Positions 1 to 64,000 of a stretch of DNA of 64,000 nucleotides are shown here, one piece after another (positions within the stretch are counted from its first letter, which is position 1; each line of letters starts with the position of its first letter). Both the position numbers and the translations under genes were made by a program. This stretch comes from Frondihabitans australicus (GTDB lineage: Bacteria > Actinomycetota > Actinomycetes > Actinomycetales > Microbacteriaceae): assembly GCF_003634555.1 (NCBI RefSeq), contig NZ_RBKS01000001.1, positions 992,001 through 1,056,000 on the forward strand, in the 5' to 3' direction. The notes under the pieces are model-generated. The model was not told the DNA's origin, made no database searches, and saw only the letters and a list, made by a program, of their open reading frames with translations.

Positions 1-933
1 CCCGAGGTCGGTCAGCAGCCGGAGCGCGACGAGGGTGCCCGCGCGCAGGTTGCCGTCGAGCATCTTGAGCGCCACGGCCGTGCCGCCCGTCGTCCCGATG
101 ACCAGGACTCCCTCCGCGCCGAGCTTCGCGACGACGCCGAGCTCCTCGATCGTCACCGTGTTCGCGCGACCCGTGCCGTCGAGAGCCCAGGCGTCGGCGA
201 GCACGGAACGGGTGAGGTGCGCCGCCGCCGACGACGGGTCGGCGGTCGCGGCCCCCGTGACCCGCGCGATGCCCGTCGCGAGGCCGCGGAGGGTCAGGGC
301 GTAGACCGGGGCTCCGCAGCCGTCCACGCCCGCGTGATCCGGTCGCTCGCCGGCGAACTCCTCGATCGTGTCGCGGATCGCCGACTGCAGCGGGTGGTCG
401 AGGGCGTCGTAGGTCTTCTTGTTCCAGCCGTTCCGCTCGCAGGCGAGCAGGAAGGCCGCGTGCTTGCCGCTGCAGTTCATGAACAGGCGCGTCTTCTCAG
501 TCGCCGTACGCGCGGTCGCCCTGTCATAGGGCCAGTCGGGTGGGCAGAGCAGGTCTTCCGGGCCCGAGTTCGACCGGGCGAGCATGTCGCGGACCACCTG
601 CTGGTGCGCCGGCGTGCCCGCATGACTCGCCATGGCCAGGACGGCCTGGGCCCCCTCGAGGTCGACTCCGGCCCTGAGCACCGCGAGTGCCTGCAGAGGC
701 TTGAGGCAGGAGCGCGGATAGATCGTCGCCTCCGCGTCTCCCAGGGCGTCCAGCACGTCGCCCTGCGCGTTCACGACGACCGCGGCGCCGAGGTGGCGGC
801 TCTCGGCGAGACCCGAGCGTTCGACGACGGCCAGCTCGACGGACCCGTCGGCGTCGAGGGGATGACGCGGTCGAGCTGCTGCGTTCGCGCTGGGAGTCGT
901 GGGCGAGGAGGGGGCGTGGTGCAGGTCGTCCAT
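1..933 (-). CDS. L-asparaginase (asparaginase II family), 3' end cut by window
   Basis: The minus strand encodes at least 311 residues without a stop and runs off the left edge. Visible features match the asparaginase II family (Pfam Asparaginase_II) that hydrolyses asparagine to aspartate and ammonia in the cytoplasm: an early VERSGLAESRHLG block, YPRSCLKPLQALAVL, the ASHAG segment, MNCSGKHAAFLLAC and a VDGCGAPVYAL segment, followed by a Gly-rich VLVIGTTGGTAVALK stretch. The ATG at 933 was chosen because a TACACT -10 hexamer lies 8 bases upstream and no ribosome-binding site is needed. The gene diverges from the OsmC gene with 44 bases between them. Family assignment is from motif recall; the C-terminus is not visible. 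Confidence 0.85.
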   Translation of the reverse strand, partial: MDDLHHAPSSPTTPSANAAARPRHPLDADGSVELAVVERSGLAESRHLGAAVVVNAQGDVLDALGDAEATIYPRSCLKPLQALAVLRAGVDLEGAQAVLAMASHAGTPAHQQVVRDMLARSNSGPEDLLCPPDWPYDRATARTATEKTRLFMNCSGKHAAFLLACERNGWNKKTYDALDHPLQSAIRDTIEEFAGERPDHAGVDGCGAPVYALTLRGLATGIARVTGAATADPSSAAAHLTRSVLADAWALDGTGRANTVTIEELGVVAKLGAEGVLVIGTTGGTAVALKMLDGNLRAGTLVALRLLTDLG

Positions 934-940
934 GCTGGGG

Positions 941-946
941 AGTGTA
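941..946 (-). promoter_or_regulatory. -10 element (TACACT) of the asparaginase gene, leaderless type
   Basis: On the minus strand TACACT ends 8 bases before the ATG at 933, so transcription should begin at or next to the start codon. No Shine-Dalgarno sequence is present. Same geometry as many genes in this window. Confidence 0.5.
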
Positions 947-977
947 ACGATGGGGTGTCGAGAGGAAGCCCTGATCA

Positions 978-1457
978 ATGTTCGACCACCACTACGCCCT
1001 GCGCACCACCTGGACCGGAGACCGCGGCGTCGGCACGACCGACTACGACTCCTACGGGCGTGACCACGTGCTCACCGTCGACGGCAAGCACGAGATCCAG
1101 GGCTCCGCCGACAGGCCGTTCCGCGGCACGCTCGACCGGTGGAACCCGGAGGAGATGCTCCTCGGGGCGCTGTCGCAGTGCCACCTGCTGAGCTACCTCT
1201 GGCTGTGCTCGACGAACGGCGTCGTGGTGACGGCGTATGTCGACGACGCGATCGGCACCATGGTGCAGACGAAGGACGGCGGCGGGCACTTCACCGAGGT
1301 GACCCTGCGGCCACGCGTCACGGTCGCCGAGGCGAGCATGGTCGAGAAGGCTCAGGAGCTGCACCACCTCGCCTCCGAGAAGTGCTACATCGCCTCGTCG
1401 GTGAACTTCCCGGTGAAGCACGAGCCGACGGTCGCGGCTGCGGCGGACGCCGCGTGA
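978..1457 (+). CDS. OsmC family peroxiredoxin-like protein
   Basis: This 159-residue protein has the OsmC/Ohr fold signature: an N-terminal beta region with a Gly-rich turn, FRGTLDRWNPEEMLLGALSQCHLLSYLWLC carrying the first catalytic-type cysteine near residue 68, and a SEKCYIASSVNFPV segment with the second near residue 135. Members reduce organic hydroperoxides with a thiol cofactor in the cytoplasm. The ATG at 978 follows a GAGGAAG ribosome-binding sequence about 10 bases upstream. The stop overlaps the GTG start of the lipoprotein gene (GTGA at 1454-1457), so the two are probably co-translated. It is closer to general OsmC proteins than to Ohr, but substrate is unknown. Confidence 0.85.
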   Translation: MFDHHYALRTTWTGDRGVGTTDYDSYGRDHVLTVDGKHEIQGSADRPFRGTLDRWNPEEMLLGALSQCHLLSYLWLCSTNGVVVTAYVDDAIGTMVQTKDGGGHFTEVTLRPRVTVAEASMVEKAQELHHLASEKCYIASSVNFPVKHEPTVAAAADAA

Positions 1458-2458
1458 TTCGGCGTCGACTCCTCGGTCCGCTCGCCGTCATGCCCCTGGT
1501 GGCGCTGGCACTGGTCGGCTGCACCGGCGGCGGGGGAGGGACGAGCGCGACCGGCGGCGCGTCGACGCCGGCCGCGACCGGCGAGGCGCAGGGCTCCTGC
1601 ACCGGGGCTCCGGCCAGCGGCACGGCCGCGACGTCCGTGAAGGTGCAGGGCACGCTGGGGACGGCGCCTGTGGTGAGCTTCGACAAGGGGCTCTCCGTCA
1701 CGAAGACCGAGCGAACCACGGCGATCGAGGGCACGGGCGTCAAGGCGACGACGGGCACCCTCCTCGACGTCGCCTTCACGATCTACGACGCGACCTCCGG
1801 CAAGAAGATCTCGACGGCCGGCTACAGGGGCATGCCCTCGACGCAGTTCACGGTGAGCAAGAACCTCTACCTGCCGGGGCTCGTCGACGCCATGCAGTGC
1901 GCTCGCGTCGGGTCGCGCACCGTCACGGTCGCCGACGCCTCCGACATGTTCGGCTCGAACGGCTCGGAGTCGTTCGGTGTGTCTTCCGGCGACGACATCG
2001 TCATCGTCCTCGACCTCCTCGACACCGTGCCGTTGCGGGCCACGGGCACGCCGCAGACGCCGAAGGCGGGCTTCCCACGGGTGTCGCTGAGGTCGACCGG
2101 TCAGCCCAAGGTCACGATCCCGGCGTCCAAGGCGCCGTCGTCGTTCGAGCTCGAGGTGCTGAAGAAGGGCTCGGGCGAGAAGGTGTCGAGCACGGGGTCC
2201 GTGACGGTCCAGTACCAGGGCACCCTCTGGCGGACCGGCAAGGTCTTCGACCAGAGCTGGGGCTCCGGGCCGACGACGTTCTCGCTCGATCAGGTCGTCC
2301 CCGGGTTCAAGAAGGCGTTGGCCGGGCAGACGGTCGGCTCGCAGGTGGTGGCGATCCTGCCGCCCGCGGACGGCTACGGGACGGCCGGCAACGACACCGC
2401 GGGAATCAAGGGCACCGACACCCTGGTGTTCGTCATCGACATTCTGGCAACTTCATAG
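1454..2458 (+). CDS. FKBP-type peptidyl-prolyl isomerase lipoprotein
   Basis: 334 residues starting at a GTG that overlaps the OsmC stop. The N-terminus has basic residues, a hydrophobic stretch and the lipobox ALVGC with Cys at about residue 23, so the mature protein should be a membrane-anchored extracytoplasmic lipoprotein. The C-terminal ~110 residues form an FKBP domain (VTVQYQGTLWRTGKVFDQSW, then FSLDQVVPGFKKALAGQTVGS and ILPPADGYG). A second, more divergent FKBP-like half occupies about residues 60-200 (FDKGLSV..., LDVAFTIYDATSGKKI, YLPGLVDAMQCARVGSR) and has lost much of the active-site pattern. The likely role is folding of secreted proteins. The start codon further upstream in the same frame was rejected because it would overlap the whole OsmC gene. 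Confidence 0.88.
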   Translation: MIRRRLLGPLAVMPLVALALVGCTGGGGGTSATGGASTPAATGEAQGSCTGAPASGTAATSVKVQGTLGTAPVVSFDKGLSVTKTERTTAIEGTGVKATTGTLLDVAFTIYDATSGKKISTAGYRGMPSTQFTVSKNLYLPGLVDAMQCARVGSRTVTVADASDMFGSNGSESFGVSSGDDIVIVLDLLDTVPLRATGTPQTPKAGFPRVSLRSTGQPKVTIPASKAPSSFELEVLKKGSGEKVSSTGSVTVQYQGTLWRTGKVFDQSWGSGPTTFSLDQVVPGFKKALAGQTVGSQVVAILPPADGYGTAGNDTAGIKGTDTLVFVIDILATS

Positions 2459-2578
2459 CCGCGCGAGCACACGCGTCACATCGTGCCGACTCCGTCGGGA
2501 CGATGCGCCGTGTGCGATCGCGCGGGTGCTGAAGGCGGCCTCGTGAGCTGCCGGGCGTGCGGCGAGACCGCGCGCGTC

Positions 2579-2584
2579 TAGGCT
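2579..2584 (+). promoter_or_regulatory. -10 element (TAGGCT) of dxr, leaderless type
   Basis: TAGGCT ends at 2584, 8 bases before the first base of the dxr ATG at 2592. There is no ribosome-binding sequence between, so the predicted transcript starts at the initiation codon. Confidence 0.6.
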
Positions 2585-2591
2585 CGATCCC

Positions 2592-3671
2592 ATGCGTCGC
2601 ATCATCGTCCTCGGCTCGACCGGCTCCATCGGCGTTCAGGCGCTCGACGTCATCGCCCGCAACCCGCACCTGTTCGAGGTCGTCGGGCTGTCCGCCGGCA
2701 CGAACCGCGAGAAGCTCGCCGAGCAGGCGGCGGAGTTCGGCGTCGAGCACACGGCGCTGGGAGCCGACGAGTCCGTCAGTCTCGTCGAGACCGTCGCCGC
2801 GGACGTCGTGCTCAACGGCATCACCGGCTCGGTCGGCCTCGGCCCCACTCTCGCCGCCCTGCGCTCGGGCGCGACCCTGGCCCTCGCCAACAAGGAGAGC
2901 CTCATCGTCGGCGGCGACCTCGTGAAGGGCCTCGCGGCGCCCGGCCAGATCGTCCCGGTCGACTCCGAGCACTCCGCGCTGGCCCAAGCCCTGCGCTCGG
3001 GCACCCACGACGAGGTGCGCCGGCTCGTCCTCACGGCGTCGGGCGGCCCGTTCCGGGGTCGGACGCGCGAGAGCCTCCGTGACGTCAGCCCGAAGGCGGC
3101 CCTGGCGCATCCGACGTGGGACATGGGCCTCGTCGTCACGACCAACTCCGCCACGCTCGTCAACAAGGGTCTCGAGATCATCGAGGCGCACCTGCTCTTC
3201 GACATCGACTACGACCGGATCGACGTGGCCGTGCACCCGCAGTCGATCGTCCACTCGATGGTCGAGTTCACCGACGGGTCGACGCTCGCACAGGCCTCGC
3301 CGCCCGACATGCGGCTGCCGATCTCGCTGGGGCTCTCCTGGCCGGATCGCGTCCCCGGCGTCGGCGTCCCCCTCGACTGGACCACGGTCCAGACCTGGAC
3401 CTTCGAACCCCTCGACGACTCGGCGTTCCCCGCGGTGGGCCTCGCGAAGGAGGTCGGGCGCGCTGGATCGACCTACCCCGCCGTGTTCAACGCGGCGAAC
3501 GAGCAGGCGGTCCACGCGTTCCACGAGGGCCGCATCGGCTACCTCGATATCGTCGACACCGTCAAGGCGGTCGTCGACGCGCACGAGCCCGCCTCGGCCG
3601 ACCTCGAGGGCGTTCTCGACGCCGAGCGCTGGGCGCGCACCCAGGCGGATCGGATCCTGAGCCGCGCGTAG
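2592..3671 (+). CDS. dxr: 1-deoxy-D-xylulose 5-phosphate reductoisomerase
   Basis: This 359-residue protein converts DXP to 2-C-methyl-D-erythritol 4-phosphate with NADPH, the committed step of the MEP isoprenoid pathway in the cytoplasm. The NADPH-binding GSTGSIG motif lies at residues 8-14, and the family-typical [20 protein letters not shown] (metal-binding Asp and Glu), and [16 protein letters not shown] blocks are present. Length is slightly below the usual 380-400. The start is fixed by the leaderless -10 hexamer. In actinobacteria dxr is usually followed directly by rip and ispG; here those genes come 8.3 kb later. Confidence 0.97.
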
Positions 3672-3680
3672 CCGCCCACG

Positions 3681-3755
3681 CCACGCCGCGCCACGGCCCG
3701 TCGCGCCACGCCGCGCCACGGCCCGTCGCGCCACGCCGCGCCACGGCTCGCCGGG
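3681..3755 (+). repeat. Three tandem 25-bp direct repeats downstream of dxr
   Basis: Units lie at 3681-3705, 3706-3730 and 3731-3755. The first two are identical and the third differs in its last bases; a more degraded CCACGCC-rich tail continues to about 3795. The array contains almost only C and G with single A and T bases. It fills the gap between dxr and pnuC and has no coding frame on which I would rely. Confidence 0.85.
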
Positions 3756-3819
3756 CCCGCCCACGCCCTGCCACGCCACACCCCGCCCCGGCCACGCGAC
3801 GGGCAGACAGGGCGTTCCC

Positions 3820-3825
3820 TAAGCT
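3820..3825 (+). promoter_or_regulatory. -10 element (TAAGCT) of pnuC, leaderless type
   Basis: TAAGCT ends 7 bases before the ATG at 3832 and no Shine-Dalgarno sequence is present. Confidence 0.55.
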
Positions 3826-3831
3826 GATGGC

Positions 3832-4482
3832 ATGCTCACCTGGCTCGCCGCGAACTGGACCGAGGTGCTGGGGTTCGTCACGGGTGCTGCGTGCGTGCTG
3901 CTGGCGGCCCGGCGTCACATCGCGAACTTCCCCATCGGCATCGCGAACAACCTGGTGTTCATCTGGCTGTTCGTCGGCGCCGCGCTCTACGCCGACGCGG
4001 GTCTGCAGGTCGTGTACCTGGCGCTTGGCGTCGCGGGCTGGATCGACTGGGCCCGGCACCGCGACACCGCCGACGGCCTCGCGCTCGGCAGCACGCCCCG
4101 CCGCGCGATCGTCCCGCTCGCGCTGGCCACGATCGCCATGGCGGCCGCCCTCGTCTGGATCCTCACCGCCTTCACGAACTCCACGACGCAGATCGCCGAC
4201 GCGACCACGACCGCGGTCAGCCTCACGGCCCAGTACATGCTGAACCGCCGCTGGATCGAGAACTGGTTCGTCTGGATCGCCGTCGACGTCGCCTACGTCG
4301 GCCTCTACCTCGTCAAGGGCCTGTGGATCACCGGCGGCCTCTACCTGCTCTTCATCGCGATGTGCGCGGCCGGCTACCGCGGCTGGGTGCACGCCCGGCG
4401 TCGGCAGCAGGGCGCAGGATCGGGAACCCCGCCGACCGAAGCTGCTCACCCCGCGACCGTCCCCACCTCCCTCCGTGGCTGA
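3832..4482 (+). CDS. pnuC: PnuC-type nicotinamide riboside transporter
   Basis: 216 residues with about seven hydrophobic segments. The protein shows the PnuC pattern: an N-terminal helix, a NFPIGIANNLVFIWLF segment, GVAGWIDWARH after the third helix, and QYMLNRRWIENWFVWIAVD followed by VYLGLYLVKGLW-like residues. PnuC proteins are SWEET-related facilitated-diffusion channels for nicotinamide riboside, with net uptake driven by intracellular phosphorylation. That fits its 3' overlap of 8 bases with the NadR-like gene. The C-terminal tail is hydrophilic and low complexity. Confidence 0.93.
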   Translation: MLTWLAANWTEVLGFVTGAACVLLAARRHIANFPIGIANNLVFIWLFVGAALYADAGLQVVYLALGVAGWIDWARHRDTADGLALGSTPRRAIVPLALATIAMAAALVWILTAFTNSTTQIADATTTAVSLTAQYMLNRRWIENWFVWIAVDVAYVGLYLVKGLWITGGLYLLFIAMCAAGYRGWVHARRRQQGAGSGTPPTEAAHPATVPTSLRG

Positions 4483-5641
4483 CGCCCTCGCGACCGGCCG
4501 GGCGAAGCGCTTCGCGCGGGGGCTCGTCCTCGGCAAGTTCTACCCGCTGCACGCCGGTCACTCGAACCTGATCCGGGCGGGACTCGTGGCGTGCGAGGAG
4601 CTCGTGGTGGAGGTGCTCGGCTCGAGCGTGGAGTCGATCCCGCTGGAGACGCGGGTGGCGTGGCTGCGTGAGGAGCATCCGACGGCGACGGTGGTGTCCG
4701 CGATGGACGACGCGCCGATCGACTATGGCGATCCTGCGGTCTGGGAACTCCACATGCGGGTGATCGAGAGCCTGCTGCCGGGGCCGGTCGACGCGGTCTT
4801 CTCGAGCGACTCGTACGGCGAGGAGCTGGCGGACAGGCTGGGCGCCGAATGGGTGTGCGTCGACCCCGACCGGACCGCGACGCCGATCTCGGGGACGGCC
4901 GTGCGCGACGATCCCGCCGCGAGCTGGTGGGCTCTCGCTCCGTGCGTGCGCGCGACCCTCGCGCCCCGGGTGGTGGTGCTCGGCGCCGAGTCGACGGGCA
5001 GCACGACTCTGGCCGAGGCCCTGGCCGAGCGCCTCGAGACGCTGTGGGTGCCCGAGTACGGCCGCGAGCACACGATCGTCCGCGAGGGAGGGCTCGAGAC
5101 GCCGTGGCGCAGCGACGAGTTCGATCTCATCGTCGATCGGCAGATCGGGCTGGAGGACGCGGCGCTCCGGCGGGTTCCGCGTCCGCTGCTGCTCTGCGAC
5201 ACCGACGTCCTGGCCACCGCCCTCTGGCACGAGCGCTATGTGGGGAGCCCCGCACCTGCCGTCCTCGCCCGGGCGAGTGCCCATGCTCCTGCACTCTATG
5301 TGCTCACCGGTGACGACATCCCGTTCGTGCAGGACGGCTACCGCGACGGCGAGCACATCCGGCACGCCATGCAGCAGCGGTTTCGCGACGAGCTCGCGGC
5401 GCGCGAGGTCCCGTGGCTCGAGGTCACGGGCACGGTCGCGGAGCGCGTCGAGCAGGCCCTGCCCGCGATCGCTGAGACCGTGCGTCGCGCGCTGACGTAC
5501 GCCGTGCCGCTCACCGATCCGTCCGTCACCGGGGCGGGGCGGGAGTCGTCCGGGGCGGGGCGGGAGTCGACCGGGGCGGGGCGGGAGTCGACCGGGGCGA
5601 GGCAGGCCGCGTCGGCGACCGGCACCGGCCCGTCTCGCTAG
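4475..5641 (+). CDS. nadR: NadR-like NMN adenylyltransferase / ribosylnicotinamide kinase-type protein
   Basis: 388 residues. Residues about 17-165 form a nucleotidyltransferase domain with GKFYPLHAGHSNLI (the HxGH motif) and an ISGTAVRDDP segment (the ISGT motif). Residues about 165-350 are the kinase domain, with VVVLGAESTGSTTLAEAL as its P-loop. The P-loop carries Ser where the canonical Walker A lysine would be, which may impair or alter the kinase step. The C-terminus holds a GAGRES(S/T) heptapeptide repeat encoded by a 21-bp tandem repeat. The GTG start overlaps the end of pnuC; the pair should form a nicotinamide riboside uptake and salvage unit. Confidence 0.88.
   Translation: MADALATGRAKRFARGLVLGKFYPLHAGHSNLIRAGLVACEELVVEVLGSSVESIPLETRVAWLREEHPTATVVSAMDDAPIDYGDPAVWELHMRVIESLLPGPVDAVFSSDSYGEELADRLGAEWVCVDPDRTATPISGTAVRDDPAASWWALAPCVRATLAPRVVVLGAESTGSTTLAEALAERLETLWVPEYGREHTIVREGGLETPWRSDEFDLIVDRQIGLEDAALRRVPRPLLLCDTDVLATALWHERYVGSPAPAVLARASAHAPALYVLTGDDIPFVQDGYRDGEHIRHAMQQRFRDELAAREVPWLEVTGTVAERVEQALPAIAETVRRALTYAVPLTDPSVTGAGRESSGAGRESTGAGRESTGARQAASATGTGPSR
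5529..5612 (+). repeat. 21-bp tandem repeat inside the 3' end of nadR
   Basis: Three nearly identical 21-bp units lie at 5529-5549, 5550-5570 and 5571-5591, with a decayed fourth unit at 5592-5612. They are in frame and encode a GAGRES(S/T) heptapeptide. Unit number is probably variable between strains by slippage. Confidence 0.85.
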
Positions 5642-5644
5642 GGT
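5639..5644 (+). promoter_or_regulatory. -10 element (TAGGGT) of the AAA/HEXXH-vWA/adenylase operon
   Basis: TAGGGT overlaps the last bases of nadR and ends 8 bases before the ATG at 5652. This geometry favours the ATG at 5652 over the in-frame GTG at 5643 as the start of the AAA gene. Confidence 0.5.
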
Positions 5645-5651
5645 GGTCGGC

Positions 5652-7226
5652 ATGGCCCTGGGGGATCGCTGGAACCGTCTGTCGCAGTCGCCGACGAGGT
5701 CGTCCGCGCCACCGCCGCCCGGCGGTTTGCGCGCGGAGGACCTCTTCGCGAAGCCGCAGGCCGAGGCGGCGCCGCTCGACGAGAAGCTCCGCCGCGCGTA
5801 CTTCTGGCTCGTGAACCAGGCGGTCATCTCGCCCTTCTACGACATCGAGTTCTCGCGCGGCCAGCCGGTGCGCTTCGAGCTCGGCGATGCCGGCGCCGAA
5901 CTCCACCTCCCGACCGACCAGTCGTACTCGTCGAACGTGCTGATCCCTCTGCTCACCATGGCGGTGGGCGGCAAGTGCCTGCTCGTCGGCGGCCCGGGCC
6001 GGGGCAAGACCACGCTTGCGATCCTCATGGGCGTGCTCACCGGGTCCACCCCCGCCGACGTTCGCCGCAGCGTGCAGCAGGGTCAGCCCCAGCTCACCAT
6101 CTCGGATCTCGTGGGCATGCCCCTGCCGCGCGACCTCGTGCAGGCGGGCAGTCTCGCCGAGATCTCCATCGCCTGGCGAGACTGGCTGAAACGACCCGTC
6201 AAGATCGTCGACGAGTACAACCGGATCCCGACCAAGACGCAGTCGGCGCTCCTCACGATGGTGGCTGAAGGCTACGTCGAGAGTCACGACCAGATGCTCA
6301 CGACGAGTCCGCCGTCGGGCGTCGAGAGCTGGTTCTTCACGGCCAACGACGACGCCGGCGGCGGCACGTTCCCCGTGATCCAGGCCCTGCGTGACCGCAT
6401 GGACGTCACCGTCGCGGCGATGGGCTTCAACAGCCGATTCTTCGACGAGCTCGTGACCCGCATCGAGGCCGGCGAGAAGCCGGAGGAGCACGTGCCCGCC
6501 GAGCTGATCCTGACGCCCGACGAGCAGCGCGACCTGGAGGCCGCGATCCGCGCCGTTCCGGTGCCGCCGATCGTGAGGCGCCACATCGAGTTCTTCGCGT
6601 CGCACTTCGAGTTCGTGCAGCACGGCGGCCGACGATTCGAGTACCGCACCAAAGACACGGTATCGACCTCCGGCGGCCAGGTCGGCGAGGTCATCGACAG
6701 CAACTCCGGCGCCGACCTCCAGGTCGACCTCGGCGCCCAGACCCTGAACAGCCTGTCGGTGAGGTCGCTGCAGACCCTCATCACCTACGCCAAGGCGATC
6801 GCGTTCTTCCGCGGCCAGCCGGCCGTCGGCCTCGACGACGTGGCGGCGGTGCTCCCGTTCGCGCTTCGCGGCAAGCTGCTCCCGAACCCCACGCACCCCC
6901 GCTTCGACCAGGGCGACGACGTCGAGCTGGCGCACGACCAGGTGTCGTGGCTCGCCGACCTCTTCGCACAGTCGCGGCAGCTGTTCGGGCATCTCCTGCT
7001 CGAGAAGCGCGACCCCGTCGGCGACCTGCTCGCCCAGCTCGGCCAGGGCCTCGACGGCGTCTCGAGCGTGGAGGCGTCACGCCGGATCACGTCGATCGAG
7101 TCGCAGATCGCGGCCGTCGCGAAGCAGGGCAAGCTCTACGGTCGCCACTACGACGACCTGCTCACCCTCAAGTACCTCCACCAGCGATACACGAACTACC
7201 TGCTGTGGCTCGACGGCGGGCGCTGA
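5652..7226 (+). CDS. MoxR-type AAA+ ATPase of an unassigned vWA/adenylase cassette
   Basis: 524 residues. After a proline-rich N-terminus and a ~90-residue unassigned region, the AAA+ core starts with Walker A LVGGPGRGKTT at about residues 111-121. Walker B is KIVDEYNRIP near residue 186 followed by KTQSALLTMVAEG, and a sensor-1-like segment reads WFFTANDDAGGGTFPVIQALRDRMD. The DEYNR and ALxxxMxEG pattern is characteristic of MoxR ATPases, which act as chaperones or remodellers on vWA-domain partners. The C-terminal ~150 residues form a lid-like region. It is longer than common MoxR proteins (~330). The next gene starts 1 base after the stop. It is only distantly like the second MoxR protein at 14654. 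Confidence 0.8.
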   Translation: MALGDRWNRLSQSPTRSSAPPPPGGLRAEDLFAKPQAEAAPLDEKLRRAYFWLVNQAVISPFYDIEFSRGQPVRFELGDAGAELHLPTDQSYSSNVLIPLLTMAVGGKCLLVGGPGRGKTTLAILMGVLTGSTPADVRRSVQQGQPQLTISDLVGMPLPRDLVQAGSLAEISIAWRDWLKRPVKIVDEYNRIPTKTQSALLTMVAEGYVESHDQMLTTSPPSGVESWFFTANDDAGGGTFPVIQALRDRMDVTVAAMGFNSRFFDELVTRIEAGEKPEEHVPAELILTPDEQRDLEAAIRAVPVPPIVRRHIEFFASHFEFVQHGGRRFEYRTKDTVSTSGGQVGEVIDSNSGADLQVDLGAQTLNSLSVRSLQTLITYAKAIAFFRGQPAVGLDDVAAVLPFALRGKLLPNPTHPRFDQGDDVELAHDQVSWLADLFAQSRQLFGHLLLEKRDPVGDLLAQLGQGLDGVSSVEASRRITSIESQIAAVAKQGKLYGRHYDDLLTLKYLHQRYTNYLLWLDGGR

Positions 7227-7227
7227 C

Positions 7228-7908
7228 ATGACGCGCCGACCCGGTCACGCGGTGAACGAGGGGATCATCGTCGATCCCGGCTCCGAGCCGCCTGTCGTGA
7301 GCGAGTACGACGTCGCGCAGTCGGTCGAGAACGTCGCGGCCTGGGGCGGCGACCCCGCGCTCTACCTGCACTTCCTGGGCGCCGCGGTCCGCACCGATCC
7401 CGGTGGCGACTTCCTCGCCCTGTCGTCGCTCGCCGCCTGGCGCTCGGGCGTCATCGACCTGGCGCAGGATGCACGCGGTCGCCTCGCCGACGCCGGCCTC
7501 GGCCCCGAGGTGGCCGGCGCCGCCCTCGGCCTGCCCGCCGACCGCGTCGGCGAGTTCGCCCGCGCCCAGGAGCGCGACCCCTTCGCCTGGCCGCCGACCG
7601 ACGATGGCGCAGGCCTGCGGGTCGTCGGCAGCGTCGGAGGCTTCCGCGGCCTGTGGGGCCCGTGGACCGCTCCGCCGCGCGAGACCGTCACAGTGGCGCC
7701 CGGCGTGTTCCGCCTCATGAGCGGCGACGAGTCCTGGGAGGTCGTGGCCGACGTCTTCGGCGCCAGGCTGCGGCGCGCGGACGACGCCTCGCAACCGGGC
7801 GGCACGGCCACTGCCACCGGCTCCGGCTCCGGCACCGACACCGACACCGTGCGACTCGTCACGTCGCCGACCTCCTACCTCGCCTATCTGATGCGGGGCG
7901 CCGCATGA
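7228..7908 (+). CDS. Uncharacterised protein of the MoxR/vWA cassette
   Basis: 226 residues, not recognised. The N-terminus has an acidic EYDVAQSVENVAAWGGDPALYLHFLGAAVR segment and a helical middle with AWRSGVIDLAQDARGRLADAG. A central VGSVGGFRGLWGPWTAPP stretch is followed by a low-complexity Gly/Thr/Ser tail and a short hydrophobic end (SYLAYLMRG). No signal peptide or clear transmembrane helix is seen. Its position, 1 base after the AAA gene and with an ATGA overlap to the HEXXH-vWA gene, argues that it is an obligate partner of that cassette, perhaps an adaptor. Confidence 0.7.
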   Translation: MTRRPGHAVNEGIIVDPGSEPPVVSEYDVAQSVENVAAWGGDPALYLHFLGAAVRTDPGGDFLALSSLAAWRSGVIDLAQDARGRLADAGLGPEVAGAALGLPADRVGEFARAQERDPFAWPPTDDGAGLRVVGSVGGFRGLWGPWTAPPRETVTVAPGVFRLMSGDESWEVVADVFGARLRRADDASQPGGTATATGSGSGTDTDTVRLVTSPTSYLAYLMRGAA

Positions 7909-9803
7909 ACGCGCTCCCGCTCACGCCCGAGCAGCGCGCCGCCTGGCAGTCCGCCCAGGCGCTCTGGGGCGTCTCCCTTCACGACCCGCTCGCCCGGCCC
8001 GACGCGCACGAGGGGTCGTTCGCCTGGTTCTCGTTCCCGCCGCAGGTCTGGTTCGACCTCCGGCATCCGGCGGCGCACGGCATCGAAGGATGCCTCGAGT
8101 CGATCTTCGCCCACGAGATCGGCCACCACGTGCTCTCGCCGAGCACGAAGCAGGACTCCCTCAAGATCCGGCATCAGATGGCACGCGCGCTCGCCGCGAC
8201 CGGCGTCGTCGACGAGACCGTCCCCGAGATCGCCGGCTGGTGCTCGAACGTGTGGTCGGACATGCTCATCAACGTCCGCGTCGCCGAGCTCCAGCGGCTG
8301 CGCGACGTCGATCGTGCGACGGACGCGGGCGGGCCCGTCGAGCCCGAGATGATCGCGATGTGGCGCATCCTGTCGCACGCCTCCTCGCAGGACCGCCTGT
8401 GGTGGGTCGTGCTGCGCGCCTACGAGATGCTGTGGTCGAGACCGGCCGGCACCCTCGCCGCGAGGCACGCGCCGGCGGCGCCCGAACCGGCGCACCACGG
8501 CTCGACCGGTGCGGCACCAGCGCGAGCAGAGCAGGCTGCCTCCGACGATCTCGCCCGGGCGTTCGCCGATCGCCGGGCCCTCGAGGCGGCCCTCGACGGA
8601 CTCGCGCTCACCGATCCGGAACTCGACGCGCAGGCCCTCGCCGACACCGTCCGCACCTTCGGGGCCGATCCGGTCAGCGGCGCGCTGCGCTTCGGCATGA
8701 TCGCGGCGGGGTACTTCGCCGAGCAGCAGAGGGCGTCGGGCATTCGCGATCCTGCGCCCTCCGGAGCCGGCTCCGTGTGCGGCGGTCAGCTCGGCCAGGG
8801 CCCGGCGTCGCCCGGCGATCTCGTCGCGGTGCTGGCCGACGCGCGCCTGCACGAGACGCCGGAGCACCCCGCCGCGGTCGGCCTCGATCAGGGCGCAGGA
8901 GCAGCCGGAACCTCGGCCGGCCAGGGCTACGGCGCCGCCGACACCCTGCGCCTCTACGCCGCCAGCGACCAGGCCGCGGTGCTCTCCGCCTGGTACCAGG
9001 CCGAGGCGAAGCCCTGGGTGAGGCCGCTCGTGCAGGCGTCGGTCGCCCCGGTCGCCGCGGACGACGCGATCCCGGGTGCGCTGGAGGAGTGGTCGCTTGG
9101 CGACGACCTCTCGGCGATCGACTGGGTCGAGACCCTCGGGCGCGGCACGACGGTGATCCCCGGCGTCACGACCCTGCGGCGGGACAGCGTGCCCGACGCC
9201 CCGCCGCCGCCGCGCGAGAGCGTGCACCTCGACCTGTACATCGACTCGTCCGGGTCCATGCCGTCGCCGTCGAGCGGCTCGCCGGCGGTGCTCGCCGGGA
9301 CGATCCTGCTCCTGTCGGCGCTCCGGGGCGGAGGCCGTGTCCGCGTGACGTCGTTCAGCGGCGCCGGCCAGGTGGCGGGCATGGAGGGGTTCACCCGCGA
9401 CCGGACCCTCGCGTTCGCGTACCTCACGACGTTCTTCGCCGGCGGCACGGTATTTCCCCTCGACCTGTACGCCTCCCGCTATCGCACGCCGCCGCACCTG
9501 GGGGAGCGCCGCCACGTCGTCGTGCTCTCGGACGACGGGCTGTCGTCGCTCTTCGGCGCCGGCCAGTCGGCGGGCACCGGGGTGGCGGCCGACGTGCGAC
9601 GACGCCTCGACACCGCGACCCTGCTCGTGCAGGACCCCCGGCGCTCGGTCGAGGAGGAGGCACGCGACGCCGGCTACGACACCCTGTACGTCGACGACAT
9701 GCGCGACGCCCCGAAGGCGTGCGTCGAGCTCGCGCGTCGGCTGCTCGCTCCGCCCGAGGTCACGGGCACAGCGGCCGGATCCAGGCGAGGTGCACGTGGC
9801 TGA
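7905..9803 (+). CDS. HEXXH-motif and vWA-domain protein (putative metallopeptidase-like)
   Basis: 632 residues, starting at an ATG that overlaps the previous stop. An N-terminal region carries FAHEIGHHVLSP with the HEXXH pattern at about residues 70-74, as in zinc metallopeptidases. After a long alanine-rich, poorly conserved middle, a C-terminal vWA domain begins LDLYIDSSGSMPSP, giving the MIDAS DxSxS at about residues 447-451. It continues with a GGGRVRVTSFSG strand, TTFFAGGTVFPLDL (the MIDAS Thr region) and RHVVVLSDDGLSS. No signal peptide is present, so it is probably cytoplasmic. The vWA is the expected docking surface for the MoxR ATPase encoded two genes upstream. Whether the HEXXH site is catalytic is not known; I see no obvious third ligand. 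Confidence 0.75.
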   Translation: MNALPLTPEQRAAWQSAQALWGVSLHDPLARPDAHEGSFAWFSFPPQVWFDLRHPAAHGIEGCLESIFAHEIGHHVLSPSTKQDSLKIRHQMARALAATGVVDETVPEIAGWCSNVWSDMLINVRVAELQRLRDVDRATDAGGPVEPEMIAMWRILSHASSQDRLWWVVLRAYEMLWSRPAGTLAARHAPAAPEPAHHGSTGAAPARAEQAASDDLARAFADRRALEAALDGLALTDPELDAQALADTVRTFGADPVSGALRFGMIAAGYFAEQQRASGIRDPAPSGAGSVCGGQLGQGPASPGDLVAVLADARLHETPEHPAAVGLDQGAGAAGTSAGQGYGAADTLRLYAASDQAAVLSAWYQAEAKPWVRPLVQASVAPVAADDAIPGALEEWSLGDDLSAIDWVETLGRGTTVIPGVTTLRRDSVPDAPPPPRESVHLDLYIDSSGSMPSPSSGSPAVLAGTILLLSALRGGGRVRVTSFSGAGQVAGMEGFTRDRTLAFAYLTTFFAGGTVFPLDLYASRYRTPPHLGERRHVVVLSDDGLSSLFGAGQSAGTGVAADVRRRLDTATLLVQDPRRSVEEEARDAGYDTLYVDDMRDAPKACVELARRLLAPPEVTGTAAGSRRGARG

Positions 9804-10518
9804 CTTCTTCTCCCGCTTCCGCCGGGGTTCGCAGGCGGCGACCGCCGAGACGGACGTGCTCGACCGCTGGATTCGGCGCGGAGACGACGAGGTCGCCGCC
9901 TGGGACTCCGCACGGCCCGGCCCTGCCGTCGATGACATCTCGGCGCGCATCTCGTCGGTGCCGAAGGTCTTCCTCGACGACGCCGTCGACCTGGTCGCCC
10001 TGGCCGGGGACGTCTTCGACGACCTCTACCGCCTGTCCACCGCGGGCGGACCGCCGGCCGAGCGCAGGAGCGGAGTCGGCGCCCAGCTCGTCGAGACCCT
10101 CGCCGACATCGCCTCGAGCGGCGTCCCCTCGGCTCGGCAGGCCGCCGCCATCGGCCTCTGGGTCTACGCGTCGACCGACGAGATAGGCCCGATCACGCCC
10201 CCGCTGTCGCCGTTCTGGGCCCCGCGCGTCATCGCCGCCCTCGCCTGGCGCCTGTCGTCCGTGGTGCCGCCGAGCGAGTGGGTGAGCGACGCCGAGCGCC
10301 GTGACGAGGCGGCCAGGGTCGTGCTGCTGTGGTCAGGCTGTCTGCCCGCCGGTGAAGACCTCGAGACGGCCCGGAGCCTCTTCGCCATGCGTGACTCGCT
10401 GCAGCGCAATCAGGCGATGGCGGCCGCCCTCGCCGAGCAGCGGCACCGCCTCGAGGTGAAGCGGAAGCTGGAGGAGGCCAGGGCCCGAGAGGCGGCCGCC
10501 CGGCCGAGCATGGAGTGA
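9790..10518 (+). CDS. Uncharacterised helical protein of the MoxR/vWA cassette
   Basis: 242 residues, not recognised. GTG codons at 9790 and 9796 are both possible starts; the first overlaps the vWA gene by 14 bases. The protein looks mostly alpha-helical, with ARISSVPKVFLDDAVDLVALAGDVFDDLYRL, a repeat-like middle (RQAAAIGLWVYAS, VIAALAWRLSS) reminiscent of HEAT-type helices, and a charged coiled-coil tail (about residues 205-240, EQRHRLEVKRKLEEAR). Tight overlap with genes on both sides (GTGA with the adenylase gene) makes it part of the same operon. Confidence 0.65.
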   Translation: MHVADFFSRFRRGSQAATAETDVLDRWIRRGDDEVAAWDSARPGPAVDDISARISSVPKVFLDDAVDLVALAGDVFDDLYRLSTAGGPPAERRSGVGAQLVETLADIASSGVPSARQAAAIGLWVYASTDEIGPITPPLSPFWAPRVIAALAWRLSSVVPPSEWVSDAERRDEAARVVLLWSGCLPAGEDLETARSLFAMRDSLQRNQAMAAALAEQRHRLEVKRKLEEARAREAAARPSME

Positions 10519-11954
10519 CCGACATGGACGACCGGCGGCCCGACCCGGACGCACCCGACCGCCGGCCCGACCCGGACGTGCCCGACCCGCTCGCGCTCGA
10601 CGAGTACCGCCCGCACTGGACGGCCGTCCTCACCGACGCCGAGCGCTGGCCCACGATGACGCCCGAGGCCGAAGGCCGACTCCGAGCCCTCCGCCACCAC
10701 CCGCTCGCGCCGGCCTGGACCCACGCCACGGGCGACAGGCTCACGGCCGACGGCATCGTGCGCGCTCGAACTCCTCTGCCGCTCGACGGCTGGCTCGACG
10801 AGCACCTCGCCACGGCGCGGCGCTTACCGGCGTACCGCGGCTACGACGGGCCACTCGACGCTCTCGGCGACTTCCCGCTGCTGAGCCGCGCCGACCTCGT
10901 CGACGACGTCTCGGCGTTCGTCCCGCTCGACGCCGACTTCGACCTCATGATCCACGGCTCGAGCTCGGGCACGTCCGGCAGCGCGCTCCTGATCCCCGAC
11001 CACGTCGAGGACGTCGCGCGCACCTTCCATCTCATCGTGTCGCTGGTTCGCGGCGCGGGCCGCGACTGGCGGCCCGACCCTCGGCGCATGGCGCTCGCTC
11101 AGCTCGTCCACCAGCGGCAGGCGTTCACCTACGCCTCCCTGCTGTCGAGCTTCGAGTTCGCCACGATGGCGCGGGTCAACCTCCACCCCTCGCAGTGGCG
11201 CGACACCGCGCAGCGCGACGGCTTCCTCCGGGCGCAGGATCCCCAGGTCCTCACGGGCAATCCGACCAGCCTGGGCGACCTGCTCGACCCGGCCCTCGTC
11301 GGAGCCCTGCACCCGCTGGCGATCGTCTCGGGCGCCATGCACCTCGAGCGGCCGCTCCGGGAGGCGCTGCACGACGCGTACGGGTGCCCCGTCATCGACG
11401 TCTACGGGCTTCACGAGACGCGGCCCATCGCCGCGAGCGTCGACGGCGGGCCGCTGTTCGTCCTCGACCGCAGGCTCGTCGTCGAGATCGTCTCACCCGC
11501 GGGCGACGTGCTGGGCGAGGGCGAGTTCGGCGAGATCGTGGTGACGGCGGGGGAGAACCCCCTGCTGCCGCTGGTCCGGTATCGCACGGGCGACTTCGGG
11601 CGGCTCCTGCGCGTCGACGGCCGACCGGCCCTGGCCGATCTCGAGGGCCGCGAGGCCACGGTCTTCCTCGCGGGCGACGGAGCCGCGGTGCCGTGCGTCG
11701 ACCTCACCCAGCACCTGCAGACCGGGGGAGCCCTGGGCTGGTCGGTGGCGCAGGAGCTCTCGGGAGACGTGACGGCGACGATCGTCCGCGGCGACGCCGA
11801 CCTCATCCGCCGGACCCTCTCGCTGCTCCTGAGACGCGACGTCACCGTCACTCGTGTCGACACGCCGGCGGGCCTGGGCGAGGGGAAGCCCCGGCGCTAC
11901 CGTTCGGACGTGGACCCGGGCGTCCAGGGCGCGCACGGCCAGTTCATGGCCTGA
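10515..11954 (+). CDS. PaaK-like adenylate-forming enzyme of the MoxR/vWA cassette
   Basis: 479 residues (GTG at 10515; an in-frame ATG at 10524 is an alternative). The ANL-superfamily motifs are visible: the P-loop-like HGSSSGTSGSAL near residue 150, DVYGLHETRPIA near residue 300 and VRYRTGDFGRLL near 357, the last with the ATP-binding Asp. The pattern is nearest phenylacetate-CoA ligase (PaaK) and related carboxylate-activating enzymes. The N-terminus has a short Asp/Arg/Pro repeat. The enzyme probably adenylates a carboxylate, but no acyl-CoA pathway genes or carrier protein are nearby; its partners are an AAA ATPase and an HEXXH-vWA protein. The substrate is unknown. Confidence 0.72.
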   Translation: MTDMDDRRPDPDAPDRRPDPDVPDPLALDEYRPHWTAVLTDAERWPTMTPEAEGRLRALRHHPLAPAWTHATGDRLTADGIVRARTPLPLDGWLDEHLATARRLPAYRGYDGPLDALGDFPLLSRADLVDDVSAFVPLDADFDLMIHGSSSGTSGSALLIPDHVEDVARTFHLIVSLVRGAGRDWRPDPRRMALAQLVHQRQAFTYASLLSSFEFATMARVNLHPSQWRDTAQRDGFLRAQDPQVLTGNPTSLGDLLDPALVGALHPLAIVSGAMHLERPLREALHDAYGCPVIDVYGLHETRPIAASVDGGPLFVLDRRLVVEIVSPAGDVLGEGEFGEIVVTAGENPLLPLVRYRTGDFGRLLRVDGRPALADLEGREATVFLAGDGAAVPCVDLTQHLQTGGALGWSVAQELSGDVTATIVRGDADLIRRTLSLLLRRDVTVTRVDTPAGLGEGKPRRYRSDVDPGVQGAHGQFMA

Positions 11955-11960
11955 GTCACG

Positions 11961-11966
11961 TACGCT
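11961..11966 (+). promoter_or_regulatory. -10 element (TACGCT) of rip, leaderless type
   Basis: TACGCT ends 8 bases before the GTG at 11974. It supports that start and indicates that rip has its own promoter independent of the upstream cassette. Confidence 0.5.
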
Positions 11967-11973
11967 CGTCCGC

Positions 11974-13341
11974 GTGGAAACCGCACTGCTCTTCGTGATC
12001 GGCATCGTCGTCATCGTCGTGGGCCTCGTCCTGTCGATCGGCCTACACGAGATCGGACACCTGATCCCCGCCAAGCGGTTCGGGGTGAAGGTCGGGCAGT
12101 ACATGATCGGCTTCGGGCCGACGCTGTGGTCGACTCAGCGCGGCGAGACCGAGTACGGCGTCAAGGCCATCCCGCTCGGCGGCTACATCTCGATGTCGGG
12201 CATGTTCCCGCCCCAGAAGACCGTCGAGGTCGCCGAAGACGCCCTGGTCGGCGCCGCGGCCGGTCCGGGCGCCCGCACCGCCACCACGAGCATCTTCGGC
12301 ACCCTGACGCAGGATGCCCGGGACGCCAGCGCCGAGACCGTCGCCCCGGGCGAGGACGACCGCACGTTCTACCGGCTGGCCGTGCCGAAGCGCATCGTCA
12401 TCATGCTCGGCGGCCCGGTGATGAACCTCCTCATCGCGATCGTGCTCTACGCCGTGGTGCTCTGCGGCTTCGGCACCCAGCAGGTCTCGACGACCGTCGG
12501 GAGCGTCTCGGAGTGCGTCCTCCCGGCCTCGTCGACCGCGACCTCGTGCCCCGCCGGTGCGACTCCGTCGCCGGGTGCGGCGGCCGGCATCCGACCGAAG
12601 GACACCATCGTCTCGATCGACGGCACGCAGATCACGAGCTGGACCCAGTCGACCGCGATCATCCAGAAGTCGGCGGGCACGACCCTCGACGTGGTGGTGC
12701 GCCGAGACGGCGCTCTGAAGACCCTCCACGTGACCCCGTTGCGGTCGGAGCGCTACAAGACCGACTCCAGCGGCAACTACGTCCTGAACGCCGCGGGCAA
12801 GAAGGAGACCGAGGAGGTCGGCTTCGTCGGCATCGGCGCCGCCTACGAGCGCCAGCAGGAGCCGCTGACGGCCGTCCTCCCCGCGGTCTGGAGCAACGTG
12901 ACCGAGGTCGGCTCCCTGATCGTGCACCTGCCGCAGAAGGTCGTCCAGACGGCCGAGTCGACCTTCACCGGGCAGAAGCGCGACCCGAACGGTCCGGTGA
13001 GCGTCTTCGGCGTCGGCCGGCTCGCCGGCGAGGTCGCGACGCTCCACTCCGTGCCGATCCTGGACCGCCTCTCGACCCTGGTCGGGCTGCTCGCCAGCCT
13101 CAACGTCGCGCTCTTCGTGTTCAACCTGATCCCGCTGCTGCCGCTCGACGGCGGGCACATCGCCGGCGCGATCATCGAGGGAGTCCGCCGCTTCTTCGCC
13201 AAGGTGTTCAAGCGTCGCGACCCGGGGCCGATCGACATCGCGAAGGCGGCACCCCTGACCATGGCCGTCGTCGCGGTCCTCGGCGTCATGAGCGCGATCC
13301 TCATCTACGCCGACATCGTCAATCCCATCTCGCTGGGCTGA
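11974..13341 (+). CDS. rip: Site-2 intramembrane metalloprotease (RIP/RseP family)
   Basis: 455 residues. The first transmembrane segment holds GLHEIGHLIPAKRFGVKVGQYMIGFGP with the zinc-binding HEXXH at about residues 25-29. The second conserved motif LIPLLPLDGGH gives the third ligand Asp at about residue 392. Between them lie two further membrane segments and a PDZ domain (PGAAAGIRPKDTIVSIDGTQI). Such proteases cleave anti-sigma factors or other single-pass proteins within the membrane; in mycobacteria Rip1 is the homologue. The GTG start is fixed by the leaderless -10 and a 1-bp-resolution match to the family N-terminus. It precedes ispG, as is usual in actinobacteria. Confidence 0.93.
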   Translation: METALLFVIGIVVIVVGLVLSIGLHEIGHLIPAKRFGVKVGQYMIGFGPTLWSTQRGETEYGVKAIPLGGYISMSGMFPPQKTVEVAEDALVGAAAGPGARTATTSIFGTLTQDARDASAETVAPGEDDRTFYRLAVPKRIVIMLGGPVMNLLIAIVLYAVVLCGFGTQQVSTTVGSVSECVLPASSTATSCPAGATPSPGAAAGIRPKDTIVSIDGTQITSWTQSTAIIQKSAGTTLDVVVRRDGALKTLHVTPLRSERYKTDSSGNYVLNAAGKKETEEVGFVGIGAAYERQQEPLTAVLPAVWSNVTEVGSLIVHLPQKVVQTAESTFTGQKRDPNGPVSVFGVGRLAGEVATLHSVPILDRLSTLVGLLASLNVALFVFNLIPLLPLDGGHIAGAIIEGVRRFFAKVFKRRDPGPIDIAKAAPLTMAVVAVLGVMSAILIYADIVNPISLG

Positions 13342-13449
13342 CCCCGCCCGGTCGGGCCGGCGGCCAGACATCCAGCTGTCGGCGCCGACACATCCGTCCT
13401 CGGCCGCTGGGAACCCGCCGAGCGCGGCCTCACTGTCAGCACCGAGGCT

Positions 13450-13455
13450 TACGAT
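13450..13455 (+). promoter_or_regulatory. -10 element (TACGAT) of ispG, leaderless type
   Basis: TACGAT ends 7 bases before the GTG at 13462; no ribosome-binding site lies between. Confidence 0.5.
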
Positions 13456-13461
13456 GAGAAC

Positions 13462-14610
<1,149 letters not shown>

Positions 14611-14641
14611 GCCGCGAGTCGGTGCCCGCGCGGCACTGGTT

Positions 14642-14647
14642 TAGGCT
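14642..14647 (+). promoter_or_regulatory. -10 element (TAGGCT) of the second MoxR operon, leaderless type
   Basis: TAGGCT ends 7 bases before the GTG at 14654, which it supports as the start codon. Confidence 0.55.
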
Positions 14648-14653
14648 GATCCG

Positions 14654-15673
<1,020 letters not shown>

Positions 15674-15676
15674 GCC

Positions 15677-16564
15677 GTGGCCGGGCTCCTGCTCCGGGTG
15701 AAGACGACGATGTCGATCGTCGCTCACCGCAAGACCCTCGACCTGCTCGAGGGCGGCTACGCGTCGATCCATCGCGGCCGGAGCCACGACTTCGACGACC
15801 TGCGCGCCTACGTGCCGGGCGACGAGGTCAAGGACATCGACTGGAAGGCGTCGGCCCGCCACGACGAGCCCCTGGTGAAGCGCTACATCGCCTCCCGTCG
15901 GCACCAGCTGGTGCTGCTCGTCGACGCGGGCCGCAACATGGCGGCGACGGCCGAGAGCGGCGAGAGCAAGAAGGAGATCGCGATCCTCGCCGCCGGCGCG
16001 CTGGCCTGGATCGCCGCCCAGCACGGCGACGTCGTGGCGCTCACGGTCGGCGACGAGTCGGGCGTGCGGTCGTATCCGGGCGGGCAGCGCGACGAGCATC
16101 TCGAGCGCCTCCTGCGGGTCGTCGACGAGCGCGTGTCGCTGGGGGCGCCGAGGAGCGACGTCCGGGCCCTGCTCGACTCGGTCGCGCGGGCCTTGCGCAC
16201 ACGTTCGATGCTGCTGGTCGTCACGGACGATCTCGCTCTCGACGAGGGGCATGTGGCGATCCTGCGACGCCTGCGCACTCGCCACGAGATCCTCTGGCTG
16301 ACCATCGGCGACGCCGACCTCATGCGACGCGCCGAGCGTCCGGGCGAGGTCTATGACGTGCAGGAGGTCGCCGCCCTCCCCGCCTACGTGCGCGGTAACC
16401 GACGCCTCGCCGCCCTGTTCGAGGAGGCCGCCGTGCAGACGGCCGAGTCCACCGAGCAGCGGCTCGCGCAGCTGGGCGTCGTGAGCCACCGCATCGCCAG
16501 TCGCGACGAGGTGGTCCCCGGGCTCCTCGCGCTCCTCGAGAAGCAGCGCCGTGCTGGGCGATAG
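15677..16564 (+). CDS. DUF58 domain protein
   Basis: 295 residues. The DUF58 signature is SIHRGRSHDFDDLRAYVPGDEVKDIDWKASARHDEPLVKRY, followed by a vWA-like Rossmann core (HQLVLLVDAGRNM..., MLLVVTDDLALDEGH). DUF58 proteins nearly always lie next to moxR and are thought to bind the ATPase partner or its client. No membrane anchor is present in this version, unlike many longer DUF58 proteins. The GTG start follows the MoxR stop closely; an ATG at 15710 is possible but would remove the conserved lead-in. Confidence 0.88.
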   Translation: MAGLLLRVKTTMSIVAHRKTLDLLEGGYASIHRGRSHDFDDLRAYVPGDEVKDIDWKASARHDEPLVKRYIASRRHQLVLLVDAGRNMAATAESGESKKEIAILAAGALAWIAAQHGDVVALTVGDESGVRSYPGGQRDEHLERLLRVVDERVSLGAPRSDVRALLDSVARALRTRSMLLVVTDDLALDEGHVAILRRLRTRHEILWLTIGDADLMRRAERPGEVYDVQEVAALPAYVRGNRRLAALFEEAAVQTAESTEQRLAQLGVVSHRIASRDEVVPGLLALLEKQRRAGR

Positions 16565-17027
16565 GGGCTTCTTCGGGCCCGCGCAGTACGAGTGGTGGGC
16601 GCTCTACCTCGTGATCGGCGTTCTGCTGGTCGCGCTCGTCGTCGCCTGGTTCGTCTTCGTGTCGCGCTTCAGCCGCACCCGCGTGCCGCGACCGGTCGTC
16701 GAGGCGCCCCGTCGCCCGGCCGACCTGCGCCTCCTGCAGGCGAAGTACGCGGGTCTCATCGACGAGGTCGAGGCCGAGCACCGCGCCGGCCGACTCGGTG
16801 ACCGCGCCGTGGCGAGACGCCTGAGCCTGCTGCTGCGGTTCTTCGCCTCCGAGGCGTCGGGCGTCGACGCCCAGGTGATGACCCTCTCCGATCTCCGCCT
16901 CGCCCGACTCCCGACGGTGACCGGGGCGGTCGAGGGCTACTACCCGCCCGCGTTCCGCGCCTCGTCCGAGACGGATGCCGCCGAGGCCGTCGCGACGGCC
17001 CGAGAGGTGGTGCGCTCGTGGAACTGA
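16551..17027 (+). CDS. Small membrane protein of the Bat-like operon
   Basis: 158 residues from a GTG that overlaps the DUF58 gene by 14 bases. A short N-terminus is followed by one strong transmembrane helix (about residues 16-38, WWALYLVIGVLLVALVVAWFVF region). The cytoplasmic helical tail contains AKYAGLIDEVEAEHRAGRLGDRAVARRLSLLLRFFASEASG. It resembles the DUF4381-like components of MoxR/vWA operons only in position and architecture; I do not recognise a named family. It overlaps the next gene by 10 bases. Confidence 0.75.
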   Translation: MLGDRGFFGPAQYEWWALYLVIGVLLVALVVAWFVFVSRFSRTRVPRPVVEAPRRPADLRLLQAKYAGLIDEVEAEHRAGRLGDRAVARRLSLLLRFFASEASGVDAQVMTLSDLRLARLPTVTGAVEGYYPPAFRASSETDAAEAVATAREVVRSWN

Positions 17028-18016
17028 TCTTCTGGTGGATGCCTCTCGCCGCCCTCGGCGCGGCCCTTCTGGGCGCCGGCCTGTACGTGCTGTGGCGGCG
17101 CAGGAGCACGGGCACAGCCTCCCGCGGCACGCCCGTCGCCCACAGCGAACGCCTCACGGCCCTCCCCGAGTACCGTCGCGTCCTCCGTCGCTACCGGACG
17201 CTCCTCGGCGCCCTCCTCGTCCTCGTGATCGTCGCGGCGTCCTCCGGCGTGCTGCTGGCGTCGCGCTCGGCGAGCGTCGAGACGGTCACCCCGCAGTCGT
17301 ACAAGCGCGACATCATGCTCTGCCTCGACGTCTCGGGGTCGATGACCGACGTCGACGCGAAGATCGTCGACACGTTCGCCTCGCTCGCGTCCGACCTCCA
17401 CGGCGAGCGGATCGGCCTGACGATCTTCGACAGCTCTGCGGTCACCGTCTTCCCGCTCACCGACGACTACTCGTACGTGAAGAGCGAGCTCACCACCTAC
17501 CGCGACTCGTTCCGCTCGCAGGGCGAGAAGGGCGTCCAGTACTGGCAGGGAACCGAGCTGGGCCAGGGTGCCTCGCTGATCGGCGACGGCCTCGCCTCCT
17601 GCGTCCTCGGCTTCGACGGCGACAAAGGCTCGACGAGACCGAAGTCGATCGTTCTGGCCACCGACAACTACGTGAACGGCGAGCCGCTGCTCACCCTGAC
17701 GCAGTCCGCGGCGCTGGCGACGAAGCAGAACGTGCGCGTGTACGCGATCGACCCGGTCAACGACCAGGCCGACGGCACGCTCGACTCGGTCGCCCTCGAC
17801 CTCAAGACGCAGGCCGACTCGACCGGCGGAGGGTTCTACGCGCTCGGCGACAACGACACCGTGCCCTCGATCGTCCAGAAGATCGACCGGCAGGAGGCCG
17901 GGCTGTTCACCGGGTCGAAGCGGCTGGTCGTCACCGACCATCCCGCGCCGTTCGCGATCGCGGCCCTCCTCCTGGTCCTCGCGGTCCTCGGCCTGCTCTG
18001 GCGGGTGAGGCTGTGA
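17018..18016 (+). CDS. vWA domain membrane protein (BatA-like)
   Basis: 332 residues. Two transmembrane helices near the N-terminus flank a short loop, and a third lies at the C-terminus (FAIAALLLVLAVLGLLWRVRL). The vWA domain between them starts IMLCLDVSGSMTDVD with the complete MIDAS DxSxS at about residues 104-108. It continues through LTIFDSSAVTVFPLTDDY and PKSIVLATDNYVNGE. This matches BatA-type proteins whose vWA faces the exterior or periplasm-equivalent. It overlaps the second vWA gene by GTGA. Confidence 0.88.
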   Translation: MELIFWWMPLAALGAALLGAGLYVLWRRRSTGTASRGTPVAHSERLTALPEYRRVLRRYRTLLGALLVLVIVAASSGVLLASRSASVETVTPQSYKRDIMLCLDVSGSMTDVDAKIVDTFASLASDLHGERIGLTIFDSSAVTVFPLTDDYSYVKSELTTYRDSFRSQGEKGVQYWQGTELGQGASLIGDGLASCVLGFDGDKGSTRPKSIVLATDNYVNGEPLLTLTQSAALATKQNVRVYAIDPVNDQADGTLDSVALDLKTQADSTGGGFYALGDNDTVPSIVQKIDRQEAGLFTGSKRLVVTDHPAPFAIAALLLVLAVLGLLWRVRL

Positions 18017-19077
18017 ACGGGCTCGTGTGGCAGCCGCTCCTGCCGGTGTGGCTGATCGTCGTCGTCGCAGTGGCGGGGGTGGGGTTCGCCGCCTGGCGCG
18101 CTGTCGCCGAGCGCTCCAGCCGACGGATGATGCTGGCGTGGGTCCGTCGCGGGCTCATCGTGGCGCTGATGCTCGTCGTCGTCGCCCGCCCCGGCATCCC
18201 CGGCGGCTCGTCGCAGGCGTCGGTCGCCGAGCTCAACGTCTACTTCGTCGTCGACACGACGTCGAGCTCCGTCGCGCAGGACTGGGACGGCGACAAGCCG
18301 CGCCTCGACGGCATGCGAAGCGACATCGAGCGCATCACCGACGACCTGGCCGGTGCCCGCTTCTCGCTGATCACGTTCGACAGCTCGGCGCAGCTCCGGG
18401 TGCCGCTGACCTCCGACTCGTCCGCCCTCGTCACGGCCGTCAAGGCCATGCGGCAGGAGATCACGAAATACTCGCACGGCTCGTCGATCAGCGAGGCGAA
18501 CTCGCTGCTGGCGTCGACGCTCGCCTCCGCTCATCGCTCCCACCCGCAGCGCGCGAACGTCGTCTACTACCTCGGCGACGGCGAGCAGACGATCTCTTCG
18601 GCTCCCGGATCCTTCTCGGCGGCACACGCCAACACCGACGGCGGGGGAGTCCTCGGCTACGGCACGAGCCAGGGCGGACGCATGCGGACGTTCGACGGCT
18701 ACGGCGACGAGTACTCCACCAAGTCGTACATCAAAGACACGACGAAACCCGGCGACCCCGACGCGATCTCGCACATCGACCCGGCGAACCTCCGCACGAT
18801 CGCCGCCCAGCTCGGCGTGCCGTACCTCCACCGCGAGGCCGGAGCATCGCTGGCATCGGTCGTCGACCCCGCCAAGCGCGGCCACATCGTGAGTGAGGCG
18901 GGGCGGACGGCGTCGATGCTCGACCTGTACTGGGTTCCCGCGATCCTGGTGTTCCTGCTGCTGTTCGTCGAGATCGCCGTGGTGGCCAGAGCGCTCGGCG
19001 AGGTACGCTCGCCGCGACGCTCGGCGGGCCCCGGCCCGGGCCCGCGTCGTCCGCAGACGAGGGGAGCAGCGCGATGA
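18013..19077 (+). CDS. vWA domain membrane protein (BatB-like, modified MIDAS)
   Basis: 354 residues from a GTG overlapping the previous stop. Two N-terminal transmembrane helices and one C-terminal helix (WVPAILVFLLLFVEIAVVARAL) frame a vWA domain. The first MIDAS strand reads YFVVDTTSSSV, that is DxTxS rather than DxSxS at about residues 81-85. The FSLITFDSSAQL and VVYYLGDGEQT strands are retained. It is the typical second vWA partner of MoxR operons. Its C-terminal tail is Pro/Arg/Gly-rich. The following gene starts with an ATGA overlap. Confidence 0.85.
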   Translation: MNGLVWQPLLPVWLIVVVAVAGVGFAAWRAVAERSSRRMMLAWVRRGLIVALMLVVVARPGIPGGSSQASVAELNVYFVVDTTSSSVAQDWDGDKPRLDGMRSDIERITDDLAGARFSLITFDSSAQLRVPLTSDSSALVTAVKAMRQEITKYSHGSSISEANSLLASTLASAHRSHPQRANVVYYLGDGEQTISSAPGSFSAAHANTDGGGVLGYGTSQGGRMRTFDGYGDEYSTKSYIKDTTKPGDPDAISHIDPANLRTIAAQLGVPYLHREAGASLASVVDPAKRGHIVSEAGRTASMLDLYWVPAILVFLLLFVEIAVVARALGEVRSPRRSAGPGPGPRRPQTRGAAR

Positions 19078-20045
19078 CCGCCACGCTGCCCGAGGTGGCG
19101 CCTCCGCCGCGGCCCGAGCACATCCCCGACCTCGACGAGGCCAGGGCGCAGGATCCCGCACTCGTCGCCCACCAACGCGCCTGGCGCCGCCGAGTCCTCC
19201 TCGCCTCCGCGCCCGTGATCGTCGTGGTGCTGCTCGTGGCCCTCAAGCTGCTGAGCCTGCCGGCACTCGCCCTCACCTCGCAGGCGACCTACGCCGGCCG
19301 CGCCTACGACACCAGCGTCGGGGCGGCCGACGGGCTCTCGATCGCCAACCTGTTCGAGCCGTGGGTGCAGCACTTCGACCGCGGTGCCGGCCTGGCCAGG
19401 ATCGGCTTGTTGACCGACGCCCGCACCGAGCTCGAGTCGTCGCTGGCCCTCGTGCCGAAGAGCGACACGGGCGCTGCCTGCATGGTGCGCACCGACCTCC
19501 TCCTCGTCGTCGAGGAGCAGGGCGACAGTGCTGTGCGCGACCAGCAGTACGACCAGGCCGAGGCGTACTACAAGCACGCGCTGTCGCTCTACGACGGCGC
19601 CACGCAGGGCTGCTTCCGCGACCCCGACACGAATGCGACGCCGAAGACGAAGAAGCCGCCGCAGGACGCCCGGAACCGCCTGCTGCAGAAGCAGAAGCAG
19701 GCCCAGCAACAGCAGCAGGGCCAGAACGGCCAGGGTCAGGGGCAGGGATCGCAGGGGCAGCAGAACGGCCAGGGCCAGGGCTCGCAGGGGCAGGGTTCGC
19801 AGGGCGGCGGCTCAGGCTCCGGCCAGAACCCGCAGGGTCAGAGCGGCCAGGGGCAGGGCCAGGGCGGTCAGAGCCAGGGCCAGGGCTCAGGATCAGGGGG
19901 TTCCGGCTCCGGAGGCTCGTCCGGCAACGACCCCCTGCAGCAGCTCCAGCAGCAGGACGGCCAGGCGCAGCAGCAACAGCAGCAGGACCAGAACCGCCAG
20001 AGGCAGTTCGACCAGCAGCAGTCCGGCACCTCCAAGCCCTGGTGA
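19074..20045 (+). CDS. TPR-like membrane protein with Gln/Gly-rich tail (BatC/BatE-like position)
   Basis: 323 residues. After a ~40-residue cytoplasmic start, one hydrophobic segment (about residues 43-62) anchors the protein. A helical region with GLLTDARTELESSLALVPKSDTGAACMVRTDLLLVVEEQGD and QYDQAEAYYKHALSLY looks like degenerate tetratricopeptide repeats. From about residue 205 the chain is a low-complexity Gln/Gly/Ser tail with repeated QGQG and QGSQG blocks, ending in a poly-Gln-rich segment. Its place after two vWA genes corresponds to the TPR component of Bat operons. Confidence 0.78.
   Translation: MTATLPEVAPPPRPEHIPDLDEARAQDPALVAHQRAWRRRVLLASAPVIVVVLLVALKLLSLPALALTSQATYAGRAYDTSVGAADGLSIANLFEPWVQHFDRGAGLARIGLLTDARTELESSLALVPKSDTGAACMVRTDLLLVVEEQGDSAVRDQQYDQAEAYYKHALSLYDGATQGCFRDPDTNATPKTKKPPQDARNRLLQKQKQAQQQQQGQNGQGQGQGSQGQQNGQGQGSQGQGSQGGGSGSGQNPQGQSGQGQGQGGQSQGQGSGSGGSGSGGSSGNDPLQQLQQQDGQAQQQQQQDQNRQRQFDQQQSGTSKPW
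19690..20010 (+). repeat. Low-complexity CAG/GGC-rich coding repeat
   Basis: The 3' third of the TPR-like gene is built from irregular repeats of CAGGGCCAGGGC-like units encoding Gln and Gly. It is interrupted by GGCTCAGGATC-type words. It is coding but should be slippage-prone. Confidence 0.7.
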
Positions 20046-20080
20046 CCTCGCCGCGGGCGGGGCGCGCGACGCCCGGCCGG

Positions 20081-20086
20081 TAGGGT
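20081..20086 (+). promoter_or_regulatory. -10 element (TAGGGT) of proS, leaderless type
   Basis: TAGGGT ends 7 bases before the GTG at 20093, with no ribosome-binding sequence. Confidence 0.55.
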
Positions 20087-20092
20087 TGTGGC

Positions 20093-21844
20093 GTGTCCAC
20101 GCGCCTCTCCCAGCTCTTCGTCCGCACCCTCCGAGAAGACCCCTCCGACGCCGAGGTGACTAGCCACCGGCTGCTCGTGCGCGCCGGCTACATCCGCCGT
20201 CAGGCGCCGGGCGTGTTCGCGTGGCTCCCGCTGGGCCTGCGGGTCAAGGCGAAGATCGAGGGGATCATCCGCGACGAGATGGCCCGCGCCGGCGCTCAGG
20301 AGGTCCACTTCCCGGCGCTCCTGCCCCGCGAGCCCTACGAGGCGACCGGTCGCTGGACCGAGTACGGCGACGGCATGTTCCGCCTGAAGGACCGCAAGGA
20401 CGCCGACTACCTCCTGGCGCCCACCCATGAGGAGCCCTTCACCCTCCTCGTGAAAGACCTCTACTCGTCGTACAAGGACCTCCCGGTCACGCTGTACCAG
20501 ATCCAGGACAAGTACCGCGACGAGGCACGGCCTCGCGCCGGCCTCCTCCGCGGCCGCGAGTTCACGATGAAGGACGCCTACTCGTTCGACTCGTCCGACG
20601 AGGGCCTCGACCGCAGCTACCAGGCGCAGCGCGACGCCTACGAGCGCATCTTCACCCGGCTCGGCCTGCCCTACGTGATCGTCAAGGCCGACGCCGGCGC
20701 GATGGGCGGCTCGAAGAGCGAGGAGTTCCTGCACCCCACCGAGGTCGGCGAGGACACCTTCGTGCGCTCCGCCGGCGGCTACGCGGCCAACGTCGAGGCG
20801 TTCACGACGATCGTCCCCGACGAGATCCCGCTCGAGGGCCTGGCCCCGGCGACCGAGCTCGCACCGCACGACACCCCGACGATCGACACTCTCGTCGCGT
20901 ACCTGAACGAGGTGGCGCCGCGGGCGGACCGCCCGTGGGCGGGCTCCGACACGCTGAAGAACGTCATCCTGGCTCTCACGCACCTCGACGGCACGCGCGA
21001 GATCGTGGCCGTCGGGCTCCCCGGCGACCGCGAGGTCGACATGAAGCGCGTCGAGGTCGCCTTCTACCCGGCCGAGGTCGAGCCCGCCACCGATGCCGAC
21101 TTCGCCAAGAACAAGGGGCTCGTCAAGGGCTATATCGGCCCGCGGGCGCTCGGATCCGAGAGCTTCACCGGCATCCGCTACTACGTCGACCCCCGCATCG
21201 TCTCGGGCTCCGCCTGGGCCACAGGAGCCGACGCCCAGGGCGTCCACGTCACGAACCTCGTCATGGGCCGCGACTTCACCGCCGACGGAGTGCTCGAGGT
21301 CGCGCAGGTCCGCGAGGGCGACCCCGCGCCCGACGGCTCCGGCCCCATCGAGACGGCGCGCGGCATGGAGATCGGGCACGTGTTCCAGCTCGGGCGCAAG
21401 TACGCCGAGATCCTGGGCCTCAAGGTGCTCGACGAGAACGGCAAGCAGGTCACGGTGACCATGGGCTCGTACGGCATCGGTGTCACGCGCATCCTGGCCG
21501 TCATCGCCGAGTCGAACAACGACGAGAAGGGCCTCGTCTGGCCCGAGAACGTCTCGCCGTTCGACGTCCACGTCGTCGCCACGGGCAAGGACCAGGTGGT
21601 CTACGACGTCGCCGAGAAGCTCGTCGCCGACCTCGAGGCGAAGCGTCTCGACGTGCTCTTCGACGATCGCCCGAAGGTGTCGCCCGGCGTGAAGTTCGGC
21701 GACGCCGAGCTCCTGGGCGTCCCGAAGATCGTCGTCGTCGGCCGCAGCGCGGGCGAGGGCGTCGTCGAGCTCTGGGACCGCCGCACGGGCGAGCGCACTC
21801 CGGTGCCGGTGGCCGAGGCGGTCGCGGCCCTCGTGAACGGGTAG
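20093..21844 (+). CDS. proS: Prolyl-tRNA synthetase (bacterial type)
   Basis: 583 residues. The class II catalytic core shows motif 1 around [39 protein letters not shown], the proline-site [14 protein letters not shown] and motif 2 [26 protein letters not shown]. The bacterial insertion (editing-like) domain lies between about residues 225 and 400. Motif 3 is [20 protein letters not shown], and an anticodon-binding domain closes the protein. The GTG start is supported by the -10 placement. It is followed 63 bases later by nusA. Confidence 0.97.
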
Positions 21845-21907
21845 AATGGACGCCGCCGTTCCGGCGTCTTCGGCGCGGCATCATTTCTGAATAGGGAGGC
21901 CCCTCGC

Positions 21908-22912
21908 ATGGACATCGATCTTTCTGTCTTGAGACTGATGGAACGCGAGCGTGAGATCCCGTTCGACGAGCTCGTCGAGATCATCGAGCAGGCCATCCTC
22001 ACCGCCTATCTGAAGACCCTGCCCGGCGAGGGCGTGCACGAGTCGCACCCCGACCGCGCCTCGGCCCGGGTCGAGCTCGACCGCAAGACCGGCCACGTGT
22101 CGGTGTACTCGATCGAGCGCGACGAGGACGGCGAGGTCGTTGGCGAGGCCGTCGAGACGCCCGACGACTTCGGCCGCATCGCCGCGTTCGCGGCGAAGCA
22201 GGTCATCAACCAGCGCTTGCGCGACATCGGCGACGACAAGGTGCTCGGCCAGTTCAAGGGCCGCGAGGGCGAGATCGTCGCCGGCGTGATCCAGCAGGGT
22301 CCGAACCCGCGCATGGTGCACGTCGACCTCGGATCGTTCGAGGCGATCCTCCCGCCGGAAGAGCAGGTGCCCGGCGAGACCTACGCGCACGGCCAGCGCA
22401 TCCGGGTCTACGTGACGAGCGTGTCGAAGGGTCTCAAGGGGCCGTCGGTCACCGTGTCGCGCACGCACCCGTCGCTCGTTCGCAAGCTCTTCGCCCTCGA
22501 GGTGCCTGAGATCGCCTCCGGCGTCGTCGAGATCGTCTCGCTTGCCCGCGAGGCCGGCCACCGCACCAAGATCGCCGTGCGCGCCACCGAGCCCGGCGTC
22601 AACGCCAAGGGCGCCTGCATCGGCGAGCTCGGGCAGCGTGTCCGCGCGGTCACGGCCGAGCTCAACAACGAGAAGATCGACATCGTCGACTACTCGCCCG
22701 ACCTCCCGACGTTCGTCGCCAGCGCGCTGTCGCCGGCGAAGGTGTCGAGTGCGTTCGTCATCGACGCCTCGACGAAGGCGGTCCGTGCTCTCGTACCCGA
22801 CTACCAGCTGTCGCTGGCCATCGGCAAAGAGGGCCAGAACGCCCGCCTCGCGGCGAAGCTCACGGGCGCCAGGATCGACATCCAGCCCGACTCGATCCTC
22901 GAGGACGACTGA
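21908..22912 (+). CDS. nusA: Transcription termination/antitermination factor NusA
   Basis: 334 residues: an N-terminal RNA-polymerase-binding domain (MDIDLSVLRLMEREREIPFDELVEIIEQA), an S1 domain near residues 115-185, and two KH domains (HRTKIAVRATEPGVNAKGACIGELGQRVRAV, then PDYQLSLAIGKEGQNARLAAKLTGARIDI). There is no acidic C-terminal extension, as is usual for actinobacteria. The ATG follows a strong AGGGAGG ribosome-binding sequence at 21893-21899. The usual upstream partner rimP is absent; proS is the direct neighbour. Confidence 0.97.
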   Translation: MDIDLSVLRLMEREREIPFDELVEIIEQAILTAYLKTLPGEGVHESHPDRASARVELDRKTGHVSVYSIERDEDGEVVGEAVETPDDFGRIAAFAAKQVINQRLRDIGDDKVLGQFKGREGEIVAGVIQQGPNPRMVHVDLGSFEAILPPEEQVPGETYAHGQRIRVYVTSVSKGLKGPSVTVSRTHPSLVRKLFALEVPEIASGVVEIVSLAREAGHRTKIAVRATEPGVNAKGACIGELGQRVRAVTAELNNEKIDIVDYSPDLPTFVASALSPAKVSSAFVIDASTKAVRALVPDYQLSLAIGKEGQNARLAAKLTGARIDIQPDSILEDD

Positions 22913-22933
22913 TCCTGCGACCCAGGGGGTAAG

Positions 22934-23215
22934 ATGGTTCCCGTCAGAACGTGCATCGGCTCCCGATCACGTGCCCCCCGGTCCTCACTTCTGAGGGTCG
23001 TCGCCCGAGATGGTCGAGTCGTGGTCGACACGACTGCGAGCATGCCGGGCCGGGGCGCTTGGTTGAGTCCGACGCTCGAGGCCTACGAGACGGCCGTGAA
23101 ACGCAAGGCTTTTCGCCGTGCGCTGCGGCTCGACTCCGAGCCCGACACCAGCGAGGTCCGCCGGTACCTGGTCGAGAGATCGGGTGGCGAGGGCCTCGAA
23201 CACCCCCTCCCGTGA
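22934..23215 (+). CDS. ylxR: YlxR-family RNA-binding protein (DUF448)
   Basis: 93 residues beginning MVPVRTCIGSRSRAPRSSLLRVVARDG, the DUF448 signature, with PGRGAWLSPTLEAYETAVKRKAFRRALR near the middle. In most relatives the signature reads CxGCR; here the second cysteine is Ser (CIGSR). Firmicute YlxR (RnpM) modulates RNase P; function here is by family only. It lies between nusA and infB as in nearly all bacteria. A GTG-rich upstream gap of 21 bases contains a GGGGG-type ribosome-binding sequence. Confidence 0.92.
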   Translation: MVPVRTCIGSRSRAPRSSLLRVVARDGRVVVDTTASMPGRGAWLSPTLEAYETAVKRKAFRRALRLDSEPDTSEVRRYLVERSGGEGLEHPLP

Positions 23216-23385
23216 GCACCATTTCACGACATCGCTCTGCCCCGCGCGCATCCAGGTCCGAGGCGGAACCACGAGAACAGGCTGAACGGCTTATGGACAA
23301 CTAATGAGCGGCTCGAAATGAGTTCCGTCCACAACTGAAGGCCTCCCCTGATTTCGGGTGGAGGCCCGAGACAGGAGAATAATTC
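23216..23385 (+). promoter_or_regulatory. infB leader region with stem-loop
   Basis: The 170-base gap before infB holds no standard gene. It contains a three-codon ORF (ATG GAC AAC TAA, 23293-23304), two imperfect copies of a GTCCACAACT/GGACAACT word at about 23296 and 23326, and a stem-loop with arms GGCCTCC 23340-23346 and GGAGGCC 23360-23366. An ACAGGAG ribosome-binding sequence follows just before the infB GTG. The stem-loop could be an attenuator, a processing site or a structural leader; the sequence does not decide. Confidence 0.5.
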
Positions 23386-26154
23386 GTGGCTAAACCACGC
23401 GTACACGAGATCGCCAGCGAGCTCGGTATCGAAAGCAAGATCGCCCTCGAGAAGCTGAAGGAGATGGGCGAGTTCGTCAAGGGCCCGTCCTCCAGCATCG
23501 AGCCCCCGGTCGCCCGCAAGCTTCGCGCTGCGTTCGCCGACCAGGCGTCGAAGACCCCGGCGCCCGCCAAGGCGACGTCGGCAGCGGCCCCGTCGTCCAG
23601 CGCTCCGCGCCCCGGCGCTCCGCGTCCCGCGGCGGCGTCGTCGAGCGCTCCCACGCCCGGCCCGCGTCCGGCCACGCCGTCGCCCGCGACGCCGGCTGAG
23701 AGCGCCGCGCCCGTGTCGCCGGAGACCGCTCCCGCGGCTCCTGCGCCCGCCGCTCCGATGACCGTCGCCGAGCGCCAGGCCCAGGCCGAGGCCGCTCGCA
23801 AGGAGGGCAAGCCTTCCGCGTCGTCGACGGCGGCTCCGGGCGCACCTCGCCCCGGCGGGCCCCGCCCCGGCGCTCCGCGCCCCGGCAACAACCCCTACTC
23901 GTCGAACCAGGGCATGGGACGACCCACTGCTCCGCGTCCGGGCGGCGCCGGCGCTGCCGGTCCTCGCCCCGGCGGCGCGGCCGGCCCGCGCCCGCAGGCT
24001 CCTCGTCCGGGTGCCCCGCGTCCCGGCGCACCTCGCCCCGGCGCCCCGCGCCCTAACAGCTTCGGCACGCGTCCCGCGGGCTCGGGCGGTCGCCCCGGTG
24101 GCGGCGGCGGATTCCAGCGTCCCGGCGGTGCCCCCGGTGCCGCGGGTGGCTTCCAGCGTCCCGGCTTCGGCGCTCCGCGTCCTGCCGGCGGCGGCGGTCG
24201 CGGTCGCGGCCCGGGCGGTGGCACCGCAGGTGCCTTCGGTCGCGGTGGCGGCAAGAGCAAGGCGCGCAAGTCGAAGCGGACGAAGAGGGCCGAATTCGAG
24301 ATGCGTCAGGCGCCGTCGCTTGGCGGCGTCAGCGTTCCGCGCGGCGACGGCTCGACCATCGTCCGTCTGCGTCGCGGCGCGTCGATCTCCGACTTCGCCG
24401 ACAAGATCGACGCCAGCCCCGGCAACCTCGTGACCGTGCTGTTCCATCTCGGTGAGATGGCCACGGCGACCGAGTCGCTCGACGAGGCGACCTTCGAGGT
24501 GCTCGGCGAAGAGCTCGGCTACAAGATCCAGATCGTGTCGCCGGAGGACGAAGACAAGGAGCTCCTCGAGGGCTTCGACATCGACCTCGACCAGGAGCTC
24601 GAGGACGAGGACGACTCGGTGCTCGAGATCCGTCCGCCCGTCGTCACCGTCATGGGTCACGTCGACCACGGCAAGACGCGCCTCCTCGACGCCATCCGCA
24701 ACGCGAACGTCGTCGCGGGCGAGGCCGGCGGCATCACGCAGCACATCGGTGCCTACCAGGTGTGGACGCCCCACGAGGGCGTCGAGCGCGCCATCACCTT
24801 CATCGACACACCGGGTCACGAGGCGTTCACCGCCATGCGTGCCCGTGGTGCGCAGGTGACCGACATCGCGATCCTGGTCGTCGCGGCCGACGACGGCATC
24901 ATGCCGCAGACGGTCGAGGCGCTGAACCACGCCCAGGCGGCCAACGTGCCGATCGTGGTCGCGGTCAACAAGATCGACAAGGAGGGTGCGAACCCGGCCA
25001 AGGTGCGTCAGCAGCTGACCGAGTACGGCCTCGTCGCCGAGGAGTACGGCGGAGACGTCATGTTCGTCGACGTGTCTGCGCGCAACAACCAGAACATCGA
25101 CAGGCTCCTGGAAGCGGTGCTCCTCACGGCGGACGCCGGGCTCGACCTGCGTGCGAACCCCGACAAGGACGCCCGCGGTGTCGCCATCGAGGCGCGACTC
25201 GACAAGGGTCGCGGCGCCGTGGCCACCGTGCTCATCCAGTCGGGCACGCTGCGCGTCGGCGACGCGATCGTCGCCGGCACGGCGTACGGCCGAGTCCGCG
25301 CGATGATGGACGAGAACGGCGAGCTGGTCGAAGAGGCCTTCCCGTCGCGTCCCGTCCAGGTGCAGGGCCTCTCGAGCGTTCCGCGAGCGGGCGACACCTT
25401 CCTCGTCACCGAGGAGGACCGCACCGCGCGTCAGATCGCCGAGAAGCGCGAGGCCGTCGAGCGCAACGCCCAGCTGGCCAAGGCCCGCAAGCGCATCTCG
25501 CTCGAGGACTTCACCCGTGCACTCGAAGAGGGCAAGGTCGAAGCGCTCAACATCATCATCAAGGGTGATGTCTCGGGTGCCGTCGAGGCCCTGGAGGAGT
25601 CGCTGCTCAAGATCGAGGTGGACGACAGCGTGCAGCTGCGCATCATCCACCGCGGTGTGGGTGCCGTCACCGAGAGCGACGTCAACCTCGCCACGGTCGA
25701 CAACGCGGTCATCATCGGCTTCAACGTCCGACCCGACACGAAGGCGCGCGAGCGCGCCGCTCGCGAGGGCGTCGACATCCGGTTCTACTCGGTCATCTAC
25801 TCGGCGATCGAGGACATCGAGCAGTCCCTCAAGGGCATGCTCAAGCCGGAGTTCGAAGAGGTCCAGTCGGGCGTGGCGGAGATCCGCGAGATCTTCCGCT
25901 CGTCGAAGGTCGGCAACATCGCCGGTGTCATCGTGCGATCGGGAACGATCACGCGCAACGCCAAGGCGCGGGTCATCCGCGACGGCGTGGTGCTGGCCGA
26001 CGGCCTGGCGATCGAGTCGCTGCGTCGCTTCAAGGACGACGTCACCGAGGTGCGCACGGACTTCGAGGCCGGTATCGGTCTCGGCAAGTTCAACGACATC
26101 CAGGTAGGCGACGAGATCGAGACCATCGAGATGGTCGAGAAGCCGCGGGCCTAG
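23386..26154 (+). CDS. infB: Translation initiation factor IF-2
   Basis: 922 residues. The short N-terminal IF2_N domain ([35 protein letters not shown]) is followed by a ~270-residue Pro/Ala/Gly/Arg linker with many RPGAPRPG units. A second IF2_N-like domain and then the GTPase domain follow. G1 is [10 protein letters not shown] at about residues 422-431, G3 is [10 protein letters not shown] and G4 is VAVNKIDK near 528. Domains II-IV close the protein. IF-2 recruits initiator tRNA to the 30S subunit. The long linker is typical of high-GC actinobacteria. Confidence 0.98.
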
Positions 26155-26169
26155 CCCCGGCACGGTCGA

Positions 26170-26201
26170 GGCCCGCAGGATCCCCTGGGATCCTGCGGGC
26201 C
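26170..26201 (+). terminator. Hairpin between infB and rbfA
   Basis: A perfect 14-bp inverted repeat (26170-26183 and 26188-26201) with a 4-base CCTG loop follows the infB stop by 15 bases. The downstream run is TTCCCCC rather than poly-T, so termination may be partial. rbfA begins 22 bases later with an AAAGGA ribosome-binding sequence and may be read through. Confidence 0.75.
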
Positions 26202-26223
26202 TTCCCCCACGAAAGGACACACC

Positions 26224-26733
26224 ATGGCCGACCCGCAGCGGGCCAGCAAGATGGCCGACAGGATCCAGCAGATCGTCGCCCGGCGCCTCGAGAAGGGCAT
26301 CAAAGACCCTCGCATCGGCTTTGTGACGATCACCGACGTGCGCGTCACGGGAGACCTGCAGCACGCGTCGATCTTCTACACGGTCTACGGCACCGACGAG
26401 GAGCGACGCGACACCGCAGCCGCCCTCAAGTCGGCGACCGGCATGTTCCGGACCGAGGTCGGCAAGAACATCACGGCGCGGCTCACCCCGTCGCTCGAGT
26501 TCATCCCCGACGGCATCCCCGAGAACGCGGCGACCATCGACAAGCTCCTGCAGGAGGCCCGTCAGCGGCACGTCGAGAGTCAAACCCTCGCTCAGTCGGC
26601 GCAGTACGCCGGCGACGCCGACCCGTACGTGAAGCCGCGCGAGGAAGCCGACGACGACGAGTGGGACGAGATCGACCCTCCGCGCGACGGTGCGTCCGGC
26701 GGCTCCGACGAGCCCGACGGCGGCACGCGCTAG
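26224..26733 (+). CDS. rbfA: 30S ribosome-binding factor A
   Basis: 169 residues. The RbfA fold is visible: RASKMADRIQQIVARRLEKGIKDPRIGFVTITDVRVTGDLQHASIFYTVYG, then LTPSLEFIPDGIPENAATIDKLLQEA. A ~45-residue acidic tail (EEADDDEWDEIDPP) is extra and common in actinobacteria. RbfA helps 16S rRNA maturation at low temperature. The gene follows infB and converges on mutY with 34 bases between. Confidence 0.95.
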   Translation: MADPQRASKMADRIQQIVARRLEKGIKDPRIGFVTITDVRVTGDLQHASIFYTVYGTDEERRDTAAALKSATGMFRTEVGKNITARLTPSLEFIPDGIPENAATIDKLLQEARQRHVESQTLAQSAQYAGDADPYVKPREEADDDEWDEIDPPRDGASGGSDEPDGGTR

Positions 26734-26767
26734 CTCTTCGCGCGCCGCGCACTGAGCGGGCCCGGGG

Positions 26768-27634
26768 TCAGTCGGGCAGGGTGTAGCCGTCGGGGGCGGC
26801 GACGGCGAGGCCGTCGGCCAGGAGCCCTCGCAGGGCGCGGTCACGCTGCTCCTGCTCGGGCCAGATCGCCTCGATCTCGGAGGCCGTGACGGGGATCTCA
26901 CTCCGGCGCAGCTCGCGCATGATCAGCCCGCGCACCTGGCGGTCCGAGCCCTCGAACCTCGCCTGGCGTCGCGCGGGCGGGCCGTCGTGCGCGGGTCGCC
27001 CGGCGAGCGCCCAGGCGCACTGCGACGCCAGCGGGCACTCGTCGCAGCGGGGAGTGCGGGCGACGCACACGAGCGCCCCGAGCTCCATGACCCCGGCGTT
27101 GGTGTCGTGGGCGAGCGCACGATCGGCGGGAAGCTCGCTCTCCATGAGCGGCAGGTCGCGCTTGGCATTGGCCGCCCACGGCTCCGCGACGCCCTCGACC
27201 GCACGCGCCAGCACCCGCCGGACGTTCGTGTCGACCACCGGGGTCCGCACCCCGTACGCGAAGGCCGCCACGGCCCGCGCCGTGTAGTCGCCCACCCCCG
27301 GCAGGGCGAGAAGGTCGTCGACGTCGCGAGGGACGACTCCGCCGTGCCGCTCGGTAATCGCGACCGCGCACGCGTGGAGGCGCAGGGCGCGGCGCGGGTA
27401 GCCGAGGCGGTCCCAGGCGCGGACGGCCTCGGAAGCGGGTGATGCGGCCAGGTCGGCGGGTGTCGGCCAGCGCTCGAGCCACTCGTCGAGCCTCGGGATG
27501 ACGCGTGCGACCGGCGTCTGCTGCAGCATGAACTCCGACACGAGGGTGCCCCAGGCGGAGAAGCCCTCGCGGCGCCAGGGGAGGTCGCGGCGGTTCGCGC
27601 GGTACCACTCGACGACGGCGGGCGAGATCGGCAC
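26768..27634 (-). CDS. mutY: A/G-specific adenine DNA glycosylase
   Basis: 288 residues. MutY removes adenine opposite 8-oxoguanine. The catalytic Glu is in SEFMLQQTPVARV, the helix-hairpin-helix is LPGVGDYTARAVAAFAYG, and the catalytic Asp is in PVVDTNVRRVLAR. The [4Fe-4S] ligands follow the C-x6-C-x2-C-x5-C spacing in CVARTPRCDECPLASQC. The C-terminal Nudix-like 8-oxoG recognition domain is short or absent, as in many actinobacteria. The GTG start at 27634 is set by a TAGGCT -10 seven bases upstream on the minus strand. Confidence 0.95.
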   Translation of the reverse strand: MPISPAVVEWYRANRRDLPWRREGFSAWGTLVSEFMLQQTPVARVIPRLDEWLERWPTPADLAASPASEAVRAWDRLGYPRRALRLHACAVAITERHGGVVPRDVDDLLALPGVGDYTARAVAAFAYGVRTPVVDTNVRRVLARAVEGVAEPWAANAKRDLPLMESELPADRALAHDTNAGVMELGALVCVARTPRCDECPLASQCAWALAGRPAHDGPPARRQARFEGSDRQVRGLIMRELRRSEIPVTASEIEAIWPEQEQRDRALRGLLADGLAVAAPDGYTLPD

Positions 27635-27640
27635 CCGACG

Positions 27641-27650
27641 AGCCTACGCT
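27641..27650. promoter_or_regulatory. Overlapping divergent -10 elements for mutY and the 27657 gene
   Basis: The 10-base sequence AGCCTACGCT contains TAGGCT on the minus strand (27641-27646) and TACGCT on the plus strand (27645-27650), sharing the central TA. Each ends exactly 7 bases from its start codon (GTG at 27634, ATG at 27657). Two leaderless, mutually exclusive transcripts are predicted from one decamer. Confidence 0.6.
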
Positions 27651-27656
27651 GGAGCC

Positions 27657-28097
27657 ATGACACGCTGGGCACCCGAGAAGAGCGACACGCTGGCGGCGCT
27701 GGCCACCGAGATCCTGCACAACTACAGCCGGGGTCGCGTGCTCGTCGCGGTCGACGGGCCCGACCGGGTCGCGGCCTCCGGGTTCGCGGACGACGTCGCG
27801 GCGGCCGTCGAGGGCGCCGATCACGTGGCCGGCCGGTCGACCGCCGACGGCCTCGGCGACGACGCGTTCCGCTCGCAGGTCGCCGCTCCGTTCCGCGCAG
27901 CCGACGGCGACGCACTCCTCGTCGTCGATCACGCTCTCACCGGCCGGACGGGGCTCTCCGGCGCGTGGAACTACGCGGTCTGGGTGGTGGGCGACTTCGT
28001 GGCCGACAGGAGCCCCGAGGAGCGCGGGCGGGCGAACGCCGTGATCGACGCCAGCGACCCCGAGCACCCGCGCAGGCTCTTCGACGACGCCTGCTGA
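27657..28097 (+). CDS. Uridine-kinase-like protein with destroyed P-loop
   Basis: 146 residues. The segment [25 protein letters not shown] aligns by eye with the P-loop region of uridine kinases, but the GKS/T triad is gone. [11 protein letters not shown] and the final [24 protein letters not shown] still resemble the C-terminal part of uridine-kinase-like proteins. The protein is shorter than active kinases (~180-210). It may be a catalytically dead paralogue with a binding role or a decaying gene. The start is fixed by the leaderless -10. Base composition is like the neighbours. Confidence 0.65.
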
Positions 28098-28132
28098 CCC
28101 GCTCCGCCCCGCGCCCCCTCGCGCATTCCCGC

Positions 28133-28188
28133 GAGTGGCAGAAATGTGCGGATGCGAGGCCACGTGCATCCGCAGATTTCTGCCACTC
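28133..28188. repeat. Long intergenic inverted repeat (23-bp arms)
   Basis: Arms 28133-28155 and 28166-28188 are complementary with a single mismatch and a 10-base loop. The element lies between two plus-strand genes, followed by a G-rich run rather than a T-run. It could terminate the upstream transcript, but it is longer than an ordinary terminator and resembles the elements at 41498 and 51759 in architecture. Confidence 0.85.
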
Positions 28189-28250
28189 AGCGGTGGGGAG
28201 GTGGGGAGGCGGGGCGGGAGGGGTGGCAGTGGCGCGAGCGCGCGGGCCTG

Positions 28251-28256
28251 TACCCT
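28251..28256 (+). promoter_or_regulatory. Candidate -10 element (TACCCT) of truB
   Basis: TACCCT ends 9 bases before the GTG at 28265. The spacing is slightly longer than in the other leaderless genes, so this is a weaker call. Confidence 0.4.
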
Positions 28257-28264
28257 TGACCCTC

Positions 28265-29197
28265 GTGAACAGCGGCATCCTCCTCGTCGACAAGCCGCAG
28301 GGCATCACGAGCCACGACGTCGTCTCCCGCGCCCGACGAGCCTTCGGCACGAAGAAGGTCGGCCACGCCGGCACGCTCGACCCCATGGCGACCGGCCTGC
28401 TCGTCGTCGGCGTCAACTCGTCCACTCGGCTTCTGACCTTCCTCGTCGGCCTCGACAAGACGTACGAGGCGACGATCCGCCTCGGCGTGAGCACGACCAG
28501 CGACGACGCCGACGGCGACGTCACGTCGACCACGAGCACCCGATCCGTGACGCAGGATCAGATCGCCGCCGGCATCGACCTCCTCACCGGCAGAATCGAG
28601 CAGGTCCCGACGGCGGTGAGCGCCATCAAGGTGAACGGCCGCCGCGCCTACGACCTCGCCCGCGAGGGCGTCGACGTCGAGCTCAAGGCGCGCCCCGTCA
28701 CGGTCTCCCGATTCGACGTGCTCGCCCGGCGCGACACGACCAGCGACGGCACACCCGACGGATCGCCGACGATCGACCTCGACGTCGTCGTCGACTGCTC
28801 GTCGGGGACGTACATCCGGGCCCTCGCACGCGATCTGGGCGCGGGCCTCGGCGTCGGCGGGCATCTCACGGCGCTCCGCCGCACGGCGATCGGCCCGTTC
28901 GACGTGTCGGCGGCGGTGCGCACGGCGGGGGAGCGGCACGACCTCGACCCCGGGGAGGCCGTGGCGCGGCTCCTGCGCCCCGCTGACGTCGCCGAGCGGC
29001 TCTTCCCGGTGTGGAGCATGTCGGGCGAGGAGAGCGTCGATCTCGGGCACGGCAAGCGGGTCCGTGTCGAGCGCGCCGACGACGAGGGGCCGGTCGCCGC
29101 GATCACGCCGGACGGCGCCCTCGCCGGTCTCGTCGCCGTGAAGGCTGGCGTCGCCCGCCCCATCGTCAACTTCCCGACGGACGAGGTTCTGAAGTGA
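28265..29197 (+). CDS. truB: tRNA pseudouridine(55) synthase
   Basis: 310 residues. TruB makes pseudouridine 55 in the T-loop of tRNAs. [19 protein letters not shown] opens the protein, the catalytic Asp lies in [14 protein letters not shown], and [20 protein letters not shown] and [23 protein letters not shown] follow. [13 protein letters not shown] marks the end of the catalytic fold, and a PUA-like C-terminal region is present. A longer in-frame start at 27965 was rejected because it would overlap the upstream gene and the inverted repeat. The gene is part of the extended nusA-infB-rbfA-truB neighbourhood, here with mutY interposed. Confidence 0.96.
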
Positions 29198-29559
29198 TCG
29201 AGTGGTTCACCTGGGTGCAGTTCGGCATCGGCATGGCCGCGGCCGTGTACTGCATCGTGATGGGGCTCGCCAAGCGCGTGCCCAACGACTACACGGTCGG
29301 GGCGCTTGCCCTCGTCGAGGCCCTTCTCGTCGCCCAGCTGATCGTCTCGATCGTCGCTCCGGCAGTGGGCAACCACGCCACCGGCAACGTTCTCGAGTTC
29401 TACATCTACATCGTCGTCGCCCTGCTGCTGCCGCCTCTCGCCGTCGTCTGGGCGCTGGTCGAACGCACCCGCTGGAGCAACGTCGTGATCGGCGCCGCCG
29501 CGTTCGCCGTGGCCGTGATGGTGGTGCGGATGCTGCAGATCTGGACGGCGACCGCGTGA
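29194..29559 (+). CDS. Conserved small membrane protein
   Basis: 121 residues from a GTG that overlaps the truB stop (GTGA). Four hydrophobic segments are visible (VQFGIGMAAAVYCIVMGLA, ALALVEALLVAQLIVSIVAP, YIYIVVALLLPPLAVVWALV, VIGAAAFAVAVMVVRMLQIW). No catalytic motif is seen. Such truB-ribF linked membrane proteins occur in Microbacteriaceae and relatives; the function is unknown. Confidence 0.75.
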   Translation: MIEWFTWVQFGIGMAAAVYCIVMGLAKRVPNDYTVGALALVEALLVAQLIVSIVAPAVGNHATGNVLEFYIYIVVALLLPPLAVVWALVERTRWSNVVIGAAAFAVAVMVVRMLQIWTATA

Positions 29560-29574
29560 GGCGTGGCGGGGCCA

Positions 29575-29580
29575 TATCCT
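29575..29580 (+). promoter_or_regulatory. Candidate -10 element (TATCCT)
   Basis: TATCCT ends 8 bases before the second of two adjacent ATG codons (29585 and 29588). By the spacing seen elsewhere the ATG at 29588 would be the leaderless start. Confidence 0.4.
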
Positions 29581-29584
29581 TGAC

Positions 29585-30073
29585 ATGATGGTTCAGAAGA
29601 AGACAACGCGCGCCACCGGCTTCGGCCGCGTGCTCATCGCGATCTACGCGATCCTCGCCCTCGCTGCCACGGCCCGATCGGTCTACCAGATCATCGAGCA
29701 GTTCCACGAGGCGCCGCTCGCGTACTCGCTCTCGGCGCTCTCCGGGCTGGTGTACATCGTCGCCACGATCGCCCTCGTCGTGCCCGGCCGGCGCTCCTAC
29801 GCCGTCGCCTGGGCGACCATCACCTTCGAGCTCGTCGGCGTGCTGTTCGTCGGCCTCATGTCGATCGTCGACCCCTCCGTCTTCGTGCCGTCGTCGAAGT
29901 ACGCCCACTCCGATCACTCGACCGTGTGGTCGTACTTCGGCATCGGGTACGGCTTCGTGCCTCTGCTCCTGCCGATCGTGGGCATGATCTGGCTGCGCTA
30001 CACGCGCCCGGGCGGCCCGCACGCCACGGCGCAGGCCGAGGCGGGGCGCTCCGGCCGCGCGGTCGGGGCCTGA
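29585..30073 (+). CDS. Conserved membrane protein
   Basis: 162 residues (161 less one Met if translation begins at 29588). Four transmembrane segments are predicted by eye: VLIAIYAILALAATARSVYQI, LSALSGLVYIVATIALVV, YAVAWATITFELVGVLFVGL and FGIGYGFVPLLLPIVGMIWL. A Lys/Arg-rich N-terminus suggests a cytoplasmic start. It sits 3 bases before ribF, so it may be co-transcribed with it. No family name recognised. Confidence 0.75.
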   Translation: MMVQKKTTRATGFGRVLIAIYAILALAATARSVYQIIEQFHEAPLAYSLSALSGLVYIVATIALVVPGRRSYAVAWATITFELVGVLFVGLMSIVDPSVFVPSSKYAHSDHSTVWSYFGIGYGFVPLLLPIVGMIWLRYTRPGGPHATAQAEAGRSGRAVGA

Positions 30074-30076
30074 TCC

Positions 30077-31036
30077 GTGGACTTCTTCACGGCGCCGGCC
30101 GAGGTGCCCCCGGGCTTCGGCCCGTCGGCGGTGACGATCGGCAAGTTCGACGGCGTCCACCTCGGTCACCGCGCCGTGATCGCCGACCTCGAGCGGACCG
30201 CCCGTGCTCGCGATCTGGTGTCGGCGGTGGTGACCTTCGACCGTCACCCGCTCGCCGTCCTGCGACCGGACTCCGTGCCGGCCGCGCTCACCTCAAACCG
30301 GCAGAAGCGCGAGCTGCTCGAGAAGACCGGCGTCGAGGCGACTCTCATGCTCACCTTCGACCACGACCTGCAGTCGCTGACGCCCGACGAGTTCGTCGAC
30401 CGCGTCCTGGTCGAGACCCTGCAGGCCGAGGTCGTGCTCGTCGGCACCGACTTCCGCTTCGGGGTGCGGGGGTCGGGTGACATCGAGACGCTCCGCCGGC
30501 TCGGCCGCGTGCGCGGCTTCGACGTCCAGATCGTGCCCGACGTCGTGCCGCTGGTGGCGCCGGGCGACGGCGCACGGCGCGTCTCGTCGAGCTGGATCCG
30601 AGAGCTCCTCGACCAGGGTCGCATCGTCGATGCGAGCGTCCTCCTCGGCCGTCCGCCCGCCGTGCGCGGCGTCGTCGTCCACGGCGAGCAGCGCGGCCGC
30701 GAGCTCGGGTTCCCGACGGCCAACCTCGAGCCCCGCAGCGAGGGCTTCGTGCCGGCCGACGGCGTGTACGCGGCCCACGTGCTCGTCGACGGCACCCTCT
30801 TCGACGCCGCCGTCTCCGTCGGCAACAACCCGACCTTCGAGGGGGTGCCCGAGAAGCAGGTCGAGGCGCACCTGCTCGACGTGCAGATCGACCTCTACGG
30901 CAAGGAGGTCACCGTGTTCTTCGTCGACTGGGTGCGCGGCAACGTGAAGTTCGCAGGGCTCGAGCCTCTGATCGCGCAGATCGGGGCGGACGTCGAGACC
31001 GTCCGCGGGATCCTGCGACCCGACGCCGAAGCCTGA
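30077..31036 (+). CDS. ribF: Bifunctional riboflavin kinase / FAD synthetase
   Basis: 319 residues. The FMN adenylyltransferase domain has SAVTIGKFDGVHLGHRAVIADL (HxGH-like motif), LVGTDFRFGVRGSGD and VSSSWIRELLDQG. The C-terminal riboflavin kinase domain contains VVHGEQRGRELGFPTANLEPRSEGFVPADGVYA with the conserved GFPTAN, plus SVGNNPTFEG and HLLDVQIDLYGKEVTVFFVD. The enzyme converts riboflavin to FMN and FAD. The GTG start lies 3 bases after the previous stop. The truB-ribF linkage is widely conserved. Confidence 0.96.
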   Translation: MDFFTAPAEVPPGFGPSAVTIGKFDGVHLGHRAVIADLERTARARDLVSAVVTFDRHPLAVLRPDSVPAALTSNRQKRELLEKTGVEATLMLTFDHDLQSLTPDEFVDRVLVETLQAEVVLVGTDFRFGVRGSGDIETLRRLGRVRGFDVQIVPDVVPLVAPGDGARRVSSSWIRELLDQGRIVDASVLLGRPPAVRGVVVHGEQRGRELGFPTANLEPRSEGFVPADGVYAAHVLVDGTLFDAAVSVGNNPTFEGVPEKQVEAHLLDVQIDLYGKEVTVFFVDWVRGNVKFAGLEPLIAQIGADVETVRGILRPDAEA

Positions 31037-31059
31037 GAGACGGGTTCCCGGGCCCCGCG

Positions 31060-31065
31060 TACCGT
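31060..31065 (+). promoter_or_regulatory. -10 element (TACCGT), leaderless type
   Basis: TACCGT ends 7 bases before the ATG at 31072. Confidence 0.5.
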
Positions 31066-31071
31066 GAGGCC

Positions 31072-32604
31072 ATGCCACCCGAGACCAGTTCGTCAGCGCG
31101 TCGCCGCGCCCTCGTCACCGGAGCCACGGGATACATCGGCGGGCGCCTCGCCCCTCGGCTCGTCGCCGCCGGATTCGACGTGCGCGCGCTCGTCCGGACC
31201 CCGGAGAAGCTGAGCGGCGTGCCGTGGGCCGGCGACATCGAGATCGTGAAGGGCGACCTCACCGACGCGGAGTCGGTGGGTCGCGCGGTTCAGGACATCG
31301 ACGTCGTCTACTACCTCGCGCACGCGATGGGCGGCCGAGGCGACTTTGAGAAGGCCGAGCTGCTCGCGGCGCAGACGATGGCGTCGCAGGCCGCCGCGGC
31401 CGGTGTGAAGCGCATCGTGTACCTGGGCGGTCTGCACCCCGACGGTCCGCTCTCACGGCACCTCGAATCGCGGAAGGCGGTCGGCGACGCCCTGCTGGCG
31501 AGCGGCGTGCCCACGGTCGCCCTGCAGGCGGGTGTCGTGATCGGCTCAGGATCGGCGTCGTTCGAGATGATCCGGCACCTCACCGACGTGCTGCCCTACA
31601 TGCCTGCGCCGAAATGGGTCCGCAACGAGATCCAGCCCATCGCCGTCCGCGACGTCCTCCACTATCTCATCGGGTCCGCCGACGCGGCGCCGGACGTCAA
31701 CCGCACCTTCGACATCGGCGGCCCCGACGTTCTCCGCTACGGGCAGATGATGAACGGCTACGCCGTCGAGGCCGGGCTCAAGCAGCGGCCCATCGCGCCC
31801 CTGCCGGTGCTCACGCCGTGGCTCGCGTCGCAGTGGGTGAACCTCGTCACGCCGATCCCCAGGGCCCTCGCCACACCGATCATCGAGTCTCTGCAGTACG
31901 ACTGCGTCGTGCGCGAGCACGACATCGACGACGTCGTGCCGCCGCCGGCCGAGGGCCTCATCGGCTACCGGCACGCCGTGCGCCTCGCCCTGGGCAGGAT
32001 GCGCGACGGCGCGGTCGAGACCAGCTGGCAGGACTCGTCCGTGGCCGGCGCCCCGAGCGACCCTCTGCCGAGCGACCCCGACTGGGCCGGCCACACCGTC
32101 TACACCGACGATCGCGAGACCGACACGCCCGCATCGGCCGAGCAGGTGTGGCGCAGGATCGAGGGCATCGGCGGCGACAACGGCTGGTACTCGTTCCCGC
32201 TGGCCTGGGCCGCCCGCGGATGGATGGACCGTCTCGCTGGGGGAGTCGGGCTGACCCGGGGCCGGCGGAGCGCGACCTCCCTGCGGCGAGGTGACGCCCT
32301 GGACTGGTGGCGCGTCGAGGAGATCGAGCAGGGCCGCTACCTGCGCCTCCGAGCCGAGTTCAAGGCTCCAGGCCGCGGCTGGCTCGAGATGCGCGTCGAG
32401 CCCCGTGAGCACGGCTCGCACTACCGGCAGCGGGCCGTGTTCTTCCCCGCGGGCCTCTCGGGGCGTCTGTACTGGTACAGCATCCTGCCCTTCCACGGGA
32501 TAATCTTCTCGGGAATGCTGAACCGGATCTCGGCGCAGGCCGAGACCGACCAGGCGGTCGCTGCGGCGGGCGCCACGACGGGAGGCGCACGACGTGACCG
32601 ATGA
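31072..32604 (+). CDS. SDR-type NAD(P)-binding protein with DUF2867 domain
   Basis: 510 residues. An atypical SDR Rossmann domain begins RALVTGATGYIGGRLAPRLVAAG and contains VKRIVYLGGLHPDGPLSRHLESR. About residue 320 onward is a DUF2867-type domain (VWRRIEGIGGDNGWYSFPLAWAARGWMDRLAGGVGL, LDWWRVEEIEQGRYLRLRAEF and FHGIIFSGML). The two-domain form is common in actinobacteria; some relatives act on lipid or quinone-like substrates, but the substrate here is unknown. It overlaps the SGNH hydrolase gene by 11 bases. Confidence 0.88.
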   Translation: MPPETSSSARRRALVTGATGYIGGRLAPRLVAAGFDVRALVRTPEKLSGVPWAGDIEIVKGDLTDAESVGRAVQDIDVVYYLAHAMGGRGDFEKAELLAAQTMASQAAAAGVKRIVYLGGLHPDGPLSRHLESRKAVGDALLASGVPTVALQAGVVIGSGSASFEMIRHLTDVLPYMPAPKWVRNEIQPIAVRDVLHYLIGSADAAPDVNRTFDIGGPDVLRYGQMMNGYAVEAGLKQRPIAPLPVLTPWLASQWVNLVTPIPRALATPIIESLQYDCVVREHDIDDVVPPPAEGLIGYRHAVRLALGRMRDGAVETSWQDSSVAGAPSDPLPSDPDWAGHTVYTDDRETDTPASAEQVWRRIEGIGGDNGWYSFPLAWAARGWMDRLAGGVGLTRGRRSATSLRRGDALDWWRVEEIEQGRYLRLRAEFKAPGRGWLEMRVEPREHGSHYRQRAVFFPAGLSGRLYWYSILPFHGIIFSGMLNRISAQAETDQAVAAAGATTGGARRDR

Positions 32605-33166
32605 ACGACTTCTCTTCGTGGGCGCGAGCCTCGTCGAACAGGGCGACTGGGCGGCATGGTTCCCGGACGACGAGGCGATCAACCTCGGCGTTTCGGGCGA
32701 GACGACCGCCGACGTGCTGGCGCGCCTCGACGACGTGGTCGCGGCTGAGCCCGACTCGATCGTGCTGCAGATCGGCGGGAACGACTTCGCGCGCCGCCGA
32801 AGCGTCGAGCAGGTGGTGCGCACGATCGAGAACATCATGGTCGACCTCCGGCGTCGCCTGCCCGGCGTGAGGCTCCTCCTCGTGTCGATCACCCCGCGCG
32901 GCGCCGAGTTCGCCGAGCGGATCCGCGACGCGAACCGGCACCTGCGGCAATTCGCCGCGACGGTCCGAGCTCAGTACCTCGACGTCTGGCCGGCCCTGGC
33001 CGACGGCGACGTGCTCCGCGACGACTTCACGACGGACGGCGTGCACCTCACCGAGGCCGGCTACCAGGCCTGGGTCGACGAACTCCGACCCGCCCTCGAG
33101 CGCCTCCGCGAGGAGCCCCCGATGTCGCGCCCCATCAGCATCATCCGCGACGCGGGCGCCCTCTGA
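32594..33166 (+). CDS. SGNH/GDSL-type hydrolase
   Basis: 190 residues. Block I reads LLFVGASLVEQGDW (GAS in place of GDS but with the nucleophile Ser kept), block II LGVSGETTADVLARL supplies the oxyanion Gly, block III IGGNDFARR supplies Asn, and block V DGVHLTEAGYQAW supplies the Asp-x-x-His pair. No signal peptide is seen, so it should be a cytoplasmic esterase or lipase-like enzyme. The GTG start overlaps the DUF2867 gene. Confidence 0.87.
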   Translation: MTDERLLFVGASLVEQGDWAAWFPDDEAINLGVSGETTADVLARLDDVVAAEPDSIVLQIGGNDFARRRSVEQVVRTIENIMVDLRRRLPGVRLLLVSITPRGAEFAERIRDANRHLRQFAATVRAQYLDVWPALADGDVLRDDFTTDGVHLTEAGYQAWVDELRPALERLREEPPMSRPISIIRDAGAL

Positions 33167-33181
33167 CCCTTCCTGCACCGG

Positions 33182-33187
33182 TAGGCT
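33182..33187 (+). promoter_or_regulatory. -10 element (TAGGCT), leaderless type
   Basis: TAGGCT ends 8 bases before the ATG at 33195. Confidence 0.5.
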
Positions 33188-33194
33188 GAAGGTC

Positions 33195-33572
33195 ATGCCC
33201 ACCCCGCAGAAGGCCGAGTTCCTCCGGCCCGCTCTCGCACCGGGCCTGCTCGGCGCGATCGCCCTCGTCGCGGGTGCCGCCCTGCTCGACAGCACCATCT
33301 TCATCGCCTTCCGCTACGTCGTCGCGATCCTGGCGCTCATCGTGCTGGTGTTCGCCTACCGCGGCCGCGGCTGGGGCTACCTCCCGTTCCTCGCGGCCAT
33401 CGCCGTCCTGTGGAACCCGGTGTGGGTCATCCCGCTGTCGGGCCAGCCGTGGCAGCTCCTGCAGTTCGCCGCCGCGGTCGTCTTCGTGGTCGCCGGCATA
33501 CGAATCCGGGTGCCGAACCCCGAGGCGAAGGCGGCCGCGACGTCGACCAGACCGACGCCGAAGCGGCGCTGA
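33195..33572 (+). CDS. Small membrane protein, DUF6804-like
   Basis: 125 residues with four hydrophobic segments (LAPGLLGAIALVAGAALL, FRYVVAILALIVLVFAY, YLPFLAAIAVLWNPVWVIPL and LQFAAAVVFVVAGIRI). The WNPVWVIPLS motif between helices three and four and overall length fit the DUF6804 family, which has no known function. The C-terminus is a short basic tail. Confidence 0.75.
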   Translation: MPTPQKAEFLRPALAPGLLGAIALVAGAALLDSTIFIAFRYVVAILALIVLVFAYRGRGWGYLPFLAAIAVLWNPVWVIPLSGQPWQLLQFAAAVVFVVAGIRIRVPNPEAKAAATSTRPTPKRR

Positions 33573-33649
33573 CCCGCCGCGTCAGCCACGAACCGGCGCT
33601 CGACGACGAGCGTCGCGCGGACCGTCCTGCGGCGAGTGCTTCGTCGGAG

Positions 33650-33655
33650 TAAAAT
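33650..33655 (+). promoter_or_regulatory. Candidate -10 element (TAAAAT) upstream of the Stealth gene
   Basis: TAAAAT stands out in an otherwise GC-rich gap, 50 bases before the ATG at 33705. This gene also has a GAGGGGAG ribosome-binding sequence, so a leadered transcript is expected. Confidence 0.45.
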
Positions 33656-33704
33656 CGGACAACTGAAGTCACGGCCACCCGGGCCTGACGCGAGGGGAGT
33701 CTGC

Positions 33705-35264
33705 ATGGGCACGGAGATCGTCGGCGCATCCGAGAGCCCGCTTCTGAGCACGCGGGCGTCCTCAGCCGGAATCTCCGCCTCGGGGCCAGCGAGCGACCGC
33801 ATCGTCGTGCGCAAGGGACAGTTCACTCTGGTCAACGGTCACCTCACCCCGCAGCAGTCGATGCTCGAAGACCTGGCATTCGTCAAGCGCGTGCTGGACT
33901 CCTCGGGCCTTCCGCACCTGCTCGTCCGCGGCAACGAGGAGCGCCCCGTGATCGCGCTCGACATCGCCGACCGCCTGGCGTTCGAGTCGGCGTTCCGCGA
34001 GGCCGCCCGCGACGAGCCGTTCTACTCGAAGCCCGGAAAGCGCCGTGCCGTGCTCGTGGCGGAAGACGGCTTCGGGCCCGACACCGAGCGGCTCCTGCGC
34101 CTGTACCGCCCGCGCCTCGAACCGCTGGGGCGCCTTCGCTACGGCGCCTCTCTCGCCGTGCAGATCGAGTTCTGGATCACGACCGACCGCGAGGTGCTCG
34201 TGCCCGTCGAGAACGCCCTCATGCGCCGCACCCTGCCGCGGTCGGAGGCCGTGCGAGTCGACATCGAGCGCTACGGCATGCACTGGCAGACGCTCGAGCA
34301 CATGTTCGACGACCACGCCACCGACATCACCTTCGACATCGACATGGTGTTCTCGTGGGTCGATGGCAACTCGGTCGAGTACCAGCGGGCGCGGGCCGCC
34401 CAGGCCAAGAGCCACGTCGTGGGCGAAGGCGACGACGCGGCCGCCCGCTTCCGGCAGATCGACGAGCTGAAGTACGCCCTCCGCTCCGTGTACATGTTCG
34501 CCCCGTGGGTGCGGAACATCTACATCGCGACCGATTCACCGGCTCCTGCGTGGCTGGCCGACCACCCCCGCGTGCGCATCGTCCGCAGCGAGGAGTTCTT
34601 CGCCGACCCCTCGGTGCTGCCGACTCACAACTCGCAGGCGGTCGAGTCGCAGCTGCACCACATCGACGGGCTCAGCGAGCACTTCCTCTACTCCAACGAC
34701 GACATGTTCTTCGGCCGGCCGATCTCACCGGGCATGTTCTTCTCGCCCGGGTCGGTGACGAAATTCATCGAGGCCAACACCAGGATCGGCCTGGGTCTCA
34801 ACAGCGCAGAGCGGTCGGGCTTCGAGAACGCCGCCCGCGTGAATCGAGCCCTCCTCCAGCAGCGCTTCGGCCGGGTCACGACGCGGCACCTCGAGCACAC
34901 GGCGGCGCCGCTTCGTCGCAGCGTGATGACCGAGATGGAGCACGAGTTCGCCGACGAGTTCCAGGCGACGGCCGGATCTCCCTTCCGGGCCGCGTCGAAC
35001 ATCTCGGTCACGAACTCGCTGTACCACTACTACGCGCTGATGACCGGGCGTGCGATCGTCCAGGAGAAGGCGAAGGTGCTCTACGTCGACACCACGATGG
35101 TGTCGGGGCTCGCGCAGCTGTCCGAGCTGGTCAAGAAGCGCTCGTACGACTTCTTCTGCCTGAACGACGGCTCGTTCCCCGAGGTGACCGACGAGGAGCG
35201 CACGACGGTCGTCACCGACTTCCTCGAGCGGTACTTCCCGTTCAAAGCCCCCTGGGAGGCCTGA
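33705..35264 (+). CDS. Stealth-family sugar-phosphate transferase
   Basis: 519 residues. The four Stealth conserved regions can be traced: DIDMVFSWVDGNSVEYQRAR (CR1), FRQIDELKYALRSVYMFAPWVRNIYIATD (CR2), THNSQAVESQLHHIDGLSEHFLYSNDDMFFGR (CR3, with the NDD motif) and a C-terminal region with KKRSYDFFCLND (CR4). Relatives transfer hexose-1-phosphate to make phosphodiester-linked capsule or wall polymers. The N-terminal ~200 residues are a family-typical but uncharacterised extension. The ATG was chosen for the ribosome-binding sequence at 33691-33698. It stands alone, without glycan-synthesis neighbours. Confidence 0.9.
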   Translation: MGTEIVGASESPLLSTRASSAGISASGPASDRIVVRKGQFTLVNGHLTPQQSMLEDLAFVKRVLDSSGLPHLLVRGNEERPVIALDIADRLAFESAFREAARDEPFYSKPGKRRAVLVAEDGFGPDTERLLRLYRPRLEPLGRLRYGASLAVQIEFWITTDREVLVPVENALMRRTLPRSEAVRVDIERYGMHWQTLEHMFDDHATDITFDIDMVFSWVDGNSVEYQRARAAQAKSHVVGEGDDAAARFRQIDELKYALRSVYMFAPWVRNIYIATDSPAPAWLADHPRVRIVRSEEFFADPSVLPTHNSQAVESQLHHIDGLSEHFLYSNDDMFFGRPISPGMFFSPGSVTKFIEANTRIGLGLNSAERSGFENAARVNRALLQQRFGRVTTRHLEHTAAPLRRSVMTEMEHEFADEFQATAGSPFRAASNISVTNSLYHYYALMTGRAIVQEKAKVLYVDTTMVSGLAQLSELVKKRSYDFFCLNDGSFPEVTDEERTTVVTDFLERYFPFKAPWEA

Positions 35265-35279
35265 GCGCGACGCTCAGGC
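35259..35279 (+). terminator. Hairpin overlapping the Stealth stop codon
   Basis: A perfect 9-bp inverted repeat (35259-35267 and 35271-35279) with a 3-base loop spans the TGA. It is followed at 35303-35342 by a second stem-loop with arms CGCCCCT and AGGGGCG plus an inner ATAGC/GCTAT pair. Together they should terminate the plus-strand transcript and perhaps the converging minus-strand one. Confidence 0.6.
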
Positions 35280-35390
35280 ACACCGCCTGCGGCGTTGTCG
35301 GTCGCCCCTGATAGCTCCGCTATGAAGGGGCGGCCTCCGCCTTGCATCCGGCGCACCTGAGCGCCGCGGCGCGCGTGCACGGCCGCCGCG

Positions 35391-36374
35391 CTAGATCAGG
35401 CCGATCGGGCCAGTGAGGCTGAGGTCGCGATCGGGCACGACGAGCTCGTCGGGCTGCTCCGCGCGGTGGCGCGGGCGGGCGTCGGGGATCGTGATGCCCG
35501 CCTCGTCGAGGCGACGAGCGACCTCGGCCTGCGGCACGTACTCGCCGACGGTCGAGTAGCTGCCGATCGGCACCACCGAGTTCACGATCGTGTCGGGGTA
35601 GACGTGCACGAGGTTGTACGCCTGCGCGCCGTCCTGGCCGCGGGTCGCGTCGCGCGGGATGTTGAGGTCCGCCGTGTAGCACGTGGCCGATGCGACGGAG
35701 ACGGGCACCCCCGCGAACATCGCGTTCGTGGAGAAGTGCAGGTGGCCGGCGATGATCGCGCGGACGTCGCTGCCCTCGATCACCTCGGCCAGGGCCGGCT
35801 GGTCGCGGAGCTCGACGAGCACGGTGAGGTCTTTGATGCTCGGCACGGGCGGGTGGTGCATCGCCAGGATCGTGCCGTGCGGCGCGTCCACGCTGAGCTC
35901 CTCGGCCAGCCAGTCGAGCTGGTCGCCCGTGAGCTCGCCGTAGTGCTCGCCGGGCACGGACGTGTCGATCGTGATGACGCGGAGGCCGTTGACGTCGTAC
36001 ACGAGGTCGACGGGACGCTCGCTGGGCAGCTGGCCGAACAGCTCCTGCCGGAAGGCACCGCGGTCGTCGTGGTTGCCCATGGCCCAGATGATCTGGGCGC
36101 CGAGGCGGAGGGCGATGGGCTCCAGGAGCAGACGCAGCTTGCGGTACGCACCCGGCTCGCCCTTGTCGGCGAGATCGCCCGTCACCACGATGGCCTCGGG
36201 GCGCGCCCCGGACTCCTCGAGCTCGGACATGATCTGCCGCAGACGGCCCTCGGAGTCGACGTCGCCGTAGAGGTCGCCGTCGCCCGCGATGAGGTGCGTG
36301 TCGCTGAGGTGCAGGAGGAAGTGATCGGGCCGAGGGTGCTCGGCCGTGCGCTGGTGCCTCGGGCGCTCGCCCAT
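35391..36374 (-). CDS. Class III cyclic-nucleotide phosphodiesterase-like metallophosphoesterase
   Basis: 327 residues. All dimetal-binding blocks of the calcineurin-like superfamily are present: [38 protein letters not shown] and [12 protein letters not shown]. The spacing matches CpdA/GpdQ-like phosphodiesterases that hydrolyse cyclic nucleotides or phosphodiesters. No signal peptide is present from the chosen ATG (36374), which sits 28 residues before the first motif; ATGs at 36452 and 36500 would add an unconserved extension. It converges on the Stealth gene. Confidence 0.88.
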
Positions 36375-36610
36375 GATGCTCGCATTCGCTGTGCTGACGT
36401 GGGTGACGTTGACACTCACGCTCGTGCAGGTATTCGGCAACAAGTCCATCATCGGATTGCCCGCCCGCGGTGAACTGCACCGCGCGCGTCGGTAAACCAT
36501 GTGCGAACAAAAACCGAACCGGACCGACAGTAGTCGTGCAACGCAGCGAGGGCGAGGCCCCCGTTCAGGTCCTCTGACAGTTATTACGTTTCGTGATGGG
36601 CGCAGGATGC

Positions 36611-36646
36611 GAGAAGGCGGGCCTCCCGAGGGAGACCCGCCTTCTC
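36611..36646 (-). terminator. Terminator hairpin of the rplU-rpmA transcript
   Basis: A perfect 11-bp inverted repeat (36611-36621 and 36636-36646) lies just after the rpmA stop on the minus strand, with further CTCCC/GGGAG pairing in the loop. There is no clear T-run. Confidence 0.75.
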
Positions 36647-36665
36647 TGCGCTGCCTGGTGACGCC

Positions 36666-36923
36666 TTAGGCGTCTGCGCTCACGATGTTGACGACCTTGC
36701 GGCCGCCCTTCGCGCCGAACTCGACCGCGCCTGCGGCGAGGGCGAACAGGGTGTCGTCGCCGCCACGGCCGACGTTCACGCCGGGGTGGAAGTGGGTGCC
36801 GCGCTGACGGACGAGGATCTCGCCCGCGGACACGACCTGGCCGCCGAAGCGCTTCACGCCGAGGCGCTGCGCGTTCGAGTCGCGGCCGTTGCGGGTGGAG
36901 CTAGCTCCCTTTTTGTGTGCCAT
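36666..36923 (-). CDS. rpmA: 50S ribosomal protein L27
   Basis: 85 residues starting [29 protein letters not shown] with the classic L27 N-terminus (no cleavable leader before AHKKG). It continues [26 protein letters not shown] and [14 protein letters not shown]27 contacts the peptidyl-transferase centre. It lies 11 bases after rplU on the minus strand. The obg GTPase gene that usually follows in actinobacteria is not here. Confidence 0.98.
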
Positions 36924-36934
36924 TGTCTAGCTCC

Positions 36935-37246
36935 CTACTTGGTCTTGATGGCGGTGATCTTGACGCGGGTGAGGTCGGCACGGAAACCCATGCGACGCTT
37001 GTACCCGGTCTTGTTGCGGTAGTTCTGGATCACGATCTTCGGGCCGCGGAGGTCGTTGAGGACCTCGCCCTCGACCGTGACCTTCGCCAGCTGGTCGCCG
37101 GAGAGGATCGTGTCGCCGTCGACGTGCAGGACGGGAACGAACGAGACGGTGTCGCCGTCGGACGCCTTGAGACGGTCGACGGTCACGATCGTGCCCACCT
37201 CGACCTTCTCCTGACGGCCACCGGCACGCACGATAGCGAAAGCCAT
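36935..37246 (-). CDS. rplU: 50S ribosomal protein L21
   Basis: 103 residues. L21 signature: [24 protein letters not shown] at the start, [22 protein letters not shown] in the middle and [27 protein letters not shown]-like residues at the end. The ATG at 37246 has a GGAG ribosome-binding sequence, so this transcript is leadered, unlike its divergent neighbour. Confidence 0.98.
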
Positions 37247-37312
37247 GGGAACTCCAGAGTGTGAGGGTGTGCGAGTCGCACAAGAGATGCCCGGTTACCC
37301 GGACAACTTGGA

Positions 37313-37318
37313 TAGTCT
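37313..37318 (+). promoter_or_regulatory. -10 element (TAGTCT), leaderless type
   Basis: TAGTCT ends 8 bases before the ATG at 37326. A TTGGA sequence just upstream is not a good -35. Confidence 0.45.
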
Positions 37319-37325
37319 TTCACAA

Positions 37326-37949
37326 ATGTCACGACCGATCAAACTTCGCCGCGCCCCGCAGTTCACCGTCGACATCGTCGACGACGCCCGCGCGAGCCTT
37401 GTCGAGCTCCTCCGCGATCTCGAGGCGATCACCCGCGACAACGCCGACGACATCGAGGTGTGGGCGTCGGCGGTGACGACGGCGGGATGGGAGATCGCTC
37501 GCCTCGGCCAGTGGCTCGGGCTCGAGGGCGAGGCCGCGCTCCTGCTGGGCGGAGCCTCGTACCCCGAGATCGCCGAGCACCAGGGCACGAGCGCGTCCAA
37601 CGTCTACAACCGGGTCGGGCGGTCGCTGACGCTCGCGCCCTACGCGAGGGCGGCCGGATCCGTCGCCCACGTGAGCGCGGAGGCGCTGGAGGAGGCGCGG
37701 CGTGACTACGCCGCCGAGACCGTGATCGAGGGCGATGCGGCGGCCCCGGGCGGCGTCGGCGAGGCGGGGGAGACCCTGGTCGAGAAAGTGCTCGCGATCC
37801 TGCGCCCCGGGCCTTCGACCACCGCCGAGATCGTCGCGGCTCTGCCCGAGTACCGCCGGTCGAGCGTGCTGTCAACTCTCTCCGTGCTGGCGCGCAGAGA
37901 CGCCGTGACCCGCGTGGGTCACGGCGTCTACGCCCTCCCGGACCACTGA
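37326..37949 (+). CDS. Winged-helix DNA-binding protein, unassigned
   Basis: 207 residues. The middle holds a helix-turn-helix-like segment (GASYPEIAEHQGTSASNVYNRVGRSLTLAPYA). The C-terminus holds a second wHTH-like unit (STTAEIVAALPEYRRSSVLSTLSVLARRDAVTRVGHGVYALPDH) with a beta-wing. Two such units suggest a DNA-binding regulator. It diverges from rplU-rpmA with 79 bases between start codons. I do not recognise a named family. Confidence 0.7.
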   Translation: MSRPIKLRRAPQFTVDIVDDARASLVELLRDLEAITRDNADDIEVWASAVTTAGWEIARLGQWLGLEGEAALLLGGASYPEIAEHQGTSASNVYNRVGRSLTLAPYARAAGSVAHVSAEALEEARRDYAAETVIEGDAAAPGGVGEAGETLVEKVLAILRPGPSTTAEIVAALPEYRRSSVLSTLSVLARRDAVTRVGHGVYALPDH

Positions 37950-37974
37950 CGGCGCCCCTGTCGCCGTCAGAGCC

Positions 37975-38426
37975 CTACGTCGCGGGAGGGGCGGGGAGCG
38001 CCTCGGACAACCCGAATGCCGAGAGCTCCTCGTCGTTCAGCATGCGAGAACGGATGAGGAACCTCTTGCCCTCGGGGCTCTCGATGCTGAAACCGGCACC
38101 TCGCCCGTCGACGACGTCGATGGTGAGGTGCGTGTACTTCCAGTACTCGAACTGGCTGCGCGACATGTAGACCTCGATGGGGTCGTCGAGTCCGTCGACG
38201 TGGAGGTCGCCGAGGTGGACGTCGACGGCGCCCACCCGGAAGAATCCGACGGGGTAGCACATCGGGCTCGAGCCGTCGCAGCAGCCGCCGGACTGGTGGA
38301 ACATCAGCGGTCCGTGCTGGGCCGTGAGGTCGCGCAGGAGCGACGCTGCCGCGGGTGTGAGGTCAACCCGCGACAGCGCCTCATGCCTCGGAGAGGCATG
38401 TCCGACGACCTGATCCGGCGTCGGCA

Positions 38427-38427
<1 letters not shown>
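37975..38427 (-). CDS. DUF779 protein, acetaldehyde-dehydrogenase partner
   Basis: 150 residues. The DUF779 hallmark is a Cys-rich segment, MFHQSGGCCDGSSPMCYP, followed by VHLGDLHVDGLDDPIEVYMSRSQFEYWKYTHLTIDVVDGRGAGFSIESPEGKRF. DUF779 genes are nearly always the last gene of an acetaldehyde dehydrogenase operon; a role in metal or cofactor supply is guessed but unproven. The ATG overlaps the dehydrogenase stop (ATGA), indicating translational coupling. Confidence 0.9.
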
Positions 38428-39968
<1,541 letters not shown>

Positions 39969-40043
39969 GGTTCGCTCCCTTGCGACGACTCTGTCTGGGG
40001 TTGCCCGAGGGTCGCTCGGGCGCACTCTGAAGATAGGTCGGGG

Positions 40044-40063
40044 GAGGTTGCAGGAGGTTGCAG
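40044..40063. promoter_or_regulatory. Tandem 10-bp repeat upstream of the aldehyde dehydrogenase gene
   Basis: Two perfect adjacent copies of GAGGTTGCAG (40044-40053, 40054-40063) lie 76-95 bases before the dehydrogenase ATG and just after the regulator's stop. They are a candidate binding site for the upstream GAF-domain regulator, in helical phase with each other. Confidence 0.4.
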
Positions 40064-40132
40064 GCCGACCGTGCCGCCTGCACCGGATGACGAGGCTGGT
40101 ACGAAGTCCGGGGCGCGGGCGACCGCGGATAA

Positions 40133-41416
40133 TTACAGCCGGTCGAGGAGCTCGAGCCGGGCGACGACGCCGGCTCGGCGCGGGGACCGCGGAGGCAGCA
40201 TCTGAAGAGCCGCCATCAGCACGTCGCGATCGGTGTCGCCCGAGGTGGTGCTCGCGTAGTCGAGCAGGACCTCGACGGAGGCGTCGGCCAGGAGGGACTC
40301 TCGGATCCTGGTGCCGAGGCTCTCGCGGATCTCCTCGATGCCGGGGGCCGTCGAGTTGGGCAGCACCGGACCCGTGTAGGCCTCGATCGCGCGGCGGTGC
40401 GCACCGCGGTCGAGGAGCGCGATGACGCGTGACACATCGGACTGGAGCGGGCTCAGGAGCCGGTACGGCCGGCTCAACGGCGCCAGTCGCGGGTCGAGCG
40501 CCTCCAGTGCGTGACGCAGGCGCACCATTTCGGCCCGGAGGGTCAGCACGGCCCCCGCATCGCCGTAGGTGAGCTGCGCGAGCTCTTCGGCGGACAGCCC
40601 GCGGCGATGCCAGCTGAGCAGCGTCATGAGCTCGGAGTGGCGGGCGCTCAGCGAGATCGTGCGGCGACCGTCGGAGAGCTGGGCGACGTCGCGGCCGAGC
40701 GTGGTCAGGGTCGCGGTTCCCGCTGCTCCTGCCGCCGCTTCCGCTGCCGCCCCGCCCGTGAGGCGGGTCCGGGCGCCGGTCGACCGCGTGCGCGTCCGCA
40801 GCCTCGTCACCATCAGCTCGGACTCCATCGCGCGAGCCGTCGCCTCGAGAAGCGGAAGGGTGTGCGGGCCGACGGCGCGTTCGTCGCCCGTGATGTCGAG
40901 GAAGCCCAGGATCCTGCGGCTGACTGGATCGTGGATCGGCACGGCGGTGCAGCTCCACTGCTTCACGAGCGTGTTGAAGTGCTCCTCGCCCTGGATCTGG
41001 ATTCCGTGGTCGAGCACCAGAGCCGTGCCGGGAGCCGAGGTTCCCACTCGGCTCTCGGCCCAGCCGGCCCCCTCGACGAAGCGCATGTCCTCCGCCTGGC
41101 GCTTCGCCGAGCTGTCGCCCTCCACCCAGAGCAGGCGCCCGTGCTCGTCGCCCATCGCGACGATCAGCCCGGACCCCTCGATGTCGTTCAGCAGCAGCGA
41201 CCGGGCCACCGGCAGGAGCAGCGAGAGAGGGTGCTCGCGGCGGTAGTCGTCGACGCCGTCCTCGGGCAGCTCGAGCTGCGGCAGGAGACGCTCGGGGTCG
41301 AGGCGGTGGCGCTGTGCGCGCTCCCACGACTCGGCGACGACGCGGCGCGCCAGAGGATCCACCGGGCGGCTCGGGGTGGCCAGCCAGGGGTTTCCGGTGC
41401 CGGTCGGTGCCGTCAT
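40133..41416 (-). CDS. GAF-domain transcriptional regulator (AcoR N-terminus-like)
   Basis: 427 residues. The N-terminal part resembles AcoR-type sensors: [25 protein letters not shown], a GAF domain ([61 protein letters not shown]). It lacks the sigma-54 AAA+ domain of true AcoR. The C-terminus has a winged-helix-like unit ([33 protein letters not shown]) as found in actinobacterial regulators of acetaldehyde dehydrogenase operons. The next gene is that dehydrogenase, on the same strand. Confidence 0.82.
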
Positions 41417-41497
41417 GCCTCACCCATCGTCTACGTCGTCGTTTCGCGATGCTGCGGACACTCTACGACCGCTCGCTGTGGTGCGGTAGGACTCCCC

Positions 41498-41555
41498 GCG
41501 ACAAAACGCGACACCTGCGACGTGCCGCCGTGTCGCAGGTGTCGCGTTTTGTCGC
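41498..41555. repeat. Long perfect intergenic inverted repeat (24-bp arms)
   Basis: Arms 41498-41521 and 41532-41555 are perfectly complementary around a 10-base loop. The element fills the gap between the DksA-like gene and the GAF regulator, both on the minus strand. The arm contains CGACAAAACGCGACACC, more AT-rich than the surroundings. It is a terminator candidate, but also of the same build as the elements at 28133 and 51759. Confidence 0.88.
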
Positions 41556-41587
41556 CGAGTGCTGGGGGACCGCCTCAGCGGAGGGCG

Positions 41588-41950
41588 TCAGGAGGCGCAG
41601 TCGAGGCACAGCGCGGCCATCGGGCGCGGCTCGAGCCGGGCCTTCGCGATGGGGCGGCCGCAGGATCGGCACACGCCGTACGTGCCCGCGCCCAGGCGCT
41701 CGAGGGCCCCCTGCGCTTCCGCCTCCCGCGCGAGTGCCGACCGGCGGATCGCCTCGAGCTGGCTCCGCTCGAACGCGATCGTCGCGCCCTCCGGGTCGTG
41801 CTCGTCGTCGACGTTCGACGCGTCGCGGGCGTCGCTGACCGCCTGCATGTCGACGAGGAGGCGGGCGGCGAGGGCGCGGGCGTCGTCGCGGACGGCCTCC
41901 AGGCGTGCGCGTGTCGCGTGCTCCTGCGCCCCGCTGTCGTCGAACGGCAT
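41588..41950 (-). CDS. DksA/TraR-family zinc-finger protein
   Basis: 120 residues. A helical N-terminal half (RLEAVRDDARALAARLLVDMQAVSDA) precedes the TraR/DksA zinc finger YGVCRSCGRPIAKARLEPRPMAALCLDCAS, with the C-x2-C...C-x2-C ligands. Family members bind RNA polymerase's secondary channel. The acidic coiled-coil tip residues (DASNVDDEHDPEGA) between the helices may correspond to the DksA tip. Start supported by a leaderless TAGGCT. Confidence 0.85.
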   Translation of the reverse strand: MPFDDSGAQEHATRARLEAVRDDARALAARLLVDMQAVSDARDASNVDDEHDPEGATIAFERSQLEAIRRSALAREAEAQGALERLGAGTYGVCRSCGRPIAKARLEPRPMAALCLDCAS

Positions 41951-41956
41951 GCGAGG

Positions 41957-41962
41957 AGCCTA
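41957..41962 (-). promoter_or_regulatory. -10 element (TAGGCT) of the DksA-like gene, leaderless type
   Basis: On the minus strand TAGGCT ends 7 bases before the ATG at 41950. It lies in the 28-base gap after the dnaE2 stop. Confidence 0.5.
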
Positions 41963-41978
41963 CGGGCGGCGGCACGGG

Positions 41979-44900
41979 TCACGCATCGGCGAGAGCATCG
42001 GTCGAGAGGCGGCCGGCCTGCCAGTCGCGCCAGAGCGACTTGAGATCCCACGCGTTCTCGGCCTCGAGCGAGATGCCCTTCTCGCCGGTGCGTCGGGTGC
42101 GCCCCTGGATCAGCATCAGCTTCGTGCCGAACAGCAGCGACCCGGCCCGCGACTGCGCCTCTTCGAAGAAGGTCGAGTCGGAGCACCCCGAGCCGTCGTC
42201 GAGGCTGATGAACACGACCCGCTTGCCACTGCGCATCGGCGGGGTCTGCGTGGCGATGCGGATGCCGGCGACGAGCACGCGCGTGCCGTTCCAGTTGTCG
42301 AGGAGATCGGCCGCCGGGGTCACGCCGAGAGCATCGAGCATCGGCCGATAGCTCTCGATGACGTGCTCGGTGATCTCCATCGAGAGGATGTCGAGCTCGT
42401 CGCTGACACGCTCTCTCGTCGAGAGGTCGGGAGTGCCGACGGGCACCGACGCCGACTCGTCGACGTCGAAGTCGAGCTGGTTGTCGGTATCGGCAGGAGC
42501 CGGGCGACTCGCCCTCGCGATGAGCTGCCTCACCCTCGCCACCGCGTCGCCGCGACTGCGCCCCTCGCCCGCGACCGAGTCGAGCGCGCCCACCTGCGCC
42601 AGCCGCAGCAGCAGCCGCCGCGACGGGGCGGCGCGCTGGTAGAAGTCGGCGATCGACGCGTAGGGGCGGTTCTCGACGATGCGGGTGAGCTCGTGCTCGG
42701 TGATGCCCTGCACGTCGACGAGAGACAGCCGGATGCCGAGGTCGCCCGGATAGGTGCGGGCCACGGCCGTGCGCGGCGGCCGCACCCGCTCGACGTGGAA
42801 CACCTCGTCGGAGGCGTTCACGTCGAGCGGCAGCACCGGCACCCCCATGCGCCTCGCCTCGGTGAGCAGCAGCCGCTTCGGGTACATGCCGGGGTCGTGC
42901 GTGAGGATCCCCGCCAGGAACTCGGCCGGGTAGTGCGTCTTGAGCCACGCCGTCTGATAGGTCGGCAGGGCGAACGCCGCCCCGTGGGCCTTGCAGAAGC
43001 CGAACGAGCCGAAGCCCTTGAGCACGCCCCAGATGCGGTCGATCTCCTTCTCGGTGAAGCGCGGCCAGCCCTTCTCGTCGAGGTTCGCCCGGGTCTTCTG
43101 CCGGAACTCGTCCTCGAGGTCGTCGCGTTTCTCCATCTGCCGACGCATCTCGTCGGCCTCGGCGAGCGAGATGCCCATGGTGGCGTGCAGGATGCGGAGG
43201 ACGTGCTCGTGGTAGATGACCACCCCGTAGCTGTCCTGCAGGAAAGGCGCGAACGTCGGGTGCACGTAGTCGGGCTGCTGGAACCCGTGCTTCGTGTCGA
43301 GGTAGGGCGCGATCATGTTGCCCTTCATCGGGCCGGGGCGGAACAGCGAGATGTCGGCGATGAGGTCCTCGTACTGGTCGGGCTGCATCTTGCCGATCAG
43401 CTCGCGCTGGCCCGGGCTCTCGATCTGGAACATGCCGAGCGTGTGCGTGGTGCGGATCGCCTCGAACGTGGGCTCGTCGTTGTGGGGGATCGCGTCGAGC
43501 TCGATGCGGCCCGACCGCGCGATGTAGGGCGCGTCGATCGGCAGGGCCCCGGCGACGGCGGTGCGCGACCCGTTGACCCGCTCGATCTCGTCGAGCGCGA
43601 ACGCCATCGACGACTGCATGCGCACCCCGAGCACGTCGAGCTTCAGCAGACCTGCGTCGTTCATGTCGTGCTTGTCGAACTGGCTCATCGGCAGGCCCAT
43701 GCCGCTCGGCTGCACCGGGGTCATGCTGAGCAGGTCGGAGTCGCCCAGGATCACGCCGCACGGGTGCATCGAGATGTGGCGGGGCAGGCGATCCAGTCGC
43801 TCGGTGAGGTCGACGAGGAGGTCGAGCTGCTCGTTGGTCTTCACCAGCTCGGCGATCTCGCGCAGCTCGGGCTTCTCGGCCAGCGCGCCGCGGAAGTCGC
43901 GGGCGTTGAACCGCCACACGTTGTTCGCGACGAGGTCGATCTGCTCGTCGTCGAGCCCGAGCGCGAGACCGGCGTCGCGGACGGCGCCGCGCGCCCGGTA
44001 CGTCGACTGCATCGACATGAGCGTGACCCGGTTGCTGCCGTAGCGGTCGAAGATCGCCCGGTACACCTCGTGGCGCCGGGCCGACTCGACGTCGATGTCG
44101 ATGTCGGGCAGCGTCTCGCGCTTGTTGCCGAGGAAGCGCTCGAACAGGAGGTCGTGTTCGAGCGGGTCGACGTTGGAGATGCGCAGCAGGTAGGTGACGA
44201 GGCTGCCCGCGCCCGAGCCGCGCGCGGCGTTCCGCACCCGCATCTCGCGCATCATCGTCGACACGTCGGCCACGGTGAGGAAGTACCCGGCGAACCCGAA
44301 GCCGGTGATCGTCTTCAGCTCGTCGCGAAGCCTCGTCTCGATCGACTGCCGCTTCGCCATCGACGCGTCGCCGAAGCGCTCGGTGATGCCCGCCTCGCAC
44401 CGGCGCAGCAGCACCTGGTTCGGGTCGCCCTCGACGCCGATCGCCGAGAGCTCGGGCACCTTCGCCTTCCGCCAGCCGAGGTCGGTGTCGGGGTCGAGGC
44501 GGCAGCGGTCGGCGAGCTCTTCGGTCGCGCGGAGCATCGCCTCGGCGGCGCCTCGGTCGAGCGACGAATGCGAGGCGATCAGGTGGGCGAGTTCGCGCAT
44601 GCCGTGCTCGCCGGTGGGGGGCTTCAGCCACGCCTGCGCGTTCGGCTGGGGCTCGAACGTGCCGAGGGCGGCGAGGTGGCCCGCGGCGTCGAGCACGTCG
44701 GCCGTGACCGCGCCGTCGGTGTCGCGATAGCGCACGGCGTTCGTGAGGATCGCCGGGAGGCCGGTCGCGTCGGCCAGCTCGAGCATGCGGGAGGCGTGCC
44801 GCAGGCTCCTGCGCTCGCCCGGCTCGGTGAGATGGCAGACGACCTCGATGACGACGCCGCCGGGCAGCATTCGGCGCCACGAGTCGACGAGGGCCACGGC

Positions 44901-45413
44901 CCGGGAGTGCTCGCCCGCCGCCACGGCCCGCCCCACGTCGGAGTCGGGGCCGAGCAGCACCGTGCCCGTGCAGCCGTCGTCGCCCACGAGGAAGGCGCGG
45001 ATGCGCGATCGGCCGATGGTCGCGACGCTGTTCGCTGATCCGGCGACCCGCCTGGTGGCCCGCCCGTGGGCCGCGCTGATCAGCCGGCACAGCGACGCCC
45101 ACCCGGCGCCCGCGACCCCGCCGTGCGCGAGCACCACCACGCGGTCGGTGTCGGCCGCGCTGACCGCCCCCGCGGTGCCGCCGGACGAGGGCGCAGGATC
45201 AGGGGAGACCCCCAGTTCGACCCCGACGATCGGGTCGATGCCGAGAGTGCGGCACGCCCCCACGTGCCGGATCGCCCCGTAGAGCCCGTCGCGGTCGGTG
45301 ATCGCCGCGGCGTCGGCGCCGTTCGCCGCCGTCTGCCCGGCGAGCTCGAGCGGGGAGGCGGTGCCGAAGTGGGCGCTGAACGAGGAGGCGACGTGCAGAT
45401 GCGTGAAGCCCAT
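41979..45413 (-). CDS. dnaE2: Error-prone DNA polymerase III alpha subunit (DnaE2/ImuC type)
   Basis: 1144 residues. An N-terminal PHP domain (FTHLHVASSFSAHFGTASP, ITDRDGLYGAIRHVGACRTLGIDPIVGVEL) is followed by the C-family polymerase core. The catalytic Asp pair is in LPDIDIDVESARRHEV and the third Asp in GLLKLDVLGVRM. A fingers/HhH region and a C-terminal OB-fold (VFISLDDGSGCSDSTFF) are present. The DGLYG variant and missing PHP ligands resemble DnaE2 more than replicative DnaE1. A perfect LexA box lies 12-27 bases upstream of the ATG, which has a GGAGG ribosome-binding sequence. The usual partners imuA and imuB are not adjacent. Confidence 0.88.
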   Translation of the reverse strand: MGFTHLHVASSFSAHFGTASPLELAGQTAANGADAAAITDRDGLYGAIRHVGACRTLGIDPIVGVELGVSPDPAPSSGGTAGAVSAADTDRVVVLAHGGVAGAGWASLCRLISAAHGRATRRVAGSANSVATIGRSRIRAFLVGDDGCTGTVLLGPDSDVGRAVAAGEHSRAVALVDSWRRMLPGGVVIEVVCHLTEPGERRSLRHASRMLELADATGLPAILTNAVRYRDTDGAVTADVLDAAGHLAALGTFEPQPNAQAWLKPPTGEHGMRELAHLIASHSSLDRGAAEAMLRATEELADRCRLDPDTDLGWRKAKVPELSAIGVEGDPNQVLLRRCEAGITERFGDASMAKRQSIETRLRDELKTITGFGFAGYFLTVADVSTMMREMRVRNAARGSGAGSLVTYLLRISNVDPLEHDLLFERFLGNKRETLPDIDIDVESARRHEVYRAIFDRYGSNRVTLMSMQSTYRARGAVRDAGLALGLDDEQIDLVANNVWRFNARDFRGALAEKPELREIAELVKTNEQLDLLVDLTERLDRLPRHISMHPCGVILGDSDLLSMTPVQPSGMGLPMSQFDKHDMNDAGLLKLDVLGVRMQSSMAFALDEIERVNGSRTAVAGALPIDAPYIARSGRIELDAIPHNDEPTFEAIRTTHTLGMFQIESPGQRELIGKMQPDQYEDLIADISLFRPGPMKGNMIAPYLDTKHGFQQPDYVHPTFAPFLQDSYGVVIYHEHVLRILHATMGISLAEADEMRRQMEKRDDLEDEFRQKTRANLDEKGWPRFTEKEIDRIWGVLKGFGSFGFCKAHGAAFALPTYQTAWLKTHYPAEFLAGILTHDPGMYPKRLLLTEARRMGVPVLPLDVNASDEVFHVERVRPPRTAVARTYPGDLGIRLSLVDVQGITEHELTRIVENRPYASIADFYQRAAPSRRLLLRLAQVGALDSVAGEGRSRGDAVARVRQLIARASRPAPADTDNQLDFDVDESASVPVGTPDLSTRERVSDELDILSMEITEHVIESYRPMLDALGVTPAADLLDNWNGTRVLVAGIRIATQTPPMRSGKRVVFISLDDGSGCSDSTFFEEAQSRAGSLLFGTKLMLIQGRTRRTGEKGISLEAENAWDLKSLWRDWQAGRLSTDALADA

Positions 45414-45424
45414 GACACCTCCGT

Positions 45425-45440
45425 TCGAACGTGTGTTCGA
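45425..45440. promoter_or_regulatory. SOS (LexA) box upstream of dnaE2
   Basis: TCGAACGTGTGTTCGA is a perfect actinobacterial LexA operator (TCGAAC-N4-GTTCGA) in an 18-base palindrome. It sits 12 bases before the dnaE2 ATG, and 139 bases from the leader ORF of zwf, so it should repress dnaE2. Confidence 0.92.
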
Positions 45441-45566
45441 ACAGTGTAAGGCACGCGACGGGAGTACGCTCGACGAGGCACCGTGGCCCTCTCGCGCCCG
45501 TGCCGCGCCCGTTCCCCTCGGGAATGCCGTCTCCGCCGTCGCGTTGGATCCCGTGCCCCATCCTCC

Positions 45567-45624
45567 GGAAAGGACCCCCGTGAACACCCCTGCCCCGACA
45601 CGTCTCGAGCTCGCCCGCCGATGA
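45567..45624 (+). CDS. 14-codon leader ORF overlapping zwf
   Basis: A GGAAAGGA ribosome-binding sequence (45567-45574) precedes GTG at 45580, which opens a 14-codon frame (VNTPAPTRLELARR) ending in TGA at 45622-45624. The stop overlaps the zwf ATG at 45621 as ATGA. zwf itself has no other good ribosome-binding sequence, so ribosomes leaving the leader would start zwf. It may tie zwf translation to charged tRNA or simply be a coupling peptide. Confidence 0.5.
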
Positions 45625-46997
45625 CCGAGACCACCACCCTGATCATCCTGGGCGCCTCCGGCGACCTCACCGAACGACTCCTCCTGCCCGGTCTCGCCAG
45701 CCTCCTCAAGAGCGACCGCGGCGTCGACGTCAAGCTGATCGGCACCGGCCGCAGCGCGCGCAGCCCCAAGGAATGGGACGACGTCGTCAAGACCGCCTTC
45801 AACGGCGATGCCGGCAGCGACCTCGCCAAGCGCACCCTCGCCTCCAGCGAGTACATCCAGGGCGACCCCACCGACCCGGCGCACCTCGAGAAGCTCTTCG
45901 AGGCCTCCGTCGGCGAGCCCGTCATGTACTTCGCGCTCCCGCCGGCCATCTCGACGCGCGTCATCAAGGCGCTCGAGAAGGTGAAGCTGCCCGAGGGCCT
46001 CCGCCTGGCCCTCGAGAAGCCCTTCGGCAGCGACGAGGCCGAGGCCAAGCAGCTCAACCAGGAGCTGCTGAAGGTCGTCCCCGAAGAGCGCATCCACCGC
46101 ACCGACCACTTCCTCGGCCGCTCCACGGTGCTCGACATCATCGGCCTGCGCTTCGCCAACCGCCTCTTCGAGCCGGTGTGGAACAGCGACAACATCGAGA
46201 AGGTCGAGATCTTCTACGACGAGGTCCTCGGCCTCGAGGGTCGCGCGCAGTACTACGACAAGGCCGGCGCGCTGGTCGACATGATCCAGAGCCACCTTCT
46301 GCAGATCCTGGCCATCATCGCCATGGAGGCGCCGGCGTCGATCGACGCGGTCGAGCTCCGCAGCGAGATCGCGCGCGTGCTCCGCGCCACCTGGGTCAAG
46401 GACGGCGACCCCGTCACCTCGAGCCGTCGCGGCCAGTACACGGCCGGCACGATCTCGGGCAAGGACGTCCCGTCGTACTCCGACGAGGAGGGCGTCGACA
46501 ACGAGCGCCAGACCGAGACGCTGGCCGAGGTCGAGTTCGAGGTCAAGACGCGTCGCTGGGCCGGGGTCCCCTTCATCCTGCGCTCCGGCAAGGGCATGAC
46601 CAAGATCCGCAAGGAGGTGCTGATCACCTTCAAGCCGGTGCCGGTGCTCCCCGCGGGCCTCACGGGCGCCACGAGCCCCGACACGCTGCGCATCGAGATC
46701 AGCCCCGAGACCCTCGAGCTCGGCGTCACGACGAACGGCAAGGGCAACCCGCTCTCGCTCGAGAAGTCGGTGCTGAAGACCGACCTCGGCAAGCCCGAGC
46801 TCACGCCCTACGGCGAGGTGCTCTCGGGCATCTTCCACGACGACCCGACGCTCTCGATCCGCGGCGACGTGGCCGAGCGCTGCTGGGCGATCGTCGCGCC
46901 GGTTATCGCCGCGTGGGAGGCCGACATGGTTCCCCTCGAGAAGTACCCGGCGGGCTCCTCGGGCCCGGCCGAGTGGAAGACGTCGCAGGAGGCGTAG
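45621..46997 (+). CDS. zwf: Glucose-6-phosphate 1-dehydrogenase
   Basis: 458 residues. The dinucleotide-binding motif is LIILGASGDLTERLLLPGL, the active site has RLALEKPFGSDEAEAKQLNQ and ERIHRTDHFLGRSTVLDI (His of the catalytic dyad), and MIQSHLLQILAIIAMEAP plus FILRSGKGMTKIRKEVLI follow. It makes 6-phosphogluconolactone and reduced cofactor. Unlike the usual actinobacterial arrangement, tal, tkt, opcA and pgl are not adjacent, so this may be a second or stand-alone copy. Start overlaps the leader ORF. Confidence 0.95.
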   Translation: MTETTTLIILGASGDLTERLLLPGLASLLKSDRGVDVKLIGTGRSARSPKEWDDVVKTAFNGDAGSDLAKRTLASSEYIQGDPTDPAHLEKLFEASVGEPVMYFALPPAISTRVIKALEKVKLPEGLRLALEKPFGSDEAEAKQLNQELLKVVPEERIHRTDHFLGRSTVLDIIGLRFANRLFEPVWNSDNIEKVEIFYDEVLGLEGRAQYYDKAGALVDMIQSHLLQILAIIAMEAPASIDAVELRSEIARVLRATWVKDGDPVTSSRRGQYTAGTISGKDVPSYSDEEGVDNERQTETLAEVEFEVKTRRWAGVPFILRSGKGMTKIRKEVLITFKPVPVLPAGLTGATSPDTLRIEISPETLELGVTTNGKGNPLSLEKSVLKTDLGKPELTPYGEVLSGIFHDDPTLSIRGDVAERCWAIVAPVIAAWEADMVPLEKYPAGSSGPAEWKTSQEA

Positions 46998-47028
46998 CCT
47001 CCCGGCGCCGCACGGCGCCCCGCCTGAA

Positions 47029-47077
47029 GATGGCACGCCCGGGCACCCACCGTCGCGGTGGACCCGGGCGGGCCATC
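47029..47077. terminator. Bidirectional terminator between zwf and the GH15 gene
   Basis: A long imperfect inverted repeat (arms about 47029-47052 and 47056-47077, with GATGGC...GCCATC at the ends) lies between two converging genes. No T-run, but the position fits a shared terminator. Confidence 0.7.
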
Positions 47078-47107
47078 TCGTCGTTCGGCCCTGCGAGCCG
47101 GGCGGCG

Positions 47108-49261
47108 CTACGAGCTCTTGGTCCGGTCGGCGCCGAGATCGTTCGGCCAGCGGTCGCTCGTCTCGCCGTTCGCGTTGACGGTGTTTGGGTCGAGCCCAGC
47201 CGGATCGAGGGCAGCAGGGTCGAACGACGGGTCGTCCATCCGCGGATCGTGCTCGCTCGCCGGCCGGGAGTCGTCGTGCGGGTGCGTCTGACTGGCGAGG
47301 CGGCGGCCACGGGTACCGCGCGAGTGCTCGAGGGCGGCCTCGATGGCGTCGGCCGCCCGCACGAGTGCGAGGTGCGACAGGGCCTGCGGCGTGTTGCCCA
47401 CGTGGTGGCCTGTGGCGACCTCGATCTCCTCCGACAGCATGCCGACGTCGTTGCGATAGCCGACGAGGCGGTCCATGAGAGCGATCGCGTCGTCGAGTCG
47501 CCCTGACCGCGCGTACTGCTCGGCGAGCCAGAACGAGCAGGTGAGGAACGGGTTCTCGGTGCCCGACAGGCCGTCGATGCCCGACTCGGTGCGGTAGCGG
47601 GTGAGCAGGCCGCCCTTCAGGAGGTCCTTTTCGATGGCTGCCACCGTGCCGAGCATGCGCGGGTCGTGCGCGTCGACGTAGCCGACCTGCGAGAGCTGCA
47701 GCAGCGACGCGTCGACCTCGTGTGATCCGTACGTCTGCGTGTACGTGTTGCGCTCGGCGTCGAAGCCGTTCGTCTCGATCTCGTTGCGGACCTTCTCGCG
47801 CAGCTCGATCCAGCGCTCGACGGGGCCGTCGAGGTGGAACTGCTGGACGCCGCGCACCGCGCGGTCGAGGGCCGCCCAGATCATCACCCGCGAGTGCGTG
47901 AAGTGCTGCTCGGGCCCGCGGATCTCCCAGATGCCGTTGTCGGGGCGGTCCCAGTTGTCCTCGACGTGCTGCATGAGGGCCCGCTGGAGGGCCCAGGAGT
48001 CGGCGTTCTCTTCCACCCCGAGCTCGCGGGCGTCGTGGAGGGCGACCATGACCTCGCCGAACACGTCGCCCTGGTACTGCGTGAACGCGCCGTTGCCGGT
48101 GCGCACCGGCTTCGACCCTCGATAGCCGGGCAGCTCGTCGATGGTGTTCTCGAGCAGGTAGCGCTCGCCCGACAGGCCGTACATGATCTGCACGTCGGCG
48201 GGGTCGCCGGCGATGGCGCGCAGGAGCCAGCCGCGCCAGCCGGCGGCCTCTTCGGCGAAGCCGTGCAGGATCAGCGCCTGCAGGGTCATCGACGCGTCGC
48301 GCAGCCAGACGTAGCGGTAGTCCCAGTTGCGGGAGCCCCCGAACTGCTCGGGCAGGCTCGTCGTCGCCGCGGCGACGATGCCGTTCGTGTCTTCGTGGGT
48401 GAGCGCACGCAGCAGGAGCAGAGACCGGTGCACCTCGGACCCGTACGCCGCCGGCGCATCGGAGTGCGACGCCCACTCCTGCCACCAGGTGACGGTCTCG
48501 TCGATCCGCGTGCCGGCGTCGATCGGCGCCGGCGGCTCGCGATGCGACGGGTACCAGGTGAGCGACATGTCGACCGTCTCGCCGGCGGAGACGTCGAACG
48601 TCGCGCCGTGCGTGTGGTCGTGCGCGGTGAGCCGCGGGCCTCGGACGATGACGGCGTCGGGGCCGGCCACGGCCACGAGAGCGCCGTAGGCGACCTCGCC
48701 GGCCTTGTGCGTCTTGGGCCTGACGGACTTGGAGTCCCAGCCGTCGCTGCCGTCGTCGTCGACCTGTCGGATCCACGGGATCGCGGTCGTGTAGCCGAAG
48801 CGGATGCGGAGGTCGGCGGTCATCCGCACGGTGCCCTTGAGTCCGCGCACGCGACGCACGACGTCGGCGCGGCGGTCGCCGTAGGGCATGGTGTCGACGA
48901 CCTCGACCTCGCCGGTCGGCGTGGTCCAGTGCGTGACGAGCACGAAGGTGTCGGCGATGTAGCTGCGCGTGGCCGTGGCGGCGGAATCCTCGGGGGCGAC
49001 CAGCCAGCGACCGGAGTCCTTGTCGCCGAGGATCGCCGCGAACATCGACGCGGAGTCGAAGCGGGGCAGGCACAGCCAGTCGATGCTGCCGTTGATGCCG
49101 ACGAGCGCCGCCGTGTGGCAGTCGCCGATGAGGGCGTAGGCCTCGATCGGCAGCACGCCCTCGGGCAGGTCGTCGGCGGGCGGCGCCGTCGTGCCGGACG
49201 TGTATGCCTCGTGCTTCGCGGTGTCGGTTGCCTCGTCGGGTGCGGGCGCAGCGGTGCTCAT
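47108..49261 (-). CDS. GH15 glucoamylase / trehalase-like glycoside hydrolase
   Basis: 717 residues from ATG at 49261 (49270 also possible). An N-terminal beta-sandwich (IEAYALIGDCHTAALVGINGSIDWLCLPRFDS) precedes the (alpha/alpha)6 barrel. GH15 motifs are GGSRNWDYRYVWLRDASMTLQAL, FTQYQGDVFGEVM and GIWEIRGPEQHFTHSRVMIWAALDRAV, the last with the general-acid Glu. No signal peptide is present, so it acts inside the cell, like mycobacterial GH15 trehalases. A 100-residue acidic, disordered tail follows the barrel. It lies 73 bases downstream of the SOS-boxed DUF6504 gene on the same strand. Confidence 0.9.
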   Translation of the reverse strand: MSTAAPAPDEATDTAKHEAYTSGTTAPPADDLPEGVLPIEAYALIGDCHTAALVGINGSIDWLCLPRFDSASMFAAILGDKDSGRWLVAPEDSAATATRSYIADTFVLVTHWTTPTGEVEVVDTMPYGDRRADVVRRVRGLKGTVRMTADLRIRFGYTTAIPWIRQVDDDGSDGWDSKSVRPKTHKAGEVAYGALVAVAGPDAVIVRGPRLTAHDHTHGATFDVSAGETVDMSLTWYPSHREPPAPIDAGTRIDETVTWWQEWASHSDAPAAYGSEVHRSLLLLRALTHEDTNGIVAAATTSLPEQFGGSRNWDYRYVWLRDASMTLQALILHGFAEEAAGWRGWLLRAIAGDPADVQIMYGLSGERYLLENTIDELPGYRGSKPVRTGNGAFTQYQGDVFGEVMVALHDARELGVEENADSWALQRALMQHVEDNWDRPDNGIWEIRGPEQHFTHSRVMIWAALDRAVRGVQQFHLDGPVERWIELREKVRNEIETNGFDAERNTYTQTYGSHEVDASLLQLSQVGYVDAHDPRMLGTVAAIEKDLLKGGLLTRYRTESGIDGLSGTENPFLTCSFWLAEQYARSGRLDDAIALMDRLVGYRNDVGMLSEEIEVATGHHVGNTPQALSHLALVRAADAIEAALEHSRGTRGRRLASQTHPHDDSRPASEHDPRMDDPSFDPAALDPAGLDPNTVNANGETSDRWPNDLGADRTKSS

Positions 49262-49334
49262 GCGCGCCATCCAATCAGATGATGCGGGTGGTTCGGACGG
49301 CGAACCATCAGTCGGCTCACGGCTGCGTGCAAGG

Positions 49335-49661
49335 TCACGCGAACAGCTGCTGCTCGACCTCGTCGTCGAAGACGCCGAGGAGCAGCCAGTCGCCGGTCGC
49401 CCGGTCGAGCGCGAGGTCGAACGTGCCGTCGACCCGGTGCGCGCCGTCGGTGAGCGGCAGGGCGTCGACCCGCCACACGGGCAGCTCGAGCAGCGTCGTG
49501 CCCTCACCCCGTGGAGCCCTCGTCGCCGAACGCCACCACTCGCGCCGTGTCACCCACACCTCGGGCGGAGAGACGACGCCGTACACCACTCGCCGCCAGG
49601 TGAACCGCAGCGGCGACCCCGCCTCGGTCGTCTCGACCGGCACCCTCTCGTCGATCCTCAT
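49335..49661 (-). CDS. DUF6504-like protein under a LexA box
   Basis: 108 residues: MRIDERVPVETTEAGSPLRFTWRRVVYGVV...PPEVWVTRREWW, ending LALDRATGDWLLLGVFDDEVEQQLFA. This beta-rich small domain is typically encoded next to imuB and dnaE2 in actinobacteria and is annotated DUF6504. ATG at 49661 has a GGGAG ribosome-binding sequence; upstream starts were rejected because they would cross the LexA box. Its promoter carries a perfect SOS box, which supports a DNA-damage role. Confidence 0.78.
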   Translation of the reverse strand: MRIDERVPVETTEAGSPLRFTWRRVVYGVVSPPEVWVTRREWWRSATRAPRGEGTTLLELPVWRVDALPLTDGAHRVDGTFDLALDRATGDWLLLGVFDDEVEQQLFA

Positions 49662-49691
49662 CAGTGCTCCCGCCTCGTGTGTCAAGCATAT

Positions 49692-49707
49692 TCGAACGTG
49701 TGTTCGA
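49692..49707. promoter_or_regulatory. SOS (LexA) box upstream of the DUF6504-like gene
   Basis: TCGAACGTGTGTTCGA, identical over 18 bases to the box at 45425. It lies 31 bases before the ATG at 49661 (minus strand) and 140 bases before the SDR gene on the plus strand. Confidence 0.92.
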
Positions 49708-49846
49708 ATGCTACGGGCGGCCACCGACATCGCGCGGGGGTGGGGCGACGCGGCGCCGGCACGTGCGCGAGATCCTGCGGGGGACTCTCGCTCCCTGCCT
49801 GAGCGCTCCCTTCCTCGGCTCCTGCGCCCTCGGCACCATGGAGGAC

Positions 49847-50611
49847 ATGAAGACGACAGAGCACACCATCCTCATCACCGGCGGAACCTCGGGCCTCGGG
49901 CTCGGCCTGGCCCAGCGGCTGCAGGCCGAGGGCAACAGCGTCATCGTCGCGGGTCGCCGCCGCGAGCTGCTCGCGCAGATCGAGCGCGACAATCCGGGCA
50001 TCACGGGCGTCGAGCTCGACGTGTCCGACCCCGAGTCGATCGAGCGGGTCTCGCGCGAGCTGATCGCCACGCGCCCCGAGCTCGACGTCGTGATCACGAT
50101 GGCCGGGATCATGGAGCCGGAAGACCTCCACACGCCGGCCTTCCTCGAGACCGCCGAGCGCATCGTGACGACGAACCTGCTGGGCACGATCCGCACGGTG
50201 GCGGCGTTCACCGAGCACCTGCAGTCGAAGCCCGACGCGGCCGTCATGACCGTGTCGTCGGGCCTCGCGTTCGTGCCGCTCGCGCAGACGCCGACCTACA
50301 GCGCCACCAAGGCCGCCGTGCACTCGTTCACCGAGATCCTGCGCGTGCAGCTGGCCGACACCTCGGTCGAGGTGCTCGAGCTGGTGCCGCCGGCGGTCGC
50401 CACGACGCTGATGGGCCAGGACGAGGACACGACCGGCCGCGCCATGCCGGTCGACGAGTACCTCGACGAGGTCATGCAGCTCCTGCGAGACGGTGCAGCC
50501 CGGGGCGAGCGCGGGGGAGAGGTGCTCGTCGAGCGCGTCAAGTTCCTGCGCAACGCCGCCGTCGAGGGCCGCTACGACCAGGTGCTCGGCATGCTCGCCG
50601 CGTCGCACTGA
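49847..50611 (+). CDS. Short-chain dehydrogenase/reductase (DltE-like)
   Basis: 254 residues (the ATG at 49838 would add MED). Rossmann motif [18 protein letters not shown], then DVVITMAGIMEP, NLLGTIRTVAAF, VSSGLAFVPLAQTPTYSATKAAVHSF (Ser-Tyr-Lys catalytic set). The sequence is nearest DltE/YciK-type classical SDRs; substrate unknown. A clear terminator follows. Confidence 0.85.
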   Translation: MKTTEHTILITGGTSGLGLGLAQRLQAEGNSVIVAGRRRELLAQIERDNPGITGVELDVSDPESIERVSRELIATRPELDVVITMAGIMEPEDLHTPAFLETAERIVTTNLLGTIRTVAAFTEHLQSKPDAAVMTVSSGLAFVPLAQTPTYSATKAAVHSFTEILRVQLADTSVEVLELVPPAVATTLMGQDEDTTGRAMPVDEYLDEVMQLLRDGAARGERGGEVLVERVKFLRNAAVEGRYDQVLGMLAASH

Positions 50612-50653
50612 CGCTTCCTCCACAGCACCTGACGGCTCCTCCACAGGCGCCCG

Positions 50654-50684
50654 GGGCCGCCGACCTCTCCACGGTCGGCGGCCC
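50654..50684 (+). terminator. Terminator after the SDR gene
   Basis: A perfect 12-bp inverted repeat (50654-50665 and 50673-50684) with a 7-base loop, followed by TTCG, 42 bases after the SDR stop. Confidence 0.85.
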
Positions 50685-50724
50685 TTCGCCATGTGGGTCG
50701 GCTCGGGTCTGCCAGGGTCGCAGG

Positions 50725-51678
50725 ATGTGTGAGCCCGCCCTCGAACCGCACCCGTCCCTCCTCGTCCGCGCGTCCCTCGACGACACGGCCGTGCGACGAG
50801 CGTGCCTTCGCGGCGACCTGGTCCGTCTGACCGCCGGGCGGTACGTTCGCCGCGAGCACTGGGACCCGCTCGACGAACCCGCCCGCCACGTCATGCAGTG
50901 CCTCGCCGCGGTCTCGCGCCTCGACAAGAGGGTCGTCGTCTCTCATGCGTCCGCGGCGGCATTCTGGGGGCTGCCGCGGCTCGGGCCGTGGCCTGGGCGC
51001 GCGCACGTCATCGATCCGACCTCCTCCCGTGCGACGACCCGCGCCTGCGCGACGATCCACGCCGCACCTCTCGACGACACCGAGATCGTCGAACGCCACG
51101 GCTCGCTCGTGACCTCCGCCGCCCGGACCGCCGTCGACATCGCCGTGACCGCGCCGTTCCGACAGGCCGTCACGTGTCTCGACGACGGGCTCCGTACCGG
51201 ACTCTTCACGGACGACGATCTGCGGACCTCGCTCGATCGCCGACCCACAGGCCACGGTCGTCGGCGCGCTGCCGCGGCGATCCTGTTCGCCGACCGTCGC
51301 GCCAACCGCTCGGGCGAGTCACTGAGCCGCGTCGTCATGCACGAGTCGGGCATCGCCACACCGGAACTGCAGCACCACTTCGACGGCCCGGACGGGCTCA
51401 CCGCCGACGTCGACTTCTTCTGGCCCGAGCAGGGCATCGTGGGGGAGTTCGATGGCGAGACGAAGTACCGCGACAGCGAACGCTGGTCGGGCCTGTCGCC
51501 GGAGGAGGTCGTGATCCGCGAGAAGTACCGCGAGGACTGGATCCGCGCGCTGCCCCAGGTCCAGGGCTTCGTCCGCTGGACGTGGCGCGACGCGTATGCG
51601 CGAGGCAGCCTCGCGCGGCTGCTGGCCGACTCCGGCGTGCCGATCGACCTCCGTGGGGGCGGCAGGCGGCGGGTCTGA
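50725..51678 (+). CDS. AbiEi-type N-terminus / DUF559-like protein
   Basis: 317 residues. An N-terminal winged-helix-like segment (SLDDTAVRRACLRGDLVRLTAGRYVRREHW) resembles the antitoxin-type wHTH seen in AbiEi-like proteins. The C-terminus carries LTADVDFFWPEQGIVGEFDGETKYRDSERWSGLS, like restriction-endonuclease-fold (DUF559/Vsr-like) proteins, with Asp, Glu and Lys in plausible positions. Such stand-alone proteins are abundant in Microbacteriaceae and have no proven function. Start: ATG at 50725, 7 bases after a CAGGGT that may serve as a weak -10. No cognate toxin lies beside it. Confidence 0.72.
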   Translation: MCEPALEPHPSLLVRASLDDTAVRRACLRGDLVRLTAGRYVRREHWDPLDEPARHVMQCLAAVSRLDKRVVVSHASAAAFWGLPRLGPWPGRAHVIDPTSSRATTRACATIHAAPLDDTEIVERHGSLVTSAARTAVDIAVTAPFRQAVTCLDDGLRTGLFTDDDLRTSLDRRPTGHGRRRAAAAILFADRRANRSGESLSRVVMHESGIATPELQHHFDGPDGLTADVDFFWPEQGIVGEFDGETKYRDSERWSGLSPEEVVIREKYREDWIRALPQVQGFVRWTWRDAYARGSLARLLADSGVPIDLRGGGRRRV

Positions 51679-51758
51679 CGTTGGGCGTGATGCGGCGCGT
51701 TCGATGTGCAGCGGCGCGTTTCGTGCCGTGCGGCGGTTCGCGACGGAGACGTGAGCGT

Positions 51759-51824
51759 GATGCGGCGCGTTTCACGCGCGGCGGCGCGACGCGTCACGCC
51801 GCATCGCGTGAAACGCGCCGCATC
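51759..51824. repeat. Intergenic inverted repeat and repeated GATGCGGCGCG words
   Basis: Perfect 20-bp arms lie at 51759-51778 and 51805-51824 around a 26-base spacer that itself contains GACGCGTC. A related GATGCGGCGCGTT word also occurs at about 51690. The region separates converging genes (plus 50725 gene, minus hipA), so bidirectional termination is likely. The repeated word makes it more complex than one hairpin. Confidence 0.85.
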
Positions 51825-51865
51825 GTGTGGCGGCCGCGCCACGCACGCGGCGGGCGGCAGGCGCG

Positions 51866-53197
51866 CTACAGGCGCGGCATCGCCGCGGCCATGTCGCGCG
51901 CGAGCGAGGGGGCGACGCCGGCGTCGGACGCGAATCCGCGCCACCCGGCGACGGCCGAGCGCACCTCGTCCACGACGGCGCGGGCCCGGGGCACGAGGTG
52001 GCGATCGGCCACGGCCTCGATGTCGCCGAGGGTGATGTCGCGGAAGCGGCCGTTCACGCTCATGAGGTGCTGGTACGTCCAGGCGCCGCCGGGGTTGTAG
52101 GCGAAGGTGACGTCGTAGGCGGGGGCGAGTCGCCAGGCTCCTGCGCCCTCGTCCGAGGCCGACACCGCGCCGGGCCCGCCGGGCGCGCCGGGCCCGTCGA
52201 GCAGGAACGAGAAGTTCTTGGTGTGGTCGTCGCAGTTGGCGGCGAGCACGTTGAATACCATGCGGCGGAACGCCTGCTCTCGGGCCGAAGCGCCGAGCCC
52301 GAGCGACGCGATCGCCTGGAAGTACTGCGAGTAGTCGTGAGTCTGCCGCTGCCGGAAGTCGAGGTGCGTGAGCCCGCAGAGCGTCAAGGCGTGCACCTTG
52401 GAGCCGCCCTCGCCGCGGTCGTACCGCCGGGTCATGAAGTGGGCCCGGCCGTTCTCCTCCAGGAGTCGCGTCTCGGTCATCTCGAGCCCCGCTGCCCGCG
52501 CCATCTGCGCGTACGCGTACTCGACCCGGCCGTAGTCGCCGCCCGACCCCAGCTCGGCGTCGCGGCCGACGCCGTCGAGCTTGATGAGCCAGAACTCGAA
52601 CCCGGGATCGGCGGGCAGCTGCCCCGAGCGGATCTCGCCCGAGTCGGGGTTCCACGCGATGACGGCCTTCGCCCGCGCACCGCCGGCGGAGGTGCCCACC
52701 TGGATCAGGCTGTGGATCGCCGCCTCGGTCTCGCGGTCGCCCGCGAAGCGCTCGTCCAGCACGCTGCGAGCGCCCTCGACCAGGGCGCTCATCTCGACGG
52801 CGCTCGCGACCCTCTGACGGGGCCCGCGCGACGGGCGGAACTCGAGGGCGCCCATCGCCCGGTTCGACATGTAGGCCAGTCGGTCGAGCGGGGTGACGTC
52901 GCCCTGCCGGATGCCCTGGCGCGCGAGCCAGGCGTCGATGATCGCGTTGCCGAAGTCGTCGGGCAGGGCGTCGGCCAGAAGCGCCGGCAGTCGATGGAAG
53001 GTGGCCTCGGGCAGCGACGGGAACACGTGACGTCGCCGGCTAATCGGCATGTGAAGCGGTGCGAGCTCGATGCCGCGGGCGACCCAGTCGGGGTAGTACT
53101 CGAAGACGTAGGAGCCGAGGCCCGGGTCGGGCGCGACGGCCCCGACCCGCAGGCCCCACGCGGTGACCTCGACCGCGGCCACGGGCGTGTACGGCAT
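51866..53197 (-). CDS. hipA: HipA-family serine/threonine kinase toxin
   Basis: 443 residues. An N-terminal HipA_N-like region (LAPLHMPISRRRHVFPSLPEATFHRLPALLADALPDDFGNAII) precedes the kinase core with the HipA P-loop-like LIQVGTSAGGARAKAVIAW. The catalytic loop is ANCDDHTKNFSFLLDG (HipA type) and the metal-binding part is LAPAYDVTFAYN. E. coli HipA inactivates glutamyl-tRNA synthetase; the target here is unknown. The ATG overlaps the hipB stop (ATGA), the standard antitoxin-first order. Confidence 0.92.
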   Translation of the reverse strand: MPYTPVAAVEVTAWGLRVGAVAPDPGLGSYVFEYYPDWVARGIELAPLHMPISRRRHVFPSLPEATFHRLPALLADALPDDFGNAIIDAWLARQGIRQGDVTPLDRLAYMSNRAMGALEFRPSRGPRQRVASAVEMSALVEGARSVLDERFAGDRETEAAIHSLIQVGTSAGGARAKAVIAWNPDSGEIRSGQLPADPGFEFWLIKLDGVGRDAELGSGGDYGRVEYAYAQMARAAGLEMTETRLLEENGRAHFMTRRYDRGEGGSKVHALTLCGLTHLDFRQRQTHDYSQYFQAIASLGLGASAREQAFRRMVFNVLAANCDDHTKNFSFLLDGPGAPGGPGAVSASDEGAGAWRLAPAYDVTFAYNPGGAWTYQHLMSVNGRFRDITLGDIEAVADRHLVPRARAVVDEVRSAVAGWRGFASDAGVAPSLARDMAAAMPRL

Positions 53198-53535
53198 CAG
53201 GCGCCGCCGCGCGGACGGTACACGCGCTGTCGGGGCCCGGCGGACTGGCCGCGCAGGACGTCGATCGGGCTCACCGTGGGCTCGGGCGACAGGGTGTCGA
53301 GCCACGCCTCGGCGTGCAGGGCGCGGAGCACGCGGATGACCGTGCGGAGCGTCGAGCCGCGGCCGTTCTCGAGGTTCTTGATCGACGACAGGCCGACGTC
53401 GGCGAGCTCGGCGAGTGCACGTTGGTCGTACCCGGCATCGAGGCGCAGGGCGCGGATCTGCGCGCCGAGGCGTGCCTCGAGGTCGTCGGTGCCGGAGTCG
53501 TCCGTCATGACCTGATAGTGATCCACAAAAGTCAT
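53197..53535 (-). CDS. hipB: HipB-family antitoxin (XRE helix-turn-helix)
   Basis: 112 residues (a start at the internal Met-10 is also possible). The helix-turn-helix is LGAQIRALRLDAGYDQRALAELADVGLSSIKNLENGRGSTLRTVIRVLRAL. HipB dimers repress the operon and block HipA. The C-terminal part is basic and Pro-rich. The 5' flank is the most AT-rich stretch of the window. Confidence 0.9.
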   Translation of the reverse strand: MTFVDHYQVMTDDSGTDDLEARLGAQIRALRLDAGYDQRALAELADVGLSSIKNLENGRGSTLRTVIRVLRALHAEAWLDTLSPEPTVSPIDVLRGQSAGPRQRVYRPRGGA

Positions 53536-53598
53536 AAAAACAACTATAACGGCTTATTCAGTCTCTAATAGATGTTTTTACAACTATTCTGGAATGAT
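53536..53598. promoter_or_regulatory. AT-rich hipBA control region
   Basis: This 63-base gap is strikingly AT-rich against ~70 percent GC around it. Two copies of ACAACTAT lie 40 bases apart (53540-53547 and 53580-53587), each next to an A/T run (AAAAAC and GTTTTT). They are candidate HipB operators. Confidence 0.55.
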
Positions 53599-54672
53599 TC
53601 AGAGTCCGGACTCTTCGGCGAGACCCTTTTCGACGAGCTGATCCCAGAGGCCTGCCCCGTCGGGCGCGTACAACCACGGCACATTGGTGGTGCGCTCGTT
53701 CTCCTCGCCCCGCGAGCGTCCGCCCGCGAACACGGCCTCGCTCGTCGACAGCTGCCGGATGGCCACGGCCTCGACGTTCTCCGGGTGGTCGCGCAGGAAT
53801 CCGCCGTAGAGCTCTTCGTCGTGCTGACCGTCGTCGCCGACCAGCAGCCACTTCATGCCGGGGAACTCGGCGGCGAGGCGGCGCAGGGACTGCTCTTTGT
53901 GCAGCCGCCCGCTGCGGAACCAGCGGTCGTGGGTCGGCCCCCAGTCGGTGAGCAGCAGCGGGCCCTGCGGGTAGAAGTTGCGGTTGAGGAAGCGCGACAG
54001 CGTCGGCGCGACGTTCCACGCGCCGGTCGACAGGTAGATCACCGGGCACCCGGCGTGCGTCGCGCGGAGGCGCTCGTAGAGGACGGCCATGCCGGGCACG
54101 GGCCGTCGCGCGTGCTCGTCGAGCACGAAGGTGTTCCAGGCCGCGAGGAGGGGACGCGGCAGCGCGGTCACCATGACGGTGTCGTCGATGTCGGAGATGA
54201 TGCCGAAGCGCACGTCGGGGTCGATGACGAAGACCGGGGCCTCGACGTCGAGCGAGCCCTCCGTGCGCAGCGTGACGGAGTGCCAGCCAGGCTGGAGGTC
54301 CACTTCCACTCGGGCGTCCACCACGCCGCCCCGGTCGGCGGTGACGTGGTGGGTCACGCCGTCGATCACGGCCTCGACGACCACGGCGTCGATCGGCACG
54401 CTCGTGAAGCTGCGCCAGCCGCGCACGTGCGTGTGGCCGTTCGAGCGCCGCTCGCCCTCTTTCGTGAGGAGCACGCGGCACAGGATCCGAATCCAGCCCG
54501 GCCCCCCGTAGCCCGAATACGGCACGATCGTCGGGATCAGCCCCCGTCGCCGGGCGTTCCGCTCGCGGAAGGCGTGAACGGCGTCCTCCATGCGGGCCGC
54601 ACGGTGGAGCATGGGCTCGACACCGCCGGCGATCGCACCGTTCGGCCCTGAGGTCTTGCGGGAACCCAGCAT
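53599..54672 (-). CDS. App1/DUF2183-type phosphatase
   Basis: 357 residues. The conserved core is FGIISDIDDTVMVTALPRP (DxDxT, haloacid-dehalogenase type), PVIYLSTGAWNVAPTLSRFLNRNFYPQGPLLLTDWGP, HKEQSLRRLAAEFPGMKWLLVGDDGQHDEELY. The yeast member App1 is a phosphatidate phosphatase; bacterial substrates are unproven. No signal peptide or membrane helix is seen. It is transcribed toward hipB on the same strand and starts 4 bases before the end of the HMCES-like gene's 3' side. Confidence 0.87.
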   Translation of the reverse strand: MLGSRKTSGPNGAIAGGVEPMLHRAARMEDAVHAFRERNARRRGLIPTIVPYSGYGGPGWIRILCRVLLTKEGERRSNGHTHVRGWRSFTSVPIDAVVVEAVIDGVTHHVTADRGGVVDARVEVDLQPGWHSVTLRTEGSLDVEAPVFVIDPDVRFGIISDIDDTVMVTALPRPLLAAWNTFVLDEHARRPVPGMAVLYERLRATHAGCPVIYLSTGAWNVAPTLSRFLNRNFYPQGPLLLTDWGPTHDRWFRSGRLHKEQSLRRLAAEFPGMKWLLVGDDGQHDEELYGGFLRDHPENVEAVAIRQLSTSEAVFAGGRSRGEENERTTNVPWLYAPDGAGLWDQLVEKGLAEESGL

Positions 54673-54676
54673 TCGA

Positions 54677-55369
54677 TCATTGTGGCATGCCGACGGCGGC
54701 CACCGGTCGGAAGCCGGCGCGCTCGGCGTGCTGCAGCGACTCGCCGGAGACGCCCTCGAGGAGGTCGTCGTCTCCCTCGGCCTCCGGGTCCAGCCAGTCC
54801 TCCATCAGCTCGGCGCCGACCAGCACCGGCATGCGCTCGTGGAGCTCGGCGAGCGGCCCTGCGGACTCGCGGGTGAGGATCGTGGTCGAGAGCAGCCAGC
54901 GGGCCGGATCGTCGGGCGCCACGTGCGGGTTCCGCCACCACTCGTACAGGGCGGCGAAGAGCATGATCTCGTCGTCGGGCAGGGTCACGAGGTGCGGGGT
55001 CTTGCCGCCGTCTGCTCCTGCGGCCCACTCGTAGTAGCCGGAGGCGGGCACGATGGCGCGGCGCGAGACCACGGCGTCGTGAAATGTCGGCTTGCTCGCG
55101 GCGGTCTCGATGCGCGCGTTGAACAGCGGCGGCTGCGCCCTCGGGTCGGTCGCGGTGGACGGCACGAGCCCCCAGCGGGCCGACGCGAGGCGGCGGACCG
55201 GGGGACCACCGGCGTCCGCGCCGCGCGGCGCGGCATCGACGATGAGACTCACCGGGTCGGTCGGAGCGATATTCCAGGAAGGCTCTGGAAGAGTGTCTCC
55301 CGTCACATCCACGTCGAAGAGGGCCACCAGGTCGCTCGAGGCGCGCGACATCACGAATCTTCCGCACAT
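54677..55369 (-). CDS. HMCES/YedK abasic-site processing protein (SRAP family)
   Basis: 230 residues beginning MCGRFVMSRASSDL, so Cys2 becomes the N-terminal nucleophile. Further SRAP residues are SWNIAPTDPVSLI (Asn and Pro), ARWGLVPSTATD, LFNARIETAASKPTFHDAVVSRRAIVPASGYYEWA (Glu) and ILTRESAGPLAELHERMPVLV (active-site His). The protein cross-links to abasic sites in single-stranded DNA and shields them. ATG at 55369 was chosen because Cys must follow Met. No LexA box was seen near it. It overlaps by two bases a possible but unlikely TetR start on the other strand. Confidence 0.93.
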   Translation of the reverse strand: MCGRFVMSRASSDLVALFDVDVTGDTLPEPSWNIAPTDPVSLIVDAAPRGADAGGPPVRRLASARWGLVPSTATDPRAQPPLFNARIETAASKPTFHDAVVSRRAIVPASGYYEWAAGADGGKTPHLVTLPDDEIMLFAALYEWWRNPHVAPDDPARWLLSTTILTRESAGPLAELHERMPVLVGAELMEDWLDPEAEGDDDLLEGVSGESLQHAERAGFRPVAAVGMPQ

Positions 55370-55427
55370 GACCATCAGTCTTCCAGCGGGGGCCGACACC
55401 GTGTCGCAACTCGCACAAGGAGAACCG

Positions 55428-56099
55428 ATGCTCGTCACCGAGGTCAACGAATCACTTCCCGGGGGCTCTTCTCTGCTGAGGAACGAGCCCGTCCAGGCTC
55501 GCAGCAACGCCCGCCTCACCGGCCTGCTCGACGCGGCCGCCGCCATCATCGACGAGATCGGCTTCGAGCGACTCACCACCGCGATGGTCGCCGAGCGCGC
55601 CGGCGCGTCGATCGGCACCGTCTACCGCTACTTCCCCGACCGCATCGCCGTGGTCGAGGCCCTGTCGATCCGCGGCTCCCAGCGGCTCGTCGACCGCATC
55701 GCGGCCACCCTGGCCGAGGCGGCCGAGACCGCCGGGTCGCAGGAGCAGCCGGGTCGCGTCACCGTGCCCGTCGCCGTGCAGCACGTGGTCGACGCCCTGG
55801 TCGAGATGTACCGCACCGAGCCCGGGTTCCGCGCCATCCGCTTCACCGACAGCGAGTCGACGACGGCAGGCGACGGCGACGAGCGCCCGACCCTGGCCGC
55901 CCAGCTGGCCGAGCTCCTCTGCGCGCGGATCGGCGTCGAGCGCAGCGCCGACGCGGACTTCGCCATCGAGGTGGCCACCGAGACCGCGGGCTCCCTCATC
56001 GCGCGGGCCTTTGCGACCGACATCGAGCGCGACGGCCGCTTCGTCGACGAGGCGCGCACCCTCGTCACCGCCTACCTCGAGGGCGCCCTGCCGGCCTGA
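55428..56099 (+). CDS. TetR-family transcriptional regulator
   Basis: 223 residues from ATG at 55428, which has an AAGGAG ribosome-binding sequence; the ATG at 55368 in the same frame is less likely. The HTH is SNARLTGLLDAAAAIIDEIGFERLTTAMVAERAGASIGTVYRYFPDRIAVVEAL. The ligand-binding half is helical and unassigned. It diverges from the HMCES-like gene and precedes the osmoprotectant importer, which it might regulate, though 205 bases and a hairpin lie between. Confidence 0.87.
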   Translation: MLVTEVNESLPGGSSLLRNEPVQARSNARLTGLLDAAAAIIDEIGFERLTTAMVAERAGASIGTVYRYFPDRIAVVEALSIRGSQRLVDRIAATLAEAAETAGSQEQPGRVTVPVAVQHVVDALVEMYRTEPGFRAIRFTDSESTTAGDGDERPTLAAQLAELLCARIGVERSADADFAIEVATETAGSLIARAFATDIERDGRFVDEARTLVTAYLEGALPA

Positions 56100-56150
56100 T
56101 CCCGGTGCGCTTCGCGGATTCGGACGCGAATGTCGGAGGTTCGCGGAACA

Positions 56151-56167
56151 ATCCCGCGTAGCGGGGA
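56151..56167 (+). terminator. Short hairpin after the TetR gene
   Basis: TCCCGC-GTA-GCGGGGA forms a small stem-loop 52 bases after the TetR stop. Weak terminator at best. Confidence 0.35.
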
Positions 56168-56220
56168 CTTCGGTTCTTACGTCTCCGTTACGGCGTGTGG
56201 CTGGCTTGGTACCGGTTCTG

Positions 56221-56236
56221 ACGAACTGTGGTTCGC
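56221..56236. promoter_or_regulatory. Imperfect LexA-like palindrome
   Basis: ACGAACTGTGGTTCGC keeps the CGAAC-N4-GTTCG core of an SOS box but lacks the outer T and A. It lies 69 bases before the importer ATPase start and may be fortuitous. Confidence 0.3.
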
Positions 56237-56304
56237 TAGACGCCCCGGCACGTGTCGTCGCGCTCAGAGCGCCCGACACCACACACACGAGGGTTGAGCC
56301 ATAC

Positions 56305-57162
56305 ATGATCGAGTTCCGCTCGGTGACGAAGGAGTACCCCGACGGCACGAGGGCCGTCGAAGACTTCAGTCTCGTGATCCCGTCGATGAAGACCACCGTC
56401 TTCGTCGGGTCGTCCGGCTGCGGCAAGACGACGATCCTGCGCATGATCAACCGGATGGTCGACCCGACGTCGGGATCGATCCAGATCGACGGCGCCGACA
56501 TCGGCGGCATCGAGCCGGTCGGCCTGCGGCGCAGCATCGGCTACGTCATGCAGAACTCCGGCCTCCTGCCGCACCGCAAGGTCGTCGACAACATCGCGAC
56601 CGTGCCGCTCCTCAAGGGCGTGAAGAAGGCCGAGGCGCGCCAGCAGGCGCTCGAGCTCATGGACACCGTCGGCCTCGACCGCGCGTTCGCCGACCGCTAC
56701 CCGAGCCAGCTCTCGGGTGGACAGCAGCAGCGCGTCGGCGTCGCCCGTGGCCTCGCCGTGAACCCCAACATCCTCCTCATGGACGAGCCGTTCGGCGCGG
56801 TCGACCCGCTCGTGCGGTCCGACCTGCAGGAAGAGCTCATCCGCCTCCAGCGCGACCTCGAGAAGACTGTCGTCTTCGTCACGCACGACATCGACGAGGC
56901 GTTCTATCTCGGTCACCAGGTCGTGATCCTGCAGAAGGGCGGCCACATCGCGCAGGTCGGCACGCCCGCCGAGATCCTGGCGAACCCGGCCGACGACTTC
57001 GTGGCGACCTTCATCGGCGCCAACAGGGGCAAGCGGGCGCTCCACATCGAGGAGACTCCCACGGGCTCGATCCTCGTCGACGACGACGGTCGCCCGGCCG
57101 GCACGCTGACCGGCCCCGTGCCGGTCTCCGGCAGCCGTGACACCTCGGGCGGCCAGCGGTGA
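56305..57162 (+). CDS. Osmoprotectant ABC importer, ATP-binding subunit (OpuC/ProV-like)
   Basis: 285 residues. Walker A FVGSSGCGKTTILRMIN, Q-loop VMQNSGLLPHRKV, signature LSGGQQQRVGVARGLAVNPNILLMDEPFGAVDPL and H-loop FVTHDIDEAF. The sequence is of the OpuA/OpuC class that imports glycine betaine, carnitine or choline. No C-terminal CBS domains are present, only a short Gly/Pro-rich tail. It heads a four-gene operon with 1-4 base overlaps. Confidence 0.92.
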   Translation: MIEFRSVTKEYPDGTRAVEDFSLVIPSMKTTVFVGSSGCGKTTILRMINRMVDPTSGSIQIDGADIGGIEPVGLRRSIGYVMQNSGLLPHRKVVDNIATVPLLKGVKKAEARQQALELMDTVGLDRAFADRYPSQLSGGQQQRVGVARGLAVNPNILLMDEPFGAVDPLVRSDLQEELIRLQRDLEKTVVFVTHDIDEAFYLGHQVVILQKGGHIAQVGTPAEILANPADDFVATFIGANRGKRALHIEETPTGSILVDDDGRPAGTLTGPVPVSGSRDTSGGQR

Positions 57163-57839
57163 ACTGGATCCTCGAGAACTCGGGCACTCTCCTCGACGAG
57201 ACGCTCGTCCACCTCGAGCTGAGCATCCCGCCGGTGATCCTGAGCTTCATCCTCTCGGTGCCCATCGGGTGGGTCGCGAACCGCTTCCGCTGGTCGAGGG
57301 CCGTGCTGCTGACCGTGGCGGGGCTCTTCTACGCGATCCCGTCTCTGCCGCTGCTCCTGGTGCTGCCGACCCTCATCGGCACGTCCCTCGCGAGCCCTGT
57401 CAACCTCGTCATCGCGCTGACGCTCTACGGCATGGCGCTGATGGTGCGGTCGACCGCCGACGCCCTCGCGGAGGTGGACGCCGACGTACGCCAATCCGCC
57501 ACGGCGGTCGGGTTCTCGGCGTGGCAGCGGTTCTGGCAGGTGGAGTTCCCGCTGGCCGGGCCGGTGCTCCTCGCCGGTCTGCGCGTCGTCGTCGTCTCGA
57601 CCGTGAGCCTCGTGACGATCGGCGGCGTGCTCGGCATCAACGGGCTGGGCCTGGCCTTCACCGACGGCCTCCAGCGGTCGATCATCGCCGAGATCGTCGC
57701 GGGCATCGTGCTGGTCGTCGTGATCGCGCTCGTCCTCGACGGCCTCCTGGTGCTGCTCGGCCGCGCCCTCATGCCGTGGCAGCGCTCGACGCGCGAACCC
57801 AGCAAGCGGGCGCTGCGCAAGGTGGTGGCGGTCTCGTGA
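57159..57839 (+). CDS. Osmoprotectant ABC importer, permease subunit 1
   Basis: 226 residues from GTG overlapping the ATPase stop (GTGA). Five or six transmembrane helices. The permease loop ALAEVDADVRQSATAVGFSAWQRFWQVEFPLAGPVLLAGLR is the EAA motif that docks to the ATPase. Homologous to OpuCB/YehW-type subunits. Confidence 0.9.
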   Translation: MNWILENSGTLLDETLVHLELSIPPVILSFILSVPIGWVANRFRWSRAVLLTVAGLFYAIPSLPLLLVLPTLIGTSLASPVNLVIALTLYGMALMVRSTADALAEVDADVRQSATAVGFSAWQRFWQVEFPLAGPVLLAGLRVVVVSTVSLVTIGGVLGINGLGLAFTDGLQRSIIAEIVAGIVLVVVIALVLDGLLVLLGRALMPWQRSTREPSKRALRKVVAVS

Positions 57840-58582
57840 ACTTCTTCTCGCAGGCGTTCGCCTTCCTGCTCGCGCCCTCCAACTGGGCGTCGACCGCGAT
57901 CAACCCGATCGGCACCCGACTCGTCGAGCACCTCTGGTACACGCTCATCGCCCTCGTGATCACCGCCGTCATCGCGATCCCGATCGGCTTCGCCATCGGT
58001 CACTCCGGCCGCGGGCGCGGTCTCGCCGTCGCCCTCTCCGGCGGCGCGAGAGCCCTGCCGACGCTCGGCGTGATCTCGCTGCTGGCCCTCCTCATCGGCC
58101 TGGGCCTTCGCGCCCCCATCGTGGCCCTCGTGATCCTCGCGATCCCGTCCGTCCTCGCCGGCGCGTACACGGGCTTCGACGCGGTCGACCGCCGGACCAT
58201 CGACGCCGCCCGGGCCGTGGGCATGACCGAGTGGCAGATCGTCACCCAGGTCGAGATCCCGCTGGGGCTGCCGCTCCTCATCGGCGGTCTGCGCGCCGGG
58301 GCTCTCCAGATCGTGGCGACCGCGACCCTGGCCGCCTACGTGGGCGAGGGCGGCCTCGGCACGTTCATCTTCCTCGGCATCGGCAACAACGACTTCGTCA
58401 CCGCCCTCGCGGGCTCGATCCTCATCATCGTGCTCGCCATCGTGCTGGAGATCCTCTTCTCGCTTCTCCAGCGACTCGTCGTCCCCGCGGGTGTCCGCGC
58501 GGGGCGCGCCAAGAACGACCGACCGGGTGCAACCCGTACCCGGGCGGCAGTGGGTTCCCCACTCCAGGAAGGAAGCAAGTGA
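57836..58582 (+). CDS. Osmoprotectant ABC importer, permease subunit 2
   Basis: 248 residues from GTG overlapping the previous stop. Five to six transmembrane helices and the EAA motif AVDRRTIDAARAVGMTEWQIVTQVEIPLGLPLLIGGLRAG. Homologous to OpuCD-type subunits. The C-terminal ~25 residues are hydrophilic. The stop shares one base with the start of the binding-protein gene (TGATG). Confidence 0.9.
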   Translation: MNFFSQAFAFLLAPSNWASTAINPIGTRLVEHLWYTLIALVITAVIAIPIGFAIGHSGRGRGLAVALSGGARALPTLGVISLLALLIGLGLRAPIVALVILAIPSVLAGAYTGFDAVDRRTIDAARAVGMTEWQIVTQVEIPLGLPLLIGGLRAGALQIVATATLAAYVGEGGLGTFIFLGIGNNDFVTALAGSILIIVLAIVLEILFSLLQRLVVPAGVRAGRAKNDRPGATRTRAAVGSPLQEGSK

Positions 58583-59517
58583 TGTTCACAGCAAAGAAGA
58601 GAGGCCGGCTCGCTGTTCTCGGCGCAGTCGTGATCGGGGCCACGGTGGCCCTGGCAGGGTGCTCCTCGAGCAACCCGCTGAGCTCGGGTTCGACCTCGGG
58701 GACCTCCTCGAAGTCCGGCACCATCGTCATCGGCTCGCAGCAGTACTACTCCGACACCATCGTCGCCGAGGCGTACGCCCAGGCCCTCGAGAACGCCGGC
58801 TTCACGGTCAAGCGCTCGTTCAACATCGGTCAGCGGAACGTCTACCTGCCCGAGCTCGCGTCCGGCAAGATCGATCTGATCCCCGACTACTCCGGCAACC
58901 TGCTGCAGTACTACGACGCCAAGACGACGGCGTCGTCCGAGTCGGACATCGAGTCCGCCCTCCCCGGTGTCCTGCCCAAGGGCCTCAAGGTGCTGAAGGC
59001 CGCTCCCGCGACCGACCAGGACACCTACACGGTCACCAAGGAGTTCTCGACCAAGAACAACATCACGTCGCTCGACCAGCTGAAGGACTACTCCGGCTCG
59101 CTGACCGTCGGCGCGAACTCCGAGTTCCAGACCCGCCCGTACGGCATCCCCGGCCTCAAGAGCGACTACGGCGTGACGGCCTCGCTCAAGGCGATCGCCG
59201 ACTCCGGCGGCCCGCTGACCGTCGCGGCCCTGAAGAACGGCCAGGTGCAGCTGGCGGACATCTACTCGGCCGACCCGGCCATCAAGGCGAACGACTTCGT
59301 GTCGCTGAAGGATCCGAAGAACATGATCCTTCCGCAGCACATCATCCCCGTCGCCGACAAGAAGGTGAACGCGAAGGCCACGGCCGTGATCGAGAAGGTC
59401 AACGCCGCGCTCACGCAGTCCGAGCTGATCAGCCTGAACTCGAAGAGCGTCAACGACAAGCAGTCGGCGGCGGTCATCGCCAAGGCGTTCCTGAAGTCTG
59501 CGGGCATCCTGAAGTAG
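58582..59517 (+). CDS. Osmoprotectant-binding lipoprotein
   Basis: 311 residues. A lipoprotein signal with lipobox ALAGC (Cys about residue 28) precedes a Ser/Gly linker and an OpuAC-type binding fold: IVIGSQQYYSDTIVAEAYAQALENAGF, SGKIDLIPDYSGNLLQYYD, LTVGANSEFQTRPYGIPGLKSDYG, and VQLADIYSADPAI. Ligand is most likely glycine betaine, proline betaine or choline. RBS GGAAGG at about 58567. Ends in a clear terminator. Confidence 0.92.
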   Translation: MFTAKKRGRLAVLGAVVIGATVALAGCSSSNPLSSGSTSGTSSKSGTIVIGSQQYYSDTIVAEAYAQALENAGFTVKRSFNIGQRNVYLPELASGKIDLIPDYSGNLLQYYDAKTTASSESDIESALPGVLPKGLKVLKAAPATDQDTYTVTKEFSTKNNITSLDQLKDYSGSLTVGANSEFQTRPYGIPGLKSDYGVTASLKAIADSGGPLTVAALKNGQVQLADIYSADPAIKANDFVSLKDPKNMILPQHIIPVADKKVNAKATAVIEKVNAALTQSELISLNSKSVNDKQSAAVIAKAFLKSAGILK

Positions 59518-59544
59518 TCAGCAGAAGTCCGCGCGACTCGCGAG

Positions 59545-59576
59545 CGGCCGACCGGGGAGAGGCTTCCGGTCGGCCG
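59545..59576 (+). terminator. Terminator of the osmoprotectant importer operon
   Basis: Perfect 11-bp inverted repeat (59545-59555 and 59566-59576) with a 10-base loop, followed by TTCG, 28 bases after the last stop. Confidence 0.85.
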
Positions 59577-59599
59577 TTCGTGCGTCGGGGCGCGTGGGC

Positions 59600-59630
59600 G
59601 TCTCGACGTCGAGATTCTCGATGTCGAGAC
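59600..59630. promoter_or_regulatory. Double palindrome upstream of cydA (candidate operator)
   Basis: Two 14-base palindromes TCTCGACGTCGAGA (59601-59614) and TCTCGATGTCGAGA (59616-59629) stand one base apart, and the whole 31-base block is itself a near-perfect palindrome. It ends 63 bases before the cydA -10 element. A tandem-palindrome operator bound by a dimeric (MarR-like or other) regulator is a reasonable reading; it might also form a cruciform. Confidence 0.6.
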
Positions 59631-59692
59631 AACCCCATGACCATCAGGGATTTGGCAGGTTGTGCGGCCGGTTTGGGCTTTCGTGCAGGTCG

Positions 59693-59698
59693 TAGCCT
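59693..59698 (+). promoter_or_regulatory. -10 element (TAGCCT) of cydA, leaderless type
   Basis: TAGCCT ends 7 bases before the GTG at 59705, without a ribosome-binding sequence. Confidence 0.5.
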
Positions 59699-59704
59699 GA
59701 ACCC

Positions 59705-61117
59705 GTGAACGACATTCTCAGCCCGCTGATCCTGTCGCGGTGGCAGTTCGGGCTCACGACGATCTACCACTTCCTGTTCGTGCCGCTGACCATCGGCATG
59801 GGCTTCACGGTGGCCGTGTTCCAGACCGCGTGGGTTCGCACCGGCCGCGCTCACTACCTCCAGCTGACGAAGTTCTTCGGCAAGATCTTCCTCATCAACT
59901 TCGCCATGGGCGTCGTCACCGGCATCGTGCAGGAGTTCCAGTTCGGCATGAACTGGTCGGAGTACTCTCGCTTCGTCGGCGACGTCTTCGGCGCTCCGCT
60001 GGCCCTCGAGGGGCTGCTGGCGTTCTTCCTCGAGGCGACGTTCCTCGGCGTGTGGATCTTCGGCTGGGATCGCGTGCCCAAGGGCCTCCACCTCACCGCG
60101 ATCTGGGGCGCGACCGTCGGCTCGATCCTGTCGGCCTACTTCATCATCTGCGCCAACTCGTTCATGCAGCATCCCGTCGGCTACGTGATCGACAAGGCGA
60201 AGGGGCGCGCCGAGCTCACCGACATCTGGGCGGTCCTCACCAACAAGGTGGCGCTGGCGGCCTTCCCGCACACGCTGTTCGCCTGCTTCATGGTCTCGGC
60301 CGCCGTCATCGTGTCGGTCGCGGCCTGGCACCTGTACCGCAACCAGAACCTCGAGACGATGCGGCCGGCCCTCCGGTTCGGCATGTGGATGATGGTGGCC
60401 GCAGGAGCCCTGACCCTCCTCTCCGGCGACCAGCTCGGCCTCGCGATGGTCGAGACCCAGCCGATGAAGATGGCGTCCGCGGAGGCGCTGTACCACACGT
60501 CGACGGGCTTCAACGCGTCGTTCTCGATCTTCAGCCTCGGCACTCCCGACGGCTCCAGCGAGATCTTCAGCCTTCGCGTGCCGTACCTGCTGTCGTTCCT
60601 GTCGACTCACACGTTCGACGGCACGGTCGAGGGCATCGACAACCTGCAGCAGCAGTACGCCGCCGCGTACGGGCCGGGCGACTACTCGCCGATCATCTGG
60701 ATCACCTACTGGTCGTTCCGCTGGATGATGGGCCTCGGCCTCCTGGCGATCCTCATCTCGGTCGTCGGCCTCTGGATCACCCGCAAGGGCCGCATGCCCA
60801 AGAGCAAGTGGGTCTGGCGCGCTGCCACGTGGAGCTTCCCGCTGCCGCTCGCGGCGATGATCGTCGGCTGGGTCTTCACCGAGATGGGTCGGCAGCCGTG
60901 GCTCGTCTTCGGGCTCCTGAAGACCAGCGCCGGCGTCTCGCCGGGCACGACGGGCGTCGAGGTCCTGATCTCGCTCGTGTGCTTCACGGCGATCTACGCG
61001 AGCCTCGCGGTCGTGGAGTTCCGCCTCATCCTCAAGGCCGCGAAGGCCGGCCCGGAGGCCCCGACGAAGGTCGACGAGGTCACCGGCAAGCTGCTCCACG
61101 AAGCGACGGTGTACTGA
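59705..61117 (+). CDS. cydA: Cytochrome bd ubiquinol/menaquinol oxidase subunit I
   Basis: 470 residues with about nine transmembrane helices. The N-terminal heme ligand is in FGLTTIYHFLFVPLTIGMGF, and VQEFQFGMNWSEYSRFVGDVFGAPLALEGLLAFFLEATFLG carries the second-heme region; the later His and Met ligands lie in the VALAAFPHTLFACFM and FRWMMGLG segments. The Q-loop is short compared with E. coli (470 versus ~522 residues), the common actinobacterial form. It reduces oxygen with high affinity. GTG start and leaderless promoter. Confidence 0.95.
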   Translation: MNDILSPLILSRWQFGLTTIYHFLFVPLTIGMGFTVAVFQTAWVRTGRAHYLQLTKFFGKIFLINFAMGVVTGIVQEFQFGMNWSEYSRFVGDVFGAPLALEGLLAFFLEATFLGVWIFGWDRVPKGLHLTAIWGATVGSILSAYFIICANSFMQHPVGYVIDKAKGRAELTDIWAVLTNKVALAAFPHTLFACFMVSAAVIVSVAAWHLYRNQNLETMRPALRFGMWMMVAAGALTLLSGDQLGLAMVETQPMKMASAEALYHTSTGFNASFSIFSLGTPDGSSEIFSLRVPYLLSFLSTHTFDGTVEGIDNLQQQYAAAYGPGDYSPIIWITYWSFRWMMGLGLLAILISVVGLWITRKGRMPKSKWVWRAATWSFPLPLAAMIVGWVFTEMGRQPWLVFGLLKTSAGVSPGTTGVEVLISLVCFTAIYASLAVVEFRLILKAAKAGPEAPTKVDEVTGKLLHEATVY

Positions 61118-62121
61118 TGACTCTTCCCGACCTCTGGTTCCTGCTCATCGCCCTGTTCTTCACGGGCTACTTCGTCCTCGACGGCTTCGACTTCGGCGTC
61201 GGCATGTCGCTGCCGTTCCTCGGCCGCGACGACACCGACCGCCGAGTGCTGATCAACACGATCGGCCCGGTCTGGGATCTCAACGAGACCTGGGTCATCG
61301 TCGCGGGAGCGTCGCTGTTTGCGGCCTTCCCGGAGTGGTACGCGACCGTCTTCTCGGGCTTCTACCTGCCGATGCTCTTCATCCTGCTCGCCCTGATCCT
61401 CCGCGGGGTCTCGTTCGAGTACCGCCATCAGCGCCCCGACCACCGATGGAAGCGGAACTTCGACACGATGATCTTCGTCGGCAGCGTTGTCCCGGCGTTC
61501 CTCTGGGGCTTCGTGTTCGCGAACATCGTCCGCGGCATGCCGCTCGATGCACACTTCGACTACATCGGCTCGTTCGGCGACCTCTGGAACGCCTTCTCGA
61601 TCCTCGGCGGTCTCGCCACGCTGATGCTGTTCTTCACGCACGGCCTCGTCTTCGTGTCGCTCAAGACCGACGGCGAGATCAGGGTCCGGGCGCGGAAGCT
61701 GGCGGTGCGGGCCGGGGTCGCCACGGTGGTGGTGGCGGGAGCGTTCCTCGTCGCGACGCTCGTCGCCCACGGGAACACCCTCTCGCTGATCCTGACCCTG
61801 GCCACCGTCGTGGCGCTCGTCGTCGCCTTCGTGGCGAACCTGCGGGGCCGCGAGGGCGTCGCCTTCGCCTTCATGGCCGTGACGATCGCGCTGACGGTGG
61901 CGACGCTCTTCGCGACGCTGTTCCCGAACACGCTCGTGGCTACCAACGACCCGGCCAACACGATGACCATCGCGAACTCGGCGAGCGCCCATTACACGCT
62001 CGAGCTGATGAGCTGGATCTCGCTCGTGTTCGTGCCGCTGATCCTGGCGTACCAGGGCTTCACGTACTGGATCTTCCGCAAGCGCGTGACCCGCGCGCAC
62101 ATCGCTGCGGCGGCGCACTGA
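61117..62121 (+). CDS. cydB: Cytochrome bd oxidase subunit II
   Basis: 334 residues with about eight transmembrane helices. Family features: LPDLWFLLIALFFTGYFVLDGFDFGVGMSLPFLG at the N-terminus (with the conserved Asp), INTIGPVWDLNETWVIVAGASLFAAFPEWYA, RGVSFEYRHQ and MSWISLVFVPLILAYQGFTYWIF near the end. The ATG shares one base with the cydA stop (TGATG). Confidence 0.95.
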   Translation: MTLPDLWFLLIALFFTGYFVLDGFDFGVGMSLPFLGRDDTDRRVLINTIGPVWDLNETWVIVAGASLFAAFPEWYATVFSGFYLPMLFILLALILRGVSFEYRHQRPDHRWKRNFDTMIFVGSVVPAFLWGFVFANIVRGMPLDAHFDYIGSFGDLWNAFSILGGLATLMLFFTHGLVFVSLKTDGEIRVRARKLAVRAGVATVVVAGAFLVATLVAHGNTLSLILTLATVVALVVAFVANLRGREGVAFAFMAVTIALTVATLFATLFPNTLVATNDPANTMTIANSASAHYTLELMSWISLVFVPLILAYQGFTYWIFRKRVTRAHIAAAAH

Positions 62122-62161
62122 TGGACGCCGCTCGGGCTCGTGCCGATGGGCGCAGGATCGC

Positions 62162-63844
62162 GTGAAACCCCTCGACCCCCGCCTCCTGCGCGACGCCTCC
62201 GCCGTCCGCACCTTCCTCGCGGCGGGGGCGGTGCTGGGCATCCTGCAGACGGCGCTCACGGTGGCGTTCGCCTTCGTGGTGTCGGGCGCCGTGGTCGCCG
62301 TGGTGGATCGGCACCCCGAGCGGCTCGCCGGTCACCTCGTGGCGCTGGCCGTCGTGATCGCCCTCCGGTCGGCTCTCGGGTGGGCGCTGGAGGCGACGGC
62401 GGCCAGGACGGCCGTTCGCGTGAAGAGCCAGCTGCGCGACCGCCTCGTCGACGCGATCGTGTCGAGGGGGCGCACGTGGCGGGCGGCGCAGAGCTCGGCA
62501 CGGCTGGCGACGCTCGTCGGCCCGGGGCTCGACGCGCTGGACGGCTACTTCGCCCGGTATCTGCCGCAGCTGATCCTCACGGCGCTGGCGACGCCGCTCC
62601 TCGTCGTCGTGATGTTCACGCAGGACGTCCTCTCGGGCGTCATCGTCGTGTGCTGTCTCCCCGTGATCCCGGTGTTCATGATCCTGATCGGGTGGACGAC
62701 GAGAGCCGCGCAGGACCGCCAGTGGGATCGCCTCGCGCGTCTGGCCACGTCGTTCCTCGATGCGGTGAACGGGCTGTCCACGCTGAAGGCCTTCGGCCGT
62801 GAGCGCCGCCAGGTCCGGCGGATCGGCGCTCTCACGGACGACTACCGAGTCCAGACCATGAAGGTGCTTCAGGTGTCGTTCCTCTCGGGCTTCGCGCTGG
62901 AGATGGCCGCGTCGCTGTCGGTCGCGATCGTCGCCGTGTTCATCGGCGTCCGTCTCGTGAGCGGTGCCCTCGGCCTCGAGACCGGGCTGTTCCTGCTGCT
63001 CGTCGCGCCCGAGGTGTTCCTTCCGCTGCGGCTCGTCGGGGCGAACTACCACGCTGCCGCCGACGGGGTGGCGGCGTTCGAGGAGGTCGCCGGGGTGCTC
63101 GAGCAGGCACCTGACGGTAGGCCTCCGGTCGCGGTCCGGCCGCCGACGCCCCCTGCCGCCGCCGCGGCGTCGGTCGTCCTTCGCGGAGTGTCCGTGGCCT
63201 ACGACGGCATCACCGTGCTCGGCCCGGTCGACGCCGAGTTCGCCGTCGGCGAGGTCACGGCGGTGACGGGGCCCAGCGGCGTCGGGAAGACGACCCTGCT
63301 CGCTGCTGTCATGGGCGTCGTCGCGGCCGCGGGCTCTGTGACCTGGCGCGGCTCGGATCTCCCGCCCGCGCGTGCCGACGTCGCCTGGGCCGGTCAGCGA
63401 CCGGGGCTGCTCTCGGGCACGGTGGAATCGAACGTGGCTCTCGGAGCCTCGGGCGACTCGGTTGCGTCCGACGAGGTCCTGCGCGCCCTTCGCACGGCGG
63501 GCGCGGAGGACGTCGACGTGGCGACGGTCGTCGGCGCGGACGGCAGCGGACTGTCGGGTGGGCAGGCGCAGCGGGTGGCGGTGGCGCGCGCGGTCTACCG
63601 TGTGCGGACGACGGGAGCGCGGCTCCTGCTCGTGGACGAGCCCAGTTCGGCGCTCGACCCGGCGGCCGAGGCTCGCCTCGTGCGGGGCCTCCGCGAGGTC
63701 GCGTCGGAGGGCGTCGCCGTGGTCGTCGTGACTCACCGGCCCGCCGTCGCAGCCTCCGCAGATCGCCTGGTCGCGGTCGAGGCACCCCGAGCGACCCGAC
63801 CGGCCGTCGTCGGCGCGCCCGGATCGACGGAGGTCAACGCGTGA
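62162..63844 (+). CDS. cydD: Thiol reductant ABC exporter subunit CydD
   Basis: 560 residues. An ABC transmembrane domain of about six helices (AGAVLGILQTALTVAFAFVVSGAVVAV, YLPQLILTALATPLLVVVMFTQDVLSGVIVVCCLPVIPVFMILIGW) precedes the nucleotide-binding domain with Walker A TGPSGVGKTTLLAAVMG, signature LSGGQAQRVAVARAVY and Walker B LLLVDEPSSALDP. CydDC exports cysteine and glutathione (or their equivalents) and is needed to assemble cytochrome bd. GTG start 40 bases after cydB; GTGA overlap with cydC. Confidence 0.93.
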   Translation: MKPLDPRLLRDASAVRTFLAAGAVLGILQTALTVAFAFVVSGAVVAVVDRHPERLAGHLVALAVVIALRSALGWALEATAARTAVRVKSQLRDRLVDAIVSRGRTWRAAQSSARLATLVGPGLDALDGYFARYLPQLILTALATPLLVVVMFTQDVLSGVIVVCCLPVIPVFMILIGWTTRAAQDRQWDRLARLATSFLDAVNGLSTLKAFGRERRQVRRIGALTDDYRVQTMKVLQVSFLSGFALEMAASLSVAIVAVFIGVRLVSGALGLETGLFLLLVAPEVFLPLRLVGANYHAAADGVAAFEEVAGVLEQAPDGRPPVAVRPPTPPAAAAASVVLRGVSVAYDGITVLGPVDAEFAVGEVTAVTGPSGVGKTTLLAAVMGVVAAAGSVTWRGSDLPPARADVAWAGQRPGLLSGTVESNVALGASGDSVASDEVLRALRTAGAEDVDVATVVGADGSGLSGGQAQRVAVARAVYRVRTTGARLLLVDEPSSALDPAAEARLVRGLREVASEGVAVVVVTHRPAVAASADRLVAVEAPRATRPAVVGAPGSTEVNA

Positions 63845-64000
63845 GCCTGATCCGCACCGCCCAGCCGCCCCTCGCGCGCTCCTGGCGCGGGCACGCCGCG
63901 GGCGCGCTCAGCGCCCTCAGCGGCGTCGCCCTCCTGGCCGTCTCGGCCTACCTGATCACTCGCGCGGCCGAGCAGCCGCCCATCCTGTACCTCTCGATCG
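63841..64000 (+). CDS. cydC: CydC, 5' part only
   Basis: The window ends 53 codons into this gene. The GTG overlaps the cydD stop. The translation reads SLIRTAQPPLARSWRG then GALSALSGVALLAVSAYLITRAAEQPP, the first transmembrane helix and the conserved SAYLITRAAEQPP turn of CydC proteins. It forms a heterodimer with CydD. Confidence 0.85.
   Translation, partial: MSLIRTAQPPLARSWRGHAAGALSALSGVALLAVSAYLITRAAEQPPILYLSI

Follow-up and report, generated by a model that had tools for sequence, protein, structure and literature searches.

The 64,000-nucleotide stretch of the Frondihabitans australicus genome analysed here (the window) harbours a seven-gene unit, pnuC-nadR-moxR-u226-hexxh/vWA-u242-paaK, and the partnership of these seven genes is well supported. 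The chemistry of the cassette we infer: with somewhat less than even confidence, we propose that this chromosomal operon constitutes one dedicated NorQD-like MoxR/vWA machine that would serve the pair of u242 and a PaaK-like adenylase in NAD-linked chemistry.

Organization of the gene cluster

All seven genes are located on the forward strand. The unit begins with pnuC (3832..4482), which encodes a nicotinamide riboside transporter, followed by a nadR-like gene (4475..5641), the product of which comprises NMN adenylyltransferase and ribosylnicotinamide kinase domains. Downstream are moxR (5652..7226), encoding a MoxR-family AAA+ ATPase; u226 (7228..7908), encoding a 226-aa protein without a library family that was recognized by its conserved position and columns; hexxh/vWA (7905..9803), encoding a 632-aa HEXXH-vWA protein; u242 (9790..10518), encoding a helical protein of 242 aa; and paaK (10515..11954), encoding a PaaK-like adenylate-forming (ANL) enzyme. 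The five genes from moxR onwards (5652-11954) had been described in an earlier sequence-only reading, with which our coordinates, frames and spacing agree: a gap of 1 nt separates moxR and u226, and overlaps of 4, 14 and 4 nt occur at the u226/hexxh-vWA, hexxh-vWA/u242 and u242/paaK junctions, respectively. The moxR ORF has an alternative GTG start at 5643. The paaK start codons across the loci were chosen by a model and can be late, as is that of the window, and a split of the overlap by start was not used. The earlier reading rightly treated the five genes as a unit, but its boundary was too narrow, as pnuC and nadR directly upstream also belong to it. It had further placed one predicted promoter at the start of the five genes, where a sigma-70 consensus scan of 3500-12200, covering that promoter type only, identified none. 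Because nadR stops only 10 nt ahead of moxR, the transcript probably begins no later than pnuC (3832).

Conservation and distribution

The best 80 of 169 confirmed relatives, found by two peptide patterns (one HEIGHH, one MIDAS), were combined with seven further loci from whole-genome searches that are free of pattern selection; the duplicates L047 and L052 were removed before counting, and 86 unique loci were analysed. The synteny counts refer to the 74 of these whose flanks were long enough (window included), the 12 of 86 with short flanks being left out. Among the matches listed, all five genes occur together in 68/74 flanked loci, or in 70/74 if tblastn matches for L088 and L105 are included, and the same five genes in the same order are present in all six other genomes of the family that possess the HEXXH-vWA gene. 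As the order recurs to this extent in family genomes and listed loci, the five-gene arrangement is far beyond chance. The sequence-only reading had named, as what would support it, joint conservation of the five genes across several genera with retention of the HEXXH, as was indeed found in the 70/74 listed loci from several phyla; a consistent absence of adenylase or HEXXH was not observed, with u242 and PaaK lacking in 3/74 listed loci and only the HEXXH-vWA gene occurring in 1/74.

The hosts are recorded as Actinobacteria, Proteobacteria, Chloroflexi, Acidobacteria, Verrucomicrobia and Planctomycetes. Within the family and the order the cassette is patchy (7/199 and 9/248 genomes, respectively; the window genome is counted in both surveys, and other genomes may be too). 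Within the genus of the window, the seven genes come and go as a single block, which fills the gap between dxr and an M50 gene in two of seven genomes (the window and G640); dxr and the M50 gene are adjacent in the other five. As judged from the gene content of the loci, MoxR, u226 and the HEXXH-vWA protein form the core and u242 and PaaK a second pair, the latter both missing in L077, L081 and L086 and both duplicated in L091 and L119. A radical SAM gene is added in 9/74 flanked loci among the matches listed, and an FAD oxidoreductase gene at L091. A phylum-wide sample yielded eight more genomes with distant MoxR and vWA pairs that lack u226, u242 and PaaK; no ORF combining HEXXH with DxSxS was found in these eight, and the cassette counts do not include them.

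Properties of the encoded proteins

As previously noted, the 632-aa protein carries its HEXXH (HEIGH) at residues 70-74 and the MIDAS (DSSGS) at 447-451. Among the matches listed, H70/E71/H74, N115, D119, N123, D447, S449, S451 and D543 are present in 85/85 aligned homologues (the split gene of L118 is outside these rows by a length filter), an invariance which for HEXXH and MIDAS arises partly by construction because the loci were found with patterns holding those motifs; both motifs are also kept in all seven loci from whole-genome searches. No family in Pfam, NCBIfam, PADLOC or PHROGs matched the protein over cut-off, the best match being Peptidase_M48 around the HEXXH (E=0.12). In the predicted structure (pLDDT 89.3), a helix at 61-77 bears the HEXXH and another at 106-133 bears N115, D119 and N123. 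Zincins carry the HEXXH on a helix and the third ligand on a later helix. The N-terminal motif appears zincin-like, with a putative metal site. The top match of the model in a Foldseek search of the PDB was the NorQ-bound vWA domain of NorD (E=3e-5), and the modelled C-terminal domain displays the vWA fold, which is also found in NorD and midasin, partners of MoxR-type rings.

The MoxR protein matches Pfam AAA_3 and AAA_lid_2 slightly above cut-off, and its Walker A (GGPGRGKT, 113-120) and Walker B region (187-191) are invariant in eight aligned members. It therefore possesses the features of MoxR-type AAA+ proteins (Walker A, Walker B, AAA_lid_2), and the adjoining vWA protein has a DxSxS...D MIDAS. 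No match to u226 was obtained in Pfam, NCBIfam, PADLOC or PHROGs; an alignment of 70 sequences revealed invariant W71, G74, G137, G144 and D175 and a GGFRGL-GGPW-like motif.

For u242, an alignment of 67 sequences showed E173, R176 and E189 to be invariant, and the model (pLDDT 91.6) is nearly all-helical with a long C-terminal helix. Among the matches listed, the tail ends in E in 66/78 sequences and has an aromatic residue at -4 in 68/78, which the tail of the window protein lacks. The mean top-residue frequency over the last 15 columns is 0.62 vs 0.40 for the whole protein (80 sequences).

The PaaK-like protein contains SSSGTSG, YGLHE, YRTGD and a C-terminal lysine (K458), this lysine being kept in 95% of 80 sequences among the matches listed. 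Thus, the motifs named A3, A5, A7 and A10 (the lysine) in ANL enzymes are all present. The ANL motifs are common to PaaK and DVU_1553-type CoA ligases, but the protein scores far under the curated cut-offs of both and has u242 as a partner: the best NCBIfam match was the DVU_1553 AMP ligase (64.9 bits, cut-off 300), Pfam AMP-binding scored 24 bits (cut-off 29.9), and an assignment as PaaK phenylacetate-CoA ligase was rejected (TIGR02155, 38.6 bits vs a cut-off of 646.3).

Link to NAD salvage

PnuC was identified by TIGR01528 (81.6 bits, over the cut-off of 42.45) and PF04973 (E=4e-50). The NadR-like protein matches TIGR01526 (E=2e-53) at 181.7 bits, under the cut-off of 341.15, and four solved NadR-type sequences with E=2e-30 to 9e-11. 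The NMNAT motifs GKFxPxHxGH and SGTxxR are present. The kinase Walker A lysine is absent, being Ser in the window (K in 26, S in 19 and T in 8 of 53 aligned sequences); the lysine is likewise missing from six other actinobacterial NadR proteins.

Among the matches listed, pnuC is found in 38/74 and nadR in 49/74 flanked loci, window included, and nadR in 54/86 unique loci. In 28 loci nadR lies upstream of moxR on the same strand, with gaps of -8 to 402 nt in 27 of them and of 3448 nt in one; it is located elsewhere in 26 loci, in 10 of which it overlaps the paaK end by 4 nt. nadR hence adjoins opposite sides of the cassette in different lineages. In the family survey, nadR occurs in 7/7 genomes with the cassette vs 6/192 others (Fisher p 8e-10, ignoring kinship), three of these six matching in the kinase domain only and one being interrupted. 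The order survey gave 9/9, all nine linked, vs 10/239 (Fisher p 1e-11, ignoring kinship). In the four family genomes whose cassette is unlinked, a nadR belonging to a different lineage is present at another site. Linked-type pnuC-nadR was also observed in a genome without the cassette (G391). pnuC and nadR, which account for nicotinamide riboside uptake and its conversion to NAD, belong to the unit.

Relation to known MoxR/vWA systems

The claim that the cassette is a conserved system outside any named one, built on a MoxR/vWA core and equipped with a conserved HEXXH and an adenylate-forming enzyme, is borne out by synteny and conserved sites: u226, u242 and the HEXXH-vWA protein have no family name in Pfam, NCBIfam, PADLOC or PHROGs, and no description of this gene combination was found among the MoxR papers of a literature collection with few subscription titles. 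The fusion of a protease-like centre to vWA, which the earlier reading could place in no named system, does have precedents, namely a metallopeptidase-vWA fusion that jumbo phages encode next to MoxR (PMC7824862) and DUF2201 (PF13203). Three of four DUF2201 proteins examined share the HEXXH, the N-x3-D-x2-[IV]-N spacing and a C-terminal vWA. No PF13203 match at E<=1 was detected in the window protein, and the window genome has no PF13203. The motifs of the two can be aligned, and profile comparison with DUF2201 gave a weak score (probability 7.5% and E 0.005, while four unrelated profiles reached E 0.16-0.71).

NorQ-NorD likewise combines a MoxR ATPase with a vWA protein of intact MIDAS. According to the portions of the papers available to us, this pair inserts iron for nitric oxide reductase (PMC13036017), and target binding by NorD involves an acidic ligand at its MIDAS (PMC9976466); the client differs, and HEXXH, adenylase and NAD genes are unmentioned for NorQ-NorD in these portions. 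The MoxR-vWA ternary systems of Kaur et al. 2020 also couple MoxR/vWA with further conserved genes, but no variable effector was seen in the cassette. As stated in the accessible part of that paper (PMC7159879), type 4 has a beta-propeller fused after the vWA, the third component of types 1-3 is VMAP, an inactive STAND or FtsH, and a P-loop variant, GXXXTAKS, is frequent in the FtsH and beta-propeller types. In the model, about 18 residues follow the last vWA helix of the window protein, so that a beta-propeller is absent; VMAP, inactive STAND and FtsH gave no Pfam, NCBIfam or PADLOC match in the five proteins, although these libraries may not hold a model for each; and the cassette MoxR has the invariant P-loop given above instead of GXXXTAKS.

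The CobS and CobT subunits of cobalt chelatase are a MoxR-like ATPase and a vWA protein. CobT-like phage models align in Foldseek across most of the HEXXH-vWA model with low TM-scores (about 0.2), but the HEXXH is missing in 3/3 CobT proteins examined. An identity of the window protein as CobT was rejected for lack of a Pfam CobT match at E<=1.

Proposed function and alternatives

In the mechanism we tentatively favour, PnuC and NadR would supply NMN/NAD, and a MoxR hexamer would grip the HEXXH-vWA protein within its pore, in the way that NorQ does with NorD, so that ATP hydrolysis by MoxR would remodel a client docked on the MIDAS. This client would be the u242-PaaK pair, and the simplest candidate for the acidic MIDAS ligand is the C-terminal tail of u242, which is conserved. 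PaaK would activate a carboxylate with ATP, while the HEXXH metal site might load a metal or cut during maturation of this pair or its product. Given the link to NAD salvage, the product would derive from a pyridine nucleotide or act together with one. A more specific version, which we regard as quite improbable, has the MoxR/vWA ring loading and unloading u242 as a protein carrier via its free C-terminus, with the dedicated adenylase making or attaching a pyridine-nucleotide-derived group from imported nicotinamide riboside.

It is rather unlikely, in our view, that pnuC-nadR is merely a co-transferred neighbour and that the five genes form an NAD-independent chaperone system for an unlinked enzyme. 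Such an arrangement would explain the 25/74 listed loci without linked nadR and the pnuC-nadR of G391, but it fits poorly with the changing side on which nadR adjoins the cassette, with the other-lineage nadR kept in the four genomes with an unlinked cassette, and with the presence of nadR in 16/16 cassette genomes of the two surveys (window genome counted twice). LarB, LarE and LarC build a nickel-pincer nucleotide from an NAD precursor through an adenylated carboxylate, and by analogy NadR might provide the nucleotide, PaaK the carboxylate activation and MoxR/HEXXH-vWA a metal insertase. The NAD-precursor genes inside the unit, the conserved adenylase motifs, the radical SAM gene of some loci and the FAD oxidoreductase gene of L091 are compatible with this cofactor-making and metal-insertion operon, as is metal insertion by NorQD (PMC13036017, in the part available). 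Yet the radical SAM gene is optional, no carboxylase, sulfur-transfer or apo-enzyme gene was seen to recur in the listed neighbourhoods when these were read by eye, and no Lar family was among the Pfam/NCBIfam matches of the scanned proteins, and we consider this operon type unlikely.

Judged to be unlikely to the same degree is a route in which u242 is a precursor or carrier whose C-terminus the HEXXH would cut and PaaK would activate, with further alteration by the radical SAM enzyme in loci that have it, resulting in a peptide-derived or peptide-conjugated product. The terminal residues of u242 are more conserved than the rest, and u242 and PaaK move together; however, the protein is confidently folded and helical, unlike usual precursor peptides, the window tail has no aromatic, the conserved tail may be a mere docking site, and ANL enzymes typically use small acids. 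A role in anti-phage defence or conflict, akin to the ternary systems and with NAD as the target, is not supported and very improbable, even though the patchy distribution, the MoxR/vWA core and the NAD theme might suggest it. The best PADLOC match was at E=0.018 (MoxR to TRIP13), no component that the available part of PMC7159879 assigns to its four ternary systems was matched in the Pfam, NCBIfam and PADLOC scans, and, as the sequence-only reading had remarked, no toxin or nuclease domain is among the significant matches in these libraries. tblastn gave no match in 72,556 plasmid records (two queries) or 50,697 phage records (one query), and 0/139 pattern matches in viral_contigs were confirmed. 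Furthermore, the active sites are invariant rather than hypervariable, and the window copy resides between dxr and the M50 gene.

In the reading that we favour, the seven-gene block joins an ATP-driven protein remodeller with an acid-activating enzyme and NAD-precursor uptake. Three of its proteins, u226, u242 and the HEXXH-vWA protein, lack a family name and are conserved across phyla, and u242-PaaK represents a clear, testable unit of an adenylase and its partner. The tie to nicotinamide riboside salvage provides a first experimental handle, and would add NAD-linked chemistry to the metal insertion and complex assembly carried out by MoxR/vWA machines.

Gene content and conservation of the cassette

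The five genes for a MoxR ATPase, a 226-residue protein (u226), a 632-residue HEXXH-vWA protein, a 242-residue protein (u242) and a PaaK-like adenylate-forming enzyme (window 5652-11954) lie at the positions and in the head-to-tail packing described in the sequence-only reading, and the motifs assigned there to the 632-residue protein are present as HEIGH (residues 70-74) and DSSGS (447-451). A scan for the sigma-70 consensus detected no promoter of that type upstream, where one had been predicted. The Pfam match of MoxR is barely above the cut-offs, the Pfam and NCBIfam matches of the PaaK-like enzyme are both below them, and u226, the HEXXH-vWA protein and u242 received no family name from Pfam, NCBIfam, PADLOC or PHROGs. 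GC-rich short tandem repeats occur 5' of pnuC (window 3676-3801), at the 3' end of nadR (5528-5603) and at the start of the PaaK gene (10529-10601). A further MoxR cluster, ordinary in appearance, lies downstream (14654-19077) and comprises genes for MoxR (14654-15673), a DUF58 protein (15677-16564) and a vWA protein (16975-19077).

Within the Microbacteriaceae, the HEXXH-vWA gene was found in 7 of 199 sampled genomes, the window counted; by tblastn all six other bearers carry the five genes in identical order. In the phylum sample, 10 of 198 genomes gave a match, namely the window, a genome of another family (G162) in which all five protein families are present, and eight genomes from two other families with distant pairs matching MoxR and the vWA protein (about 25-28% identity; L034-L041). 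These pairs lack u226, u242 and PaaK, and a search of their genomes for a frame combining HEXXH and DxSxS found none.

To this we added a scan of genome contigs, using the best 80 of 169 confirmed relatives; with two duplicates dropped and the window included, 86 loci were obtained, 74 of them with sufficient flank. Among these 74, MoxR and u226 were each found in 72, u242 and PaaK each in 70, and the complete set in 68, or 70 if tblastn additions (MoxR of L088, u226 of L105) are counted. By record title, the carriers among these best 80 include Cryobacterium, Agreia, Microbacterium, Mycolicibacterium and Cellulomonas, as well as Janthinobacterium, Massilia, Halopseudomonas and Sphingomonas; others bear the labels Chloroflexi or Anaerolineales, Acidobacteria, Verrucomicrobia and Planctomycetaceae. 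One cassette contig (L097) sits in a metagenome bin titled Borreliella garinii, a label that looks wrong, and in Duganella sacchari (L118, 10001-11767) the HEXXH-vWA gene is split into two adjoining open frames by a frameshift or sequencing error. Searches of plasmid and phage collections gave no match, and 139 pattern matches in viral contigs all failed confirmation.

The unit extends into pnuC and nadR

The genes 5' of MoxR in the window are pnuC and a nadR-like gene, and the unit extends past the five genes to include both. Among the 74 flanked loci, 49 contain nadR and 38 contain pnuC. Across the 86 loci, nadR occurs in 54, preceding moxR in 28 (22 within 10 nt either way) and placed elsewhere in 26, of which 25 follow paaK, the exception (L114) lying on the other strand; ten of the 26 show a 4-nt overlap. 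A nadR match was obtained for 13 of the 199 family genomes; these include all seven with the cassette, four of which carry nadR at a separate site adjoining pnuC. In the order, nadR (E<=1e-20) was found in 19 of 248 genomes, including all nine with the cassette, and in each of the nine it lies about 7 kb or less from the HEXXH-vWA gene. Fisher tests of this co-occurrence that ignore kinship give 8e-10 in the family and 1e-11 in the order.

In the window the seven genes are flanked by dxr and an M50 protease gene, and window and G640, a second Frondihabitans genome, share the order dxr, pnuC, nadR, MoxR, u226, HEXXH-vWA, u242, PaaK, M50. In five of seven genomes of the genus, dxr adjoins M50 with no block gene between. 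Since the gap holds all seven genes or none, the block behaves in the genus as a single presence-or-absence unit. Three of the five block-free genomes were covered by the nadR survey, and none matched.

In the NadR protein tree, actinobacterial proteins encoded next to the cassette cluster together, and those encoded elsewhere fall outside, except that of G391. There, a linked-type pnuC-nadR (L137) stands alone without a HEXXH-vWA gene, and is perhaps the remnant of a lost cassette. Of 53 linked NadR proteins, 27 have Ser or Thr in place of the kinase Walker A lysine (window 4475-5641, residue 176). The same replacement is seen in six actinobacterial NadR that are unlinked or come from cassette-free genomes.

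A core and a u242-PaaK pair

Three loci (L077, L081, L086) retain MoxR, u226 and HEXXH-vWA and lack both u242 and PaaK, and two others (L091, L119) carry two u242-PaaK pairs each, with a radical SAM gene between. This joint loss and joint duplication identifies u242 and PaaK as a pair, and MoxR, u226 and HEXXH-vWA as a core. A radical SAM gene is present in 9 of the 74 flanked loci; the single protein scanned, from L112, has a weak SPASM match. In L091, from an Anaerolineales genome, a gene for a FAD-dependent DAO-type oxidoreductase (8619-9962) lies between u226 and HEXXH-vWA, in the neighbourhood of the two u242-PaaK pairs and the radical SAM gene.

Relation to known systems and possible function

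Jumbo phages are reported to encode a MoxR/vWA pair in which a metallopeptidase occupies the N-terminus (PMC7824862), and the metallopeptidase-vWA and MoxR part therefore has precedent. The further components described in PMC7159879 for the four MoxR-vWA ternary conflict systems appear to differ from those found here. In the literature searched, we found no paper on MoxR together with PnuC, or on MoxR, vWA and adenylase together. We regard the genes as a real, widely conserved operon of the MoxR/vWA kind, of which this literature yielded no description.

The genome evidence demonstrates the partnership of the genes; binding, metal, substrate and product are what we infer. NorQD is a MoxR/vWA pair that inserts metal; a finger of the vWA protein reaches into the pore, and the MIDAS binds an acidic ligand supplied by the target (PMC13036017, PMC9976466). 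We propose that a NorQD-like machine serves the u242-PaaK pair, for which the tail of u242 would be the simplest candidate MIDAS ligand. The link of the operon to NAD salvage is well supported, and we propose that the product of the machine falls within NAD-linked metabolism.
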